From: Salinisphaera sp.
Lineage (GTDB): Bacteria; Pseudomonadota; Gammaproteobacteria; Nevskiales; Salinisphaeraceae
Direction of reading: 5' to 3'
Assembly (NCBI GenBank): GCA_027858915.1
Contig: JAQIBT010000110.1
Span: forward strand, 1 to 64,000
DNA length: 64,000 nucleotides
Shown here piece by piece: positions 1-64,000 of the stretch. The translations under genes and the position numbers were made by a program. The first letter of the stretch is position 1. Each line of letters begins with the position of its first letter. The notes below the pieces were generated by a model that was not told the DNA's origin, ran no database searches, and saw only the letters and a program-made list of their open reading frames with translations.

Positions 1-31
1 GGCCGGCCAATGACTAAATTGCGCGCCGTTG

Positions 32-118
32 GCCCAGGTGGCGGAATTGGTAGACGCGCTAGCTTCAGGTGCTAGTGAGCTAACGCTCGTGGAGGTTCAA
101 GTCCTCTCCTGGGCACCA
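32..118 (+). tRNA. tRNA-Leu (anticodon CAG)
   Basis: An 87-nt class II tRNA. The acceptor stem GCCCAGG (32-38) pairs with CCTGGGC (108-114), followed by discriminator A115 and an encoded CCA (116-118). The anticodon stem CTAGC/GCTAG encloses the loop TTCAGGT with anticodon CAG, which reads CUG. A long variable arm and the T-loop GTTCAAGTC are visible. The D-arm and anticodon region closely resemble E. coli leucine CAG tRNAs. Confidence 0.97.
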
Positions 119-125
119 CAAAATC

Positions 126-161
126 AAAGCGAGTGCTCGTTTCCGGCACTCGCTTTTTTTT
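126..161 (+). terminator. Rho-independent terminator after tRNA-Leu
   Basis: A perfect GC-rich stem, AAGCGAGTGC (127-136) with GCACTCGCTT (146-155), encloses a 9-nt loop and is followed by a run of eight T (154-161). It lies 8 nt after the tRNA CCA end and should end its transcript. Confidence 0.93.
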
Positions 162-241
162 GCCTCCCGTCTATGGCGTGTCATGCGACGCCGCATTGCG
201 AAGCCCGGCTGTGTGAGGGCAGGTGCGCACAAGCGCAAGCC

Positions 242-541
242 TCAGCAGGGAAGAAAGTCCAAGTCACTCAACAACGTGTCGAATGATTTCGATTCGCCTA
301 TGACAAAACCGTCGGCATCGGTCGCGCAGTAATCTCCTTGGCGCGTGCGCGTGAGCGTCAGCGGTTCCCAGTCGTTGGGGTTGATGATATCAATTAAATC
401 GCACTCACCATTGCTGCTCACGTCACCGTTCCATCCGCACCAGCCACCGGGAAACTGAAATCGCGCAAGCGCATCCCGCAGTGCGATCATGTCACCGGCA
501 CCAAAGGCCGGACGTTTGAAGTTGATAACGACAGCCATCAC
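242..541 (-). CDS. Hypothetical protein, 99 aa
   Basis: I do not recognise this 99-residue protein. It has no signal peptide or membrane segment. It is rich in Asp, Gly, Trp and Phe with four Cys, and the middle (GGWCGWNGDVSSNGECDL) resembles small uncharacterised beta-rich proteins. Two adjacent ATG codons (541 and 538) could serve as start; no strong Shine-Dalgarno is visible. It is the last gene on the minus strand before the tRNA and lies 255 bp beyond the purA stop, so it may be a separate unit. The open frame and composition look coding, but no function can be assigned. Confidence 0.6.
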   Translation of the reverse strand: MMAVVINFKRPAFGAGDMIALRDALARFQFPGGWCGWNGDVSSNGECDLIDIINPNDWEPLTLTRTRQGDYCATDADGFVIGESKSFDTLLSDLDFLPC

Positions 542-796
542 CGGTCCCCGCCGTGTCTGCTACCCGAGGCATATCGGCCATACCCTATGACGCTGAAGGT
601 CACCTTTTTCCCTTACAAGGCGGACTCAGGCAACAATCGGTCGCATTGAGGGCGGCCAGACGGTAACGACGCGCCCCCTGAGCCTAAATCGTCATCCCGC
701 CAAAATTCCTATGCTTGATGTTACGCCTGCCCGCGCGGAACCGCTATTAGGGAATATACCCAGGCTGACCAGCAGCGATCAGGGCCTGCTAGCGTG

Positions 797-3308
<2,512 letters not shown>

Positions 3309-3469
3309 GACTTCAGCCTGTGAAATTTTTAACGCGATCACGGCTCGTATGACCGAGCCAGCGAATCAAAACGCGGCGAGCTTAGAGTAGTTGGCGGTTC
3401 AGCGCGACCCCAGGCCAGCAACGCGAGTTGACTGCGCCGTGCGACGACAGCCTCCTCGGAGCCTCGACG

Positions 3470-3655
3470 TCAGTGCAAGCACCGCAGCGCAACGACGCCC
3501 ACGCCAATCATGATCGCACCGAAAATACGAAACTGGCGCGGATCGACCGAAGCCAGGCTCACCAAAGTGTCACGCCAGCGGCGCGGCGCGATGAAGGGCA
3601 ACAGCCCTTCGATCACGCACACCAGCGCCAGCGCACGCAACAGCTCAGCCCACAT
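3470..3655 (-). CDS. DUF2065 small membrane protein (YjeT type)
   Basis: A 61-residue protein with two hydrophobic segments, about residues 5-22 and 43-58, separated by the basic stretch APRRWRDTL. Length, composition and position directly after hflC match the YjeT/DUF2065 family. Its function is not established. It begins 12 nt after the hflC stop and is probably cotranscribed with hflKC; the conserved link suggests a role with the HflKC/FtsH membrane complex, but this is inference. Confidence 0.85.
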   Translation of the reverse strand: MWAELLRALALVCVIEGLLPFIAPRRWRDTLVSLASVDPRQFRIFGAIMIGVGVVALRCLH

Positions 3656-3667
3656 GGACGGCCGCGG

Positions 3668-4552
3668 CTACTGGCCAATACCCGCACCCGCAGCAATCGC
3701 GGGATTGAAATACTTGAACAGCTTACCGTCCGGCTTGAGCAACAAGAGATCGTTCTTGCCGATACTCTCGCGGTAAACCTGCAGACTGCGGTAGAAGCTG
3801 TAAAAGTCCGCATCCTGCTTGTAGGCCTGGCCATAGGTTTTAGCCGCAGCGGCGTCGCCCTGACCCTTGATTGTTTGTGCCTGCTTATACGCCTTGGCAA
3901 GGATCACCGTACGCTCGCGCTCGGCGTCCGCGCGAATTTCCTTGGCCGCCGCGTCGCCTTGGGCACGCAGAGTGCGGATAACCTCCTGGCGCTTGGAGCG
4001 CATTCGGTCGTAGACCGATTTACTCACCTTCTTTGGGAGATTGAGCTGCATGATGCGCACATCGACGATATGAATGCCGAGCGACTTCGCGTATTGATTG
4101 ACCTGCACCTGCACGGCCGCCACGATCTGGTTGCGATTACCGTCGATGGCCTGCTGCATGGTCCGCTTCGAATATTCTGCCAACAGGTCGTTTTCTACCG
4201 ACTGCGTCAGCAGGGCTCGAGCGCTGTCGCTACTGCCGTGGGTCGAGAGATAATATTTCACCGTATCGTCAATACGCCATTTGACGAAATAATCCACGGA
4301 CAGGTTCTTGTTCTCCGAGGTCAGTGCACGATTGATCTTGCCGGCAAGCGTGCGGGTGCGTTTGTCAAACGCGCGCACATGCTGGATAAACGGTAGTTTG
4401 AAATGCAGGCCCGGCGCATAGTTCTGGCCGACAATGCGGCCTACCTGCACGAGCACTACGCGCTGCCGTGGGTTGACGGTAAACACTGAATCATAGGCCA
4501 CATAAGCCAGGATCAGCACGATAATGATCGCTGCAATCTGCTTGCCATTCAT
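3668..4552 (-). CDS. hflC: HflC, SPFH-domain modulator of FtsH protease
   Basis: HflC forms with HflK a large periplasm-facing cage around the FtsH protease in the inner membrane and modulates degradation of membrane proteins. The 294-residue product has one N-terminal membrane helix (about residues 5-22), an SPFH/prohibitin domain opening with NPRQRVVLVQVGRIV, and a helical Ala/Lys/Glu-rich coiled coil (about 190-250). The start ATG overlaps the hflK stop in an ATGA (4549-4552), indicating coupled translation and stoichiometric production. Length is somewhat below E. coli HflC (334 aa), but no segment is obviously missing. Confidence 0.95.
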   Translation of the reverse strand: MNGKQIAAIIIVLILAYVAYDSVFTVNPRQRVVLVQVGRIVGQNYAPGLHFKLPFIQHVRAFDKRTRTLAGKINRALTSENKNLSVDYFVKWRIDDTVKYYLSTHGSSDSARALLTQSVENDLLAEYSKRTMQQAIDGNRNQIVAAVQVQVNQYAKSLGIHIVDVRIMQLNLPKKVSKSVYDRMRSKRQEVIRTLRAQGDAAAKEIRADAERERTVILAKAYKQAQTIKGQGDAAAAKTYGQAYKQDADFYSFYRSLQVYRESIGKNDLLLLKPDGKLFKYFNPAIAAGAGIGQ

Positions 4553-5922
4553 GAGTTGCGGCTCCGACTGCGGCTACCGGATTGAGTGCTGGTGCTGCCC
4601 GGACTACTGCCATCCGATTGGCTGGGCGCCAGAGGCACCATCGGAGTGTCGTCACTGCTGCCATCGCCGCCGTTGTCGCCCGCGCTCTGTGTTTTCTTGC
4701 TCTGATCACGACCGTTGAGCAGCTGCTGCAAGGGTAGATACATCATCGAACTGGATCCGCCATCGTTGAGAACGATGCGCGACTGCGAGAGCACGTCACT
4801 CATGGTCTGCAGATACAGTCGTTCGCGGGTCACAACCGGCGCATTCTTGTACTGCGCCAACAGCTGCAGGAAACGCGAGGCGTCGCCTTGGGCGCGCTCG
4901 ATTTTCTGCTGCTTGTAGCCACGGGCCTTGGCCAACACCTGTGCCTTCTGGCCCTGCACGTTCGCCAGGATCTTGCGGGCATAGGCGCGAGCAAGATTCT
5001 TCTTCTGTTCTTTCTCCTCGCGCGCCTTGATCGCTTCCTCGAACGCGCCCTGGACTTGCTCGGGCGGCTGAGCGTACTGCACATTCACTGCAAGCACCTT
5101 GATACCCGTTTGGTAGTTGGATAGTTCGGCTTGCATGATCTTGCGCACGTTGGCCGGCAACTGCGCGCGCGAGCGCTTGGAAATCGCTGGCGCGCTGTTT
5201 TGCCTCTGCTTGATCTTGCCAACCAGCTTGCGATTGATACCGGCGAACGTATCTTCTTTTGTCGGCGCCTGGTCGTTTTGCTTGAGATCGACGTGATCCA
5301 GCCCTTCTTCCTGAAGATCCTCGACCTTCACGCCTTCCTGAATCACTTGATTCATCGTGCTGGTCCCCACGACATCGCGTACAGCGGAACGCAGAACCTG
5401 CTGTACCGTGTCGTCCGGATCCTGCACCGAGAACAGGTAGTTCATGGCGTTGGAAATCCGGTACTGCGCCGACACCTCGATATCGACGAAGTTCTCGTTC
5501 TTGGTCAGCATCACTGCTCGCTTGCTCGCGCGGCGAACCTCATTGGTGTTGACCTTGTAAACTCGCTCGATGGGATATGGCAGATGCCAGTGCCAGCCCG
5601 AGGTTACGGTGTGGGTATACGCCCCGAAGCGCAACAAAACGCCTTTTTCTCCCGGTTGTACCACGTACAAACCGGTTGCCAGCCAAATCACCAGCGCGAT
5701 CGGAATCAGCACCAGAATCAGCGCGGGCGGAACACCGCCTCCAGGCGCTCCGCTGCCGTCGCGATTGCTCGAGCCGCCGTTACCGCCGCCCTTTGAGAAA
5801 CGCGCGCGAAAACGTCGCCAGATCTGGTCCAGATCAGGTGGCCCGCTGCCGTTGTTATTTCCCTTGGGGCGGTTGCCGCCGCCCCAGGGATCCTTATCCT
5901 TTCCCGGCTCGTTCCAAGCCAT
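4549..5922 (-). CDS. hflK: HflK, SPFH-domain modulator of FtsH protease
   Basis: Partner of HflC in the FtsH-HflKC complex. The 457-residue protein begins with the Gly/Asn-rich cytoplasmic segment typical of HflK (MAWNEPGKDKDPWGGG), then has one membrane helix, the SPFH domain (YVVQPGEKGVLLRFGAY) and a long coiled coil. The C-terminus is an unusually Ser/Gly/Arg-rich tail of about 50 residues. ATG 5922 is preferred over the in-frame GTG 9 nt upstream because it gives the family's usual MAWNEPG start and has GGGAAG upstream. A 147-bp gap separates it from hflX, enough for a separate promoter. Confidence 0.95.
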   Translation of the reverse strand: MAWNEPGKDKDPWGGGNRPKGNNNGSGPPDLDQIWRRFRARFSKGGGNGGSSNRDGSGAPGGGVPPALILVLIPIALVIWLATGLYVVQPGEKGVLLRFGAYTHTVTSGWHWHLPYPIERVYKVNTNEVRRASKRAVMLTKNENFVDIEVSAQYRISNAMNYLFSVQDPDDTVQQVLRSAVRDVVGTSTMNQVIQEGVKVEDLQEEGLDHVDLKQNDQAPTKEDTFAGINRKLVGKIKQRQNSAPAISKRSRAQLPANVRKIMQAELSNYQTGIKVLAVNVQYAQPPEQVQGAFEEAIKAREEKEQKKNLARAYARKILANVQGQKAQVLAKARGYKQQKIERAQGDASRFLQLLAQYKNAPVVTRERLYLQTMSDVLSQSRIVLNDGGSSSMMYLPLQQLLNGRDQSKKTQSAGDNGGDGSSDDTPMVPLAPSQSDGSSPGSTSTQSGSRSRSRNS

Positions 5923-6069
5923 GCTGAACACTTCCCTCTCGGCGAAACCGCAAGTCTATATTTCGGCCTCTGGCCTGTCGAACCTCGTTCGTGCACAGAC
6001 CGTGGATGAATTTTTTAAGAAGCTGACGCGCAACGCCGTATATACCGGTCACACCTGCCAGCAATCAAT

Positions 6070-7425
6070 CTATTCGGGCGAGGCGTGCGTTATATCATTC
6101 TCGGCGCTTGATGACCATGTCGTCAGTTGAACCACGCGGCGCCCCGTCAATACGTCATGGAGCGTCAGGCCAGCCTGAGTAATGATGCGCTCGAGATCGG
6201 CCTGGGATGCAGTCACCGACAGGAGCGTATCACCGTTGTCCGCATGGCGTTCCTGGCTGACTACGCCCAACTCGAACAACTGCGATCGAAGACGCCCTGC
6301 CGCTGGCGGGATGCGCAGCTGCCCTTCGATCATATCGGCGTGACAGAAGTCAGCCAGTGCGGTGCGCAACTCCTCGAGACCATCGCCACGCTCGGCCGAT
6401 ACATAGACGCGGATGGGTCGACCGTGGGCATCGTGTTCGATGCGCGCCGGCTCGTCGGCCAGCAGATCGATCTTGTTGAATACCTCGATCTGTGGCACGT
6501 CGCCGGCACCGATCTCGGCCAGCACCGCATTCACCTCGCGCGCATGCGAACGACGCTCGCGGTCGGCGGCGTCGATGACGTGGACCAAGACGTCTGCCTC
6601 ACGAGTCTCTTCCAGCGTGGCGCGAAATGCCGCCACCAACTCGTGCGGCAAATCACGAATGAATCCAACGGTATCGGCCACAATCAGCGGTTCGCCTACG
6701 GGAACCTCCATCCGTCGCAAGGTCGGATCGAGGGTCGCGAACAGCTGATCTGCGGCATATATATCCTCCCCCGTCAGCCGGTTGAACAGGGTCGATTTGC
6801 CGGCGTTGGTATAGCCCACCAGGGACACGATCGGCGTGCGCGCTTTCTGGCGTGAAGCACGGCCCTGTTCGCGCCGAGCGAGAACCTTGTCCAGCCGTCC
6901 ACGCAGCATCTTGATACGGTCATTGAGCAGCCGCCGGTCGGTTTCGAGCTGGGTCTCGCCCGGCCCGCGCAGGCCGATGCCGCCTTTCTGGCGTTCCAGA
7001 TGCGACCAGCCGCGCACCAAGCGTGTCGCCAGATGCTGCAGTTGTGCCAGTTCAACCTGGAGCTTGCCCTCGTGCGAACGGGCCCGGCGCGCGAAGATAT
7101 CGAGAATAAGCCCGGCACGATCCAGCACACGGGCATTCAGTCGTTTCTCGAGATTCCGCTCCTGGCTGGGCGACAGATCATGGTTGAACACCACTAGCTC
7201 GGCCTTGTGCTGGGCCACCGATTCGGCAACCTCCTCGGCCTTGCCACCGCCGACGAAATAACGCGGGTCGGGCACCTTTCGGGAGCCCCCGATGTGATCT
7301 ACCACCTCGGCGCCTGCAGATTCGACAAGTTCACGAAACTCGCGATCAGCCTCGTCGTACTCGTCGACGCCGAACGCAATGTGCACGATGACGGCCGCCT
7401 CGCCGACCGGCGGCCGCTCAAACAT
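6070..7425 (-). CDS. hflX: Ribosome-associated GTPase HflX
   Basis: HflX binds the 50S subunit and splits stalled or heat-damaged ribosomes. The 451-residue product has the N-terminal HflX domain (YFVGGGKAEEV, FNHDLSPSQERNLE), the glycine-rich linker GGIGLRGPGETQLE, and a GTPase domain with G1 GYTNAGKSTL, G3 DTVGF and G4 NKID. The ATG at 7425 is used; an in-frame TTG lies 9 nt upstream. It starts 32 nt after the hfq stop, and the hfq-hflX pairing is highly conserved, so they are probably cotranscribed. Confidence 0.96.
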   Translation of the reverse strand: MFERPPVGEAAVIVHIAFGVDEYDEADREFRELVESAGAEVVDHIGGSRKVPDPRYFVGGGKAEEVAESVAQHKAELVVFNHDLSPSQERNLEKRLNARVLDRAGLILDIFARRARSHEGKLQVELAQLQHLATRLVRGWSHLERQKGGIGLRGPGETQLETDRRLLNDRIKMLRGRLDKVLARREQGRASRQKARTPIVSLVGYTNAGKSTLFNRLTGEDIYAADQLFATLDPTLRRMEVPVGEPLIVADTVGFIRDLPHELVAAFRATLEETREADVLVHVIDAADRERRSHAREVNAVLAEIGAGDVPQIEVFNKIDLLADEPARIEHDAHGRPIRVYVSAERGDGLEELRTALADFCHADMIEGQLRIPPAAGRLRSQLFELGVVSQERHADNGDTLLSVTASQADLERIITQAGLTLHDVLTGRRVVQLTTWSSSAENDITHASPE

Positions 7426-7457
7426 TGCTGGCAACCGGTCGGCTCACCGACAATCGC

Positions 7458-7715
7458 TCATTCAGGATCGGTTCCGGCCTCCTGATCCATCTCTTCGCGC
7501 ATCTCGGTACGAACGTTGCGCGCCGGCACAATGGTGGAAATCGCATGTTTGTAGACCATCTGATTGACCGCATTCCGGAGCAACACCACGAACTGATCGA
7601 AGGATTCGATCTGCCCCTGGAGTTTGATACCGTTGACCAGATAGATGGAAACCGGCACCCGCTCCTTGCGCAACGCGTTCAGGAATGGTTCTTGTAGTGT
7701 TTGGCCTTTTGCCAT
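7458..7715 (-). CDS. hfq: RNA chaperone Hfq
   Basis: Hfq forms a hexameric Sm-like ring that anneals small regulatory RNAs to mRNAs. The 85-residue protein carries the complete Sm core: [18 protein letters not shown], the Sm1 block [20 protein letters not shown] (residues 22-41) and Sm2 [12 protein letters not shown] with the conserved YKH. The C-terminal tail (about 15 acidic residues) is short compared with the 102-residue E. coli protein and resembles Pseudomonas Hfq. It lies between miaA and hflX as in most gammaproteobacteria. Confidence 0.97.
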
Positions 7716-7770
7716 GGGACAGGCTCCAGAAAGTCTTTGATCCAGACGTGATAAATATTAGCAGGAAAGA

Positions 7771-8700
7771 TCACTCATTCACGGCTGAGCGGATGATTTG
7801 CATCGCCGCCGCGTCTATATTCTTGGTGCCGCTTTCCAACCAGTGGGCGTCGCTCAGCGATCGCAGCCAGGTCAGCTGACGCTTGGCCAGCTGGCGCGAT
7901 GCGAAAACAGCGCGTTCAACGGCTTCTTTCGGCTTCATTTCGCCGTCGAGCATCTGCCATATCTGGCGATAACCGACAGCCCGCATTGACGGCAGTTCGA
8001 CGTTTAACTCGGGCCGGCGCTTGAGCTTTTCAACCTCTTCGACGAAGCCCGCTTGCATCATCTGGTCAAACCGCCGTTCGATCCGTGCATGGAGCGTCGC
8101 GCGACAGGCCGGCGCGACCACGATCCGGGCAATGGACCACGGCAGACGCTGTTGGTTCTGTTTCCTGTGAAGAACGCTGAGCGGCGTGCCCGTGAGCTCG
8201 TAGATTTCCAACGCTCTCTGAATACGCTGTGCATCGTTGGGATGAATCCGTGCGGCGCTGTGGCTATCGACCGCCGCCAGCCGAACATGTAGCTGCTGCC
8301 AACTCGTCGCTTCGGCCTCGGCGGTGAGTCGCGCGCGAACCGCATCGTCTCGGCCAGGCATGTCGCTCAGCCCGTATTCGAGCGCGCGGAAGTACAGCGA
8401 CGTACCGCCGGTGAGCAAGGGAATGCGCCCCGCTGAGCGGATATGCTCGATCTCGCGCAGCGCATCCGCTCGGAAATCGGCTGCCGAATAGGCATGCGCC
8501 GCATCGCGAATGTCGATCAGCGCATGCGGCGCCGCGCGCAGGGTATCGGCGTCCGGCTTGGCGGTGCCAATATCCATGTCGCGATAGACCATGGCCGAAT
8601 CCACCGACACGATTTCCGCGTTGAGCTGCTGTACCAGATCGACCGCCAGGCCGGTCTTGCCGGAAGCAGTCGGGCCGAGCAGGAAGATCAGGTCCGGCAT
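7771..8700 (-). CDS. miaA: tRNA dimethylallyltransferase
   Basis: MiaA transfers a dimethylallyl group to A37 of tRNAs that read UNN codons. The 309-residue product begins with the P-loop GPTASGKT and contains the conserved DSAMVYRDMDIGTAKP and LTGGTSLYFRAL blocks, followed by the helical tRNA-binding part. The ATG at 8700 overlaps the last base of the mutL stop (TGATG), which implies coupled translation; a GTG one codon earlier also exists. Hfq follows 55 bp downstream. Confidence 0.96.
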   Translation of the reverse strand: MPDLIFLLGPTASGKTGLAVDLVQQLNAEIVSVDSAMVYRDMDIGTAKPDADTLRAAPHALIDIRDAAHAYSAADFRADALREIEHIRSAGRIPLLTGGTSLYFRALEYGLSDMPGRDDAVRARLTAEAEATSWQQLHVRLAAVDSHSAARIHPNDAQRIQRALEIYELTGTPLSVLHRKQNQQRLPWSIARIVVAPACRATLHARIERRFDQMMQAGFVEEVEKLKRRPELNVELPSMRAVGYRQIWQMLDGEMKPKEAVERAVFASRQLAKRQLTWLRSLSDAHWLESGTKNIDAAAMQIIRSAVNE

Positions 8701-10598
8701 CACTTGCCGCGCATGAACAGCCGATCGAGTCCGGCCATGTCGACCTGAACCCAGCTAGGCCGGCCATGATTGCAGTGCCCGGCGCGGTCGGTATGCTCCA
8801 TGTCGCGTAACAAGGCGTTCATTTCTGCCAGCGTCAGACGCCGCCCGGCTTTCACGGCCGCCTTGCAGCCCATGTCGGCCAGCACGTCGTCCAGTGCATC
8901 GCGTACGCCCTCGGCGCCGCGCAGACCGTCGTCGAGATCGGCCACGATATCGCGCGCCAGGGCCAGATAATTCCGGTTTGCCAGCAGCGCCGGCACTTCC
9001 CGTAGCATGGCTTCACGCGGACCCGACCGCGACAATCCAAAACCCACCGCTGCCAGCGTCTCGCCGTGGCTCTCCACGGCCGCAGCCTCGCCTTCCGACA
9101 AGGACAGGGACTCAGGCACCAACAGGCGGCGGCTCTCAATCTGCCCGGTCGAGAACTCGCGCTTGAGCTGTTCGTAAAGCACGCGCTCGTGGGCGGCGTG
9201 CATGTCGACCAGGATCAGCCCTTGGTCGTTCTGCGCGAGGATATAGATATCGTGCAGCTGGCCGATGGCATAGCCCATGGCGGGCGCGGCTTGCGACGCC
9301 GCCGGTTCCGGCGGTGCTTCGGCTGCGCGCTTCGAATCGTTTGCCGGTGGGCCGCCCAGCCCGCGGCTTTCGGATTGCCAATCAGGCGGCGGTGCTTGAA
9401 ACCGATAGCTGGCCCCCGTCTGCGCCACACCAGCGGCACGTTCGCGACCTGCCCCCGCCGGCCGACTGAAATCCAGACCACGCGGCGACATCGGTCGCTC
9501 ACCGGCCAGGCCAACCGGTGGCGGCGTCAACACCGAGCCGGGTAAATCGTGCGGGTGGGCCGCACGGTGGTTCACCGGCAGCTCCACGGAACGCGCTTCA
9601 TGTGGTTGGGCCTCCACGGCTGCCAGAGCACGGGCCACGCTTCGGAACACAAAATCATGCACCAGGCGCGATTGCCGAAACCGAACCTCGGCCTTGGCCG
9701 GATGGGCGTTTACGTCGACCTGTCGCGGATCGACGTCCAGATACAAAACATAGGCCGGATGCCGCTGGTTGTGCAGCAGATCACGATAAGCCAGCCGCAC
9801 CGCATGGTTGAACACCTTGTCGCGAATCGGTCGATGATTGACGTAGCTGTACTGACGGTCGGCCTGGCCGCGCGAAAATCCCGGCGTGGCCACCCAGCCG
9901 GTCAGACGCAGGCCAGCTGCTGACTCGTCCACTGCTATGGCATGTTCGTCAAAGGCGTCGCCGAGCACGGTGGCAATGCGCGCACGGCCGCCATCTCCCA
10001 TCGCGATCGGCAGGCGTGCTGTTTCCACGCCGTCGTGATGCAGGGTGAAATCCACGTCGAAGCGCGACAGCGCCAGCTGATTAAACGCCCGGCGGATATG
10101 CCGGAATTCGGTGGACGGCGCCTTGAGGAACTTGCGCCGAGCGGGAATTTTCGCAAATAGTTCACGCACCTCGATCCGAGTACCCTGCTCGCCCGGCGCT
10201 GGCCGGATATCGATGCCCAGATGCGGCGTAATGGCGCAGGCCTGTTCGGCATCCGCCGTGCGTGACGTCAGCACCAGCTCGGCCACTGAGGCAATACTGG
10301 CCAACGCCTCTCCACGAAAGCCCAGGCTGGCCACCGATTCTAGCGCGACCAGGCTATCGATCTTGCTGGTCGCATGACGCGCGACCGCGAGCGCCATCTG
10401 ACCGCGTTCAATACCGCGCCCGTTATCGGTGACTAGAATACGGCGCAGGCCGCCTTCCTCGATATCGATGCCGATGCGCGTGGCGCCTGCGTCGAGGCTG
10501 TTCTCTACCAGTTCCTTGAGAATCGACGCGGGGCGTTCGACGACCTCGCCGGCCGCGATCTGGCTGATGAGTTGATCGTCGAGAAGACGGATAGGCAT
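8700..10598 (-). CDS. mutL: DNA mismatch repair protein MutL
   Basis: MutL links mismatch recognition by MutS to strand incision. The 632-residue protein has the GHKL ATPase signatures ENSLDAGA (residues 32-39, catalytic-type Asn33 region), DNGRG (58-62) and GFRGEAL (93-99). A Pro/Ala/Arg-rich linker (about 330-440) is followed by the dimerisation domain. That domain contains DMHAAHERVLYE, which fits the DxHAx2Ex4E endonuclease motif of nicking MutL proteins, so this is probably a MutH-independent, intrinsically nicking MutL. Its stop overlaps the miaA start. The region upstream holds a long inverted repeat rather than amiB. Confidence 0.96.
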   Translation of the reverse strand: MPIRLLDDQLISQIAAGEVVERPASILKELVENSLDAGATRIGIDIEEGGLRRILVTDNGRGIERGQMALAVARHATSKIDSLVALESVASLGFRGEALASIASVAELVLTSRTADAEQACAITPHLGIDIRPAPGEQGTRIEVRELFAKIPARRKFLKAPSTEFRHIRRAFNQLALSRFDVDFTLHHDGVETARLPIAMGDGGRARIATVLGDAFDEHAIAVDESAAGLRLTGWVATPGFSRGQADRQYSYVNHRPIRDKVFNHAVRLAYRDLLHNQRHPAYVLYLDVDPRQVDVNAHPAKAEVRFRQSRLVHDFVFRSVARALAAVEAQPHEARSVELPVNHRAAHPHDLPGSVLTPPPVGLAGERPMSPRGLDFSRPAGAGRERAAGVAQTGASYRFQAPPPDWQSESRGLGGPPANDSKRAAEAPPEPAASQAAPAMGYAIGQLHDIYILAQNDQGLILVDMHAAHERVLYEQLKREFSTGQIESRRLLVPESLSLSEGEAAAVESHGETLAAVGFGLSRSGPREAMLREVPALLANRNYLALARDIVADLDDGLRGAEGVRDALDDVLADMGCKAAVKAGRRLTLAEMNALLRDMEHTDRAGHCNHGRPSWVQVDMAGLDRLFMRGK

Positions 10599-10964
10599 GG
10601 GATATATCGGTCGAGGGAACTGTCAGAGCCGCATGGCGGGGCATTAAGGGCCTGTCGCCGCTCGTATGACGCCGTATGAAACAGAAACAGCACCTGGGAG
10701 CCTGGGCCGTAGAAACACAGGCGGCTGCGAACACGATTCCTACGGCCCAGGCTCCTAGTGTCCTGTAAGTCGCCGGTATTCGCAAAGAGTCCGCCCTATA
10801 TGGCTTAGTCAGGGGTCAGAACCACGCAGACACTCATTCACCCAGGGTCAGATACGCCGCCGCGCGGACATCGCCGCTATTGTGAAATGCTATCGACGCG
10901 ATAATTTATCAACGCGACGGTTTTCTTGACTCATTCAAGTTAATCGCCAATCATCGATCCGGCG
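10599..10964. other. Intergenic region between divergent mutL and fur-like gene
   Basis: 366 bp with no convincing gene. It must hold the promoters for the leftward mutL operon and the rightward fur-katG pair. The half near mutL is dominated by a long inverted repeat (10694-10758). The half near the fur-like gene is clearly AT-richer (10880-10960, with GATAATTTATC and TTGACTCATTCAAGTTAA), as expected for a Fur-family promoter/operator. No perfect Fur or PerR box could be defined by eye. Confidence 0.6.
10694..10758. repeat. Long inverted repeat (hairpin) near the mutL start
   Basis: Arm GGAGCCTGGGCCGTAG (10697-10712) and arm CTACGGCCCAGGCTCC (10740-10755) are perfect complements of 16 nt. 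Three further outer pairs (one G-T) make about 19 bp, closed by a 27-nt loop. No T-run follows, so it is not a standard terminator. It could be a REP-type palindrome or a remnant of an insertion element. No second copy was noticed in this window. Confidence 0.8.
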
Positions 10965-11417
10965 ATGAATAATCAGACCACAGCCATTACCGAAGAACTG
11001 CGTGCACGAGGGCTTCGTGTCACCGCAGCACGGCGTGCCGTGCTTGAGTGGCTCGTCAGCCATCCGCACGCGACCGTTGAACAAGTCTATCTCGGCGTGC
11101 TTCGACAGCTGGGCACTATTTCGAGGCAAGCCGTCTATGACGTGCTTTCAGCATGTGTTGATGCCGAGCTGGTTCGCCAGATCAAGCCGTCCGGACATCC
11201 GGCGCGGTTCGAGCGACGAACCGGCGACAATCATCATCATCTGGTATGCCGCGGCTGTGGTCGCATCGCGGATACGGATTGTCACACCAGTCATGCACCC
11301 TGCCTGAGTCCGTCACATGACCACGGCTTCGAGATCGACCAAGCCGAAGTCGTATTCTGGGGCCTATGCGCCGCGTGCCAGTCCAACGAGCGCTCAGGCG
11401 TTGATACCGTCAATTGA
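10965..11417 (+). CDS. Fur-family (FurA/PerR-like) transcriptional regulator
   Basis: A 150-residue metal-dependent repressor. The N-terminal winged helix (GLRVTAARRAVLEWL, ISRQAVYDVLSACVDAELV) is followed by the regulatory domain with DNHHHLVCRGCGR (His90-92, Cys95, Cys98) and a second CxxC pair (Cys135, Cys138) typical of structural zinc. It lies directly upstream of katG in the same direction, the arrangement known for actinobacterial FurA-KatG and for peroxide-sensing PerR proteins. I infer that it represses katG and itself and is relieved by peroxide. It is not the housekeeping Fur: it has little similarity to the N-terminal signature of that protein. Confidence 0.9.
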   Translation: MNNQTTAITEELRARGLRVTAARRAVLEWLVSHPHATVEQVYLGVLRQLGTISRQAVYDVLSACVDAELVRQIKPSGHPARFERRTGDNHHHLVCRGCGRIADTDCHTSHAPCLSPSHDHGFEIDQAEVVFWGLCAACQSNERSGVDTVN

Positions 11418-11523
11418 TCAATCGAGGAGGCAGCGCTCTCGTGTTATTGCCTAGTGGCAGAATATAAATTTTGAGGCTGCCCCCATCTCCGCAGGACCGT
11501 TGATCCAAACAGAAAGGAATCTT

Positions 11524-13752
11524 ATGAGTGAAGAAGTCAAGCTAGAAGGCAAATGCCCGTTCGGCGGCGATCGCATCGGTGGCGCGACAGGCGCCGGCCC
11601 GACGCTGGAAGACTGGTGGCCGAACCGTCTGAAGGTCGAAGCCTTGCACCAAAACCCGCCCGAAGCGGATCCACTGGACCCAGATTTCGATTACGCCGAG
11701 GCGTTCAACAAGCTCGACCTCGACGAAATCAAGAAGGACATCAAGGAATTCCTGACGTCCTCGCAGTCCTGGTGGCCGTCGGACTACGGTAACTACGGAC
11801 CGCAGATGATCCGGATGGCCTGGCACTCGGCCGGCACTTATCGCATCGCGGATGGTCGCGGCGGCGCCGCCCAGGCGATGCAGCGATTCGCCCCGATCAA
11901 TTCCTGGGAAGACAACGGCAACGTGGATAAATCCCGTCGCCTGCTCTGGCCGATCAAGAAAAAGTACGGCAAGGCCCTGAGCTGGGGCGACCTGATGATG
12001 CTCACCGGCAACTGCGCGCTGGAGATCATGGGTTTGAAGACCTTTGGCTTCGGCGGTGGCCGTATCGATGCCTGGGAGCCGGATCGCGCGACCTATTGGG
12101 GTCCGGAGTACGAAATGCTCGGCCGTGATCGCTGGGAGGGGGAGCCTCACGAAGAGCACTACGATCTGGAAAACCCGATGGGCGCATCCCAGATGGCCTT
12201 GATCTATGTGAATCCCGAGGGTCCTGCTGGCAACAACGTGCCAAAAGACTCGGCCCGTGAGATCCGCACGACGTTCGGCCGTATGGCCATGAACGACGAG
12301 GAAACCGTCGCCCTGATCGCAGGCGGCCATGCTTTTGGCAAGAGCCACGGCGCTGTCGATCCGGAAAACGTTGGTCCGGCACCAGAAGGGGCACCCATGG
12401 AAGCCATGGGTCTCGGCTGGATGAATAAAGCCGGTACCGGCTATGCCGAATACACCATGACCAACGGTATCGAAGGCGCCTGGACGCCGAACCCAACCCA
12501 GTGGGATAACTCGTATCTGGAGAACCTGTTCAAGTTTGACTGGGTTCAGACTCATGCGCCGTCGGGTGCTACCCAGTGGATGCCGGCAGACGAGAGCGCG
12601 CCCAAGACGCCGGACGCGCACAAGCCAGGCGTGGATCATCCGTTGATGATGATGACCTCTGATATCGCGCTCAAGGAAGATCCGGCCTACCGCAAGATCT
12701 GCGAAAGATTTCTTGCCGACTTCGACTACTTCGCCGATGCCTTCGCGCGTGCCTGGTTCAAACTGACCCATCGCGACATGGGCCCGAAGAACCGCTATCT
12801 CGGCCCGGAAGTCCCGGAAGAAAACCTGATCTGGCAGGATCCGGTCCCGGTGCGCGACTACGATGTCGTAGACCACAACGACGTCGCCAGTCTGAAGACC
12901 AGGATTCTGAATTCCGGCCTGACCGTATCCGAGCTGGTGGGCGTGGCCTGGGGCGCTGCCTCCTCGCACCGCGTGTCCGACAAGCGTGGCGGCGCCGACG
13001 GCGCACGTATCCGCCTGGCCCCGATGAAAGACTGGGAGGTCAACAACCCGGCCGAGATCGCAAAAGTCGTCGCTGCCATGGAAAGCGTCAAGAGCGACTT
13101 CGACGGCGGCCAGTCGGGTAACAAGAAGGTCTCACTCGCCGACCTGATCGTGCTCGGCGGCTGCGCAGCAGTCGAAAAAGCAGCCAAGGACGCCGGTGTC
13201 GCTATCACCGTACCGTTCACGCCGGGCCGGACCGATGCAAGCGACGAGCAGACCGACGTTCAGCAGTTCAGCTGGCTGCGCCCGATGGCCGACGGCTTTC
13301 GCAACTTCCGCGACGAGTTGCCGCGTTACAACGTTCCGCCGGAGCAGATCTTTCTCGATCGTGCCGGTCTGTTGTCGCTGACCGCGCCCGAGTGGACAGC
13401 GCTGACCGGCGGTCTGCGCGTGCTGGACATCAACACGGGCGGCTCCAAGGACGGCGTGTTCACCGATCGTCCGGGCGTGCTGAGCAACGACTTCTTTGCC
13501 AACCTGACCTCCATGGATTATCGCTGGCACAAGGCCGACGAAGACGGCATGTCGTTCGAACTGCGAGATCGTGAGTCCGACGCCGTCAAGTACACGGCAA
13601 CGCGCTGTGACCTGGTGTTCGGCGCCAACAGCCAACTGCGTCAGATCTCGGAGGTCTATGCCTCCGACGATGGCCACGAGAAGTTCGTTCGAGACTTCGT
13701 CAAGGCCTGGCACAAGGTGATGATGCTCGATCGCTTCGACGTCGCTGCCTGA
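11524..13752 (+). CDS. katG: Catalase-peroxidase
   Basis: Bifunctional heme enzyme that decomposes hydrogen peroxide and oxidises organic donors. The 742-residue protein has the duplicated peroxidase fold. The distal site [11 protein letters not shown] includes Arg97, Trp100 and His101, and the proximal heme ligand is His269 in [11 protein letters not shown]. The Tyr in the LIYVNPEGP block is the expected partner of the Met-Tyr-Trp crosslink. ATG 11524 is chosen because AAAGGA lies about 8 nt upstream; a TTG at 11500 is less likely. The 106-bp gap after the fur-like gene contains TATAAA-type AT-rich sequence that may be its own promoter. A strong terminator follows. Confidence 0.97.
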
Positions 13753-13772
13753 CCCTAAGCAGCCGATCACGG

Positions 13773-13810
13773 ATCCGGCTTCCCCATCGTGGAAGCCGGA
13801 TTTTTTTTTT
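13773..13810 (+). terminator. Rho-independent terminator after katG
   Basis: An 11-bp perfect stem, ATCCGGCTTCC (13773-13783) with GGAAGCCGGAT (13791-13801), a 7-nt loop, and ten consecutive T (13801-13810). It lies about 20 nt after the katG stop. Confidence 0.95.
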
Positions 13811-13952
13811 GCGCAACACCGTCTGATCGTGCCGGCGGCCAGAAACGGCGGCCACCGGCTGATCCGCCCAGAGGGTTCGGAGCGTTCGTAAGGACGTCGC
13901 CGACCATCGCCGGATGGATGGGATCCTCGACAGCTATGCGCTATCCGGCCGG

Positions 13953-15050
13953 CTATCTGTGCAGCCAGAAATTCCGCGATCTGGCGATAGCGCGCGGCAA
14001 TCGTGTAGACGGCCAGGTCCAACCGCGCCACCAGGCAACGCCGGTGTCCTGTCCCAGATCGATCGCACCCTCCGGCCGCGGCGGCGAATACCGCTCGATA
14101 GCCTGGGCGCTGGTACAGGCGATGAGATTGGCAGCGATGACTCGCGCCTGAGCCCGGCTATCCGCCGGTGGCAGCCCGACACGCCCGCCCAGCGAGGCGC
14201 AACCGCCACTTGCCAGATAATCCAGGCCGCGAACCGCGCTCAGGCGGCGATCGACGATCAAACCGGCGGAATCATTGCGCGGCCGGCCGGCGGCCTGAAC
14301 CAGCGATGCAGCCCGTGGCGAGCCGGCCACGACGATGTGATCGGCGCGAAACCGGCGCCCGTCGCAGGCCAGCAACGCCCGTGATCCAACAGCGTCCACC
14401 TCGGTTTGCGTCACGATATCCACGCCGCGGGCAGCCAAGATCCTGGCGATTCGCGTCGCCGCACGTGTCGGTGCGCTATCAAGAACTCGATCACCCGGAA
14501 TATAGAGCGCGACATGGATATCCGCCAGATCGCCTGCCGCGCTGAGGCCTGCAACAATTTCCACCGCCCGCTGGCTCGCGCCGACGACTGCCACGCGAGT
14601 GCCCGGCGTGGCATCGACCAAGGCACTGCGCAGGCGTGACAGCTCAGCTACCGATACGCCCGCCCAGACCGCGGGCGCATCCTCGCCGGCGGCCGGAACC
14701 GACCAGTCGGGGCCAAGACGCGCGTAACCGATATTCAGACTCAAGACGTCGAAAGCGATCGGCTCGCCGCTGGCTAACCAGAGCCGTTTTGAACGCGGCT
14801 CGATACCCACAACACGGTCGCAGCGATACGTAGCACCCGCGGCGCGGCAGGTTCGTGTTGCCGATCGCTTGAGAGTCTTCGGATCGCCGCTACCCGCGAG
14901 CAGCGGCGTTACCGAGCCGCCGTAGCGAAACGACGACGGCGAGATCAGCACCGTCCGTTCCGTATGGCGTCGCCAACGCCCGGCACGTTCGAGCAACTGT
15001 TGATGCACATGACCGGCACCCACGAGTATCAGCGTCTGACCTTGCGTCAT
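13953..15050 (-). CDS. FAD/NAD(P)-dependent oxidoreductase, SelD-associated type
   Basis: A 365-residue pyridine nucleotide-disulphide oxidoreductase-like protein. The opening TLILVGAGHVHQQLLER is an FAD-binding Rossmann motif and VLISPSSFRYGGSVTPLLAG resembles the family often fused to or next to selenophosphate synthetase (TIGR03169-like), which is related to NDH-2 dehydrogenases. A second Rossmann motif (VAVVGASQRAVEIVAGL) lies mid-protein. The C-terminal FAD motif, usually xxxGD, reads LASGGCASL, so the expected Asp is Gly. No redox CxxC pair is seen. It faces katG tail to tail and lies 42 bp after amiB on the same strand. No selD is nearby, and the substrate is unknown. Confidence 0.7.
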   Translation of the reverse strand: MTQGQTLILVGAGHVHQQLLERAGRWRRHTERTVLISPSSFRYGGSVTPLLAGSGDPKTLKRSATRTCRAAGATYRCDRVVGIEPRSKRLWLASGEPIAFDVLSLNIGYARLGPDWSVPAAGEDAPAVWAGVSVAELSRLRSALVDATPGTRVAVVGASQRAVEIVAGLSAAGDLADIHVALYIPGDRVLDSAPTRAATRIARILAARGVDIVTQTEVDAVGSRALLACDGRRFRADHIVVAGSPRAASLVQAAGRPRNDSAGLIVDRRLSAVRGLDYLASGGCASLGGRVGLPPADSRAQARVIAANLIACTSAQAIERYSPPRPEGAIDLGQDTGVAWWRGWTWPSTRLPRAIARSRNFWLHR

Positions 15051-15092
15051 GACACGGCGTTAGCGCGCCGAGCGCAACGCGCCAGGGCCTGA

Positions 15093-16532
15093 TTACAACC
15101 CCGCAAGTTGCTGAGCGCCGGGCGGCGGAATCCGCAGGGTATGCCCAATTTGAATCTGACTGCTCTTCAATTGGTTGTACTGGCGCAGTGCAGCTACGCT
15201 GACGCCGTACTTCAGTGCGATGCCGGACAGGGTCTCGCCGCGCTTGATCTCGTGTTGCTGATCGGCCGCGATATACGTGGCCGGCCGATAGCTCGCGAAA
15301 TAGCCCTTGATACCACGCAGCATCGCGCTCGCCAGCCGATTCTGATAGCGGCTGCTGGCCAGTTTGTGCTCTTCATGCGGATTGGAGATGAAATTGGTTT
15401 CAACCAGGATGGACGGAATGTCCGGGGACTTGAGTACGACAAATCCCGCCTGCTGTACGTGCGTCTTGTGCAGCGAACCCAGGTCATCAAGCTGCTCGAG
15501 CACGCGATGACCGGCATCCAGGCTGGCTTCGACGCTCGTGCTCTGCGACAGATCGAGCATGAACGACGCAAGGCTGCTGTTCTTGTCCTTGATACTGCCG
15601 CCGCTGACCATATCCGCTGCATTCTCGCGTGTTGCAAGCCAACGCGCATGTTCGCTGGTCGCGCCATGCGGCGACAACGCATAGACCGAGGCACCTTGAG
15701 CCGCGCGACCGTCCGGCGACGCATCACAATGGATGGAAATGAAGAAATCGGCCTTGTTGCGCCGTGCAATGACCATGCGTTCGCGCAGGCCAACATAGCG
15801 ATCAGTAGAGCGAGTTAACACCCCGCGCATATGCGGTTGATCGTCCACCATCTGCTTGAGCCGCCGCGCGATCGCCAACGTGACGTTCTTTTCCAGCGTG
15901 CCGTGCGGTCCGTGCGCGCCCGGATCCCGCCCGCCATGACCGGCGTCGATCGCGACCACGATATCGTGGCCGGGCCCGCTCCGACGAGCCGGCGCAGCAG
16001 ATGACGCCGCGCCGGCATTCGATGTCTGGGCCATCGCCGCTGCTGTCTTATCTGCGGTGGTCGCGCCATCGTCGCCCGGCGCCAGTTCACCGTCCGAAGG
16101 CTCATTCGACGCGCTATGAGTTTGCGGGTCTGGCTGGCCGCGATACAGATCAACGACCAGTCGGTAGGCGTGCTGACCGTCCGGCGCCAACATGAAACTC
16201 TTCGCCGCGACCATCTGCGACAGGTCGAGCACCACGCGAAGCCCGGTGCCACGATGGATTCCAGTCCGGACCTGCTTGACCAGTCCGCCATGATCGGCAT
16301 CTACGTCCAAGGAACTGACGGCACGCGTATGCGGCAGGTCGACCACCAGACGAAGCGGATTGTCGACCAGGAATATATCGGGATTGGTATCGGCCGACAG
16401 ATCAAACACGATGCGTGTCTTCTCGCCCGAGTCCCATAACCGCGCGTCATGCAGGGTCGAAGCCGCCGCCCAGACAGCGCCAACATTCATCAACATCACA
16501 GCCAAACACAGGCCGCGCAGAAGGTTGCGCAT
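15093..16532 (-). CDS. amiB: N-acetylmuramoyl-L-alanine amidase with AMIN and LysM domains
   Basis: Periplasmic zinc amidase that cleaves septal peptidoglycan during cell separation. The 479-residue protein has a signal peptide (about residues 1-22), an AMIN domain (about 25-130), a Ser/Ala/Gly-rich linker and an amidase_3 domain (about 190-410). The latter shows VAIDAGHGGRDPGAHG, a Glu in GTLEKNVTLA, and the late ILVETNFISN. A single C-terminal LysM domain (about 425-472, HEIKRGETLSGIALKYGVS) ends it. It is a likely target of the NlpD-type activator at 61958. In many relatives it precedes mutL directly; here katG and neighbours intervene. Confidence 0.94.
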   Translation of the reverse strand: MRNLLRGLCLAVMLMNVGAVWAAASTLHDARLWDSGEKTRIVFDLSADTNPDIFLVDNPLRLVVDLPHTRAVSSLDVDADHGGLVKQVRTGIHRGTGLRVVLDLSQMVAAKSFMLAPDGQHAYRLVVDLYRGQPDPQTHSASNEPSDGELAPGDDGATTADKTAAAMAQTSNAGAASSAAPARRSGPGHDIVVAIDAGHGGRDPGAHGPHGTLEKNVTLAIARRLKQMVDDQPHMRGVLTRSTDRYVGLRERMVIARRNKADFFISIHCDASPDGRAAQGASVYALSPHGATSEHARWLATRENAADMVSGGSIKDKNSSLASFMLDLSQSTSVEASLDAGHRVLEQLDDLGSLHKTHVQQAGFVVLKSPDIPSILVETNFISNPHEEHKLASSRYQNRLASAMLRGIKGYFASYRPATYIAADQQHEIKRGETLSGIALKYGVSVAALRQYNQLKSSQIQIGHTLRIPPPGAQQLAGL

Positions 16533-16674
16533 TGCGTGCCCCGCCCTTGCCCCCTTTTGGGACGCTTGAATACGTCTTGGAGATTAATAGCAGTGCCGCA
16601 GCCAAGCAACTATTTTTACCTGCCAAAACAGACGCTAGCGAGCTTTTCCTACATAGCTGCTTGAAAGATCGACG

Positions 16675-17142
16675 CTATCTCGACTCTTGAGCAAGTCCGG
16701 CCCAACGCTCGCCACGCTCATTGCGCGCCTGAATCCGCGCCAAACGCCCGGTATCGCGGTATTCCAGCGTCAGCTCTGCATCGATCGGTGGCAGAAACCC
16801 CGCACCGCGTTCGGCCCATTCAATGAATACCCAATCCCTGGACGCGTCAACGTCACGAATACCGATGAATTCCAATTCTTCGGGATCGATCAGACGGTAG
16901 AGATCCATATGCACGAGCATGGCGGCTGGCACCAGCGCATAGGCTTCCATCAGGGTATAGGTCGGTGAGACAACTGGGCCGGTATGGCCGAGCGCCCGCA
17001 GCACGGCACGCGTCAGCGCCGTCTTGCCCGCTCCCACCTCGCCGCGCAGTGAAAGCACCAGACCGTCTTGTAATCGTGTGAGTGCCAGGGCGATTGCCCG
17101 TCCAAGGGCATCGGTCGCCGCAGCGTCCGGCAAGTGAATCAT
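16675..17142 (-). CDS. tsaE: tRNA threonylcarbamoyladenosine synthesis ATPase TsaE
   Basis: TsaE is the ATPase that works with TsaB and TsaD to make t6A37 in ANN-decoding tRNAs. The 155-residue protein has the Walker A motif GEVGAGKTAL (about residues 35-44), the conserved SPTYTLMEAY, HMDLYRL and the FIEWAERG block. It starts inside an ATGA overlap with the nnr stop (17139-17142), so the two are coupled. amiB follows after 142 bp. Confidence 0.95.
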   Translation of the reverse strand: MIHLPDAAATDALGRAIALALTRLQDGLVLSLRGEVGAGKTALTRAVLRALGHTGPVVSPTYTLMEAYALVPAAMLVHMDLYRLIDPEELEFIGIRDVDASRDWVFIEWAERGAGFLPPIDAELTLEYRDTGRLARIQARNERGERWAGLAQESR

Positions 17143-18641
17143 GCATGGGCCGGATTGGCGTGGGTTCGCAGATGCTCGAGCAGATCGCTCGGCAACATCC
17201 CCCGTTCGCCGCTCTCGGCCGCCGAGTCGCCGGCCAGCGCGTGCAGATAAACGCCGAATACCGCCGCCTGGGCCAGTGTCAGACCCTGGGCAACCAGCGC
17301 AGCAATGACGCCGGTCAGCAGGTCACCCATGCCGCCGACCGCCATGCCCGGATTGCCCTGGGTGCACAGCCACAGCTCGTCGGGCGTGGCCACCAGCGAG
17401 CCGGCGCCCTTGAGCACAGCCACCGCCTGATAACGCTTTGCCAGCGCCTGTACCGCCGCTACCCGGTCGCGCATGATATCGATGGTGGAACAATCGAGCA
17501 GCCGCGCGGCTTCGCCGGGATGCGGTGTCAATATCCAGTTGCCGCGCGGGACTTCATGATCGGCCAGTCGATTCAAGGCGTCGGCGTCCACGATCAAGGC
17601 CCGTTCGCTGTCCATGGCGGACTGCCAGAGACTGGCGCCCCAGGCGTCACTGCCCATGCCGGGCCCGATCGCAATAACGCTAGCCGCTTGAATCAGCGGG
17701 CCGATATCGTCATCCCTGTCCAATCCGAGGCACATTAATTCGGGCCGAGCCTGACTCATGGCACCGGCGTGATCGCGATGACACCCTACGCTGACCAACC
17801 CCGCTCCGCAGCGCAATGCCGCTTCGGCGGTCAGCCGAATGGCACCGCCCATGCCACGATTACCCCCCAGGCACAATACGTGCCCGTTATCGCCCTTGTG
17901 GGCGCTGCGGGCACGGGCCGGTAAGGCATGGCGAAGCGCGCGATGATCGATCCGGCGGGCCACATAAGGTTGATCTTCATAAAGCGCATCCGGCGCATGC
18001 AGATCATCAAACGACAGGCTGCCGCAATGTGCGGGCCCCTTGCCGGTCAGAATGCCCATCTTCAGACCAATGAAAGTAATCGTGGCGTGCGCCTGGACTG
18101 CATGGCCCCAGGCGTGTCCCGTCGTCGCGTCTATACCCGAGGGGATATCCAGCGAAAACACACCCGTACCACGACTTCGCGCCTCGTTGATACGATCGAT
18201 CGCGATAGCGAAATCGCCTTCGACATCCCGATTGAGCCCCGTGCCGAGCAAGGCATCGACGATCACGTCGGCTGCAACCGGCGCATTGCGATATGCGGAA
18301 ACCGTCCCACCGGCGGCCTCGAATGCCGCGAGTGCTCGCCCGGCGTCGCCGACGATACGGTCACGTTCGGCCAACAACATCAGCGCGACCTGCCAGCCCG
18401 CCTGCAACGCCAGGCGGGCAAGCAGAAAACCGTCGCCGCCGTTGTTACCGGGTCCGCAGAGCACCGCCAATCGCCCCGGCATGGGCCAGTGGAAAGCCAG
18501 TTCGCTGAAGCCGGCGCTGGCGGCCCGCTGCATCAGGGTGAAGCCATCGACGCCAAATGACTCGATGAAGCGACGGTCCAGTGCTGCCACCTGTTCTGCG
18601 CTGTAGACCCGTGCCGGCAGGTAATCGCTGGTTTCACTCAT
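17139..18641 (-). CDS. nnr: Bifunctional NAD(P)H-hydrate epimerase / ADP-dependent dehydratase
   Basis: Repairs damaged NAD(P)HX: the N-terminal YjeF_N domain (NnrE, about residues 1-215) interconverts R and S epimers and the C-terminal domain (NnrD, about 225-495) dehydrates the S form using ADP. Visible motifs are LCGPGNNGGDGFLLAR and DALLGTGLNRD in the first domain, and LTPHPGEAARLL and GGMGDLLTGVIAAL in the second. The ATG at 18641 has GGAG about 10 nt upstream, giving 500 residues. It heads nnr-tsaE-amiB, and its start lies 64 bp after the pgi stop. Confidence 0.94.
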   Translation of the reverse strand: MSETSDYLPARVYSAEQVAALDRRFIESFGVDGFTLMQRAASAGFSELAFHWPMPGRLAVLCGPGNNGGDGFLLARLALQAGWQVALMLLAERDRIVGDAGRALAAFEAAGGTVSAYRNAPVAADVIVDALLGTGLNRDVEGDFAIAIDRINEARSRGTGVFSLDIPSGIDATTGHAWGHAVQAHATITFIGLKMGILTGKGPAHCGSLSFDDLHAPDALYEDQPYVARRIDHRALRHALPARARSAHKGDNGHVLCLGGNRGMGGAIRLTAEAALRCGAGLVSVGCHRDHAGAMSQARPELMCLGLDRDDDIGPLIQAASVIAIGPGMGSDAWGASLWQSAMDSERALIVDADALNRLADHEVPRGNWILTPHPGEAARLLDCSTIDIMRDRVAAVQALAKRYQAVAVLKGAGSLVATPDELWLCTQGNPGMAVGGMGDLLTGVIAALVAQGLTLAQAAVFGVYLHALAGDSAAESGERGMLPSDLLEHLRTHANPAHA

Positions 18642-18705
18642 GCGGGACTCCAAGGATTCGCGGCGACGACATGCCATGGGCATAGGGCGCCACTGGAATA
18701 AACGA

Positions 18706-20322
18706 TTACGCCTGCCATCCGCGGCGCACGCGCGTCAGCAACGCCTGCGTCGAACCGTCGTGGGCACCGGCCTTGCCTTCACCCGACAGTTCACCGACCA
18801 ACTGGCCGGCCATGGTCTTGCCGAGTTCCACACCCCACTGATCGAAACTGTTGATATCCCAGATCACGCCCTGGACAAACACCTTATGCTCATAGGCCGC
18901 AATCAGCGCGCCAAGACTGTGCGCATCCAGGGTGTTCAGCACCAGCATGTTGCTTGGTCGATTGCCTTCGAAGCTGCGCGCAGCCAGTCGATGCTCAAGT
19001 GCGTCACTGGACAACCCCTGCTCTTTCAACTCGCTTTCCAGCGCGGAGCGATCGCGCCCGGTCATGAGTGCTTCGGCCTGCGCGATGCAGTTCGCTACCC
19101 GCTCTATTTCTCGCGGGTCGCCTGCCGCAGCCGCGTCCGACAGGGGCAGGATAAAGTCCATATCCACCGCCAGATCGCCCTGATGCAGCATCTGGAAATA
19201 AGCATGCTGGGCGTTGGTACCCACGCTGCCCCAGATGGTCGGTACGGTGTCCACGGTGACGGGCGCACCTTCACGACGGACCGATTTGCCGTTCGACTCC
19301 ATTTCCAGCTGCTGCAGGAAAGACGGCAGAGCTGCAAGCCGCTGTGCATAAGGCACCACGCAGTGACTGGTCAGACCCAGGAAGTTGTTGTTCCAGATCC
19401 CTGCCAGCGCCAGCATCACCGGCAGATTCTCGCCCAGCGCTGCGGTTTCGAAGTGCTGATCCATGGCATAGGCGCCGGCCAGCAGTTGCTCGAATGCATC
19501 GTCGCCCAGTGCAAGCGCGATCGACAGGCCGACCGCCGACCACAGCGAATAACGCCCGCCGACCCAGTCCCAGAACTCGAACATGCGCTCAATGCCGAAT
19601 TCGGTCACCGCTTCGCGGTTGGTGGATACTGCCACGAAATGGCGTGCGATATCGTGTTCGCCAGCCCCGGCGTCGATCAGCCACTGGCGTGCAACGCGTG
19701 CATTCGCCAGCGTCTCGGCGGTACCGAAGGACTTCGAGGTGACAATTACCAACGTAGTCGCCGGATTCAGACGGGCCAGCGTGTCATCCAGATCTGCCGG
19801 GTCCACGTTGGCTACAAAATGCGGCTGTGGGCCATCGCGCCGGGCCAGAGCCTGACAGATCATGCGCGGGCCAAGATCCGAGCCGCCGATGCCGATATTG
19901 ACCACATCGGTGATCGCATCGTCGGCAAAGCCGCGCCACTCGCCGTTGCGCACGGCACGCGCAAACTCGGCCATCGCATGGCGCACTTCGTGTACTTCCT
20001 CGTACAACGGCGCGTCGTCGGGCCGGCGCAATGCCACGTGCCAGGCTGGACGCTGCTCGCTGGAGTTGATCACTCGGCCGGCCAGCATGTCGGCGCGCTT
20101 TTCAACCACTTTCTGGGCAGCCGCCAGTTCCAGCAGCGCACGGCGGGTCTCGTCGTCAATCAACTGCTTGGAATAATCCAGCGTGATTCCCGCGGCTTCG
20201 AGGCTGTAGCGAGACGCTCGCTCAGGCTCGGCGAAAAAGAGTCCATCGATACGGCGGTCGGCGGCGCCCTCGGCGAGGGTTTCGAGTGCTTGCCAAGCAG
20301 CGTTCTGGGTGGGATCGGACAT
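18706..20322 (-). CDS. pgi: Glucose-6-phosphate isomerase
   Basis: Interconverts glucose 6-phosphate and fructose 6-phosphate. The 538-residue protein has the signatures VNIGIGGSDLGPRM, VTSKSFGTAETLANA, the block containing MESNGKSVRR, and SFDQWGVELGK near the end with its catalytic-type Lys. Length matches the gammaproteobacterial enzyme (about 549 aa). It sits between panC and nnr on the minus strand, with 109 bp to panC. No strong Shine-Dalgarno is visible. Confidence 0.96.
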   Translation of the reverse strand: MSDPTQNAAWQALETLAEGAADRRIDGLFFAEPERASRYSLEAAGITLDYSKQLIDDETRRALLELAAAQKVVEKRADMLAGRVINSSEQRPAWHVALRRPDDAPLYEEVHEVRHAMAEFARAVRNGEWRGFADDAITDVVNIGIGGSDLGPRMICQALARRDGPQPHFVANVDPADLDDTLARLNPATTLVIVTSKSFGTAETLANARVARQWLIDAGAGEHDIARHFVAVSTNREAVTEFGIERMFEFWDWVGGRYSLWSAVGLSIALALGDDAFEQLLAGAYAMDQHFETAALGENLPVMLALAGIWNNNFLGLTSHCVVPYAQRLAALPSFLQQLEMESNGKSVRREGAPVTVDTVPTIWGSVGTNAQHAYFQMLHQGDLAVDMDFILPLSDAAAAGDPREIERVANCIAQAEALMTGRDRSALESELKEQGLSSDALEHRLAARSFEGNRPSNMLVLNTLDAHSLGALIAAYEHKVFVQGVIWDINSFDQWGVELGKTMAGQLVGELSGEGKAGAHDGSTQALLTRVRRGWQA

Positions 20323-20431
20323 TGCTATCGCTTTTTATCAACTTGAATCGCCATGGTCTGGCATCGCGATCTTTTTAACAAATCCGGGCCTTGACAGAAG
20401 TCAGTCCGACCCAATCAGAGGCCCTGCGTGA

Positions 20432-21268
20432 TCAGACCGTCATGCCCATGTTGTCGATCAATCGGGTTTGTCCCAGATGGCCGGCAGCCAGCACCCGAAA
20501 CGCGCTGCTGGCAGCGGTTGCGGGCGCCAGGTCAGGCTGGCGTATTTCGACATAGTCCGGATCAAATCCGGCATCACTCATCCGCGACCAGGCGCGCGCT
20601 TCCAGACTACGGAAATCGCGATCACCACGCCGCAGTGCGGTCACACAGTCACCGATTGCCCCAGGCAGGGCCAGTGCACGCCGTCGTTCGTCGGCGGTCA
20701 GGTATTGATTGCGCGACGACAGCGCCAGGCCATCGGCATCACGCACCGTGGCGACCCCGGCGATCTCGACGCCGGTGCACAAATCGGCACTCATGCGGCG
20801 CACAACGGCCAGCTGCTGAAAGTCCTTCTCGCCAAAAAAAGCGCGATTCGGACGCACAATATTGAACAGCTTGGCCACCACCGTGGCTACGCCGTCAAAA
20901 TGTCCCGGCCTGCGATTACCGCAAAGCATGCCGGTGATATCGTCGACGTGCACCGTGGTCAGGCTGGCGCCATTCTGGGGGTACATCTCGGACACGCTGG
21001 GCGCAAAGACGGCTTCGACGCCCGCATGGCGCAGGGCGGCACAGTCGGCATCGAAGGTGCGCGGATAGGTTGCCAGATCCTCGTTCGGCCCAAACTGCAT
21101 GGGGTTGACGAAGATACTCACGATCACGCGGTCACAGCGCTGGCAGGCGGCATTCACCAAGGCCATATGGCCAGCGTGCAGATTGCCCATGGTCGGCACC
21201 AGACCAATAACTCCGGACGTGTTCAGCCGCCACTGCGCCACCGCTGCGGTGGTCTCCAGGATCTTCAT
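20432..21268 (-). CDS. panC: Pantothenate synthetase
   Basis: Condenses pantoate and beta-alanine with ATP to make pantothenate. The 278-residue protein shows the nucleotide-binding PTMGNLHAGHMALV with its HxGH motif, the FVNPMQFGPNEDL block, the GEKDFQQLAVVRRM segment and SSRNQYL. ATG 21268 is used; a GTG one codon earlier is possible. It follows panB by 10 bp and completes the two-gene pantothenate branch. No panD is present in the window. Confidence 0.96.
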   Translation of the reverse strand: MKILETTAAVAQWRLNTSGVIGLVPTMGNLHAGHMALVNAACQRCDRVIVSIFVNPMQFGPNEDLATYPRTFDADCAALRHAGVEAVFAPSVSEMYPQNGASLTTVHVDDITGMLCGNRRPGHFDGVATVVAKLFNIVRPNRAFFGEKDFQQLAVVRRMSADLCTGVEIAGVATVRDADGLALSSRNQYLTADERRRALALPGAIGDCVTALRRGDRDFRSLEARAWSRMSDAGFDPDYVEIRQPDLAPATAASSAFRVLAAGHLGQTRLIDNMGMTV

Positions 21269-21278
21269 CACGGGTGGC

Positions 21279-22115
21279 CTAAGTGAAGGAGTGGGCCGCG
21301 CTTGGATAGTCGCCGCTCTTCACGGCAGCTACATAATTGGCGACTGCGGCGTCGAGCGAGTTGGCGTCGTCCATGAAATTCCGCACAAAACGCGGCTTCT
21401 TGCCGGGCGAAAGCCCCAGGATATCGTAAACCACCAGGATCTGGCCGTCGGTATCCGGCCCTGCGCCAATGCCAATCACGGGCACGCCGGCGTTGGCGGT
21501 GATCTCGGCGCCAAGCGCAGACGGCACACATTCCAGCAACAGCATATCGGCCCCGGCCTCCTCAAGAATTCGGGCGTCGCGCAGCATCGTGTCTGCCTGC
21601 GTCTTATCGCGCCCCTGAATCTTGAAGCCGCCCATCTTGTGTACCAACTGTGGCTGCAGACCGATATGCGCGCATACCGGCACGCCGCGCATCGATAGAT
21701 GCTCGATGGTATCGGCCTGAATCTCACCGCCCTCGAACTTCACCATCTGCGCCTTGCCCTCGCCCATCAGCCGACGCGACGTATCCAGCGCATCGTGCTT
21801 GGTGGCATAAGACAGAAACGGCAGATCTGCCATCAGAAACGGCCGCCGCAGTCCGGCGGCGGTGATGCGGCTGTGATAGACCATGTGATCGACCGTGACC
21901 GGTACCGTCGTCGATTCGCCCTGAACGACCATGCCCAGAGAATCGCCGACCAACACCACATCAGCGCCTGCCCGATCTTCCAGGGCCGCGAAGCTGGCAT
22001 CGTATGCGGTCAGACAGGCGATCTTCTCGCCGTCGACTTTCATCCGGGCCAGATCCGCAATCGTGACCGGCTTGGCGTCCTGCTGCTGCAGGTGGGGGTA
22101 TGGACTGGTATTCAT
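21279..22115 (-). CDS. panB: 3-methyl-2-oxobutanoate hydroxymethyltransferase
   Basis: Makes ketopantoate from 2-oxoisovalerate and methylene-tetrahydrofolate. The 278-residue protein has CLTAYDASFA, the metal-binding VLVGDSLGMVVQG, the MVKFEGG segment, the HIGLQPQ block and the late IGIGAGPDTDGQILV. The ATG at 22115 is chosen over a TTG two codons upstream. It precedes panC by 10 bp, so both are surely cotranscribed. The kinase gene upstream ends 37 bp away. Confidence 0.96.
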   Translation of the reverse strand: MNTSPYPHLQQQDAKPVTIADLARMKVDGEKIACLTAYDASFAALEDRAGADVVLVGDSLGMVVQGESTTVPVTVDHMVYHSRITAAGLRRPFLMADLPFLSYATKHDALDTSRRLMGEGKAQMVKFEGGEIQADTIEHLSMRGVPVCAHIGLQPQLVHKMGGFKIQGRDKTQADTMLRDARILEEAGADMLLLECVPSALGAEITANAGVPVIGIGAGPDTDGQILVVYDILGLSPGKKPRFVRNFMDDANSLDAAVANYVAAVKSGDYPSAAHSFT

Positions 22116-22152
22116 GATCAAGGACTATAGCATTGAGATTGAATGATCGTGG

Positions 22153-22782
22153 TCACGCTGTTGTCGGCAGCGATTGCTGGCGCACGGGACGCTCAAGCGC
22201 TGCCAACACGCTCTGGTAATCGGCATCCGAACCCACCAGATCGAGCCGGTTGGCATCAACCCGCAACAGCGGCGCGGCTGTGTATTCGGCAAAGAAATGG
22301 CGATAGGCCGCTACCACGCGGGCCAGGTAATCCGACGTCAGACTGCGCTCGGCCGTGCGGGCGCGCTGGGCAATACGCTGCATCAGTATATCGACCGGCG
22401 CATCCAGATAAATCACGCAGTCCGGGCTCGGTGCCTGCCAGGCCAGCCGTGCGTAGATATCCTCGTAAAGCGCCAGCTCGTCATTGCTGAGCGTAAGGCG
22501 CGCAAACAAGGGATCCTTGGCAAACATGAAATCGGCGACACAACCGACTTCAAACAAGTCGGTCTGGCGTAGCGCGTCGATCTGGCGGGCGCGCTGCAAG
22601 AGAAAGAACAACTGAACCGACAAGGCATGTCCCGCCGGGTTATCGTAGAAATCTCCAAGGAAAGGATTCTCGTCTGGCGCTTCGGCCAGTACGCTCGCTG
22701 ACAGGCTCTGCGCCAGACGGCCCGCCAGCGTGGTCTTGCCAACGCCAATCGGGCCCTCGATCGCGATATAGCGCCCGGCCAT
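22153..22782 (-). CDS. Deoxynucleoside kinase family protein
   Basis: A 209-residue P-loop kinase (YIAIEGPIGVGKTTL at the N-terminus) of the deoxyadenosine/deoxyguanosine kinase fold. The NPFLGDFY segment, the RARQID block and the substrate-binding VIYLDAPVDILMQRI support this. It is often found between folK and panB in gammaproteobacteria. It probably phosphorylates a deoxynucleoside in salvage, but the true substrate is unproven. The start ATG at 22782 overlaps the folK stop by one base (TGATG), so translation is coupled. Confidence 0.85.
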   Translation of the reverse strand: MAGRYIAIEGPIGVGKTTLAGRLAQSLSASVLAEAPDENPFLGDFYDNPAGHALSVQLFFLLQRARQIDALRQTDLFEVGCVADFMFAKDPLFARLTLSNDELALYEDIYARLAWQAPSPDCVIYLDAPVDILMQRIAQRARTAERSLTSDYLARVVAAYRHFFAEYTAAPLLRVDANRLDLVGSDADYQSVLAALERPVRQQSLPTTA

Positions 22783-23288
22783 CACGCCGTACTGCGTCGA
22801 GCGACGCCCTCGCCGCCGACGCAGCGCAAACAATCCGCCACACGTCCGTGAACCCCCAATTCCAGCGCCGGCGACAACTCGGCCAGCGGCACCAGTACGA
22901 ACCCCCGCTCGTGCGCCCGCGGATGCGGCAGGGTCAGGCGTAGGCTATCCATCGACAGATTATCGAATGCCAGCAAATCGAGATCGAGGGTTCGCGGGCC
23001 CCAGCGCACGTCCCGCACGCGGCCGTGACCGGCCTCGAGCGCCTGCAGCCGATCGAGCAGCGGCAGCGGCATTAGCGTCGTCGCCAATACCGCGCAGGCA
23101 TTGCAGAACAACGGCTGACCACGCGGGCCGCCCACGGGTTCCGTGTCGAAGAACGCAGAAACCGCGAGCCGACGACAACCATCAATCTGTCCCAGTTCAC
23201 GCAGCGCAAGCGACAGATGGGCAGCCGGACCATCCAGATTGCTGCCGAGCCCGATCCACGCCACGTGCACCGCCGACTCAGCCGCCAC
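22782..23288 (-). CDS. folK: 6-hydroxymethyl-7,8-dihydropterin pyrophosphokinase
   Basis: Transfers pyrophosphate from ATP to the pterin in folate synthesis. The 168-residue protein contains the family marks IGLGSNLDGPAAHL, the signature WGPRTLDLDLLAF and LPHPRAHERGFVL. The only suitable start is GTG 23288, with GGGGAA about 8 nt upstream. It lies between pcnB (51 bp upstream) and the kinase gene, a common gammaproteobacterial order. Confidence 0.94.
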   Translation of the reverse strand: MAAESAVHVAWIGLGSNLDGPAAHLSLALRELGQIDGCRRLAVSAFFDTEPVGGPRGQPLFCNACAVLATTLMPLPLLDRLQALEAGHGRVRDVRWGPRTLDLDLLAFDNLSMDSLRLTLPHPRAHERGFVLVPLAELSPALELGVHGRVADCLRCVGGEGVARRSTA

Positions 23289-23339
23289 GCTGGGTTCCCC
23301 GGCGCGGCGCCGGCCGCGGTGAAACGTCCACCAGCAGGA

Positions 23340-24641
23340 TCACGCCGATTCAGGCGACGGTTTGCGACGGCGACCACCCCCGCGGCGCTTGCGCCTGCGA
23401 CTGGTTCCGGCGGCCGAGGCAGGCTCCGGCGTCGACGGATCGTCCTGAATCTGGGTCCACCAGTCGGCCAGTTCCTGCTCCACTTCCCCGACCTGGGCGC
23501 GCAGCAGCAGAAAATCATAGGCGGCACGAAACCGCGGATGGGGAATCAGGCGTTCCGGCTGGCGGCCCCGCCGCTTGTGGAACCGTGGCTGCAGCTGCCA
23601 GATCTCGCGCATGGGTATCGAGAATCGCTTGGGGATGGCCACACGCCGCACCTGCCGCGTCACCACGTCGCTCTGCGCACTGGCCAGCGCCGGCGCCGCC
23701 GGCATGCCTTCGCGTTCGAGCGTGGCCGCGCGTTCGCGTACCGCCGGCCAGAGCAGGGCTGCGAAGATGAATGCGGGCGTGACCGGCTTGCCGATCTCGA
23801 TGCGCGCAGCGGTGTTGGCAATGGCGTTCCTGATCAACGCTTCGCTAGCCGTGCCGGCAGGCGAATCCAGTACCGCCATGGTCTGATCGAACAGCGGGCG
23901 CAGCAGATCGTAGTGGCGCAGCCCGTCATAGACCCTGGGCCCCGCTGGATGCATCAACAGCTTGAGCACTTCATCGAACAGGCGGGCAGCCGGCACGTCG
24001 GCGAGCAGATCTACCAGCTCCGCCGGCGGGCGCGCCCGCTCGTCGATGGTGAGATCGAGCTTGGAGGCAATCCGCACGGCCCGAATCATGCGCACCGGAT
24101 CCTCGCGGTAGCGCACGCCGGCGTCGCCGATCAGCCGCAGACAACGATGCTCGACGTCGGCCAGGCCGCCGACGTAGTCATAGATCTTATGATCGGCAAT
24201 ATCGAAATACAGGCCGTTGATCGCAAAATCGCGACGCCTGGCATCCTCGGCGATCGAACCGAATACATTGTCGCGCAGTACCCGTCCAGCATCGTCCAGC
24301 TCGCGCGTATCCTCGCCGGCATCGGCGCCGCCCGGATCGGCGCGGAAGGTCGATACCTCGACGATCTCGCGGCCGAAACGCACATGACATATCTGAAAAC
24401 GACGACCGATCAGGCGTGCCTTGCGGCCAAAGACCGCCACCACCTGCTCCGGCTCGGCGTCGGTCGAGACATCGAAATCCTTGGGGGCGACGTCGAGCAG
24501 GAGATCGCGCACCGCGCCACCAACCAGGCAGGCGCGATAGCCAGCCTCGTTCAAACCGTCCAGGACTGCCAACGCACCATCGCTGATGTCGCCACGACTG
24601 ATTCCATGCGTATCTGAATCGACTACTCGTAAATCGTTAAT
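23340..24641 (-). CDS. pcnB: Poly(A) polymerase I, probable AUU start
   Basis: Adds 3' poly(A) tails that promote RNA decay. The 433-residue product has the nucleotidyltransferase core AYRACLVGGAVRDLLL-type motif, KDFDVSTDA with metal-binding Asp residues, the RRDFAINGLY block and REDPVRMIRAVR, and a very basic Arg/Gly/Lys-rich C-terminal tail. The homologous N-terminus HGISRGDISDGALAVL (E. coli has AISRKDISENALKV) lies upstream of the first usual start codon, TTG 24572. Between that TTG and the in-frame stop at 24663-24665 there is no ATG, GTG or TTG, but there is ATT at 24641 preceded by GGGG with a 7-nt spacer. E. coli pcnB is known to start at AUU, so I place the start there. Confidence 0.85.
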   Translation of the reverse strand: MNDLRVVDSDTHGISRGDISDGALAVLDGLNEAGYRACLVGGAVRDLLLDVAPKDFDVSTDAEPEQVVAVFGRKARLIGRRFQICHVRFGREIVEVSTFRADPGGADAGEDTRELDDAGRVLRDNVFGSIAEDARRRDFAINGLYFDIADHKIYDYVGGLADVEHRCLRLIGDAGVRYREDPVRMIRAVRIASKLDLTIDERARPPAELVDLLADVPAARLFDEVLKLLMHPAGPRVYDGLRHYDLLRPLFDQTMAVLDSPAGTASEALIRNAIANTAARIEIGKPVTPAFIFAALLWPAVRERAATLEREGMPAAPALASAQSDVVTRQVRRVAIPKRFSIPMREIWQLQPRFHKRRGRQPERLIPHPRFRAAYDFLLLRAQVGEVEQELADWWTQIQDDPSTPEPASAAGTSRRRKRRGGGRRRKPSPESA

Positions 24642-24733
24642 GGAACTGCCCCGTGAAAAAGCTCATTCTTTGCCCCCAGTTTACAACGGATGGACGATTG
24701 AGCGTCGAGCCGGCGTCAATCGCCTGAGAAAAC

Positions 24734-26227
24734 ATGATGCGACACGACGAATACATTGAGCACGACGCCTTGGGCATCGCCCAGCGGATCGCCGACCGCG
24801 AGATTACGCCAGCCGAGGCACTGGCCGCAGCCCGCGCGCGCCTGACGCAGGTCGACGGCCGGCTCAACAGCGTCGTACACCAGATGGATGATATCGCCGA
24901 CGAACGCGCCGGCGCTACGGTAACAGGTGCCTTCGCCGGCGTGCCTTTCCTGATCAAGGACCTGTTTCAGGATTATGCCGGCGTACCCACGACCTACGGC
25001 AACGCCGCGCTCAAGCGCGCGGCATTCTGCCCCACCGAACACGCCGAAATCGTGAAGCGCTTCATGGCCAGCGGCGTGAATATCTTCGGCAAGACCAATA
25101 CGCCCGAGTTTGGTGCCAAGGCCATAACCGAGCCGGTCGCCAACGGCAGCACCCGCAATCCGTGGAATAGCGAGCATACGCCGGGAGGGTCATCCGGCGG
25201 CTCGGCGGCGGCTGTGGCTGCCGGCGTCGTGCCGATGGCCGGCGCAAACGACGGTGGCGGTTCTATTCGCATACCAGCGGCCTGTTGCGGGCTGTTCGGT
25301 CTCAAGCCCGGGCGGGCACGGGTCCCCGCTGGCCCGCACCGTACCGATCAAGCGCACGGCATCTCAGTGGATCACGTCGTAACGCGCTCGGTACGCGACA
25401 GCGCCGCCATGCTGGACGCGACCGCCGGCTACGAGCCGGGCGCGATCGTCAAACTCCAGACACCAGAGACGAGCTATCTGCAGGCTATCGAGCGCCCACC
25501 AGAGCCCTTGCGAATCGGCGTGATGGAAGCCTCGCCGCTGGGCACCCCGGTCAGTAACGAGGCACACGCGGCCATCCGGACGACAACGGCTCTGCTGGCA
25601 GACCTCGGCCACCACGCCGAGCCGGCCGCGCCCGCGCTCGACGGCGCACAGCTGTGTCGTGATTTCCTGATGGTGTGGTTCGTTCACATGGCCAGCGCGG
25701 TAGACGAGATCCGCGCGCAGACCGGCTGCGGCGCCGACGGTTTTGAGTTGGATACCCGAGCGCTGGCTCACCTCGGGCGCAGCTACTCGGCCGTGGAATA
25801 TACCGTGATGCTGGAACGCTGGCAGGGGTATCGCCAGGCGCTGGCCGCGTTCCACAGACGCTATGATCTGCTGCTCACTCCCACCCTGGCCAGCCCGCCG
25901 GTTAAGATCGGCGCGCTCGAAACACCGATCTGGCAACAGCGGCTTCTGCGCCCTCTGCTGCGTCTGCCCAGCGCACGCGCCCTGATCAAATCCGGGATGG
26001 TCGATCAGCTGGCCAACGAAAACCTGCAACACGTACCGTTCACCCAGCTGGCCAACCTCACCGGCGTACCGGCGATGTCGGTGCCGTTGTCGATGACGCC
26101 CGGCGGGCTGCCCATGGGCAGCCAGTTCGTTGCCCCGCCCGGCGGCGAGACGCTGCTGTTGCGGTTAGCGGCCCAGCTGGAGCATGCCGCGCCGTGGTTT
26201 GATCGTCTCCCGACGTTGTCAAGCTAG
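24734..26227 (+). CDS. Amidase signature family hydrolase
   Basis: A 497-residue member of the amidase signature family, which cleaves amide bonds with a Ser-cisSer-Lys triad. The Lys is in VPFLIKDLF (about residue 76), the cis-Ser in PGGSSGGSAAAVAAG and the nucleophile Ser in GANDGGGSIRIPA. The general pattern resembles the 6-aminohexanoate-cyclic-dimer hydrolase branch rather than GatA, but the substrate cannot be told from sequence. Two adjacent ATG codons are possible starts. It is divergent from pcnB and convergent with lptG, with the two stop codons overlapping in a shared CTAG. Confidence 0.88.
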   Translation: MMRHDEYIEHDALGIAQRIADREITPAEALAAARARLTQVDGRLNSVVHQMDDIADERAGATVTGAFAGVPFLIKDLFQDYAGVPTTYGNAALKRAAFCPTEHAEIVKRFMASGVNIFGKTNTPEFGAKAITEPVANGSTRNPWNSEHTPGGSSGGSAAAVAAGVVPMAGANDGGGSIRIPAACCGLFGLKPGRARVPAGPHRTDQAHGISVDHVVTRSVRDSAAMLDATAGYEPGAIVKLQTPETSYLQAIERPPEPLRIGVMEASPLGTPVSNEAHAAIRTTTALLADLGHHAEPAAPALDGAQLCRDFLMVWFVHMASAVDEIRAQTGCGADGFELDTRALAHLGRSYSAVEYTVMLERWQGYRQALAAFHRRYDLLLTPTLASPPVKIGALETPIWQQRLLRPLLRLPSARALIKSGMVDQLANENLQHVPFTQLANLTGVPAMSVPLSMTPGGLPMGSQFVAPPGGETLLLRLAAQLEHAAPWFDRLPTLSS

Positions 26228-27288
26228 CTGACTCGCCGCATCCAGTAGACAGTTCCTACACCGAGAAGGATCGTTGGCAGACTGGCGGCCAGCCAGGGTG
26301 GCACGCCGTAGACCGGCCCGGTCGACGCCACGATCTCGTTGAACAGGAAGAACAGCAGGCCGCTCAATCCACCGGCCAGCAGCCGCTGCCCGGCGCCGGC
26401 ACTGCGCAACGATCCGAACGCAAACGGCAAGGCAAAGATCACCAGAACCCAGACGGTGAACGGCGTGACGATATTACGCCAGAGCGCGAGCTTGTAGTCC
26501 GCCGCATCGATGTCGTTGTGATCCAGATAAGTGATATAGCGCCACAGCCCACGCGAGGACAGCTCGTCAGGCTGAACTACCGCCAGCGCCAGCACCTGCG
26601 GGTCGATCTGGACGTCCAGCGATAGCTGTTTTGGCGTGGCCACCCTGCTGTGGTCAGTCGCCAGATAGGTGATCTGCGGATGGTTGATCACCAATTCATG
26701 ACCTATCAAGCGAGCGCTTGGTGCCTTGAGGCTCTCTCGCAACCGGCCCTGCGAGTCGAATCGATAAGCCAGCAACCCATCGATGCGACCACCCGGCAGG
26801 GTCGATGCGATTCGAAGCACATAGCCGCTCTGGCGCAGCCAGAGCCCATCGTTGACGGTTTGCCGGACCTCGCCGTTACGTGCCTGTTCCCGCAACGAAT
26901 CGGCATGGCCGACACCCTTGGGCACCAGTATCTCACCGTTCAGTACAGTAATAGCCGCGAGCACCGCCCCCGCCAGCCCCACCGAGACAGCGAGCCGGCG
27001 CATAGACACGCCAGCGCTGCGAATCACTACCAGTTCGCTACCCGTGGCCAACGCGCCAAGCGCCAGCAACGAGCCAAGAAGTGCTACCACCGGCAGCACA
27101 AGATACATCCGAGCCGGCAACATCAACGCCACGTACAACATGACCTTGGCCAGGCCGTAGCTTCCCTCGCCCATATGATCGAGTTCGCCAATGAACAGCA
27201 TCAGCGTCACCAACGCGCCAACCACCAGCGCTACTACCCCGGTTGCCGCCAGGATCGACCGGCTGATGTAGCGATCGATGATCATCAT
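26224..27288 (-). CDS. lptG: LPS export ABC transporter permease LptG
   Basis: With LptF and the ATPase LptB, LptG extracts lipopolysaccharide from the inner membrane and passes it to LptC/LptA. The 354-residue protein has the family topology: N-terminal membrane helices (IDRYISRSILAATGVV onward), a large periplasmic beta-jellyroll domain (about 130-270) and three C-terminal helices. It starts in an ATGA overlap with the lptF stop (27285-27288). lptB is not in the window. Confidence 0.95.
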   Translation of the reverse strand: MMIIDRYISRSILAATGVVALVVGALVTLMLFIGELDHMGEGSYGLAKVMLYVALMLPARMYLVLPVVALLGSLLALGALATGSELVVIRSAGVSMRRLAVSVGLAGAVLAAITVLNGEILVPKGVGHADSLREQARNGEVRQTVNDGLWLRQSGYVLRIASTLPGGRIDGLLAYRFDSQGRLRESLKAPSARLIGHELVINHPQITYLATDHSRVATPKQLSLDVQIDPQVLALAVVQPDELSSRGLWRYITYLDHNDIDAADYKLALWRNIVTPFTVWVLVIFALPFAFGSLRSAGAGQRLLAGGLSGLLFFLFNEIVASTGPVYGVPPWLAASLPTILLGVGTVYWMRRVS

Positions 27289-28388
27289 CGTCGATCTCCG
27301 TGGCCAGGTCTGGAAACGAAGTATCCTGCCTCTCGCGCAACCAGGATCAAGGCGACTGCCAGGACCACCGCGTGTACCCACCATTCTCCGATCGCGCCGG
27401 GCAGCGCCCCGTTTTCAACCGCCTGCTCGGACAGATGCACGAGATTGACGTAGATCACGTAGAACAGTATGCCGGCGATCACCCGGCCGTAACGCCCCGA
27501 TCGCGGCGGCACCCGCCCGATCGGCAATGCCAGCAGCGACAGAATGAGAATAGACAGCGGAACAGACACGCGGGTCTGCCAGGCCGCCGTCGCCTTCGGC
27601 GTGTGACTGGCGATCAACGCCTGTGTTGACATCGTGTGCACGTCGCCCGAGGCACGGGGTTGCGGCGGCTGCAGCTGCACTCCGTGCTGCTTGAACTGAA
27701 TAATACGGTAGTTGGCTTGCCCCGGCGTGCCTTCGTATCGCCAGCCGTCATCCAGCACCAGGGTGACCTCGCGGGTCTTTGCATTGACCTGCTGCCGGGC
27801 ACGCTTTGCGGTCACTACGGTCTCGGTCTTCTGGCCTTTGTTTCCCGTGTGCTCGACGCGGACGAAAACATCACGAAAGTCACCCTGCTTGTCACGGCTT
27901 TGCGCATAGAAAGCCACATCTCCGTTATCCAGGCTCACAAAGCGCCCGGGTGAGACCGACTGTACTGCGCTGGCGGCAGACGAGGCACTGAGCACCTTGA
28001 ACTTCTGGGCCGCCAGCGGCGCAAATACCAGGCTCATCAAGCCACCGAACAGGGCCACCGAAACGCCAAGCGCCAGAAAAGGCCGGTAGAGCCGCGCCAA
28101 GCCCACGCCGCCGGCCAGCATCGCCGCCAGCTCGTTGTCGCGGCAGAGCCGCCCAACCACCAGGAGTACCGCCAATAAAACCGAGATCGGCAGCACGATT
28201 TCGAGGTTTCTGACAACGCTCAACGCGGAGAGAGAAAACACGGTGTTGACCGGCACGTCGCCAGCCGCGGCATAGCCGATATATTGCGACAGACCAAGGC
28301 CCAGGGTGAGAAACAGCAGCACAGCGATGATGATCAGCCAAGTGCGCGCTACTTCGCCAAACAGGTAACGAAATATCACGTTAACCAA
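27285..28388 (-). CDS. lptF: LPS export ABC transporter permease LptF
   Basis: Second permease of the LptB2FG exporter. The 367-residue frame has the same layout as LptG: membrane helices at the N-terminus, a periplasmic domain with SPGRFVSLDNGDVAFYAQ, and C-terminal helices containing LPIGRVPPRSGRYGRV. The start is uncertain. TTG 28388 has TGAGG about 10 nt upstream; GTG 28379 aligns better with the E. coli start (MIIIRYL against VIFRYL). It is divergent from pepA, as in E. coli. Confidence 0.94.
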   Translation of the reverse strand: MVNVIFRYLFGEVARTWLIIIAVLLFLTLGLGLSQYIGYAAAGDVPVNTVFSLSALSVVRNLEIVLPISVLLAVLLVVGRLCRDNELAAMLAGGVGLARLYRPFLALGVSVALFGGLMSLVFAPLAAQKFKVLSASSAASAVQSVSPGRFVSLDNGDVAFYAQSRDKQGDFRDVFVRVEHTGNKGQKTETVVTAKRARQQVNAKTREVTLVLDDGWRYEGTPGQANYRIIQFKQHGVQLQPPQPRASGDVHTMSTQALIASHTPKATAAWQTRVSVPLSILILSLLALPIGRVPPRSGRYGRVIAGILFYVIYVNLVHLSEQAVENGALPGAIGEWWVHAVVLAVALILVAREAGYFVSRPGHGDRR

Positions 28389-28593
28389 GATTCGAAAACC
28401 TCAGGCAATCGTCGGAATCAGGCATTTAATCGACCGGGACATAAAAAGAAGATGATTTTTTTGTAATTCAATGTAGAATCATGCGCCTTGAAGGCTACGC
28501 GTTCGTCGCGCATATCATTGTAGTTAGCGGGTTACGCACCAGACGCAGTCGACGCTCAAACTGTATACATCAACATTTTTACAGGAAAACTCC

Positions 28594-30099
28594 ATGGAAT
28601 ATCTCGTCAAAAGCGGCAGCCCGGAAAAGCAGCGGGTCGGTTGCGTGATCGTTGGTATCTTCGATCGTCGAAAGCCGTCCATGCAAGCCGAAGCGCTCGA
28701 TGAAGCCAGCAATGGCCTGATTGCCTCTGTCATGCGGCGCGGCGACATGGACGGAAAACTGGGCGAGACGACCCTGCTGCATGGTTTGGAAGACATGTTC
28801 TGCGATCGCATCCTGTTGGTCGGCTGTGGCAAGGAGCGCGACTTCAATCAGCGATCCTATCGCAAGGCCTGTACCGCCGCGGCACGCGAACTTGACACCA
28901 TGGGCGGCGTCGATGCGGCATTCTATCTGACCGAACTGAACGTCAAGGGCCGCGACGATTTCGGCTGGAGCGTGAAGCAGGCGCTGCTCGCTCTCGAAGA
29001 CGTGTTCTATCGTTTCGAAGCCTGTCGTGGGACGAGCTACGAAAAACAGACCCGCAAGCTGTCGCGCCTGATCCTGCAGGTACCGCGTCGCTCCGACCTG
29101 CCAACGGCCGAAAAAGGCGTAGCCGAAGGCGTGGCAACCGCGAACGGCATCAAGCTAGCCAAGGATCTCGGTAACCTGCCGGGCAATATCTGTACGCCGA
29201 CCTATCTGGCCGAGCAGGCCGTTGAGCTGGCGAATCATCATGATTCGGTGAAGACCCAGATTCTCGAAGAAGCCGATATGGAAGCGCTCGGCATGGGCGC
29301 TTTACTCGGCGTATCGCGCGGCTCGCGTCAACCGGCCAAGTTCATTGTCATGGAGTACATGAACGGCCCACGAGGCGAAAAGCCGACGGTGCTGGTCGGC
29401 AAAGGCGTGACGTTTGATGCTGGCGGTATCAGTCTGAAGCCGGGCGCTGCCATGGACGAAATGAAATATGACATGGGCGGTGCAGCCAGCGTGTTCGGTG
29501 CGATGCAGGCCGCGGTGGAACTGGAACTGCCGATCAACCTTGTTGCCGTGATTGCCTCGACCGAGAACCTGCCGGACGGTGATGCCTACAAGCCGGGCGA
29601 TATTCTGACCAGCATGTCTGGCCAGACCATCGAGATTCTCAACACGGACGCCGAAGGCCGTCTGGCACTGGCCGACGCGCTGACCTATGTCGAGCGCAAT
29701 TACCAGCCGGATGCCGTAGTCGACATGGCCACACTCACCGGCGCCTGCGTTGTGGCACTGGGTTCCGAGGCGGCCGGCCTGTTCGCCAACAACAGCCCGC
29801 TGCGACGTGCGCTGCGCGATGCCGGCGAGCTGGTGGGCGACCGGGCCTGGCCGATGCCGCTGTGGGAGGAGTACCAATCACAGCTCGACTCGAACTTCGC
29901 TGACATGGCCAACGTCGGCGGCAAGGGCGCAGGCGCGATCACGGCCGCCAGCTTTCTTCATCGTTTTGCGCGGAAGCTGCGCTGGGCGCATCTGGATATC
30001 GCCGGCGTCGCCTGGAAGTCGGGCAAGGACAAGGGGGCTACCGGTCGTCCGGTTGGCTTGCTCACGCAGTACCTGATCGATCGATCGACCCAGGCCTGA
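28594..30099 (+). CDS. pepA: Leucyl aminopeptidase (M17 family)
   Basis: Cytosolic zinc/manganese aminopeptidase; the E. coli protein also acts as a DNA-binding partner in Xer recombination and carAB control. The 501-residue protein carries the two-metal site in VGKGVTFDAGGISLKP and the family signature NTDAEGRLALAD beginning at residue 350. AGGAAA lies about 7 nt before the ATG. The 205-bp gap to lptF is AT-rich, with TAGAAT at about 28472 as a possible -10 box. Confidence 0.96.
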   Translation: MEYLVKSGSPEKQRVGCVIVGIFDRRKPSMQAEALDEASNGLIASVMRRGDMDGKLGETTLLHGLEDMFCDRILLVGCGKERDFNQRSYRKACTAAARELDTMGGVDAAFYLTELNVKGRDDFGWSVKQALLALEDVFYRFEACRGTSYEKQTRKLSRLILQVPRRSDLPTAEKGVAEGVATANGIKLAKDLGNLPGNICTPTYLAEQAVELANHHDSVKTQILEEADMEALGMGALLGVSRGSRQPAKFIVMEYMNGPRGEKPTVLVGKGVTFDAGGISLKPGAAMDEMKYDMGGAASVFGAMQAAVELELPINLVAVIASTENLPDGDAYKPGDILTSMSGQTIEILNTDAEGRLALADALTYVERNYQPDAVVDMATLTGACVVALGSEAAGLFANNSPLRRALRDAGELVGDRAWPMPLWEEYQSQLDSNFADMANVGGKGAGAITAASFLHRFARKLRWAHLDIAGVAWKSGKDKGATGRPVGLLTQYLIDRSTQA

Positions 30100-30114
30100 G
30101 GCTGATCACGGGAT

Positions 30115-30564
30115 ATGACCGAAGTCTTCTTCTATGTGCTGGAAGATGACGCAGGCGACGCTGCCGAGCAATTCGCCTGTCGCCTGACCGAGAAAGCCCA
30201 TGCCGAAGGCCACCGGGTCTTTATTCATGTGGCTGACAACGGTCAGGCCGAGTCGTTGGACAGGCTGCTCTGGCTGTTTCGCCAGGGCAGCTTCGTCCCT
30301 CACGTCATCACTGACAATCTGGCCGCCGATGACGACCTGACACCGGTGGTGATTGGCGCCGACGCTCCCCCTGCCGGGTTCGACGACGTGCTGATCAATA
30401 TCGGCGGCGAAGTCGGCGGTTTCTTTTCACGGTTTTCGCGTCACAGCGAAGTGGTTACACCCGGTGACCGGAATCTGGCCCGCGAGCGCTACCGCTTTTT
30501 CAAGGATCGCGGCTATGCGCTGACCACGCACAAGATCGCCGCCGGTCGGCGCGCGGCGCGCTGA
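30115..30564 (+). CDS. holC: DNA polymerase III subunit chi
   Basis: Chi belongs to the clamp-loader complex, binds single-strand binding protein and pairs with psi (HolD). The 149-residue protein matches the family in length and motifs: EVFFYVLEDDAGDAAEQFACRL-like start, VFIHVADNGQAESLDRLLW (short gap) and the FVPHVITDN block. It is 15 bp downstream of pepA and upstream of valS, the standard gammaproteobacterial order. Confidence 0.93.
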   Translation: MTEVFFYVLEDDAGDAAEQFACRLTEKAHAEGHRVFIHVADNGQAESLDRLLWLFRQGSFVPHVITDNLAADDDLTPVVIGADAPPAGFDDVLINIGGEVGGFFSRFSRHSEVVTPGDRNLARERYRFFKDRGYALTTHKIAAGRRAAR

Positions 30565-30652
30565 GGTCAGGGCGTGTTACCGCAGGACTTGGAACACGCA
30601 GACAGTGACCTCAAACTAATCTATCTGTTTCCTACGATACGTCAGTTCGCCA

Positions 30653-30666
30653 GGGGCCTAGGCCCC
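30653..30666. repeat. Perfect palindrome upstream of valS
   Basis: GGGGCCTAGGCCCC is a perfect 14-bp palindrome, 26 bp before the valS start, in the 128-bp holC-valS gap. It has no loop and no T-run, so it is not a terminator. It may be a regulator site or chance in GC-rich DNA. Confidence 0.4.
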
Positions 30667-30692
30667 GGAGCGGGCTGAAAAGGCATGCGCTG

Positions 30693-33644
30693 ATGGCCGA
30701 TCTGGACAAGACCTTCGACCCGCATACGATCGAAGCCCGCTGGTATCCGGTTTGGGAGGAGCGCGGCTATTTTGCGCCCAACATGAACGCTCCGGGCAAT
30801 CCGTTCTGCGTCATGCTGCCACCACCCAACGTGACCGGCCGCCTGCATATGGGCCACGCGCTGGACGACACCCTGCAGGACACCCTCACCCGTTATCACC
30901 GCATGCGGGGTGCGCCCACGCTCTGGCAGCCGGGCACCGACCACGCCGGTATTGCGACCCAGATGCTGGTCGAGCGTCAGGTTGAAGGCGAAGGCAGCTC
31001 GCGTCACGAGTTGGGGCGCGAGGCTTTTGTCGACCGGATCTGGCAGTGGAAAGAAGAATCCGGCGGTCATATCACCACCCAGATGCGGCGTCTGGGCGCA
31101 TCGGTCGACTGGTCGCGAGAACGCTTCACCATGGACGAGGGCCTGTCCAAGGCGGTGCAGAAAGTCTTCGTCGATCTGCATTCCCGTGGGCTGATCTATC
31201 GCGGCCAGCGGCTGGTCAACTGGGACCCGGTACTCAACACGGCCATCTCCGATCTCGAAGTCGAGAATCAGGAAGTGGCCGGCCATATGTGGCACTTCAA
31301 GTATCCACTTGAAGATGGCGAGACCTACGAATACATCGAGCGCAATGACGACGGCCAGGTCACCCGTCGCGAAACCCGCGACTATATCTCGATCGCCACC
31401 ACCCGCCCGGAAACCATGCTGGGCGACGGTGCGATTGCGGTACATCCAGACGACGCTCGCTATACGCCGCTGGTCGGCAAGCGCTGCGAGATCCCGGTGG
31501 GGCCAAAAGCCCAGCGCCGACTGATCCCGATCATCACCGACGAATACCCAGATCCGGAATTCGGCTCAGGCGCGGTCAAGATCACCGGCGCCCATGATTT
31601 CAACGATTATGCCGTAGCCCAGCGCAACGCCATTCCGATGTATCGCTTGATGGACAGCCAGGCAACCCTGCGCGACGACGGCGTGGCCTACGCCGAAGCC
31701 GCCGCCCAGGCAGCGACCATTCTGGCCACCGGCGACATGCCAGCGGCGGCCGAGGTCGATGCCATCAACCTGGTGCCCGACGAATACCGCGGCCTGGCCC
31801 GCGACGAGGCCCGTCGCCAGATTGTCGCCGGGATCGATGCCGAAGGCTTGATGATCACGGTCGAAGACAAGACGATCATGCAGCCCTACGGCGATCGCTC
31901 GGGTGAAGTCATCGAACCGATGCTCACCAACCAGTGGTTTGTCGACGCGAAGAAACTCGCCGAACCGGCGATCAAGGCAGTCGAAGACGGCCGTATCCGG
32001 TTCATCCCTGGCAACTGGGACAAGACGTATTTCGAATGGATGCGCAATATCCAGGACTGGTGTATCAGCCGCCAGCTCTGGTGGGGCCACCGGATTCCGG
32101 CCTGGTACGACGAAAACGGCCAGGTCTATGTCGGCCAGTCGGCCGCCGACGTGCGCGCGACGCACGGCTTGGGCGACGATGTGACGTTAACCCAGGACGA
32201 GGACGTGCTCGACACCTGGTTTTCGTCTGCGCTATGGCCTTTTTCCACCCTGGGCTGGCCAGAGCAGACCGACGCACTCAAGCTGTTCTATCCGACCAAT
32301 GTGCTGGTCACCGGCTTCGACATCATCTTCTTCTGGGTTGCCCGGATGATCATGATGGGCCTGGAATTCATGGACGATGTGCCGTTCCGCGAGGTCTATA
32401 TCCACGGCCTGGTGCGCGATCACGAAGGCGCCAAGATGTCCAAGTCCAAGGGCAACGTGCTCGACCCAATCGACCTGATCGACGGCATTGACCTGGAAAG
32501 CCTGGTCGCCAAGCGCACCGCCGGCATGATGCAGCCACAGAAAGCCAAATCGGTCGAGAAAGCCACGCGCCGCGAATTCCCCGACGGCATCGCGCCGCAC
32601 GGCACCGATGCGCTGCGCTTTACGTTTGCTGCACTGGCCTCCTATGGCCGCGATATCCGCTTTGACCTAGGCCGTGTGGAAGGCTATCGCAACTTCTGCA
32701 ACAAGCTCTGGAATGCCGCACGCTTTACGCTCATGCAGGTGCCAGATGATTTCAAGCCAGCGGCCGACGGCGACGTCGAGCTATCCACCGCCGACCGCTG
32801 GATCATCTCGCGTCTGCAACGCGCAGAAGCCGACGTGGCCGCGCATTTCGACAGCTATCGTTTCGATCTGGCCGCCAACGCCATCCACGACTTTGTCTGG
32901 CATCATTTTTGTGACTGGTACCTGGAACTGATCAAACCGGTGCTCTCGGGTCAGACCAGCGACGCGGCCAAGGCCGGCACCCGGCGTACGCTGATCCGGG
33001 TACTGGAAACCACGCTGCGGCTGGTCCACCCGCTAATGCCCTTCATCACCGAAGAGATCTGGCAGCGTGTCGCCCCGCTGGCGCGCGGCAAGGCGCTGGC
33101 CGAGAGCGGTGAAAGCATTTCGCTACAGCCTTTCCCGCTGTCTGACGCCGCTCGGATTGATCCCGACGCCGAGGCCGGCATCGATTGGCTGAAAAGAGTG
33201 ATCAACGGCCTGCGCGGTATTCGCGGCGAGATGGATATTGCCCCGAAGCAGAAGATTCCGGTGTTGGTCATAGGCGCCAGCGATGCCGATCGCCAGCAGC
33301 TCGCTGCCCATCGAGCGGCGATCGATTTTCTGGCAGGCGTCGAGTCGATTGAAGAAATCGCGGCCGCTGACGCGCCAGAAGCCGCGGTTGCGCTGGTGGG
33401 CGATATGCAGTTGCACGTCCCGTTGGCCGGCCTGATCGATACCGACGCCGAGCTGGCCCGCCTGGACAAGCGCCTGGCCAAGCTCGATAAGGACTTGAAC
33501 GGCGTGCGTCATCGTCTGGGCAGCGAATCTTTCGTTGCCAAGGCGCCGGCAGGGGTCGTGGACAAGGCACGCGCGCAACAAGGCGAACTGGAACGCGAGC
33601 AACGCGACTTGTCCGAACAACGCGCTCGGATTGCCGCGCTATAA
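30693..33644 (+). CDS. valS: Valyl-tRNA synthetase
   Basis: Class Ia synthetase that charges tRNA-Val and edits misactivated threonine. The 983-residue protein has the HIGH motif as HMGH (residues 52-55) in [15 protein letters not shown], the CP1 editing domain, KMSKS at residues 581-585, an anticodon-binding helical domain and the valine-specific C-terminal coiled coil (about 915-983). It is slightly longer than E. coli ValS (951 aa) owing to inserts such as [13 protein letters not shown] after KMSKS. The AAAAGG sequence lies about 12 nt before the ATG. Confidence 0.97.
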
Positions 33645-33665
33645 ACTGAATCTTACGGAGGCCTT

Positions 33666-34154
33666 ATGGCTGCCCGACTGTTATTGCTATTCATCGTCGC
33701 CCCAGTCATCGAACTGTGGCTGCTGATCAAGGTCGGTGGCCTGATCGGTGTCATTCCAACGATCGCGCTGGTGCTGCTGACAGCGGTCATCGGCAGCCAA
33801 CTGGTGCGGCGTCAGGGCCTGGAAGTGATGCAGCGCATCCGTGCGGCACAGGCTCACGGCGAGGCACCGGCGCTGCCGGTGCTCAACGGCGCCGCCCTTC
33901 TACTGGCGGGCTTGTTCCTGATCACGCCCGGCTTCCTGTCCGACACGCTCGGCTTTCTGCTGCTGGTCCCGAAGCTGCGCGAACGCATCGCCCGCGCGCT
34001 GCTCTCGCGCGTAGTGATCATGACGCCCGGCGGCATGGCGGGTGCCGGCCGGCGCAGCCCGTTTGGACGCGATGACAGCACGATCGAAGGCGAGTATCGG
34101 CGCAAGAGCGATGTGCGTGACGCCGCAAACGATCGGATCAGCCGCGACGACTGA
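33666..34154 (+). CDS. fxsA: FxsA family membrane protein
   Basis: A 162-residue inner-membrane protein of the FxsA family, named for the E. coli protein whose overproduction relieves F-plasmid exclusion of phage T7. Two hydrophobic segments (about residues 5-46) are followed by SQLVRRQGLEVMQRIR and a third hydrophobic hairpin containing the family block LITPGFLSDTLGFLLL. The polar C-terminal tail is variable. It starts 21 bp after valS with CGGAGG about 8 nt upstream and is probably cotranscribed. Its physiological role is unclear. Confidence 0.9.
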   Translation: MAARLLLLFIVAPVIELWLLIKVGGLIGVIPTIALVLLTAVIGSQLVRRQGLEVMQRIRAAQAHGEAPALPVLNGAALLLAGLFLITPGFLSDTLGFLLLVPKLRERIARALLSRVVIMTPGGMAGAGRRSPFGRDDSTIEGEYRRKSDVRDAANDRISRDD

Positions 34155-34366
34155 TCGATCATCGTGCGCAGCGGATGAGGTGCGCCACGACATCGGGTAT
34201 CAACGCCCGACCTGCCGCATATCGCGCGAGCGCAGCCATCCCATCGCACAGCGTGCAGTCGCCGGGTACGCTTCAGATCTGGCGTTTTTGGCCGGTCTGG
34301 CAATTTGCCAAGGCTTCGATACGCTGAGGTTTTACCCGGACACCGGCTGTCTGTGCGGCCTGCCTC

Positions 34367-35311
34367 ATGCTCAAGCCCCCTGCTCAAAGCGCGCCCGGGA
34401 ACGCATCGCGCGACATGTCCCATGCGGTTATGGCGGTTCGCCGGCACCTCGCCGAACGCCTGTACGGCAAGGACCAGGCGATCCGTCTGGCGCTCACATG
34501 TCTGCTGGCCGATGGTCATCTGCTGATCGAGGACATGCCCGGCGTAGGCAAGACAACGCTGGCGCATAGCCTGGCGCAGACGCTGGGCCTGGGATTTGCC
34601 CGTATCCAGTTCACCAGCGATTTGTTGCCGAGCGATATCCTGGGGGTGTCTGTTTTCGACCAGCGCGACGCGACTTTTCATTTTCGTCCCGGGCCAATCT
34701 TTACCCAGATCGTGCTCGCCGATGAGATCAACCGGGCCAGCCCGCGTACCCAGAGTGCGCTGCTGGAAGCCATGGCTGAACGCCAGATCACGGTCGAAGG
34801 CATCACCCGTGCGCTGGCACGGCCGTTCTGCGTGATCGCCACCCAGAATCCGGTCGATCACAGCGGCACCTTCGATCTCCCGAACTCCCAGCTCGATCGA
34901 TTCCTGATGCGGATCCGGCTCGGTTATCCGCCGGCGTCAGCCGAACGCCGGCTGCTTTCCGGCGACCATCCGGGCGCACAGGCGTTGCAGCCGGTAGCCG
35001 GGCCCGATGATCTCGCGCGCTGGCAAGCCGCTGTGGCAACCGTCGTCACCCGCGATGCGCTGGTCGATTACCTGCTGGCCCTGGTGGCGCGCACCCGCGA
35101 TGACAACGCTTTCGCTGCGGGCCTATCGCCTCGTGCCGGTGTTGCCCTGCGTCGAGCCGCGCAGGCCTGGGCATTCATCGACGGCCGAGATCACGTCGTG
35201 CCCGAGGATGTGCAGACCGTGCTCCCGGCGGTGGTCGATCATCGAATCGCGCTGCGCGATGGCGCCGGCGCTTCAGCCTCCAGCTATTTGCTGGCGCAAG
35301 TCGAGGTCTGA
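34367..35311 (+). CDS. MoxR-family AAA+ ATPase
   Basis: A 314-residue AAA+ chaperone-like ATPase of the MoxR family. Walker A GVGKTTL (in MPGVGKTTLAHSLAQ), Walker B VLADEINRASPRTQ and the sensor region IATQNPVDHSGTFDLP are present, followed by the helical lid. It is the first gene of a moxR-DUF58-transglutaminase set separated from fxsA by 212 bp. Homologous MoxR proteins help mature partner complexes; the client here is probably the DUF58 protein. The ATG at 34367 gives the usual family length. Confidence 0.93.
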   Translation: MLKPPAQSAPGNASRDMSHAVMAVRRHLAERLYGKDQAIRLALTCLLADGHLLIEDMPGVGKTTLAHSLAQTLGLGFARIQFTSDLLPSDILGVSVFDQRDATFHFRPGPIFTQIVLADEINRASPRTQSALLEAMAERQITVEGITRALARPFCVIATQNPVDHSGTFDLPNSQLDRFLMRIRLGYPPASAERRLLSGDHPGAQALQPVAGPDDLARWQAAVATVVTRDALVDYLLALVARTRDDNAFAAGLSPRAGVALRRAAQAWAFIDGRDHVVPEDVQTVLPAVVDHRIALRDGAGASASSYLLAQVEV

Positions 35312-35316
35312 CGAAC

Positions 35317-36270
35317 TTGGCCGGCAGCATGGTCAAGCGGCATGTCGAGGCTTATATCCGGCGGCGCACCCCGATATCCGTGCCGCCGCTGACGGTATCG
35401 CGACGCCGGTTGTATATCCTGCCGACCGCCAGCGGCTTGTTGTTCGCCGTTCTGCTGATTGTCATGGTGCTGGGGGCCACCAACTACGGCAACAATCTCG
35501 CATTCGCGCTCACGTTCTGGTTGGGCGCTGCTGCGCTCGTATCCATGCACCGGACCCATCGCAATCTGGCCGGCGCGAGCGTGAAACAAGTGAGCGCAAC
35601 CCCGGTGTTTGCAGGCCAGACCGTTCAATTCAAGTTGGTGCTGTCGAGCCGGGCCCGCAGCACGCGTTACGCCGTTCAGGTCAGTGCATCCGGCAGCCGT
35701 GCGATGCCGTTGCCCGTGAATATCACGCCGGACGGCGCCACCCCCGTCGACCTGACCGTGGCGGCCGTTCGACGCGGCTACCAGCGCTGCCCAATGGTGC
35801 GCCTGGACACCGTCTATCCGATGGGCCTGTTTCGCGCCTGGGCCCAGCTCGTGCCTGATGTCTCGGTACTGATTTATCCGCACCCCGCTGGCATACAGGC
35901 ATGGCCCACCGAACACACAACGCCTGGTGGGCGATCATCGCTTTCGCTTAGTGGCGGCGACGAATTCCTGGCGCACCGTCTTTATCACAGTGGCGATTCG
36001 CCGCGGCGCATCGATTGGAAAGCCAGCGCTCGCAGCATGTCGCTGATGGTCACCCAGCACGCCGACACCGCTGATCCAACTCACTGGTTCGATTTCGATG
36101 CCCTGACCGGCTTGGATACCGAAGCACGGCTGTCGCAACTTGCCCTGTGGGTGGTCAACGCCGCCAATGCCGGTCATGAATACGGGCTCAGCCTGCGATC
36201 GCAGAGCATAGGCCCGGCCAGCGGCGCACAGCATCGCGATACCTGTCTAAAGGCCCTGGCGCTTCACTGA
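35317..36270 (+). CDS. DUF58 domain membrane protein
   Basis: A 317-residue protein with two close hydrophobic segments (about residues 32-75) and a C-terminal DUF58 region containing RLYHSGDSPRRIDWKASAR, the family hallmark. DUF58 proteins are von Willebrand A-like and almost always follow a MoxR ATPase. TTG 35317 has GAGG 10 nt upstream; ATG 35329 would shorten the protein by 4 residues. It begins 5 bp after moxR and its stop overlaps the next start (TGATG). A role in envelope assembly or peptidoglycan metabolism is inferred. Confidence 0.9.
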   Translation: MAGSMVKRHVEAYIRRRTPISVPPLTVSRRRLYILPTASGLLFAVLLIVMVLGATNYGNNLAFALTFWLGAAALVSMHRTHRNLAGASVKQVSATPVFAGQTVQFKLVLSSRARSTRYAVQVSASGSRAMPLPVNITPDGATPVDLTVAAVRRGYQRCPMVRLDTVYPMGLFRAWAQLVPDVSVLIYPHPAGIQAWPTEHTTPGGRSSLSLSGGDEFLAHRLYHSGDSPRRIDWKASARSMSLMVTQHADTADPTHWFDFDALTGLDTEARLSQLALWVVNAANAGHEYGLSLRSQSIGPASGAQHRDTCLKALALH

Positions 36271-38279
36271 TGGCAATCGGAACGGTCGTCCAGGCGCCGG
36301 CGTCGTCACAAGTCGGCATACAGGAGCGCGCCGGCCTGTTGATACTCGTCACCCTGATCGCCCTGCCACACCTATGGCATATGCCCTGGTGGGTCAATGC
36401 GCTGGCCGCCTTGTTGATCGGCTGGCAGGCGTTTGGTCTGATTGCGCACTCGCCGGTGCCGGCCAGGATTCTACGAGCCGGATTGACATTGACGGTGTTC
36501 GCCGCCGTATTCATGGGATTCGGCCGGATCAATGGCCAACAGGCCGGCGTCGCCTTACTGGTGCTGATGCTCGCGCTGAAGCAGTCAGAGATCACGGGCT
36601 ATCGCGATATCGTGGTAGTGCTCTGCCTGTGCTGCTTTGTGCTGGTCACCCAATTTCTGTTTTCGCAATCCCTTTGGATGGCGGCATATCTGATTGCCGG
36701 CAGCTGGCTGGTACTGGCCGGTTTCGTGCATGCCCACATGCCGTATGCCCGTGCCAGCTATCGACAGGCGGCAGCCGAATCGGCGCGCATGCTCGCGTTG
36801 GCGTTGCCGGTAGCGGCCTTGTTCTTCCTGCTGTTTCCTCGTCTGCCCGGCCCGCTGTGGGGCCTGCCGGCACAGGATGGACGTCAGGCTACCATGGGGC
36901 TATCGGACCAGATGTCGCCTGGCAGCATGGCCGCGCTGGCTCGTTCCGGCGCGGTGGCCTTCCGGGTGCGTTTTCCCGGACGGGTGCCGACACCGGCCGA
37001 GCGCTACTGGCGCGGCCCGGTGTTCTGGGATTTCAACGCCGGCACCTGGCACAACGCGCCGACCACAGCGAAGCTACCAACACCCGCCATCGACCGGGCC
37101 AGCGCCGATATAACCAGCGATATCACGCTGGCACCGACCCACGAACACTGGCTGATTGCGCTCGACCTGCCGCTGCAAGCCAATCGCCGCTATCACCGCT
37201 CACCGGCCGGCACACTGCTGGTCGACCAGGCGATCGATCAGCGGATTCGCTATGTCGTGCGCTCAGCCACGCGATACCGGCTCGATCGCCGTCTGAGCCG
37301 CGTGGCGCGTCAACGCGCGCTGGCCCTACCCGGCCACCACAACCCAAAAGCACGCGCCCTGGCCAAGCACTGGGCAAGCGAGGGTTTGTCGGTTCCCGCT
37401 GTCATCAACCGCGCGTTATCGATGTTCAGAACACAACCTTTTCGTTACACGCTGAATCCGCCACGTACCTCACGCGATAACAGCGTCGATGATTTTCTAT
37501 TTTCTACCCGCGCCGGTTTCTGCGAACACTTTGCCGGCGCCTTCACTTTTCTGATGCGTGCAGCCGGCGTGCCCGCACGCGTAGTCACGGGTTATCAGGG
37601 TGCCGAGCCTTCAGCCGTCGGCAACTACTGGATCGTGCGCAACTCCGATGCCCACGCCTGGTCCGAAGTCTGGCTGGCAGGCCGCGGCTGGGTTCGGGTG
37701 GATCCGACCGCCGCGGTCGCCCCGTCCCGTATCGAACAAGGCGTGACCGGCTCTCTCGCCGATACCGGCGACCTGCCTTTCATGGCACGCGGTGAGCGCA
37801 GCAACCCCTGGTTTCAGGCGCGCTTGCTCTGGGACGCTGTGAATGCTGGCTGGAACCGCTGGTTTCTGGCCTACGGACCGTCGCTGCAACAAAGATTGTT
37901 CGCCCAGCTTGGCCTGGCCGGATTCGGCACCGCGATTGCCATCCTGACCTTTGGCACGGTTGGCCTGCTCGGCCTGGTCTCGCTATGGCTCGCCTGGCGG
38001 ATGCGCCCGGCCAGAATCGACGACCCGGTGCTGCGTGCGTGGCAGCGCATCGGTAAACGACTGGCACATCTGGGCCTGCCTCGCCGAGTCGGCGAAGGCC
38101 CCGGCGACTATGCTGTGCGAGTGGCCGCTGCCAGGCCCGATCTGGCAACCGCCATGAATTCGCTTGCCCGTCAATTCATTGCACTGCGCTATGGTATGTC
38201 AGCTGGTGGCGACGCGCGACGGCTTTTCGTGGCGGCCGCGCGGCATTTTCGGCCCCGTCGCCGTCGAACCCACAGCTGA
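36270..38279 (+). CDS. Transglutaminase-like membrane protein (TgpA/DUF3488 type)
   Basis: A 669-residue protein like Pseudomonas TgpA. About six N-terminal membrane helices (DUF3488, residues 20-200) lead to a periplasmic transglutaminase-like domain with the Cys-His-Asp triad in TRAGFCEHFAGAF, SDAHAWSEVW and RVDPTAA. One more membrane helix and a cytoplasmic DUF4129-like C-terminal part (about 600-669) follow. It is translationally coupled to the DUF58 gene. The P. aeruginosa homologue is reported as essential with an unknown substrate; activity here is inferred from the intact triad. Confidence 0.9.
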   Translation: MAIGTVVQAPASSQVGIQERAGLLILVTLIALPHLWHMPWWVNALAALLIGWQAFGLIAHSPVPARILRAGLTLTVFAAVFMGFGRINGQQAGVALLVLMLALKQSEITGYRDIVVVLCLCCFVLVTQFLFSQSLWMAAYLIAGSWLVLAGFVHAHMPYARASYRQAAAESARMLALALPVAALFFLLFPRLPGPLWGLPAQDGRQATMGLSDQMSPGSMAALARSGAVAFRVRFPGRVPTPAERYWRGPVFWDFNAGTWHNAPTTAKLPTPAIDRASADITSDITLAPTHEHWLIALDLPLQANRRYHRSPAGTLLVDQAIDQRIRYVVRSATRYRLDRRLSRVARQRALALPGHHNPKARALAKHWASEGLSVPAVINRALSMFRTQPFRYTLNPPRTSRDNSVDDFLFSTRAGFCEHFAGAFTFLMRAAGVPARVVTGYQGAEPSAVGNYWIVRNSDAHAWSEVWLAGRGWVRVDPTAAVAPSRIEQGVTGSLADTGDLPFMARGERSNPWFQARLLWDAVNAGWNRWFLAYGPSLQQRLFAQLGLAGFGTAIAILTFGTVGLLGLVSLWLAWRMRPARIDDPVLRAWQRIGKRLAHLGLPRRVGEGPGDYAVRVAAARPDLATAMNSLARQFIALRYGMSAGGDARRLFVAAARHFRPRRRRTHS

Positions 38280-38291
38280 GAGTCGCCGCCT

Positions 38292-38846
38292 ATGGATCGC
38301 CGCCAATACTGTCCCGTCTGTACGACACCGCTGGTGTGCCGCGACATCGCCGGATTTGAACGCCCACTGTGTCCGGCACCCGGCTGTGGTTTCGTGTTCT
38401 GGGATAATCCAATTCCCGTCGTGGCCGCCGTCGTCGAACACCAAGGGCAAATCGTGTTCGCCCGCAACGCCCAATGGCCGCAGGGCATGTACGGCCTGGT
38501 TACCGGCTTTCTCGAACCGCGCGAAGATCCCACCGACGGCGTCGTCCGCGAAGTGGCAGAAGAACTCGGCATCGAGTCCACCATCACCACCTTCATCGGC
38601 GCCTACGGCTTTGCCCGCAAGAACCAGCTGTTGCTGGCGTATCACCTGATCGGCGAAGGAGAGATTGCGCTCAACGAAGAACTGGCCGAGTATTTCCACG
38701 TTGCAAAAGACGCAGCGGAATACTGGCCCGGCGGCACCGGCCTGGCCGTGCGCGACTGGCTGCGAACGCAGGGCTTCGAGCCGCGGCGCCGCGCACTGCC
38801 GCCACAGGTGCAGGCCTGGCTCAACGCGCCGCCGGACCTGGACTGA
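38292..38846 (+). CDS. NUDIX hydrolase with N-terminal zinc ribbon
   Basis: A 184-residue NUDIX enzyme. Four Cys near the N-terminus (CPVC and CPAPGC) form a zinc-ribbon-like domain, followed by a complete NUDIX box Gx5Ex7REVAEELGI starting in GFLEPREDPTDG. The arrangement resembles NudC-type NADH pyrophosphatases but is shorter, lacking their N-terminal domain. It probably cleaves a nucleoside diphosphate derivative of unknown identity. It starts 12 bp after the transglutaminase gene and is probably its operon partner. Confidence 0.87.
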   Translation: MDRRQYCPVCTTPLVCRDIAGFERPLCPAPGCGFVFWDNPIPVVAAVVEHQGQIVFARNAQWPQGMYGLVTGFLEPREDPTDGVVREVAEELGIESTITTFIGAYGFARKNQLLLAYHLIGEGEIALNEELAEYFHVAKDAAEYWPGGTGLAVRDWLRTQGFEPRRRALPPQVQAWLNAPPDLD

Positions 38847-39134
38847 GCGTGCCGGCTGTCAGATTGAAACGCATAAATTCCAGATTGCGCGCTTCCGGCG
38901 TAGTGCATCCTTCGATGAACGCCGCGCCAAGTCACCTTGCCTGGAAGCGCCGCGCCGAAGGGTCAATTCATGCAACAAGTGCAGGTGAGAGCTTTCGGCG
39001 ATGATCCGCTGAAAGCGGATCGTGTACGGTTTTGTGCGCACACCCAGCGTAAAGTCGGCCCAAAGCTGGATGCCAGCGATCTCGATTCCTGATCTCTCTG
39101 ATCGAAAATCACGCCAGCCTCAGGCCGCCAATTG
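38847..39134. other. Intergenic region after the NUDIX gene
   Basis: 288 bp with no convincing protein gene. It contains a compact perfect hairpin, GATCCGCT (39003-39010) with AGCGGATC (39014-39021) around a GAA loop, extendable by two outer pairs (39001-39023). No T-run follows directly, so a terminator role is only possible. Composition is mixed, and a small RNA cannot be excluded. Confidence 0.4.
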
Positions 39135-39209
39135 CTACAGCCGTTTGACGATAAAGATAATCAGCACGACCACCAATATCGTGCCAAGAATTCCGCCTCC
39201 GTACAGCAT
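39135..39209 (-). CDS. Putative 24-residue membrane peptide
   Basis: A short open frame reads MLYGGGILGTILVVVLIIFI followed by VKRL and a TAG stop. It is one hydrophobic helix of about 16 residues with a glycine-rich N-end and a basic C-end (Lys-Arg), so it should insert in the inner membrane with the C-terminus in the cytoplasm. A strong Shine-Dalgarno, GGAGAG, lies about 6 nt before the ATG. It stands alone between the NUDIX gene and the end of fumC. The function is unknown. The SD and clean transmembrane profile make chance less likely, but the length keeps this tentative. Confidence 0.6.
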   Translation of the reverse strand: MLYGGGILGTILVVVLIIFIVKRL

Positions 39210-39356
39210 GCGTACTCTCCGATGAATTGGCCCACTCACGTTGAGGAGCCGCTACCTGCACATTAGCAGTTAACTGTGCCCCGCAGTGTTCGCTAATCGC
39301 CGCATAGCCGGTGGAACCGGATTAAAACGGGCCTGCTCCAGACGCGGCTTATCGGC

Positions 39357-40748
39357 TTATTTCTTGATGCCACCCTCGGTGAGGGCGGCCGGGTCCAGCA
39401 GGCGATCCAGCTCGGCCTCGCTCAGGTCCGTCTGTTCCATGGCCAGTTCCTTGACCGAGCGGCCCTCCTTGTAAGCCTGCTTGGCAATGGCCGCCCCCTT
39501 GTCGTAGCCGATGACCGAGTTAAGCGCGGTGACCAGGATCGGATTCTTCGACAGGGCGTCGTCCAGCTTGTCCTGATTGACAGTGAAACCTGCAATCGCT
39601 TTATCAGCCATGATCCGAGACGTGTTGGCCAGCAGTTCGATGGACTGCAGCAGATTGTAGGCGACGATCGGCAACATGACGTTGAGCTGGAAGTTGCCGG
39701 CCTGGCCGGCGACGGTGATCGTGGTGTGGTTGCCCATGACCTGGGCAGCGACCATGGCGGCTGCTTCCGGAATAACCGGGTTGACCTTGCCGGGCATGAT
39801 GCTGGAGCCAGGCTGCAGCGCCGGCAGCTGGATCTCGCCCAGGCCGGCCAGCGGGCCGGAATTCATCCAACGCAGGTCGTTGGCGATTTTCATCATCGAC
39901 ACGGCAATGGTATTGAGCTGCCCGGACAGTTCCACCGCGCAGTCCTGCGACGACAAACTCTCGAAGTAGTTTTCGCTGGTATGGAACTCGCAGCCGCTGG
40001 CCGCGCTGATAGCCTTGGCGATACGGGCGCCGAATTCCGGATGGGCGTTGATGCCGGTGCCCACGGCCGTGCCGCCCTGAGCCAGCCCGCGCATTCGGGT
40101 CAGCGCCGACTCGATGCGGGCGATGTTGGAGTCGATCTGGGCCGCCCAACCGCCGAGTTCCTGATCGAACCGCACCGGCATGGCGTCCATCAGATGAGTA
40201 CGCCCGGTCTTGACCACGTCGGCCAGTTCCTGGCCCTTGTTGTGCAGCGTATCGCGCAGATGACGCAGGGCGTGGAGCAGGTCCTTTTCGCTTTCGATGA
40301 CGGCGGCGACGTGGATCGACGTGGGGATTACGTCGTTGGACGACTGACCCATGTTGACGTGGTCGTTCGGGTGCACCGTCTCGCCGGCCGACTCGCTGGC
40401 AACGTGGGCGATCACCTCGTTGGCATTCATGTTGGTTGACGTGCCAGAGCCGGTCTGGAAGATGTCGACTGGAAAATGCGCGTCGTAATCGCCCTTGGCA
40501 ACCCGGTGGGCGGCGTCGATGATCGCTTGCGCGATATCTGCGTCGAGCAGGCCGAGATCGCGGTTGACCTCGGCTGCACTGGCCTTGATCAGGCCGAGCG
40601 CGTTGATCATGGCGCGCGGCGCACGCAGGTCCGATACGGGGAAATTATCGACGGCCCGCTGGGACTGAGCGCCCCAGAGCGCATCCTTGGGTACACGCAG
40701 CTCGCCCATGCTGTCTTTTTCGATCCGATAGTCATTGTTCTGTGCCAT
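39357..40748 (-). CDS. fumC: Fumarate hydratase class II
   Basis: Oxygen-stable, iron-free fumarase of the TCA cycle. The 463-residue protein has the superfamily signature GSSIMPGKVNP, the TGSGTSTNMNANEVI block and GRTHLMDAMPVR. ATG 40748 is chosen because a near-perfect Shine-Dalgarno, AAAGGAG (40755-40761), precedes it by 6 nt; the frame stays open for 38 more codons upstream without such support. It is divergent from purB, a homologue in the same fumarase/aspartase superfamily, across 129 bp that must hold both promoters. Confidence 0.96.
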   Translation of the reverse strand: MAQNNDYRIEKDSMGELRVPKDALWGAQSQRAVDNFPVSDLRAPRAMINALGLIKASAAEVNRDLGLLDADIAQAIIDAAHRVAKGDYDAHFPVDIFQTGSGTSTNMNANEVIAHVASESAGETVHPNDHVNMGQSSNDVIPTSIHVAAVIESEKDLLHALRHLRDTLHNKGQELADVVKTGRTHLMDAMPVRFDQELGGWAAQIDSNIARIESALTRMRGLAQGGTAVGTGINAHPEFGARIAKAISAASGCEFHTSENYFESLSSQDCAVELSGQLNTIAVSMMKIANDLRWMNSGPLAGLGEIQLPALQPGSSIMPGKVNPVIPEAAAMVAAQVMGNHTTITVAGQAGNFQLNVMLPIVAYNLLQSIELLANTSRIMADKAIAGFTVNQDKLDDALSKNPILVTALNSVIGYDKGAAIAKQAYKEGRSVKELAMEQTDLSEAELDRLLDPAALTEGGIKK

Positions 40749-40844
40749 CGCTGACTCCTTTGACGAGTGGCCTGCAGATGAGAAACCGCAGGCGGAACGG
40801 GCGTCACCATGGCCGCGGCCACGCAAACGCTGTGAATTCGGTAG

Positions 40845-42281
<1,437 letters not shown>

Positions 42282-42283
42282 AA

Positions 42284-42913
42284 TTGAACGTCCTCGAAGC
42301 GATTGTCAGTCGCCGCTCGGCGCGCCGGTTCGATCCGGCGCATGTCATGCCCGCCGCCACCGTGCGCGAGCTGATGGATTACGTGTTGCTTACGCCCACG
42401 GCGTTCAATATCCAGAACTGGCGGTTTGTTGCGGTCCAGGATCCGGAACTGCGCGTAGAAATCCGCAAAGCCGCCTGGGGCCAGAAACAGGTGACCGAAT
42501 CATCCTTGCTGCTGGTCTTCTGCATGGATCTGAAGAGCTGGGGCAAGGAACCGGAACGCTATTGGGTGAACGCCCCGGCCAAGGTGGCCGAGAACATGGT
42601 GCGCGAGATCCGCCATTTCTACCGCGACGATGAACAACTGCAGCGCGACGAAGGCATGCGCTCCTGCGGCATGGCCGCACAAACCGCCATGCTCGCTGCC
42701 AAGGCGCTTGGCTACGACTCCTGCCCCATGGACGGCTTTGACTTCAAGCGCGTCGGCCATCTGATCAACCTGCCCACAGACCATCGCATATGCATGATGC
42801 TATGCGTGGGAAAGAGTCTGGCCGAGCCGCATCCGCGCAGCGGCCAGCTTCCCTTGGAAGAAGTCTTCATGACCGACGGTTTTCCGGAGCGCATCGACAG
42901 CAGCACTTCCTGA
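42284..42913 (+). CDS. Nitroreductase family protein
   Basis: A 209-residue FMN-dependent nitroreductase family protein. SRRSARRFDPAHVMP is the typical N-terminal phosphate-binding segment. LLTPTAFNIQNWRFVAVQD and the late MMLCVGKSLAEPHPR are characteristic. The start is TTG at 42284, only 2 nt after the purB stop, so translation is probably coupled. The physiological substrate (quinone, nitro compound or other) cannot be inferred. It is convergent with the thioesterase gene at 42926. Confidence 0.88.
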   Translation: MNVLEAIVSRRSARRFDPAHVMPAATVRELMDYVLLTPTAFNIQNWRFVAVQDPELRVEIRKAAWGQKQVTESSLLLVFCMDLKSWGKEPERYWVNAPAKVAENMVREIRHFYRDDEQLQRDEGMRSCGMAAQTAMLAAKALGYDSCPMDGFDFKRVGHLINLPTDHRICMMLCVGKSLAEPHPRSGQLPLEEVFMTDGFPERIDSSTS

Positions 42914-42925
42914 TTCGGGGAGGCC

Positions 42926-43366
42926 TTATTCCTCCGGCGCAAGACTTTCCAGATCGCGGATACGCTCGCGTACGGTTTCAGGCACGCGCATGCTGGTCTG
43001 GGCGCCGTAGTCAAACCACACCACCACATTTTCCAGCACCGCGATCACGTCCTCGCTATCGGCCATGAACAGGCATTGCTCGATATCCAGACTCGAGCGG
43101 CCGATTCGTCGCACCCGAGTGCCGATCTCGACGTCCGCCGGATAACGCAGCTGCTGTCGGAAACTGCAGCGCAGGTCCGCCAGGATCGGGCCATCGCTGG
43201 TCTGGGTACCGCCGTCTTCGGCAATCTGGTGGATATAGTCGATCCGCCCGTCTTCCGAATAGCGGAAATACACCGCGTTGTTGACGTGGCCGAGACTATC
43301 CATCTCACCCCACTTCACCTTGATGGGCGTGATATGCGCGTAATCCGATCGCGTCGGTGTGCTCAT
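42926..43366 (-). CDS. Acyl-CoA thioesterase, 4HBT hotdog family
   Basis: A 146-residue hotdog-fold thioesterase of the 4-hydroxybenzoyl-CoA/YbgC type. The WGEMDSLGHVNNAVYFRYSE segment contains the family's Asp and HVNN signature. ATG 43366 is used, with AAAGGA about 10 nt upstream. It is divergent from a TetR regulator and shares with it a 119-bp region holding a 14-bp palindrome. Together with fadE next to the regulator this suggests a role in fatty acyl-CoA turnover under TetR control. Confidence 0.85.
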   Translation of the reverse strand: MSTPTRSDYAHITPIKVKWGEMDSLGHVNNAVYFRYSEDGRIDYIHQIAEDGGTQTSDGPILADLRCSFRQQLRYPADVEIGTRVRRIGRSSLDIEQCLFMADSEDVIAVLENVVVWFDYGAQTSMRVPETVRERIRDLESLAPEE

Positions 43367-43414
43367 GGTATCTGTTCCTTTCATCAGAACTTTCACGGCG
43401 TGCATCCTGTTTCC

Positions 43415-43428
43415 ATACGCTAGCGTAT
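43415..43428. promoter_or_regulatory. Palindromic operator candidate for the TetR regulator
   Basis: ATACGCTAGCGTAT is a perfect 14-bp palindrome in the divergent thioesterase-tetR gap. It abuts TTGACA (43428-43433), a consensus -35 box for the tetR-fadE direction. A TATAAT -10 box exists on the minus strand at 43454-43459, toward the thioesterase. A repressor bound here could block both. Assignment to the adjacent TetR protein is inference from position and symmetry. Confidence 0.6.
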
Positions 43429-43485
43429 TGACAGAACACGAAGACTAGTCAAGATTATACGTAAAGTCATGACAGGCCATCGCTG

Positions 43486-44163
43486 ATGCCCAAACGCCCC
43501 AAAGTGATGCTGAGCTCCCAGGACTGGGCCGAAGCGGCCCTCAATGCCATCGGCGACCGCGGAGTCGAGGCCGTTGCCGTTGAACCGCTGGCGCGCGCGC
43601 TCGGGGTGACCAAGGGCAGTTTCTACTGGCATTTTCCCAATCGCGATGCGCTGCTGAGCGCCGCGCTCCAACTCTGGGAGGCCCGCGAAACCGACGAAGT
43701 ACTGGCGCGCGTGGCACAGGAAACCAATCCGCGCGCTCGGATCAAGCGGCTAGTGACCGAGGTCAATACCTCGCGGCGCGCCAGCCGCGTCTATCTGGCG
43801 TTGTCGAACGCGACCAAGCCGGCGTTCGTGCGCGATTACGTCGAACGCGTATCCCAGCGCCGCCTGTCTTTCATCACCGATTGCTACGGCGCACTGGGCC
43901 TGTCCGCCGAGCGGGCGCGCCAGTGGGCATTGCAGACCTATTCGGTATTTCTCGGCTCGCTGCAGATCCGGCGCGATCTACCGGCTGAATGGCCAGCCGC
44001 CGATGATCCCGCGTTTGCCGAGTACGTGCGTTTTCTGATGGTGAGCCTGGTACCGCCCGAGCTGGACCACATCGCGGCCGAGCCCGATGTGCAGGCAAAT
44101 GACCGGGCCCACGACAATTCCAATTTATCTGATTACGGAACGGCTTCGGCCGATGCCCGCTGA
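43486..44163 (+). CDS. TetR/AcrR family transcriptional regulator
   Basis: A 225-residue one-component repressor. The N-terminal helix-turn-helix includes VEAVAVEPLARALGVTKGSFYWHFPNRDALL, split here by the recognition helix GVTKGSFYWHF typical of TetR. The C-terminal part is the ligand-binding and dimerisation domain. It lies 25 bp upstream of fadE in the same direction and divergent from a thioesterase, so an acyl-CoA ligand and control of these fatty-acid genes are plausible. The final 20 residues are polar and probably disordered. Confidence 0.92.
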   Translation: MPKRPKVMLSSQDWAEAALNAIGDRGVEAVAVEPLARALGVTKGSFYWHFPNRDALLSAALQLWEARETDEVLARVAQETNPRARIKRLVTEVNTSRRASRVYLALSNATKPAFVRDYVERVSQRRLSFITDCYGALGLSAERARQWALQTYSVFLGSLQIRRDLPAEWPAADDPAFAEYVRFLMVSLVPPELDHIAAEPDVQANDRAHDNSNLSDYGTASADAR

Positions 44164-44188
44164 TTTTTCTTAACGGAGGTTTTGAACC

Positions 44189-46651
44189 ATGAGTGTCTTG
44201 ATATCACTGATAGTCGCTATCGCGGCGATATGGGCGCTCGCCTACGTCGGCGCGCCTTTGGTGGCCTGGAGCGCAGCGGTAGTGATCTACTTCGGCGCGC
44301 TGGCCATATTTGGCGTCATCGGCCCGGTCGGGCTGCTGATCGCTGCCATCATATTCGTGCCCTTGCTGGCGCTGTTCAACAGTCAGAGTCTGCGACGGAA
44401 ATACGCTACCAAGCCGATATTCAAGGGCTTCAAGGCCGTTCTCCCGCCGATGTCGGATACCGAGCGCGAAGCGCTGGAGGCCGGCAGCACCTGGTGGGAA
44501 ACCGAGATGTTCCGCGGTAAGCCGGACTGGCAGTATCTGCTCGACTTCAAGCGCACCAAACTCACAGACGAAGAACGCTCGTTCCTGGATAACGAGACGG
44601 AAACCCTGTGCGAAATGCTGGACGAATGGGAAATCATGAACGTCCATCACGATATTCCCAAGCCCGGCTGGGATTACATCCGCAAGCACAAATTCTTTGC
44701 GATGCTGATTCCCAAGGAGCACGGCGGCCTGGGCTTCTCTGCCCTGGCGCAGTCGACCGTTGTCGCCAAGATCGCCTCGCGTTCGCTGACCACCGCCGTC
44801 ACCGTGATGGTGCCGAACTCGCTTGGGCCGGGCGAACTATTGGTGCACTACGGCACCAAGGAACAACAGGACAAGTGGTTGCCTGGCCTGGCCAACGGCA
44901 GCGAGATCCCCTGCTTCGGCCTGACCGGCCCGGAAGTCGGCTCCGACGCCGGCGCGCTGCCGGATACCGGGATTGTCTGCAAGGGTGAATACAACGGCGA
45001 ACAAGTGCTGGGCATGAAGCTCACCTTCTCCAAGCGCTGGATTACCCTGGCCCCGGTGGCGACGGTCATCGGATTGGCGTTCAAGCTATTTGATCCGGAC
45101 GGCCTGCTGGGCGACAAGGACAAGACCGCCTACGGCATTACCTGTGCGCTGATCTCCTCCCAGGAGCCCGGCGTGGATATCGGCCGGCGGCATTTCCCCG
45201 GCGCGTTCATGAACGGCCCCATCTACGGCAAGGACGTGTTCGTGCCGCTGGATGCCATCATCGGCGGCCAGGAAAAGGCCGGCGGTGGCTGGCGCATGCT
45301 GGTTGAATGCCTGTCGGCAGGCCGCGGCATATCGCTGCCCGCACTCTCTTCGGCGGCGGCCAAGACGGCCTATCGCATGACCGGTGCCTGGGGCCGCGTG
45401 CGTCGTCAGTTCAAGCTGCCGATCGGCAAGTTCGAGGGCGTACAGGAAGCCACCGCACGCATATCGGGCCTGAACTACAAGATGGAGGCCGCCCGTGTGC
45501 TGACCGCCTCCGGCGTGGATCATTGCACGCCGTCGGTCGTCACTGCCATGGCCAAATACCACATGACCGAATGGATGCGCACCATCGTCAACGATGCGAT
45601 GGACGTACACGGCGGGCGTGGTATCCAGCAGGGCCCGCGCAATTATCTGTCCGGTTGTTACCAGTCGGTGCCGATCGCGATCACGGTCGAGGGCGCTAAT
45701 ATCCTCACTCGCAGCCTGATGATCTTCGGCCAGGGCGCGATCCGTTGTCATCCGTTCATCTTCCCGGAAATGGAAGCCGCACGCGAAGACGATCTGGAAG
45801 AGTTCGACGATCTGCTGTGGGCCCATGTGGGCCATTCGGTGAATCGCGCAGCCCGCGCCTTCACGTTCGGACTCACCGGCGCAGCCTTTGTCAAGGCGCC
45901 GGTATCCGGCGTGGCAGCACCCTACTACCAGCAGCTGGAGCGTTTTTCGTCCGCGCTGGCGATCTCGGCCGACGTTACCATGGGTATGCTCGGCGGCGAG
46001 CTCAAACGCAAGGAACTGCTGTCGGCGCGTCTGGGTGACGTGTTGTCCGAGCTGTACTTCGGTTCGGCCACGCTCAAGTACTTCTACGATGAGGGCGAGA
46101 AGGAAGAAGACGTAGCGCATCTGCACTACGTGATGCTGGAGTGTCTGAAGAATATCGAGACCGCGTTCGACGGCTTCTTCCGCAACTTCCCGAATCGCTT
46201 GATAGCCGGCATCATGCGTTTCCTGGTGTTCCCGACCGGTATGGCCCACAAGGGAGCCAGCGACAAGCTCATCAACAAGCTGGGCGACCAGATCATGGAA
46301 GCGTCAGCGTTCCGCGATCGACTGTCGGCGGACATCTATCTCGGCAGCGATGGCACCAGCGCCACCGGCCGCATGGAGAAGACCTTCCAGAAGCTGGTCG
46401 AGGTCGAGCCACTCTACGACACGTTCTTCAAGGCCGTAGCCAAGGGCGAAGTCGATGGTCTGACGGTGGACGAGCGGTTGAAGTCCTGCGTGGAGAAACG
46501 CCTGCTGACCAACGCCGAAGCCAAACAGGTCAAGGAGTACGACGATATGCGTTACGACGCCATCCTGACCGACGCCTTCAGCAAGGAATATATGGCGGAC
46601 ATGGCAAACATGAAGCATGAAGATCATCGCCTCGAATCGCGTGTTGCTTGA
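44189..46651 (+). CDS. fadE: Acyl-CoA dehydrogenase FadE
   Basis: Catalyses the first step of fatty acid beta-oxidation. The 820-residue protein has the special FadE layout: two or three N-terminal membrane helices (about residues 3-70), KGFKAVLPPMSDTEREALEAG, an acyl-CoA dehydrogenase core with VPNSLGPGELLVHYG and CFGLTGPEVGSDAGA, and a long C-terminal DUF1974 domain (about 510-800). The length is near E. coli FadE (814 aa). ACGGAGG lies about 10 nt before the ATG. It is probably cotranscribed with tetR. A terminator follows 41 nt after the stop. Confidence 0.95.
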   Translation: MSVLISLIVAIAAIWALAYVGAPLVAWSAAVVIYFGALAIFGVIGPVGLLIAAIIFVPLLALFNSQSLRRKYATKPIFKGFKAVLPPMSDTEREALEAGSTWWETEMFRGKPDWQYLLDFKRTKLTDEERSFLDNETETLCEMLDEWEIMNVHHDIPKPGWDYIRKHKFFAMLIPKEHGGLGFSALAQSTVVAKIASRSLTTAVTVMVPNSLGPGELLVHYGTKEQQDKWLPGLANGSEIPCFGLTGPEVGSDAGALPDTGIVCKGEYNGEQVLGMKLTFSKRWITLAPVATVIGLAFKLFDPDGLLGDKDKTAYGITCALISSQEPGVDIGRRHFPGAFMNGPIYGKDVFVPLDAIIGGQEKAGGGWRMLVECLSAGRGISLPALSSAAAKTAYRMTGAWGRVRRQFKLPIGKFEGVQEATARISGLNYKMEAARVLTASGVDHCTPSVVTAMAKYHMTEWMRTIVNDAMDVHGGRGIQQGPRNYLSGCYQSVPIAITVEGANILTRSLMIFGQGAIRCHPFIFPEMEAAREDDLEEFDDLLWAHVGHSVNRAARAFTFGLTGAAFVKAPVSGVAAPYYQQLERFSSALAISADVTMGMLGGELKRKELLSARLGDVLSELYFGSATLKYFYDEGEKEEDVAHLHYVMLECLKNIETAFDGFFRNFPNRLIAGIMRFLVFPTGMAHKGASDKLINKLGDQIMEASAFRDRLSADIYLGSDGTSATGRMEKTFQKLVEVEPLYDTFFKAVAKGEVDGLTVDERLKSCVEKRLLTNAEAKQVKEYDDMRYDAILTDAFSKEYMADMANMKHEDHRLESRVA

Positions 46652-46691
46652 GGGAAGGACCTTCGATGACCCGTTAGCGGCTATCGAGACG

Positions 46692-46717
46692 ACCCGGGCT
46701 CCGACCCGGGTTTTTTT
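46692..46717 (+). terminator. Rho-independent terminator after fadE
   Basis: ACCCGGG (46692-46698) pairs perfectly with CCCGGGT (46705-46711) across a 6-nt loop, followed by seven T (46711-46717). The T-run ends only 16 nt before the ATG of the next gene. Confidence 0.85.
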
Positions 46718-46733
46718 GCGCCACAATCTGGCC

Positions 46734-47156
46734 ATGGACAACCGCGAAAAAGCCGACGCCTTCGATGCCACCGACTACCAGACAATTCTGGACGGCGACG
46801 CTTGTTCGATTCGTATTGGTCGGCCAGCGCCGGCTGCCGTGGCTAGCTGGATCGACGAGAACGCGGCCAGCGGCACCGCCTGGATCATCACCGGCGACAA
46901 CCCTGGAGCCGCCCAGGACAGCCCTGGGCGCAATGATGCACGCCGCACGCTGCTGGCGATATGGGTCGACAGACCCGGCATCGAGGCGATCACAAGCACC
47001 CATCATGCGTCAGACGGCCGCTGGCCGGACGAGCACGGGCTGCTGATCGCCGGTATCGACGATGCGCTGGCATTATCGCTCGGCCGACGCTTTGGACAGG
47101 CGGCAATCGTCGCCGTATCGGCACACGACGTGGCGCGCCTGTGGTGGCTGGAATAG
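46734..47156 (+). CDS. DUF3293 domain protein
   Basis: A 140-residue cytoplasmic protein. The block TAWIITGDNPGAAQDSPGRN followed by an Arg/Leu-rich helix, and the later GLLIAGIDDALALSLGRRFGQAAIV, fit the DUF3293 family, whose function is unknown. The ATG at 46734 is the natural start, but there is no Shine-Dalgarno and a terminator ends 16 nt upstream. The frame also stays open to an ATG at 46617 inside fadE, which would give 179 residues and place the hairpin inside the coding region. The short form fits the family better. Confidence 0.7.
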   Translation: MDNREKADAFDATDYQTILDGDACSIRIGRPAPAAVASWIDENAASGTAWIITGDNPGAAQDSPGRNDARRTLLAIWVDRPGIEAITSTHHASDGRWPDEHGLLIAGIDDALALSLGRRFGQAAIVAVSAHDVARLWWLE

Positions 47157-47263
47157 TGGCAGTGTTCGGCGCCTTGGGGATTACACTCATTTGCAGCCAA
47201 AGCGGATGATCGGGATCAACCGCGCCTGAAGCGAGCCGCGTGTGCCGTTATAACCTGCCTGGA

Positions 47264-47554
47264 TCAGCGGTCGGAGTGGCCCAGCTCCCGATCCGGCGCA
47301 ATGGCATCTCGGATCATCTGCTTGATCGGTTTGGTTTCTGGAAATCCGCCTGCCTCGTGACGCGAATGCAGACGTACGCCGTCAAGCCATATCTCGAATA
47401 TACCCGTGCCGGCGGGTACCACAGCCACTTCGCCTAGCTCATCGTCAAACGTGGTCAGCAGCTCCTGCGCCATCCACGCCGCACGCGCCACCCAGCGACA
47501 GGCTGGACAGTAGTGGATCTCGACGCGCGGTGATCGTGGACCACTGCTTATCAT
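47264..47554 (-). CDS. SelT/SelW/SelH (Rdx) family protein
   Basis: A 96-residue thioredoxin-like protein of the Rdx family. VEIHYCPACRWVARAAWMAQELL carries the CxxC redox pair, and VPAGTGIFEIWLDGVRLHSR followed by the GGFPETKPIKQMIRD block is typical; each run is quoted in part. Prokaryotic members use Cys where animal SelW has selenocysteine. A thiol redox role is assumed; its partner is unknown. The ATG overlaps the stop of the upstream thioesterase (47551-47554), so the two are coupled. Confidence 0.85.
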   Translation of the reverse strand: MISSGPRSPRVEIHYCPACRWVARAAWMAQELLTTFDDELGEVAVVPAGTGIFEIWLDGVRLHSRHEAGGFPETKPIKQMIRDAIAPDRELGHSDR

Positions 47555-47997
47555 TGGCTGCGATCATGGGGAACGTAGGCGCTGGCAAACTCTGCCGGCA
47601 TGCGACACGGACGGCCGCTGGACAGGCGAACCGTCACATACTGCGTACGGCCGCGCAGGACGGTATGCCCGTCGCTGACGCGGCGCATTTGAAAGGCACG
47701 CCACAGCGCCAAACGGCCATCGTTCTTCTCGATCCAGGTAGCGACCTGCAGCTGATCACCCAGCATTGCGGCAATCAGATAGTCCAGCTCGTGCCTGCGT
47801 ACTACGCAGGCCGCATCAAGTGCCCGGTAGCTATCCCAGCTCAGGCCCAGAACTTCGGTATGGGCCCAGGCGGCCCGTTCCATATACTTCAGATAAACGG
47901 CGTTGTTGACGTGGTCAAGGCGGTCGATATCAGAGGGCTGCACCGCAATATTAATGAAGAACGGAACATCGACGTCCCAATATTGACTACGCGCCAT
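47551..47997 (-). CDS. Acyl-CoA thioesterase, 4HBT hotdog family (second copy)
   Basis: A 148-residue hotdog thioesterase. QPSDIDRLDHVNNAVYLKYM holds the Asp and HVNN signature, and VVRRHELDYL follows. It differs clearly from the thioesterase at 42926, so it is not a recent duplicate. ATG 47997 is used with a GGGGGCGG stretch 4-11 nt upstream. It is translationally coupled to the Rdx gene. The substrate is unknown. Confidence 0.85.
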   Translation of the reverse strand: MARSQYWDVDVPFFINIAVQPSDIDRLDHVNNAVYLKYMERAAWAHTEVLGLSWDSYRALDAACVVRRHELDYLIAAMLGDQLQVATWIEKNDGRLALWRAFQMRRVSDGHTVLRGRTQYVTVRLSSGRPCRMPAEFASAYVPHDRSQ

Positions 47998-48072
47998 AGC
48001 CGCCCCCACCGGACGGCCGGCTGCCGAAAAACAACGGCCACGCGCCCCTGCCGGCGAGATGCTCCCAGGCCA

Positions 48073-48513
48073 TCAACCCGCCGAGGCCACGCGTTTCATG
48101 TCTGGCGGTACGCCGACTGTGCGGTATAGACGACTCAGGAAGACATTGGCGCTCGGATCACCCGAGAACAGCACAGCATAGTTCGAGTGGACTTCGGCGT
48201 TGAAGGCTTTTTTGTTGCTGGCCTGCATCATATAGGCCAGCGCGTCGAGATCCTCACCCTGGCCGCGCGCGGCCTCGCTCTTGAGCATGGCGTACTGCGA
48301 TTTGACGAAACGGCGCCGCGCCTCGTGGTTCTGGGCGTAGCTGTTGCTCTGCTTGGTCGTGGCGTTGCTGGTGCCGCGTACGGCGTCCGTCGTGGCGTTG
48401 GCGATACGCTGAGTACCGTTGACCAGCGTGTCGGAAGTGACTGTAATCTGGGAGCAACCGGCCGTTGTGGCGCCAACGAGTGCCAGCGCTGCAAAACGAG
48501 TGATTACACGCAT
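48073..48513 (-). CDS. Small lipoprotein, DUF3015-like
   Basis: A 146-residue protein with a lipoprotein signal: a basic start MRVITR, a hydrophobic stretch and the lipobox TTAGC ending at Cys20. The mature part has a Ser/Thr/Asn-rich segment (about residues 25-60) and a helical region with LKSEAARGQGEDLDALAYMM that resembles DUF3015 proteins. The function is unknown; it should be anchored in a membrane facing the periplasm. GGGAG lies about 8 nt before ATG 48513, deciding the start over upstream in-frame codons. It is divergent from the suf operon. Confidence 0.75.
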   Translation of the reverse strand: MRVITRFAALALVGATTAGCSQITVTSDTLVNGTQRIANATTDAVRGTSNATTKQSNSYAQNHEARRRFVKSQYAMLKSEAARGQGEDLDALAYMMQASNKKAFNAEVHSNYAVLFSGDPSANVFLSRLYRTVGVPPDMKRVASAG

Positions 48514-48717
48514 CGAATTCTCCCTTGAAATATATTTGGTGTGGCATCCATTAGATCGCTCGCTATCGTACCTGACAAGCGTTTTACAAATTCTATTTCT
48601 TGAACAGGACCCATAGAACCCCACTATCACTGGCATGGGAAGACGACCATATAAGAGCCGTCGTCTTTCGCGTTATACTTGCCTTGTTTTCGACCGCTCA
48701 AGATAAACCGAGTTGAT

Positions 48718-50202
48718 ATGGCCGCACATCAGGAAGACGTCGAAGCGCTTGTCGCCGAGCGCGAGTATGAAGCTGGATTCGTCACCGATCTGGAGTCAGA
48801 CACCATTGCGCCTGGCCTGAATGAAGACGTGATCCGCTTCATCTCCGGCAAGAAGGACGAACCCGAGTGGATGCTCGAGTGGCGCCTGGAAGCGTATCGA
48901 CAGTGGAAACAGATGAAATCGCCGAAATGGCCGCATCTGCACTACGCACCGATCGACTATCAGAAAATCTCTTACTTTTCGGCGCCAAAGTCGTCGGCTG
49001 GCAAGCCGAAGAGCCTTGACGAGGTCGATCCAAAGCTTCTGGAAACCTATGCCAAGCTGGGCATCCCTCTGCATGAGCAGGAAATGCTGGCCGGCGTCGA
49101 GGGTGCGTCGTATCCGCGAAGCAACAACGTCGCCGTGGATGCGGTGTTCGACAGCGTGTCTGTCGCCACCACATTCAAGGGCAAGCTCAAGGACGCCGGC
49201 GTCATCTTCTGTTCGATCTCCGAGGCTATTCAGGAGCACCCGGAGCTGGTGAAAAAGTATCTCGGCTCGGTCGTTCCGCGCGGTGACAACTTCTTTGCCG
49301 GCCTCAACGCCGCGGTATTCACCGACGGGTCGTTTGTCTATATCCCCAAGGGCGTACGCTGCCCGATGGAGCTGTCGACCTACTTCCGTATCAACGCCGA
49401 GAACACCGGTCAGTTCGAGCGCACGCTGATCATTGCTGAAGCCGGCAGTCACGTGAGCTATCTAGAAGGTTGCACGGCACCGCAGCGCGACGAGAACCAG
49501 TTGCACGCCGCAGTGGTCGAGTTGGTGGCGGAGGACGACGCCGAGATCAAGTACTCGACGGTCCAGAACTGGTATCCCGGCGATGAGAACGGCAAGGGTG
49601 GCATCTTCAATTTCGTGACCAAGCGCGGCGATTGCCGCGGTGCGCGCTCGAAGATTTCCTGGACACAAGTCGAAACCGGCTCGGCCATCACCTGGAAATA
49701 CCCCAGCTGCATCTTGACCGGCGACGATTCAGTGGGCGAATTTTACTCGGTCGCAGTCACCCGCGGCATGCAGCAGGCTGATACCGGCACCAAGATGATT
49801 CACATCGGCCGCAATAGCAAGTCCACGATCATCGCCAAGGGCATCTCTGCAGCGCGCGGTGAACAGGCCTATCGCGGTTTGGTGAAGATTCTGCCGAGCG
49901 CCGCCAATGCGCGTAATTTCACGCAGTGCGACAGCCTGCTGATCGGCGACAAATGCGGCGCACATACCTTTCCCTACGTGGAATCACGCAACAGCACAGC
50001 CAAGCTTGAACACGAGGCCACCACCTCGAAGATCGGCGAAGACCAGATGTTTTACTGCCTGCAGCGCGGCTTGACCGAGGAGGATGCCGTCAGTCTGATC
50101 GTCAACGGCTTCTGCAAGGACGTGTTCAAGGAGCTGCCGATGGAGTTCGCGGTAGAAGCTCAGAAACTGCTGGACGTTACCCTGGAAAACGCGGTCGGCT
50201 AG
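48718..50202 (+). CDS. sufB: Fe-S cluster assembly scaffold SufB
   Basis: SufB is the scaffold on which SufBC2D builds Fe-S clusters. The 494-residue protein matches E. coli SufB length. It shows [17 protein letters not shown]-like text (here [17 protein letters not shown]), [40 protein letters not shown] and [13 protein letters not shown], with the conserved Cys/His residues of the SufB-SufD interface. ATG 48718 has only weak SD sequence. TATACT at about 48675 may be the -10 box of the operon promoter. No iscR precedes it. Confidence 0.96.
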
Positions 50203-50229
50203 CTACGCCGCGATCGCGTCTGTCCCAGC

Positions 50230-50258
50230 CAGGCCCGCGCCGTGAGGTAGCGGGCCTG
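50230..50258 (+). other. Intergenic hairpin between sufB and sufC
   Basis: CAGGCCCGC (50230-50238) pairs perfectly with GCGGGCCTG (50250-50258) around an 11-nt loop. No T-run follows, so it is not a complete terminator. It could stabilise the sufB 3' end or lower transcription into sufCDS. It occupies the middle of the only long gap (90 bp) inside the operon. Confidence 0.6.
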
Positions 50259-50292
50259 TCCTGTTATTCATCTCATTCTTTGATAACCGAAT

Positions 50293-51054
50293 ATGCTATC
50301 AATCAAGAATCTGCACGCCGAGGTCGACGGCAAACCGATACTCCGCGGCATCAATCTCGACATACCGGCGGGAGAGATTCACGCCATCATGGGCCCCAAC
50401 GGTTCGGGCAAGTCGACGCTGGCCAGCGTGCTGGCCGGACGTGAGGAATATGAGGTCACCCAAGGTAGCGTGACCTACAAGAACCACAAGCTGCTGGAGC
50501 TCGATCCCAACGAGCGCGCCTGCGAGGGTGTGTTCCTCGGCTTTCAGTATCCGGTGGAGATTCCGGGTGTGTCGAATCTTTATCTGCTGCGCGCAGCGAT
50601 CAACGCTCGTCGCAAGTATCACGGCGAGCCAGAAATCGCAGCAATCGACTTCATGAAGCTGGTGCAGGAAAAGATCGACTACGTCGGCATGAGCATGGAC
50701 ATGGTCAAGCGCGGCGTGAACGAGGATTTCTCCGGCGGCGAGAAAAAGCGCAACGAAATTTTCCAGATGTTGATGCTCGAGCCGACCCTCGCTCTACTCG
50801 ATGAAACCGATTCCGGTCTGGATATCGACGCGCTGAAGGTGGTAGCCGACGGCATCAACCGCCTGCGTTCGCCCGAGCGTTCGACGGTGCTGGTCACCCA
50901 CTACAAGCGGCTTCTGGAGTACGTGGTTCCCGACCGCGTGCACGTACTCTACAAGGGCCAGATCGTGCGTTCGGGCGGCCCCGAGCTGGCCGACACGCTC
51001 GAGGCCGAAGGCTACGCGAACCTGGAAACCGACGAGACCGCTGCTACATCATGA
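50293..51054 (+). CDS. sufC: Fe-S cluster assembly ATPase SufC
   Basis: SufC is the ABC-type ATPase that drives conformational change of SufBD. The 253-residue protein has Walker A GPNGSGKST (about residues 35-43), the Q-loop segment LGFQYPVEIPGVSN, the ABC signature as FSGGEKKRNEI and Walker B LALLDETDSGLDID, as in other SufC proteins. Its stop overlaps the sufD start in ATGA (51051-51054). Confidence 0.97.
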   Translation: MLSIKNLHAEVDGKPILRGINLDIPAGEIHAIMGPNGSGKSTLASVLAGREEYEVTQGSVTYKNHKLLELDPNERACEGVFLGFQYPVEIPGVSNLYLLRAAINARRKYHGEPEIAAIDFMKLVQEKIDYVGMSMDMVKRGVNEDFSGGEKKRNEIFQMLMLEPTLALLDETDSGLDIDALKVVADGINRLRSPERSTVLVTHYKRLLEYVVPDRVHVLYKGQIVRSGGPELADTLEAEGYANLETDETAATS

Positions 51055-52388
51055 GCGCGACCCAGCAAATCGAACCCAACATCGACCATTACCTGGCTGA
51101 ATATGCGCGCGTGGAGCGGGAGCTGCCCGGCAGCGACGACAGCAAACGCGAGCGTCAGGCCGAACTCCGCCGTTTTTCAGACGCGGGTTTTCCGAGCACG
51201 CGCGAAGAGGACTGGAAATACACCAGCCTGCGCCCAATAGAAAAACGTCGATTCGAGATCAGCGACGAGGCCGATACACCGAGCGAAAAGGCGTTGGCGC
51301 CGTTCCTGCCAGCCGGTCTCGATGCGTTTCGCATCGTGATCGTCGATGGCCACTTCAGCGCTGTCTTGTCCGGACTGGACGGCTTGCCTCCGGGCGCCAC
51401 CGTGCGCTCGTTTGCCGCCTATCTGAACGCCACCGACGGTGCCTCCATCAAGGCTCGTGAAATAGACGAGGAACCCGGCAGCCTGACCGCGATGAATGCG
51501 GCCTTCTTTACCGACGGCGCGTATATCGAGATGGCGGCCGGTACGGTGGTCGACAAGCCCATACATGTGCTGTCGGTTGCCAGTGGCGCGCGCGACGAAC
51601 GGATGACGCAGGTGCGCCATCGCTACGTCATGGGCGAGAACAGCCAGGCCACCGTGATCGAGCATTTCGTGGGTGTCGGCGACAACCCGTATTTCACCAA
51701 TGCCGTCACTGAAGCCGTGATGGGCCGTAATTCGCAGCTCACGCGTTGCCGTGTGCAGCAGGAGTCTGACAAGGGCTACCATGTGTCGAGCTTTTTCGCC
51801 CAGCAGCGCCGGGACAGCCGCGTATTCAACCATGGGTTTGATCTGGGCGGGCGTCTGGCGCGTATAGATACCAATGCGCGACTGGTCGATCAGAATTCAG
51901 AGGTTCACCTGTTCGGCGTCTATGCGCCGACCGGGCGCCAGCATATCGACAACCACACCCGGATCGACCACGCCACCGAACACAGCCTGTCGCGCGAGTT
52001 CTACAAGGGTGTGCTTGCCGATTACGGCCGCGGCGTGTTCAACGGCAAGATCATCATCCACCGCGACGCCCAGAAGACCGATTCCGCGCAGGCATGTGAT
52101 GCTCTGCTGCTGTCGGACAAGGCCGAGGTGGACGCCAAGCCAGAGCTCGAGATCTACGCGGACGACGTCACTGCGGCCCACGGCTCCACCGTCGGCCAAC
52201 TCGACGAAGACGCCGTGTTCTATCTCAAGAGCCGCGGCATCGGCGAAGAAGGCGCCCGAGCCATTCTGACCTACAGTTTTGCCAACTCGTTGGTGAACAA
52301 GGTCGGGATCCCGGCGCTGGTGAGCTATATCGAAGCCGCGCTGCTGGCTAAGCTGCCAGGCGGCCAGGCTTACGCGGACCTTGCCTGA
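51051..52388 (+). CDS. sufD: Fe-S cluster assembly protein SufD
   Basis: SufD is the SufB paralogue in the SufBC2D complex. The 445-residue protein contains GFPSTREEDWKYTSLRPI, the beta-helix core with HVLSVASGARDERMTQVRHR, GVYAPTGRQHIDNHTRIDH with the interface His, and the C-terminal YLKSRGIGEEGARAILTYSF. It is translationally coupled to sufC and ends 49 bp before sufS. Confidence 0.95.
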   Translation: MSATQQIEPNIDHYLAEYARVERELPGSDDSKRERQAELRRFSDAGFPSTREEDWKYTSLRPIEKRRFEISDEADTPSEKALAPFLPAGLDAFRIVIVDGHFSAVLSGLDGLPPGATVRSFAAYLNATDGASIKAREIDEEPGSLTAMNAAFFTDGAYIEMAAGTVVDKPIHVLSVASGARDERMTQVRHRYVMGENSQATVIEHFVGVGDNPYFTNAVTEAVMGRNSQLTRCRVQQESDKGYHVSSFFAQQRRDSRVFNHGFDLGGRLARIDTNARLVDQNSEVHLFGVYAPTGRQHIDNHTRIDHATEHSLSREFYKGVLADYGRGVFNGKIIIHRDAQKTDSAQACDALLLSDKAEVDAKPELEIYADDVTAAHGSTVGQLDEDAVFYLKSRGIGEEGARAILTYSFANSLVNKVGIPALVSYIEAALLAKLPGGQAYADLA

Positions 52389-52437
52389 CCCAGGCAAGAA
52401 CGACCGCGGAGTCGAACGATGCAAAGGAGTCGCAGCC

Positions 52438-53712
52438 ATGTCTACTACAGCCCCTGCCATACCCGCTACCGGCTTTGATGCCGAACGCACACGTGCTGAC
52501 TTTCCGATTCTGACCGAGGCTCTGCCTTCCGGGCAGCGTCTGGTGTATCTGGACAACGCGGCGACGACCCAGAAGCCGAACTCGGTGATCGAAGCCAGCG
52601 ATGCCTACTACCGGCACGCCAATGCCAACGTCCATCGGGCAATTCATACGCTGGCCCAGCGTGCGACCCAGCAGTACGAAGGCGCACGCGACAAGATGGC
52701 GGCGTTCATCAATGCGTCCTCGCGCGATGAGATTGTCTATACGCGCGGCACCACCGACGGCATCAATCTGGTCGCCCAGTGCTTTGTTCGCCCCAACCTG
52801 CGGGCCGGCGACGAAATTCTTGTCACCGAGCTGGAGCACCATTCGAACATCGTGCCGTGGCAGATGATCGCCGAAGCAACCGGCGCGCAAATCGTAGTCG
52901 TGCCCATCGGTGACGACGGCAGCGTCCGGATCGACGATTTCGTATCCCGCCTATCCGAGCGCACCGTGATCGCCTCTTTTGCGCATATCTCCAACGCGCT
53001 GGGCACGGTCTTGCCTATCGCCGATATGATCGCAGCTGCGCACGCGAAGAACGTGCCGGTCCTGATCGATGGCGCGCAGGCGATCGCCCACTGCCAAGTG
53101 GACGTGCAGGCGCTGGATGTCGACTTCTACTGCATGTCTTCCCACAAGCTGTTCGGGCCAACCGGCTTTGGCGTGCTCTACGGCAAGCGTGAACACCTGG
53201 AGGCCATGCCGCCCTACCAGGGCGGCGGCGACATGATCGACACGGTGTCGTTCGCGGGCACCACCTACAACGATATTCCCTACAAATTCGAAGCTGGAAC
53301 ACCCAATATCGCGGGCGCAGCGGCCTTCGGCGCGGCCATCGATTATGCAGAGCATCTCGATCTGAACGCGGTGTTCGAGCACGAACACGCGCTTGTGATG
53401 ACGGCCACCGAGGCCATGCAGGCAATCGACGGCCTGCGAATCATCGGCACCGCCCCCGGCAAGGCCGGCATCATCTCGTTTGTGATGGACGGCATTCACG
53501 CGCACGACATCGGCACCCTGCTCGATGAATCCGGTATTGCCATACGCACCGGCCACCACTGCGCCATGCCGGTGATGGAGCGTTTCCAGGTGCCCGCCAC
53601 CGCTCGCGCCTCGTTCGCCGCCTACAACACGCAGGCAGACGTGGACGCGCTGATTGCCGGACTCCAAAGCGTGCAGCGTATTTTTGGAAAGGCTCCATCC
53701 CTCCCCGCCTGA
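52438..53712 (+). CDS. sufS: Cysteine desulfurase SufS
   Basis: PLP enzyme that takes sulfur from cysteine for Fe-S assembly. The 424-residue protein shows YLDNAATTQKP, ELEHHSNIVPWQ, the PLP lysine Lys237 in SSHKLFGPTG and the persulfide Cys375 in RTGHHCAMP, the form seen in group II (SufS/CsdA) desulfurases. ATG 52438 is supported by AAAGGAG about 10 nt upstream. No sulfur acceptor (SufE or SufU) gene is in the window, so it must be encoded elsewhere. Confidence 0.96.
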   Translation: MSTTAPAIPATGFDAERTRADFPILTEALPSGQRLVYLDNAATTQKPNSVIEASDAYYRHANANVHRAIHTLAQRATQQYEGARDKMAAFINASSRDEIVYTRGTTDGINLVAQCFVRPNLRAGDEILVTELEHHSNIVPWQMIAEATGAQIVVVPIGDDGSVRIDDFVSRLSERTVIASFAHISNALGTVLPIADMIAAAHAKNVPVLIDGAQAIAHCQVDVQALDVDFYCMSSHKLFGPTGFGVLYGKREHLEAMPPYQGGGDMIDTVSFAGTTYNDIPYKFEAGTPNIAGAAAFGAAIDYAEHLDLNAVFEHEHALVMTATEAMQAIDGLRIIGTAPGKAGIISFVMDGIHAHDIGTLLDESGIAIRTGHHCAMPVMERFQVPATARASFAAYNTQADVDALIAGLQSVQRIFGKAPSLPA

Positions 53713-53737
53713 ATCAAGCCGCAAGCAAGAGTGATCG

Positions 53738-54058
53738 ATGAGTGATTGGACAGACGTCGTCAAGGACGGCGAGCTAAAAGACGGGCAGTGCCGGGTCGTT
53801 GATATCGACGACACGATGATTGCGGTCTACGCCTGCGATGGCGATTACTACGCCATCCTGGACATGTGTACACACGACGGTGGTGAGCTGGCAAGCGGCG
53901 AGGTGGAAGGCTGTGAAGTCATCTGCCCGCGTCACGGCGCGCGATTCTGTATCAAGAACGGCAAGGCACTGTCTGCGCCGGCCTATGAAGACGTGGATAC
54001 GTTCCCGACGCGCGTCGAAAACGGCCTGGTGCAGGTGCGCGACAACCGTTTCGACTGA
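53738..54058 (+). CDS. Rieske-type ferredoxin of the suf operon
   Basis: A 106-residue Rieske 2Fe-2S protein. Ligands are Cys44 and His46 in CTHDGGELASG and Cys63 and His66 in CPRHGARF. It resembles small non-heme iron oxygenase ferredoxin subunits and lacks a signal peptide, so it is cytoplasmic. It is the last gene of the suf operon, 25 bp after sufS, and may deliver electrons for cluster assembly. That role is inference. A terminator follows immediately. Confidence 0.9.
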   Translation: MSDWTDVVKDGELKDGQCRVVDIDDTMIAVYACDGDYYAILDMCTHDGGELASGEVEGCEVICPRHGARFCIKNGKALSAPAYEDVDTFPTRVENGLVQVRDNRFD

Positions 54059-54064
54059 TTGCGG

Positions 54065-54103
54065 AGCCTTTCGAGCCGGCAGACGACGTTCGAAAGGCTT
54101 TTT
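54065..54103 (+). terminator. Rho-independent terminator of the suf operon
   Basis: AGCCTTTCGA (54065-54074) pairs perfectly with TCGAAAGGCT (54090-54099) over a 15-nt loop, followed by TTTTT (54099-54103). It starts 6 nt after the Rieske stop. Confidence 0.9.
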
Positions 54104-54212
54104 GTCTGCGCCTACCCGGCGGCCATCAAGCAATCCCGTCTCTTGATTATGTATCTAACTCTGCACGTCTGGCCGGACTAGGTTTCCCAGCACATCGATT
54201 GGTTTATACACT

Positions 54213-54241
54213 GTACGTGAGACTCTCGCCTCATACGGCTC
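54213..54241 (-). ncRNA. Partial group II intron domain V
   Basis: On the minus strand GAGCCGTATGAGGC, a GAGA tetraloop and GTCTCACGTAC match the classic bacterial domain V. The expected closing GGTTC is replaced by AGTGT, giving mismatches at the base of the helix. Beyond it the sequence shows no domain VI hairpin with a bulged A. The ribozyme is therefore probably inactive. Confidence 0.75.
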
Positions 54242-54263
54242 TTCCTGCCCAACCATTCGATGT

Positions 54264-55394
54264 TCAGCATCGCATTGAACCCCAGTGCGGAAACAACCTC
54301 GGGTACCGTTGCCTGACTCGCGCCAGCCATCGCGCGGCCTGAGCCGCGCTGCGATACCGTTTGTGGTATTTCTTGCGCACCCAGCTCACCAACCGATTTT
54401 CGAAGGTCCACCACAGCGCGGACAGTCCACTGCGCGTAAAGCGCCCGTAGTAGTTCAGCCAGCCTTGCAAGGTCGATCGATAGGCACGCGCCAGCTCAAA
54501 CACGGTTCGGTGGACTTGTTTGCCCCCGTGCCAGTGCTTGATCCGGCCGCCCATGCGCTGCATGGCTTTGCGGCTGACTGCCGGGGTGAATCCCACGACT
54601 AATTTGCCCGTCCTCAGACGTACGCCTTGGTCGCGGAAGGTATACCCCAGAAAGTCGAACTGCGTGGTGGGCCAATGCCGCTGCATCCAGCGATCAAACA
54701 CGTAGTGCAGGAACAGGTTTGCCAATAGCGGCGAGACTACGCCGCCTTGTGGCGTTCCTTGGGTGCGTTGTTCCTGCGTGCCATCCCGATATTGCACCGG
54801 GGCGGTCAGCCAGCGTTGGAGATAAAGCCGTTGCCAGCGTTCATTGATGTGTTTGTCGAGCGCGAGGTTGAGTAGATCGTGATCGATGGCATCAAAGAAG
54901 CCTTTGATATCCAGGTCCACGACCCACCTGGCCTGCCAGCAGCGTTGGCGGGTAACCGCCAGCGCCTGGTGCGCATCTCGGCCCGGTCGATAACCATACG
55001 AATCCGGGTGAAAGTGTCTTTCCAATTCCGGTTCGATGGCTTGCTTGACCACCATCTGTGCTACGCGATCGGCGACGGTGGGGATACCCAGCGGTCGTAT
55101 CCCGCCATCCGCTTTGGGGATGTCGACATGTTTGACCGCCGGTGGCAGGTAGCTGCCGGAACTCATGCGGTTCCACAGCTTGTACAGTTGGCCCGATAGA
55201 TCCGCTTCAAAATCAACGAGGCTTTGATCGTCGATGCCCGCTGCTCCGCCATTGGCTTTGACGCGTTTCCACGCCGCCCACACCGCGCGTTTGCTGATGT
55301 CGAATGGTTTTGTCGTCTGACCTTGATTCATCCCGCTTCGCGGTTGGTCACGGTCAACCGACCGGACAGGCTCGCCACTTCGCTCCAGCGCCAT
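54264..55394 (-). CDS. Group II intron maturase, reverse transcriptase active site deleted
   Basis: A 376-residue LtrA-type protein from ATG 55394, with AAGGGG about 9 nt upstream; ATG 55331 is another option. RT blocks are clear: IPKADGGIRPLGIPTVADR, SYGYRPGRDAHQAL, VVDLDIKGFFDAIDHDLL and GTPQGGVVSPLLANLFLHYVF in part. After FDRWMQRHWP the frame jumps to TTQFDFLGYTF, so the segment that should hold the YADD catalytic motif, roughly 60-70 residues, is missing while the frame stays open (junction near 54668). The maturase X domain (GWLNYYGRFTRSGLSALW) remains. No endonuclease domain is seen. The protein cannot be an active polymerase. Confidence 0.88.
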   Translation of the reverse strand: MALERSGEPVRSVDRDQPRSGMNQGQTTKPFDISKRAVWAAWKRVKANGGAAGIDDQSLVDFEADLSGQLYKLWNRMSSGSYLPPAVKHVDIPKADGGIRPLGIPTVADRVAQMVVKQAIEPELERHFHPDSYGYRPGRDAHQALAVTRQRCWQARWVVDLDIKGFFDAIDHDLLNLALDKHINERWQRLYLQRWLTAPVQYRDGTQEQRTQGTPQGGVVSPLLANLFLHYVFDRWMQRHWPTTQFDFLGYTFRDQGVRLRTGKLVVGFTPAVSRKAMQRMGGRIKHWHGGKQVHRTVFELARAYRSTLQGWLNYYGRFTRSGLSALWWTFENRLVSWVRKKYHKRYRSAAQAARWLARVRQRYPRLFPHWGSMRC

Positions 55395-55999
55395 TACAGC
55401 CCCTTCATCGCTACCACGAACGAGTCCGCCCCTGTGCCGCGCATCGGTACTCTGGGCCTTGTGGGGTCTCCACTTGGCCAGCTCCCTTTGCATCGCGGCG
55501 ACAGGTTCTCGAGTTCCTTGTAAACGCCTGTCCGTAAGCCATGCCACCTATACGCCGGTTGCCGATGGGCCAGCACAGGGCGGCCGCCCATCTTCTCCCA
55601 TGCCTGTACCAGCGGCATCGTTTTGACAACATCTAGGATTATTTCGAGGCCTCATCAATGGTTCACTTCCGTTCATCTCTTACGCACCTACCTGACCGAT
55701 TCTCGACCGGCCTTTTCCCAACTCGCTCACCGCCATCGCTCTTGACGACAGCAGCAGTGGGCGGTTTGACACCAGCGCCCTGACGCCGATGTCGAGGGGC
55801 CTTCCCTCATCGCTTACAAAGTTCGAACAGCAGGGCTGTTCTTCTCGACACACTGGTACCTAATCAAGTCATGTCTTGAATCTGCGAAATCTGCGGATAA
55901 ATGCTTTCTGTATTAGCCCGGTTTACGCGCGTTCGCGTTCATTCACGGACGATCCGAGCTTGCTGCTTTTCAAACGCCCGCTGCAGTCTCCGGTCTTGG

Positions 56000-57727
56000 T
56001 CACGCTTCCACGCGCAGATGCTCGACGATCAGATTCGGCCGCTGTACGCCGCGAAATTCGTTGACCTGCAGCCGGAACACCAGACGATAAATCGCTGCCT
56101 CGTCAAGCAGCTCACCGCAGTTGAATACCATGGCCTCGATCTCGCTGGCACCGTCAATCGGTTGCACCGTCAATTTCAGATGCCCGGTGCCGACGATACG
56201 CTGAGAGATAATTCGATAGGCACCGTGAAACAGGGGCGCTTCGAAGCCTGCGCCCCAAGGACCGCCGTCTCGTAGTCGGATGGCTACATCGAGCGCGTGG
56301 TCACGATCACCCAGCTCGCCGTCGGTCTGGTATTCGCGGGCACGCATCGACTCCGTCAAGCGTCTCGCCACAGCCTGGTCGAAGGCAACCGAGAAATCGC
56401 CTACCCGGTCCGCTGCCATCGACAGTCCCGCGGCCTGTGCATGGCCACCGAAGCGATCAATCAGTCCGGGGTGCTCGGCATCCATCCCAGCGAGCACGTC
56501 ACGGATATGCAATCCTGGAATCGACCGGGCCGAGCCCTTCAGCAAGCCGTGCGCGCCGGGCGCAAAAGCCACCACGGGGCGATGGCTGCGCTCACGCAGG
56601 CGGGCCGCAATAAGACCGACGATGCCTTCATGCCAATCATCGCGATAAACGGTGATACCGGCCTGCTCATCTGTGCCGGCGACCAGAAGCGCAAGTGCTC
56701 GCTCGGCCTCGGTCTGCATTCTTGCCTGTACCGTGCGGCGTTGGCGATTGATCGCCGATAGCGCTTCGGCTGATTGCTGGGCGACCGCCGTATCGCGGGC
56801 CCGCAGGCAAGCCACCCCGGTCCGCATGTTTTCCAGCCGCCCCGCCGCATTGAGGCGCGGCGCCACCGCAAAACCGATATCGTCGGTATCCAGCCGCGCG
56901 GCTTCGCGTCCGGCGATCTGAATCAGCGCTGCAATGCCGGGTCTTACCCGACCCGCCCGAATTCTCCGCAGGCCCTGAGCCACCAGCGTGCGATTGACAT
57001 GATCGAGCGGCACGACGTCTGCGACCGTGCCTACCGCGACCAGGTCGAGAAAGGTGTTCATGGCCAGCAGGTGCGCATCGGGATAGGCGCGCAGCCAGCG
57101 TGCGCGTAGGGCTGCCATGAGATAAAACACCACGCCGACGCCCGCCAGCGACTTGCCGGCAAAGCGACAGCCTGGCTGATTGGGGTTCACGATGGCATCG
57201 GCCGGCGGCAAGGCCGGCCCCGGCAGATGATGGTCGGATACCACCACGCGCCAGCCGGCGGCATGCGCTGCCTGCACACCCGTGATGCTGGCGATGCCGT
57301 TATCAACCGTGAGAATCACCGCATCCGCCTCCGGTGCGCCCATGGCATCAACCACGCGCGGCGACAGGCCGTAGCCGTGCAGCGCCCGATCTGGAATGAA
57401 GAAATCCACGCGCGCGCCAAAACCCTCGAGCGCGTCCAGTGCCAGTGTGGTGCTGGTCGCGCCGTCACAGTCGAAATCGCCCACGACGGTGATCTGCCGA
57501 CGGCCGCTGATCGCCGCCTCCAGGATATCGAGCGCGCTCTCGATGCCCTTCAGATCGCGATAATGCGGCAGCCCGGCCAAACCATATTCCAGCTCGGCCG
57601 CACTCGTTACGCCGCGCCCGGCATAGATACGGCGCAACAGCGGGTCGGCGATCGCCGACAGGCAATCGACACCCGCGCAGTCGCGATCCACGATCCGGGT
57701 GATCTCAACTGCTTCCTCGCTAGCCAC
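56000..57727 (-). CDS. recJ: Single-stranded-DNA-specific exonuclease RecJ
   Basis: 5'-3' exonuclease for recombination and repair, of the DHH phosphoesterase family. The protein shows motif I as VVGDFDCDGATST, where a Cys stands in place of the usual Ala, then LTVDNGIAS, the DHH motif in VVSDHHLPG, the PRLNAAGRL block and the C-terminal DHHA1 region with GGHAQAAGLS. No ATG fits the N-terminus without running into thrC. GTG 57727 gives 575 residues, near the E. coli length of 577, and lies 16 nt after the thrC stop, but its GGAGG is only 2 nt away, so the start is uncertain. The first match to the E. coli protein is at LLRRIYAGRGV. Confidence 0.93.
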   Translation of the reverse strand: MASEEAVEITRIVDRDCAGVDCLSAIADPLLRRIYAGRGVTSAAELEYGLAGLPHYRDLKGIESALDILEAAISGRRQITVVGDFDCDGATSTTLALDALEGFGARVDFFIPDRALHGYGLSPRVVDAMGAPEADAVILTVDNGIASITGVQAAHAAGWRVVVSDHHLPGPALPPADAIVNPNQPGCRFAGKSLAGVGVVFYLMAALRARWLRAYPDAHLLAMNTFLDLVAVGTVADVVPLDHVNRTLVAQGLRRIRAGRVRPGIAALIQIAGREAARLDTDDIGFAVAPRLNAAGRLENMRTGVACLRARDTAVAQQSAEALSAINRQRRTVQARMQTEAERALALLVAGTDEQAGITVYRDDWHEGIVGLIAARLRERSHRPVVAFAPGAHGLLKGSARSIPGLHIRDVLAGMDAEHPGLIDRFGGHAQAAGLSMAADRVGDFSVAFDQAVARRLTESMRAREYQTDGELGDRDHALDVAIRLRDGGPWGAGFEAPLFHGAYRIISQRIVGTGHLKLTVQPIDGASEIEAMVFNCGELLDEAAIYRLVFRLQVNEFRGVQRPNLIVEHLRVEA

Positions 57728-57743
57728 CGCCTCCGGCGCGGCT

Positions 57744-59147
57744 TCAATGCCGATGATCGGCCACGTACTGCTGCACGACAGCGAGCTCGGCCGGCAGCAC
57801 ATCGAAGCGCTCCTCGCGTTCCATCAGGCCTTGCATATGCTCGGGCAAGGGGGCTCCGGCAAAGCCAGCGCGGACCACAGCCTCCTCGAACTTGGCCGGA
57901 TGCGCTGTCGCCAACGTGATCATCGGGGTGGTGTCGTCGGCTCGAGCGCGAATCGCCGCCCGATAGCCGGTCGCCGTATGCGGATCCAGCAGCTCGCCCG
58001 TATGTTCCTGGGCCTCACGGATCACTTCCAGAATCGTATCGTCGTCAACACTGTAGCTGGAAAACAATGCGCGCAGGGCTGCCAGCGGCGCGTCGTCGAT
58101 CCTGGCCGCTCCATCGGCGAACTGTGCCAGGAGATCGGCTACCGCTTGTGCGTCACCGCCGTAGGCTTCAAACAACAGCCGCTCGAAATTGGACGACACC
58201 ACAATATCCATCGACGGCGCGAGCGTGGCCTGCAGGGCACGCCGAGAGAAATCGTTGTCGGACAGCGTGCGGTGAAGGATATCGTTGGCGTTGGTGGCAA
58301 TCACGAACTGCGATACCGGCAGCCCCATACGATAGGCCATGTAGCCGGCCAGCAGGTTGCCGAAATTCGCCGAGGGAACCGTAAACGCTATCGGTCGATG
58401 CGGCGCTCCCAGCGCCACGCCAGCTGCGACGTAATAGACAATCTGGGCCATGATACGGGCCCAGTTGATCGAGTTGACGGCAATCAGACGTGTCCCACCA
58501 AGTCCTTCTCGATCCAGAAAGCTCTGGTCGGCAAAACTCGCCTTGACCATGGCCTGGGCATCGTCAAAATCGCCCTCGATGGCGATGTTGTGGATATTAT
58601 CGGCCAGCACGGTGGTCATCTGCCGTCGCTGGACCGCCGATACACGCTTGTTGGGATGCAGGATGAATATATCCAGATGCTCACAGGCGCGACAGCCTTC
58701 GATCGCAGCCGAACCGGTGTCACCCGACGTAGCCCCTATGATCACGCCTTTCTCGCCGCGCCTGGCCAGAAAATGCTCCAGCAATCGTCCGAGCAGCTGC
58801 AGGGCGACATCCTTGAAGGCCAGCGTCGGCCCGTGGAACAGCTCCAGCAGCCAGTGGTTGTGCGAAAGCTGTTTCAACGGTACGACTGCGTCGTGGCCAA
58901 ACGTGGCATAGGTGTCGTGAATGATGCGACGGAAGGTGTCGTCGTCGATGCAGTCACCGACGAACGGCTTCATCACCCGAAAGGCGATTTCGGTATACGG
59001 CAGGCCAGCCATGTCGGCCAACTCGGCGGCCGAAAACTGCGGAATGATTTCCGGCAGGTACAGGCCGCCGTCCGGTGCCAGCCCGGTGAGCACGACATCT
59101 TCGAAATTCAGAGCTGGAGAATTGCCGCGTGTGCTGATATAACGCAT
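57744..59147 (-). CDS. thrC: Threonine synthase
   Basis: PLP enzyme that converts O-phosphohomoserine to threonine. The 467-residue protein opens with MRYISTRGNSPALNFEDVVL in the family style and has the PLP lysine in HGPTLAFKDVALQ, then GATSGDTGSAAIEG. ATG 59147 is the family start; the frame is open further upstream but that part is not conserved. It lies 22 bp after hom, forming a threonine pair. thrB is absent here, as in pseudomonads. Confidence 0.95.
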   Translation of the reverse strand: MRYISTRGNSPALNFEDVVLTGLAPDGGLYLPEIIPQFSAAELADMAGLPYTEIAFRVMKPFVGDCIDDDTFRRIIHDTYATFGHDAVVPLKQLSHNHWLLELFHGPTLAFKDVALQLLGRLLEHFLARRGEKGVIIGATSGDTGSAAIEGCRACEHLDIFILHPNKRVSAVQRRQMTTVLADNIHNIAIEGDFDDAQAMVKASFADQSFLDREGLGGTRLIAVNSINWARIMAQIVYYVAAGVALGAPHRPIAFTVPSANFGNLLAGYMAYRMGLPVSQFVIATNANDILHRTLSDNDFSRRALQATLAPSMDIVVSSNFERLLFEAYGGDAQAVADLLAQFADGAARIDDAPLAALRALFSSYSVDDDTILEVIREAQEHTGELLDPHTATGYRAAIRARADDTTPMITLATAHPAKFEEAVVRAGFAGAPLPEHMQGLMEREERFDVLPAELAVVQQYVADHRH

Positions 59148-59169
59148 CAGTGGTGTCCGTCTATGACAT

Positions 59170-60483
59170 TCAATCGTCGAATTCGGCCACCCGCAGGTGT
59201 ACAAGTCCCTCGCGGGTGGTCGGCAACGCACGAATCTGGTCGAGCGCCTGCATGAGAATGCCTTCGCGCACAGATTTGGTGATGATGATCACGCGGGCAT
59301 CGTCTTCGGCGGTCGGTGGATCCTTCTGCAGAATCGCTTCGATCCCGATCTCGAGCTCAGCCAACATGCCCGTGATCTCGGCCATGACGCCGGTCTTGTC
59401 GGCGACCTGAACACGAAAATAATGGCCACAGACGAAATCCGGCGCTTCGAGAATCCGTTCTTCGGTGATCTGATCGGGCTGGAACGCGAGATGCGGCACC
59501 CGCCCTGCTGGATCAACACTCATGATACGGGCAGTATCGATCAAATCCGCAACGACCGACGAGGCCGTGGGTCCGGCGCCGGCGCCGGCGCCGTAGTAGG
59601 CGGTCGGGCCCACGGCATCGCCGTACACCATGATCGCGTTCTTCTCCCCTTCGACGTTGGCCAGCAGCGCACGTTCGGGCACGAGCGTGGGATGCACGCG
59701 CATCTCCACCCCGGTCTCCTGGCGCCGGGCAATGCCCAGATGCTTGATACGGTAACCCAGCTCTGCGGCATACTCGATATCGTCGGCTGCGAGGTTCTGG
59801 ATACCGTCGGTATGGATCCGGTCGAACGACAACGGGATGCCGAAGGCGATGCTGCCGATGATTGCCAGTTTGTGGGCGGCGTCGATCCCTTCGATGTCAA
59901 ACGTCGGATCGGCCTCGGCAAATCCGCGCCTCTGTGCATCGGCCAACGCTTCTTCGAACGACACATCCTCGAAATTCATCTGGCTGAGGATGAAGTTACT
60001 GGTGCCATTGACGATGCCGGCCACCCATTCGATGCGATTGGCCGCCAGCGACTCTCGCATGGCCTTGATGATCGGGATCCCACCGGCCACCGCGGCCTCG
60101 AACGAAACCACCACGCCGGCCTCGTCGGCAGCCGCGAAGATGTCATTACCCTTGAGCGCGATCAGATGCTTGTTGGCGGTGACCACATGCTTGCCGTTGG
60201 CAATCGCTGCCATTACCAGATCGTAGGCTTCACCGTCGCCGCCGATCAGCTCGAGCACGACATCGATCTCTGGATCCTCGACGATGGCGCGACAGTCGGT
60301 GCCGAGATCGATCGCATTGACCGGGCAGTCCCGTGTTTTGTCCAGATTCTGCACCGCCGCCCGGGTAACACATATCTGACGGCCAGCGCGACGTGTGATC
60401 TCGTCGCCGTTGCGTGTCAGCAGATTGACAACGCCTGCTCCGACCGTACCCAGCCCGAGTACGCCGACCTTGACTGGCTTCAT
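59170..60483 (-). CDS. hom: Homoserine dehydrogenase
   Basis: Reduces aspartate semialdehyde to homoserine in the threonine/methionine branch. The 437-residue protein has the NAD(P) motif VGVLGLGTVGAGVVNLL, the catalytic-domain block GIVNGTSNFILSQM, a following FAEADPTFDIEGIDAAHK segment and a C-terminal ACT domain (about 355-430) for feedback by threonine. ATG 60483 has AGGAG about 9 nt upstream. It is followed by thrC with 22 bp between. No aspartokinase is fused. Confidence 0.96.
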   Translation of the reverse strand: MKPVKVGVLGLGTVGAGVVNLLTRNGDEITRRAGRQICVTRAAVQNLDKTRDCPVNAIDLGTDCRAIVEDPEIDVVLELIGGDGEAYDLVMAAIANGKHVVTANKHLIALKGNDIFAAADEAGVVVSFEAAVAGGIPIIKAMRESLAANRIEWVAGIVNGTSNFILSQMNFEDVSFEEALADAQRRGFAEADPTFDIEGIDAAHKLAIIGSIAFGIPLSFDRIHTDGIQNLAADDIEYAAELGYRIKHLGIARRQETGVEMRVHPTLVPERALLANVEGEKNAIMVYGDAVGPTAYYGAGAGAGPTASSVVADLIDTARIMSVDPAGRVPHLAFQPDQITEERILEAPDFVCGHYFRVQVADKTGVMAEITGMLAELEIGIEAILQKDPPTAEDDARVIIITKSVREGILMQALDQIRALPTTREGLVHLRVAEFDD

Positions 60484-60601
60484 ACGCTCTCTCCTATGGA
60501 TCCTGCGATGCCCGCCTCGAATGACGAGTGATCGGGCATGTCGTGCCGATGCCTTTAAGCGCAAGGCTCGGCCGTTTTCAAACTCTGTGACTGGACGGCT
60601 A

Positions 60602-61813
60602 TCAGCTGGCCGTCACGCCGTCGCGCTTGAGCATGCGCTTGATGTTGCGCAAGGCTTGTCGTGTTCGTTGTTCGTTTTCGATCAGGCCAATACGCACATG
60701 GGTATCGCCATACTCGCCAAAACCCACGCCGGGCGACACGGCGACCTGCGCGTCGGCCAGCAGTTTCTTGGTGAACTCCAGTGAACCCATATGCTGATAG
60801 GCATCCGGAATCTTTGCCCAGACGAACATGGTGGCCTTTGGCCGGTCGACCGGCCAGCCCATCTCGTTCAGACCGTCGCAGAACACATCCCGACGCTTCT
60901 GGTACATATCGCGGATTTCAGTGACACATTCCTGTGGGCCGTCGAGCGCCGCGATGGCGGCTACCTGCACCGGCGTGAACATGCCGTAGTCGAGATAGGA
61001 CTTCATGCGCGCGAGGGCGGCGATCAGTTCCTGATTGCCACACATGAAACCCACCCGCCAACCGGGCATGTTATAGCTCTTGGAAAGACTGAAGCACTCT
61101 ACGGCCACATCCTTGGCGCCCGGAACCTGCAGGATCGAGGGCGCCTGATAGCCGTCGAAGCACAGATCGGCATAGGCCAGATCCTGGACGATCCACAGAT
61201 CGTACTCGCGCGCCATTTCGACCATGCGCTCGAAGAACTCGAGTTCCACGCACTCGCCGGTCGGATTGCTCGGAAAATTGAGCAGCATCATCTTCGGACG
61301 CGGCCAGGATTCCTTGATCGCTCTTTCCAGCTCGGCAAAGAAATCGCTGTCCGGCATCATGCGCACATGACGCACGTCTGCCCCGGCAATGATCGCGCCG
61401 TAGGGGTGAATCGGATACGCCGGATTGGGCACCAGCACCTGATCGCCATGCTCAAGGATCGCCAGCATCAGATGCGCGAGCCCTTCCTTGGAACCCATGG
61501 TCACGATGGCTTCGCTGGCGGGATCCAGATCAACGTCGAAGCGACGCTTGTACCAATCGCAGATTGCCTTGCGCAATCGCGGTACGCCCTTGGATACCGA
61601 ATACCGATGCGTATCGGGGCGCTTGGCGGCCTCGACCAGCTTGTCCACAATATGTGGCGGCGTTGGCTGATCCGGGTTGCCCATGCCGAAGTCGATCACG
61701 TCTTCGCCGCGCGCTCGCGCTGCCTGCTTTAACTCGTTGATGATGGCAAATACATAAGGCGGCAGTCGATTGATTCGAGCAAATTCCGACTTCGATTTTG
61801 ACGATATAGCCAT
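60602..61813 (-). CDS. alaC: Pyridoxal phosphate aminotransferase, AlaC type
   Basis: A 403-residue class I aminotransferase resembling E. coli AlaC (YfdZ), which makes alanine from pyruvate and glutamate. The opening [20 protein letters not shown] and [18 protein letters not shown] are typical. The PLP lysine is in [15 protein letters not shown] and the Arg near [11 protein letters not shown] binds the carboxylate. It lies 118 bp upstream of hom on the same strand. Related enzymes can be glutamate-pyruvate or succinyldiaminopimelate aminotransferases, so the substrate is probable, not certain. Confidence 0.88.
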
Positions 61814-61957
61814 GACGTTGCGACGCTGTGGGCCGAAAAGCCCGAAAATGATCTGAGACGGCGGTGAAGTCTGCCAGAATACCGCTCCGGCAGCTATAGT
61901 GACGTGTCCCGTCTAGGCCTGCCTTCGGGTTACGGCCCAAAATCACGGCAGCAGGCC

Positions 61958-63001
61958 CTAATGCGCCGGCAGCACCTTGACCGGATCGATCGGGTCGCCG
62001 TCGTGGCGGATTTCGAAATGCAGCATGGGCTTGTTCTGGGGGCCCAGCCCCATATCAGCGATATGGGCGCCGGCCGCCACTGTCTGGCCCTGTGTCACCA
62101 GACTGCGCTGGTTGAAGCCGTAGGCGGATAGATAATGCGCGTCGTGCTTGATGATGATCAGCTTGCCGTAGCCCTTCAGCCCACTGCCGTTGTACACCAC
62201 CGTCCCACTGGAGGCCGAGTAGACCGGCGCGCCCAGCTGACCGCCGATCTCGATGCCCTGGCGGCCATCGTTCGGATCGTATTGCCGGATCAGCGAGCCG
62301 GTGGCCGGCCATTGCCAGCCGTCCTCGCTTGGGCCGCCGGCGTGAATGGGGGCCGCGGCGGCCGCCGCCGCCTTGCTGGCCTGGGTGATGCGCGCATCGT
62401 CACCGGCTGCCTGTGCGCTACTGCTATCGCCCGATGTCGATGATCCGGTGTGCGCGGCTGACGTCGTTTGGTCGGGCGGCGGCTGTGGATGTTGCGAAGC
62501 CTTGGATGCGCTGTCTTGCGGCGTAGCCGCGGGCGCCGTATCCCAGCGGCTGGGGGCGCGCTGGATAGTTCTGTGCATCTGCGGCGGTGGCTGATTGATT
62601 TGACGGGATGGCGCGTCGACTTTGCCTTGTGCAGGCGGGCCGCTCGCGGCGACCGACGACCGGTCGGCCTCGTCGTTCGCTGCGCCAGTCGCCTGGCCGC
62701 GCTGGGGCTGGTTGCCCGGCAGGCTGGAGTAATCGATCGGCGGATACGGATCCAGCCACAGCTTCTGGCCAACAGCCAGATTATACGGCGGGGAGATATG
62801 ATTCCAGCGCGCCAGATTGTGCCAGTTGATTCCGAATTGCGCCCCGATGGCGAACAGCGTATCGCCCCGCTGCACGCGGTACGACTCGGGTGCCAGCATA
62901 CGGTGGAAAGAGCAGCCGCCGAGTACCAGCGCCAGCAGCAGCGCCGTTACAACAGCCGATAGACGACGAATACGACGATGATTACCGCGACCAGTGTCCA
63001 T
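61958..63001 (-). CDS. nlpD: NlpD-like lipoprotein, LysM and degenerate M23 domain
   Basis: Envelope lipoprotein expected to activate a cell-division amidase. The 347-residue product has a lipobox LGGC ending at Cys30, one LysM domain (YRVQRGDTLFAIGAQFGIN), a long Ser/Ala/Pro/Gln-rich linker (about 95-225) and a C-terminal LytM/M23 domain (GWQWPATGSLIRQYDP, LHFEIRHDG). The zinc-binding HxxxD motif is replaced by RQGIEIGG, so the domain is non-catalytic, as in E. coli NlpD. ATG 63001 is used; a TTG 9 nt upstream exists. Its start overlaps the end of yqaA by 55 bp. The AmiB at 15093 is a likely partner. Confidence 0.92.
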   Translation of the reverse strand: MDTGRGNHRRIRRLSAVVTALLLALVLGGCSFHRMLAPESYRVQRGDTLFAIGAQFGINWHNLARWNHISPPYNLAVGQKLWLDPYPPIDYSSLPGNQPQRGQATGAANDEADRSSVAASGPPAQGKVDAPSRQINQPPPQMHRTIQRAPSRWDTAPAATPQDSASKASQHPQPPPDQTTSAAHTGSSTSGDSSSAQAAGDDARITQASKAAAAAAAPIHAGGPSEDGWQWPATGSLIRQYDPNDGRQGIEIGGQLGAPVYSASSGTVVYNGSGLKGYGKLIIIKHDAHYLSAYGFNQRSLVTQGQTVAAGAHIADMGLGPQNKPMLHFEIRHDGDPIDPVKVLPAH

Positions 63002-63525
63002 CCGATCCAATCCAAATATTTGAGCAGCTTCTGCTCGAAAACCGGGCCAAGCCAGCGTGCCAGTCCTGCCATCAGAAAGAAACGAGCGCCGCGACCCATC
63101 ACCGACGCCGCGACGAATGGCAGCAACGGCATCGCCACCGCGCCCGCGGCAATAGTGAAAAGTTTATAAGGAATCGGGGCGAAGCCTGCTAGCAGGACAG
63201 CCCAGAAACCGTAGCGGGAAAACCAGCCGCGCGCGGCTTCGTAGCCCTGGTAATAACCGAGTTCATGCAGCCAGGGAAGCAGCGACTCCAGAAACAGTGC
63301 GCCGATCACATAACCGCAGATTCCGCCCACCACCGACCCCAGCGTGGCAATCGCAGCATAACGCCAGGCGAAGGCACGCCTCGCCAGCACCATGGGAATG
63401 AGCATCACGTCTGGCGGAATCGGGAAGAACGAACTTTCTGCGAATGCCAGTACCGCCAGCCAGAGTGACGCCTTGGGATGTGCCGCGGCATTCACGGTCG
63501 TCGCGTAGAGGCGCTGGAACATCAT
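62947..63525 (-). CDS. YqaA family membrane protein (VTT/DedA-like)
   Basis: A 192-residue inner-membrane protein of the YqaA branch of the SNARE-associated/VTT (DedA-like) group. LAFAESSFFPIPPDVMLIPM is the conserved half-helix motif, followed by GSVVGGICGYVIGALF and FAPIPYKLFTIAAGA. About four to five membrane segments are seen. DedA-type proteins act in lipid carrier or ion homeostasis; the YqaA role is not settled. The ATG overlaps the pcm stop (63522-63525). In related bacteria it lies between pcm and nlpD, as here. Confidence 0.92.
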   Translation of the reverse strand: MMFQRLYATTVNAAAHPKASLWLAVLAFAESSFFPIPPDVMLIPMVLARRAFAWRYAAIATLGSVVGGICGYVIGALFLESLLPWLHELGYYQGYEAARGWFSRYGFWAVLLAGFAPIPYKLFTIAAGAVAMPLLPFVAASVMGRGARFFLMAGLARWLGPVFEQKLLKYLDWIGWTLVAVIIVVFVVYRLL

Positions 63526-64000
63526 TCGCCTTCGATCAGCGGAACAAAGCTGACCGGATCCAGATCTTCCTGGCTGAAATAATCGCCACTACGCCGAACT
63601 ACAATCAGGCGCTGCTCTCCCGAGGCGCCTACGGGTATCACCAAGCGAGCACCGTCAGCCATCTGTTCGTAGAGCGATGTCGGCAGCGTTTCGGCCCCTG
63701 CGGCCACCAGAATGGCGTCGAACGGACCGTATGTCGACAGTCCCAGCTCCTGTTCGTTGGCCAGCCTCGCCCGCACGTTGCGATAGCCAAGCTTGGCCAG
63801 GCGCGTCCGCACGCGCTCATACAGCGGCTTGACGCGTTCGACCGTATACACATGCGGCACCAGTTCCGCCAGCACGGCGGCCTGATAACCGCTACCGGTG
63901 CCTACCTCAAGCACGGTCTCGGGAATGCTCTCGGCAATCAGCAACTGGGTCATCTGGGCGACGATGAACGGCTGCGATATGGTCTGGCCATAGCCGATCG
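63522..64000 (-). CDS. pcm: Protein-L-isoaspartate O-methyltransferase, partial
   Basis: Repairs isoaspartyl residues in aged proteins using S-adenosylmethionine. The gene is cut by the window edge at 64000. The visible 158 residues begin within IGYGQTISQPFIVAQMT, a family hallmark, and include SAM motif I VLEVGTGSGYQAAVLAEL and the later PFDAILVAAGAETLP. The N-terminal 50-60 residues lie beyond the window. It is the first visible gene of pcm-yqaA-nlpD. Confidence 0.96.
   Translation of the reverse strand, partial: IGYGQTISQPFIVAQMTQLLIAESIPETVLEVGTGSGYQAAVLAELVPHVYTVERVKPLYERVRTRLAKLGYRNVRARLANEQELGLSTYGPFDAILVAAGAETLPTSLYEQMADGARLVIPVGASGEQRLIVVRRSGDYFSQEDLDPVSFVPLIEGE

What the first reader, a model, noticed from the sequence alone, without database searches (positions are those of the whole stretch)
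54264..55394. Group II intron reverse transcriptase lost its YADD core by an in-frame deletion
All N-terminal RT blocks and the maturase domain are present, but the frame runs directly from RWMQRHWP to TTQFDFLGYTF. The intervening RT5 region with the catalytic YADD, some 60-70 residues, is absent. The frame remains open over 376 codons, so this may be a recent deletion, or a protein kept for RNA splicing without retromobility. The junction at about 54668 has a short CCC-A overlap suggesting microhomology.
Basis: partly seen in the sequence, partly recalled or inferred. Interest (0 to 1): 0.55.

Follow-up and report, generated by a model that had tools for sequence, protein, structure and literature searches.

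The report
Decayed group II intron, two deletions
A once-mobile self-splicing bacterial intron has lost both the heart of its copying enzyme and the end of its own catalytic RNA, so it is most likely an ordinary dead remnant rather than a specialised splicing helper.

Summary
On the minus strand lies a group II intron of the RF01999 type (5' end 55853) whose RT/maturase frame (ATG 55331, stop 54264; 355 codons) passes from RT4 straight to RT7. In 17 of 18 same-type loci scored (some are copies of one another), YADD and FDFLG lie exactly 168 nt apart, which fixes the loss at 177 bp (59 codons), in register, with YADD inside.

Intron sequence stops at 54213, inside domain V (29 of 34 nt). The rest of D5 and all of D6 are gone; a dispersed genomic repeat follows. 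Complete D5-D6 matches in 4 of 4 relatives and 19 of 20 further loci given. Such an intron should not splice, and no second RF01999 core was found in its draft genome, so a kept 'splicing-only maturase' is unlikely.

EBS1 still pairs 6/6 with the 5' exon, so it arrived as an ordinary mobile intron. Outside the gap the protein shows no clear excess of changes at conserved sites, so the losses may be recent.

The parts
54213..55853 (-). group II intron remnant, from its 5' end (GTGTG) to the break inside domain V
   Evidence: 5' end set beside relatives L032, L039, L040; break read from the D5 comparison
55854..55859 (-). 5' exon IBS1 (GTACCA)
   Evidence: 6 of 6 Watson-Crick with EBS1; the same scan gives 6-7 pairs at a similar place in L032, L039, L040
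55690..55808 (-). ribozyme core, Rfam RF01999 group-II-D1D4-2
   Evidence: 106.9 bits, gathering 36, full model 1-118
55606..55611 (-). EBS1 (TGGTAC), intron nt 243-248
54264..55331 (-). RT/maturase reading frame, 355 codons, lacking RT5-RT6
54675..55121 (-). N-terminal RT part (Pfam RVT_1 match, profile 1-145 of 205)
   Evidence: residues 143-291 of P0001
54654..54671 (-). deletion junction (P-TTQ-FD); 177 bp with YADD missing here
54348..54563 (-). maturase domain X (Pfam GIIM)
   Evidence: residues 329-400 of P0001
54213..54241 (-). truncated domain V: first 29 of 34 nt
   Evidence: RF00029 model positions 5-34 of 77, 27.8 bits against gathering 40; side by side
54142..54209 (-). right half of a dispersed genomic repeat ending GATACATAATCAAG, next to the broken domain V
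   Evidence: copies in C24 and C15; terminal 14-mer at 8 places, this one included, with up to 1 mismatch, reversed control 0
55863..55950 (-). another dispersed genomic repeat in the 5' flank
   Evidence: 17 partial matches, 74-97% identity, elsewhere in the genome

Best explanation
A group II intron of the RF01999 type, whose protein matches RT and maturase families only, inserted between recJ and a Rieske gene through EBS1-IBS1 pairing. It then decayed by two losses: 177 bp inside the RT frame removed RT5-RT6 with the YADD active site, and a separate loss removed the last 5 nt of domain V, all of domain VI and probably the left part of a neighbouring repeat. The element can neither reverse transcribe nor, very probably, splice. 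The open frame is a young leftover. Shown: both losses, the 5' end with its EBS1-IBS1 pairing, and that no other full copy of this intron and no second RF01999 core was found in the draft genome. Inferred: order and age of the losses, slippage between short similar stretches as their cause, and loss of splicing (no RNA data).
For: YADD gap of fixed size. D5 cut and D6 missing, while 4 of 4 relatives and 19 of 20 loci given out of 80 fetched match RF00029 over positions 1-77. The sequence after the cut is a genomic repeat found elsewhere without the intron, and 4 of its 7 other copies show a left half that is missing here (by eye). EBS1-IBS1 6/6. In 10 of 13 same-genus genomes recJ lies 45-704 bp from the Rieske match, too close for this intron, and none of the 13 stretches read holds an IEP match; in 3 no recJ was in the stretch. 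Outside the gap the protein breaks 2 of 69 N-side and 1 of 15 C-side conserved columns, against means of 1.30 (sd 1.74) and 0.14 (sd 0.38) in 97 other rows, so decay has barely begun. PMC5894124 (section 7 read) describes inactivation followed by loss of the 3' end as general; PMC4424553 (passages) says the majority of bacterial copies are truncated or inactivated.
Against: The frame is intact, the gap keeps the frame, and conserved sites are mostly kept, which a protein under selection would also show. The C-side value (1 of 15) is above the mean but met or exceeded by 13 of 97 rows, the N-side value (2 of 69) by 28 of 97. dN/dS could not be measured: dS is undefined or very high for the window (the closest stretch, 95 codons of L098, gives dN 0.17, dS 2.6). 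No empty site could be aligned, so the original 3' flank is unknown.
Confidence: 0.86

Rival explanations
1. The YADD-less protein is kept as a splicing-only maturase, acting in trans on other introns of the genome.
For: Open frame of 355 codons, in-frame deletion, domain X kept; conserved columns largely kept; a complete D5-D6 of similar style stands on contig C1 and two more full RF00029 matches lie on C102 and C109. Organelle precedents and one bacterial precedent exist (PMC4424553, passages).
Against: Its own ribozyme end is broken; no second RF01999 core found; C1 gave no significant RT match (best E 0.12, first half) and has a DDE transposase frame directly before D5; the genome holds other RTs, 34-45% identical. 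RT5-RT6 form part of the palm (recalled), so the fold itself is doubtful.
Confidence: 0.06
2. The 177-bp gap is an assembly or sequencing artefact.
For: Draft genome of 169 contigs; reads cannot be examined.
Against: No other long copy of the intron body was found (40 of 87 first-look candidates scored; besides short flank repeats one 133-bp, 68% match in the RT of C110), it lies well inside a 188-kb contig, the gap is in frame and in register; the D5 loss is a second, separate change.
Confidence: 0.05
3. The intron is a fragmented, trans-splicing one whose D5-D6 is supplied from elsewhere, for example C1.
For: C1 carries a complete D5-D6 of the same 3'-end style; functional fragmented introns exist (PMC3410883, search listing with start of abstract only).
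Against: Here the break is inside D5 itself, not in a loop; the D5 helix sequences of C1 and the window differ.
Confidence: 0.02

Closest known systems
Truncated or inactivated bacterial group II introns (for example RmInt1-like fragments, PMC5894124 section 7)
   Same: 5' end and D1-D4 kept, 3' end lost, stranded between host genes
   Different: here most of the IEP frame survives and carries its own in-frame loss of RT5-RT6
O.i.I2 of Oceanobacillus iheyensis (PMC4424553, passages): bacterial IEP lacking YADD
   Same: open IEP frame without YADD
   Different: O.i.I2 is described as an ML-class intron with exons of radC and inferred maturase activity; the window intron has no complete D5-D6 and sits between genes
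MatK and other organelle maturases without RT activity (PMC4424553, passages)
   Same: domain X kept, RT activity lost
   Different: MatK serves several chloroplast introns; no client with the same core is visible here
Introns of Halomonas salipaludis (L141), G043 (L032) and a Caballeronia plasmid (L041)
   Same: same RT/maturase type, 49-63% identity over aligned parts; L141 and L032 share the RF01999 core
   Different: they keep YADD and complete D5-D6; L041 itself gave no RF01999 match, its 5' part being missing beside an IS256 gene

Membership tests
Group II intron (RF01999 type), descent | D1-D4 core | tested here: met
   RF01999 106.9 bits, gathering 36
Group II intron (RF01999 type), descent | EBS1-IBS1 pairing at the 5' junction | tested here: met
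   6 of 6 at intron nt 243, the only full pairing in nt 151-360; relatives at 247, 255, 268, each with one or more weaker pairings elsewhere
Group II intron, functional | complete domain V | tested here: not met
   29 of 34 nt; 27.8 bits against 40
Group II intron, functional | domain VI with branch point and 3' splice site | tested here: not met
   RF00029 positions 35-77 unmatched
Mobile group II intron IEP (LtrA type) | RT0-RT7 with YADD | tested here: not met
   RT5-RT6 absent
Mobile group II intron IEP (LtrA type) | maturase domain X | tested here: met
   GIIM 33.2 bits, cut-off 23
Splicing-only intron with degenerate IEP (O.i.I2-like) | YADD lost but ribozyme complete | tested here: not met
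Splicing-only intron with degenerate IEP (O.i.I2-like) | maturase activity retained | not testable with these tools
   needs RNA and protein assays

The most novel reading that the evidence does not exclude
The reading frame is being turned into a free RNA-binding maturase without RT activity: both the window intron and, independently, L114 lost YADD by in-frame deletions (177 and 87 bp) that leave domain X in frame, which would hint that bacterial introns can pass through a maturase-only stage.
Probability: 0.05. Interest if true: 0.6.

Novelty: new member of a known kind. Interest (0 to 1): 0.2.

Why it matters
It is a clean snapshot of early intron death: 5' recognition intact, protein frame still open, but the RT active site and the ribozyme 3' end both gone. 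It also shows why an open frame alone should not be taken as a kept maturase: the RNA end must be checked. The by-product, L114, is a better place to test whether bacteria keep RT-dead maturases.

Tried and rejected
Other carriers of the same gap: a junction peptide against plasmids gave 77 records covering at least 80% of it; 30 rows were listed, 12 in two pieces and 18 in one piece (Shigella and E. coli), the latter looking like the same deletion. One of these 18, an E. coli record, was opened: it reads FERYADD and then similarity ends, so the match was a chance extension. The other 17, and the records not listed, were not opened.

Empty site: one search printed the stretch after the Rieske match in 13 same-genus genomes, but loci of the genome search keep the contig's orientation, so for 7 of them this was the wrong side. 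Redone by coordinates: recJ lies 45-704 bp away in 10 of 13, is not in the stretch in 3 (L055, L056, L061), and no IEP match occurs in any. The window's flanks gave no alignable counterpart in the 13 (two short matches of 23 and 16 bases, in the dispersed repeat of the recJ side, both in L058).

Selection: NG86 dS is undefined or very high for the window. For L088 against L132 and L133 dN/dS is 0.077 and 0.075, against 0.097 for L132-L133, which may reflect mostly the time before the deletion.

Microhomology: in 14 intact relatives the two would-be break sites share only scattered bases, strongest by eye in L041; not enough for a claim.

Close relatives: a first scan of genome contigs with the window protein alone confirmed none of 21 candidates; the alignment query was needed.

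Host name: not determined; a guess of genus from memory was used as a paper search term (0 papers) and is not claimed. Structure prediction was not run.

Full report
What is there. The finding lies on the minus strand. The 427-codon open frame (GTG 55547 to 54264) matches Pfam RVT_1 over profile positions 1-145 of 205 and GIIM over 1-75 of 80, and NCBIfam TIGR04416 above its cut-off. Rfam places a group-II-D1D4-2 core (RF01999) at 55808-55690 with 106.9 bits. Alignment with relatives puts the protein start at the ATG at 55331; the sequence upstream is conserved intron RNA that happens to be open.

The RT gap. The frame joins HWP to TTQFDFLGYTF; no [YF]xDD occurs anywhere in it. A motif scan of 32 loci found both YADD-like and FDFLG-like motifs of this type in 18; the spacing is 168 nt in 17 and 173 in L040, which is frameshifted. 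These 17 are not all independent: L093, L108, L110 and L112 are four copies in one genome, and L111 overlaps L092. Five further loci belong to other intron types (138 or 147 nt) and nine gave no true pair. With the register kept, the window lacks 177 bp, 59 codons. That set is ranked by E-value and so favours whole proteins. Of 7 viral-contig loci, 4 have YADD, one YADA (L201), one stops at FERY (L197) and one is cut near its end (L199).

The ribozyme end. With permissive thresholds the window's domain V matches RF00029 only at positions 5-34 of 77, 27.8 bits against a gathering score of 40; L032, L039, L040 and L041 match 1-77 with 53.3-58.2 bits. Of the 80 named-genome loci, 20 were given to Rfam; 19 match RF00029 over 1-77 beside the RT and L118 does not; 18 match RF01999, the two others (L117, L130) being close to a contig edge. 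Side by side, the window follows its relatives to ...TCACGTAC at 54213 and then leaves them. From about 54209 the sequence is a repeat that occurs in contigs C24 and C15 without an intron; its terminal 14-mer has 8 places in the genome, the window's included, at up to one mismatch, with none for the reversed control. Four of the 7 other copies have a similar left half (CGCGCA-CAGCGCGAA or close to it) that is missing in the window (by eye). So D5 is cut after 29 of 34 nt and D6 is gone. That domains V and VI are needed for splicing is established knowledge, not tested here.

The intact end. The intron begins GTGTG at 55853. Bases -6 to -1 of the 5' exon (GTACCA) pair 6 of 6 with TGGTAC at intron nt 243-248, the only full pairing in nt 151-360; the same scan finds 7, 7 and 6 pairs at nt 247, 268 and 255 of L032, L039 and L040, L039's with two G-U pairs, and a few weaker pairings elsewhere in each. 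The element therefore appears to sit where it first inserted.

Context. It lies between recJ (minus strand; Pfam DHH, DHHA1, RecJ_OB) and a Rieske gene (plus strand) that follows a class-V aminotransferase (the name sufS is recalled). No other long DNA copy of the intron body was found in the 169-contig draft (40 of 87 candidates scored) and no second RF01999 core (150 of 233 scored). Four other RT matches in the genome have 34-45% identity. Among 60 relatives other than itself, 14 have an RT match, the best 61% (G043); of the 13 same-genus genomes only G007 has one, at 40%. In 10 of those 13 recJ lies 45-704 bp from the Rieske match, and none of the 13 stretches holds an IEP match.

Is the protein decaying? 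In a query-anchored alignment of 99 rows (102 loci; L197, L199 and L201 dropped as incomplete), the window breaks 2 of 69 N-side and 1 of 15 C-side columns that are at least 95% conserved in the others; the 97 rows other than the window and L088 average 1.30 (sd 1.74) and 0.14 (sd 0.38). This is not clearly different from an intact protein, so the deletions are recent or the frame is still constrained. High or undefined dS prevents a direct test.

A second case. It matches RF01999 (82.0 bits) and RF00029 1-77 (52.5 bits). The contig begins at about the second base of the intron, so the 5' junction cannot be seen, and it is the only copy found in that draft. Unlike the window intron it could still splice.

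Literature. PMC4424553 (passages) states that in bacteria degenerate IEPs are rare, names O.i.I2 as the only known example then, and says the majority of bacterial copies are truncated or inactivated. [quoted passage not shown] PMC2882425 (passages) and PMC4476101 (passages) give cyanobacterial and plastid cases of altered YADD or ORF loss; PMC3552965 was seen in passages. I did not find a report of this particular intron, but only four searches were made.

Verdict. It is an ordinary intron remnant, probably caught early.

Noticed in passing
Its 5' junction is at the contig end.
   Followed up: partly
L049:651-726 (G000 contig C1): A lone D5-D6 with a similar 3' end stands directly after a frame that matches Pfam DDE_Tnp_1, with no significant RT match: another intron remnant in the same genome.
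   Followed up: partly
L118 (Desulfurivibrionaceae MAG), RT5: RT5 reads YADN instead of YADD, and this is the only one of 20 loci without an RF00029 match over the gathering score; possibly a degenerate intron.
   Followed up: no
L201 (viral contig), RT5; L197 (viral contig): L201 reads YADA in an otherwise open stretch; similarity of L197 stops at FERY, just before YADD.
   Followed up: no
window 55863-55950 and 54142-54209: Two different dispersed repeats flank the intron. The 5' flank also holds CTTGATTAGGTACC, close to the reverse complement of the 3' repeat's end (12 of 14 by eye), as if the intron had entered an inverted copy of that repeat.
   Followed up: partly
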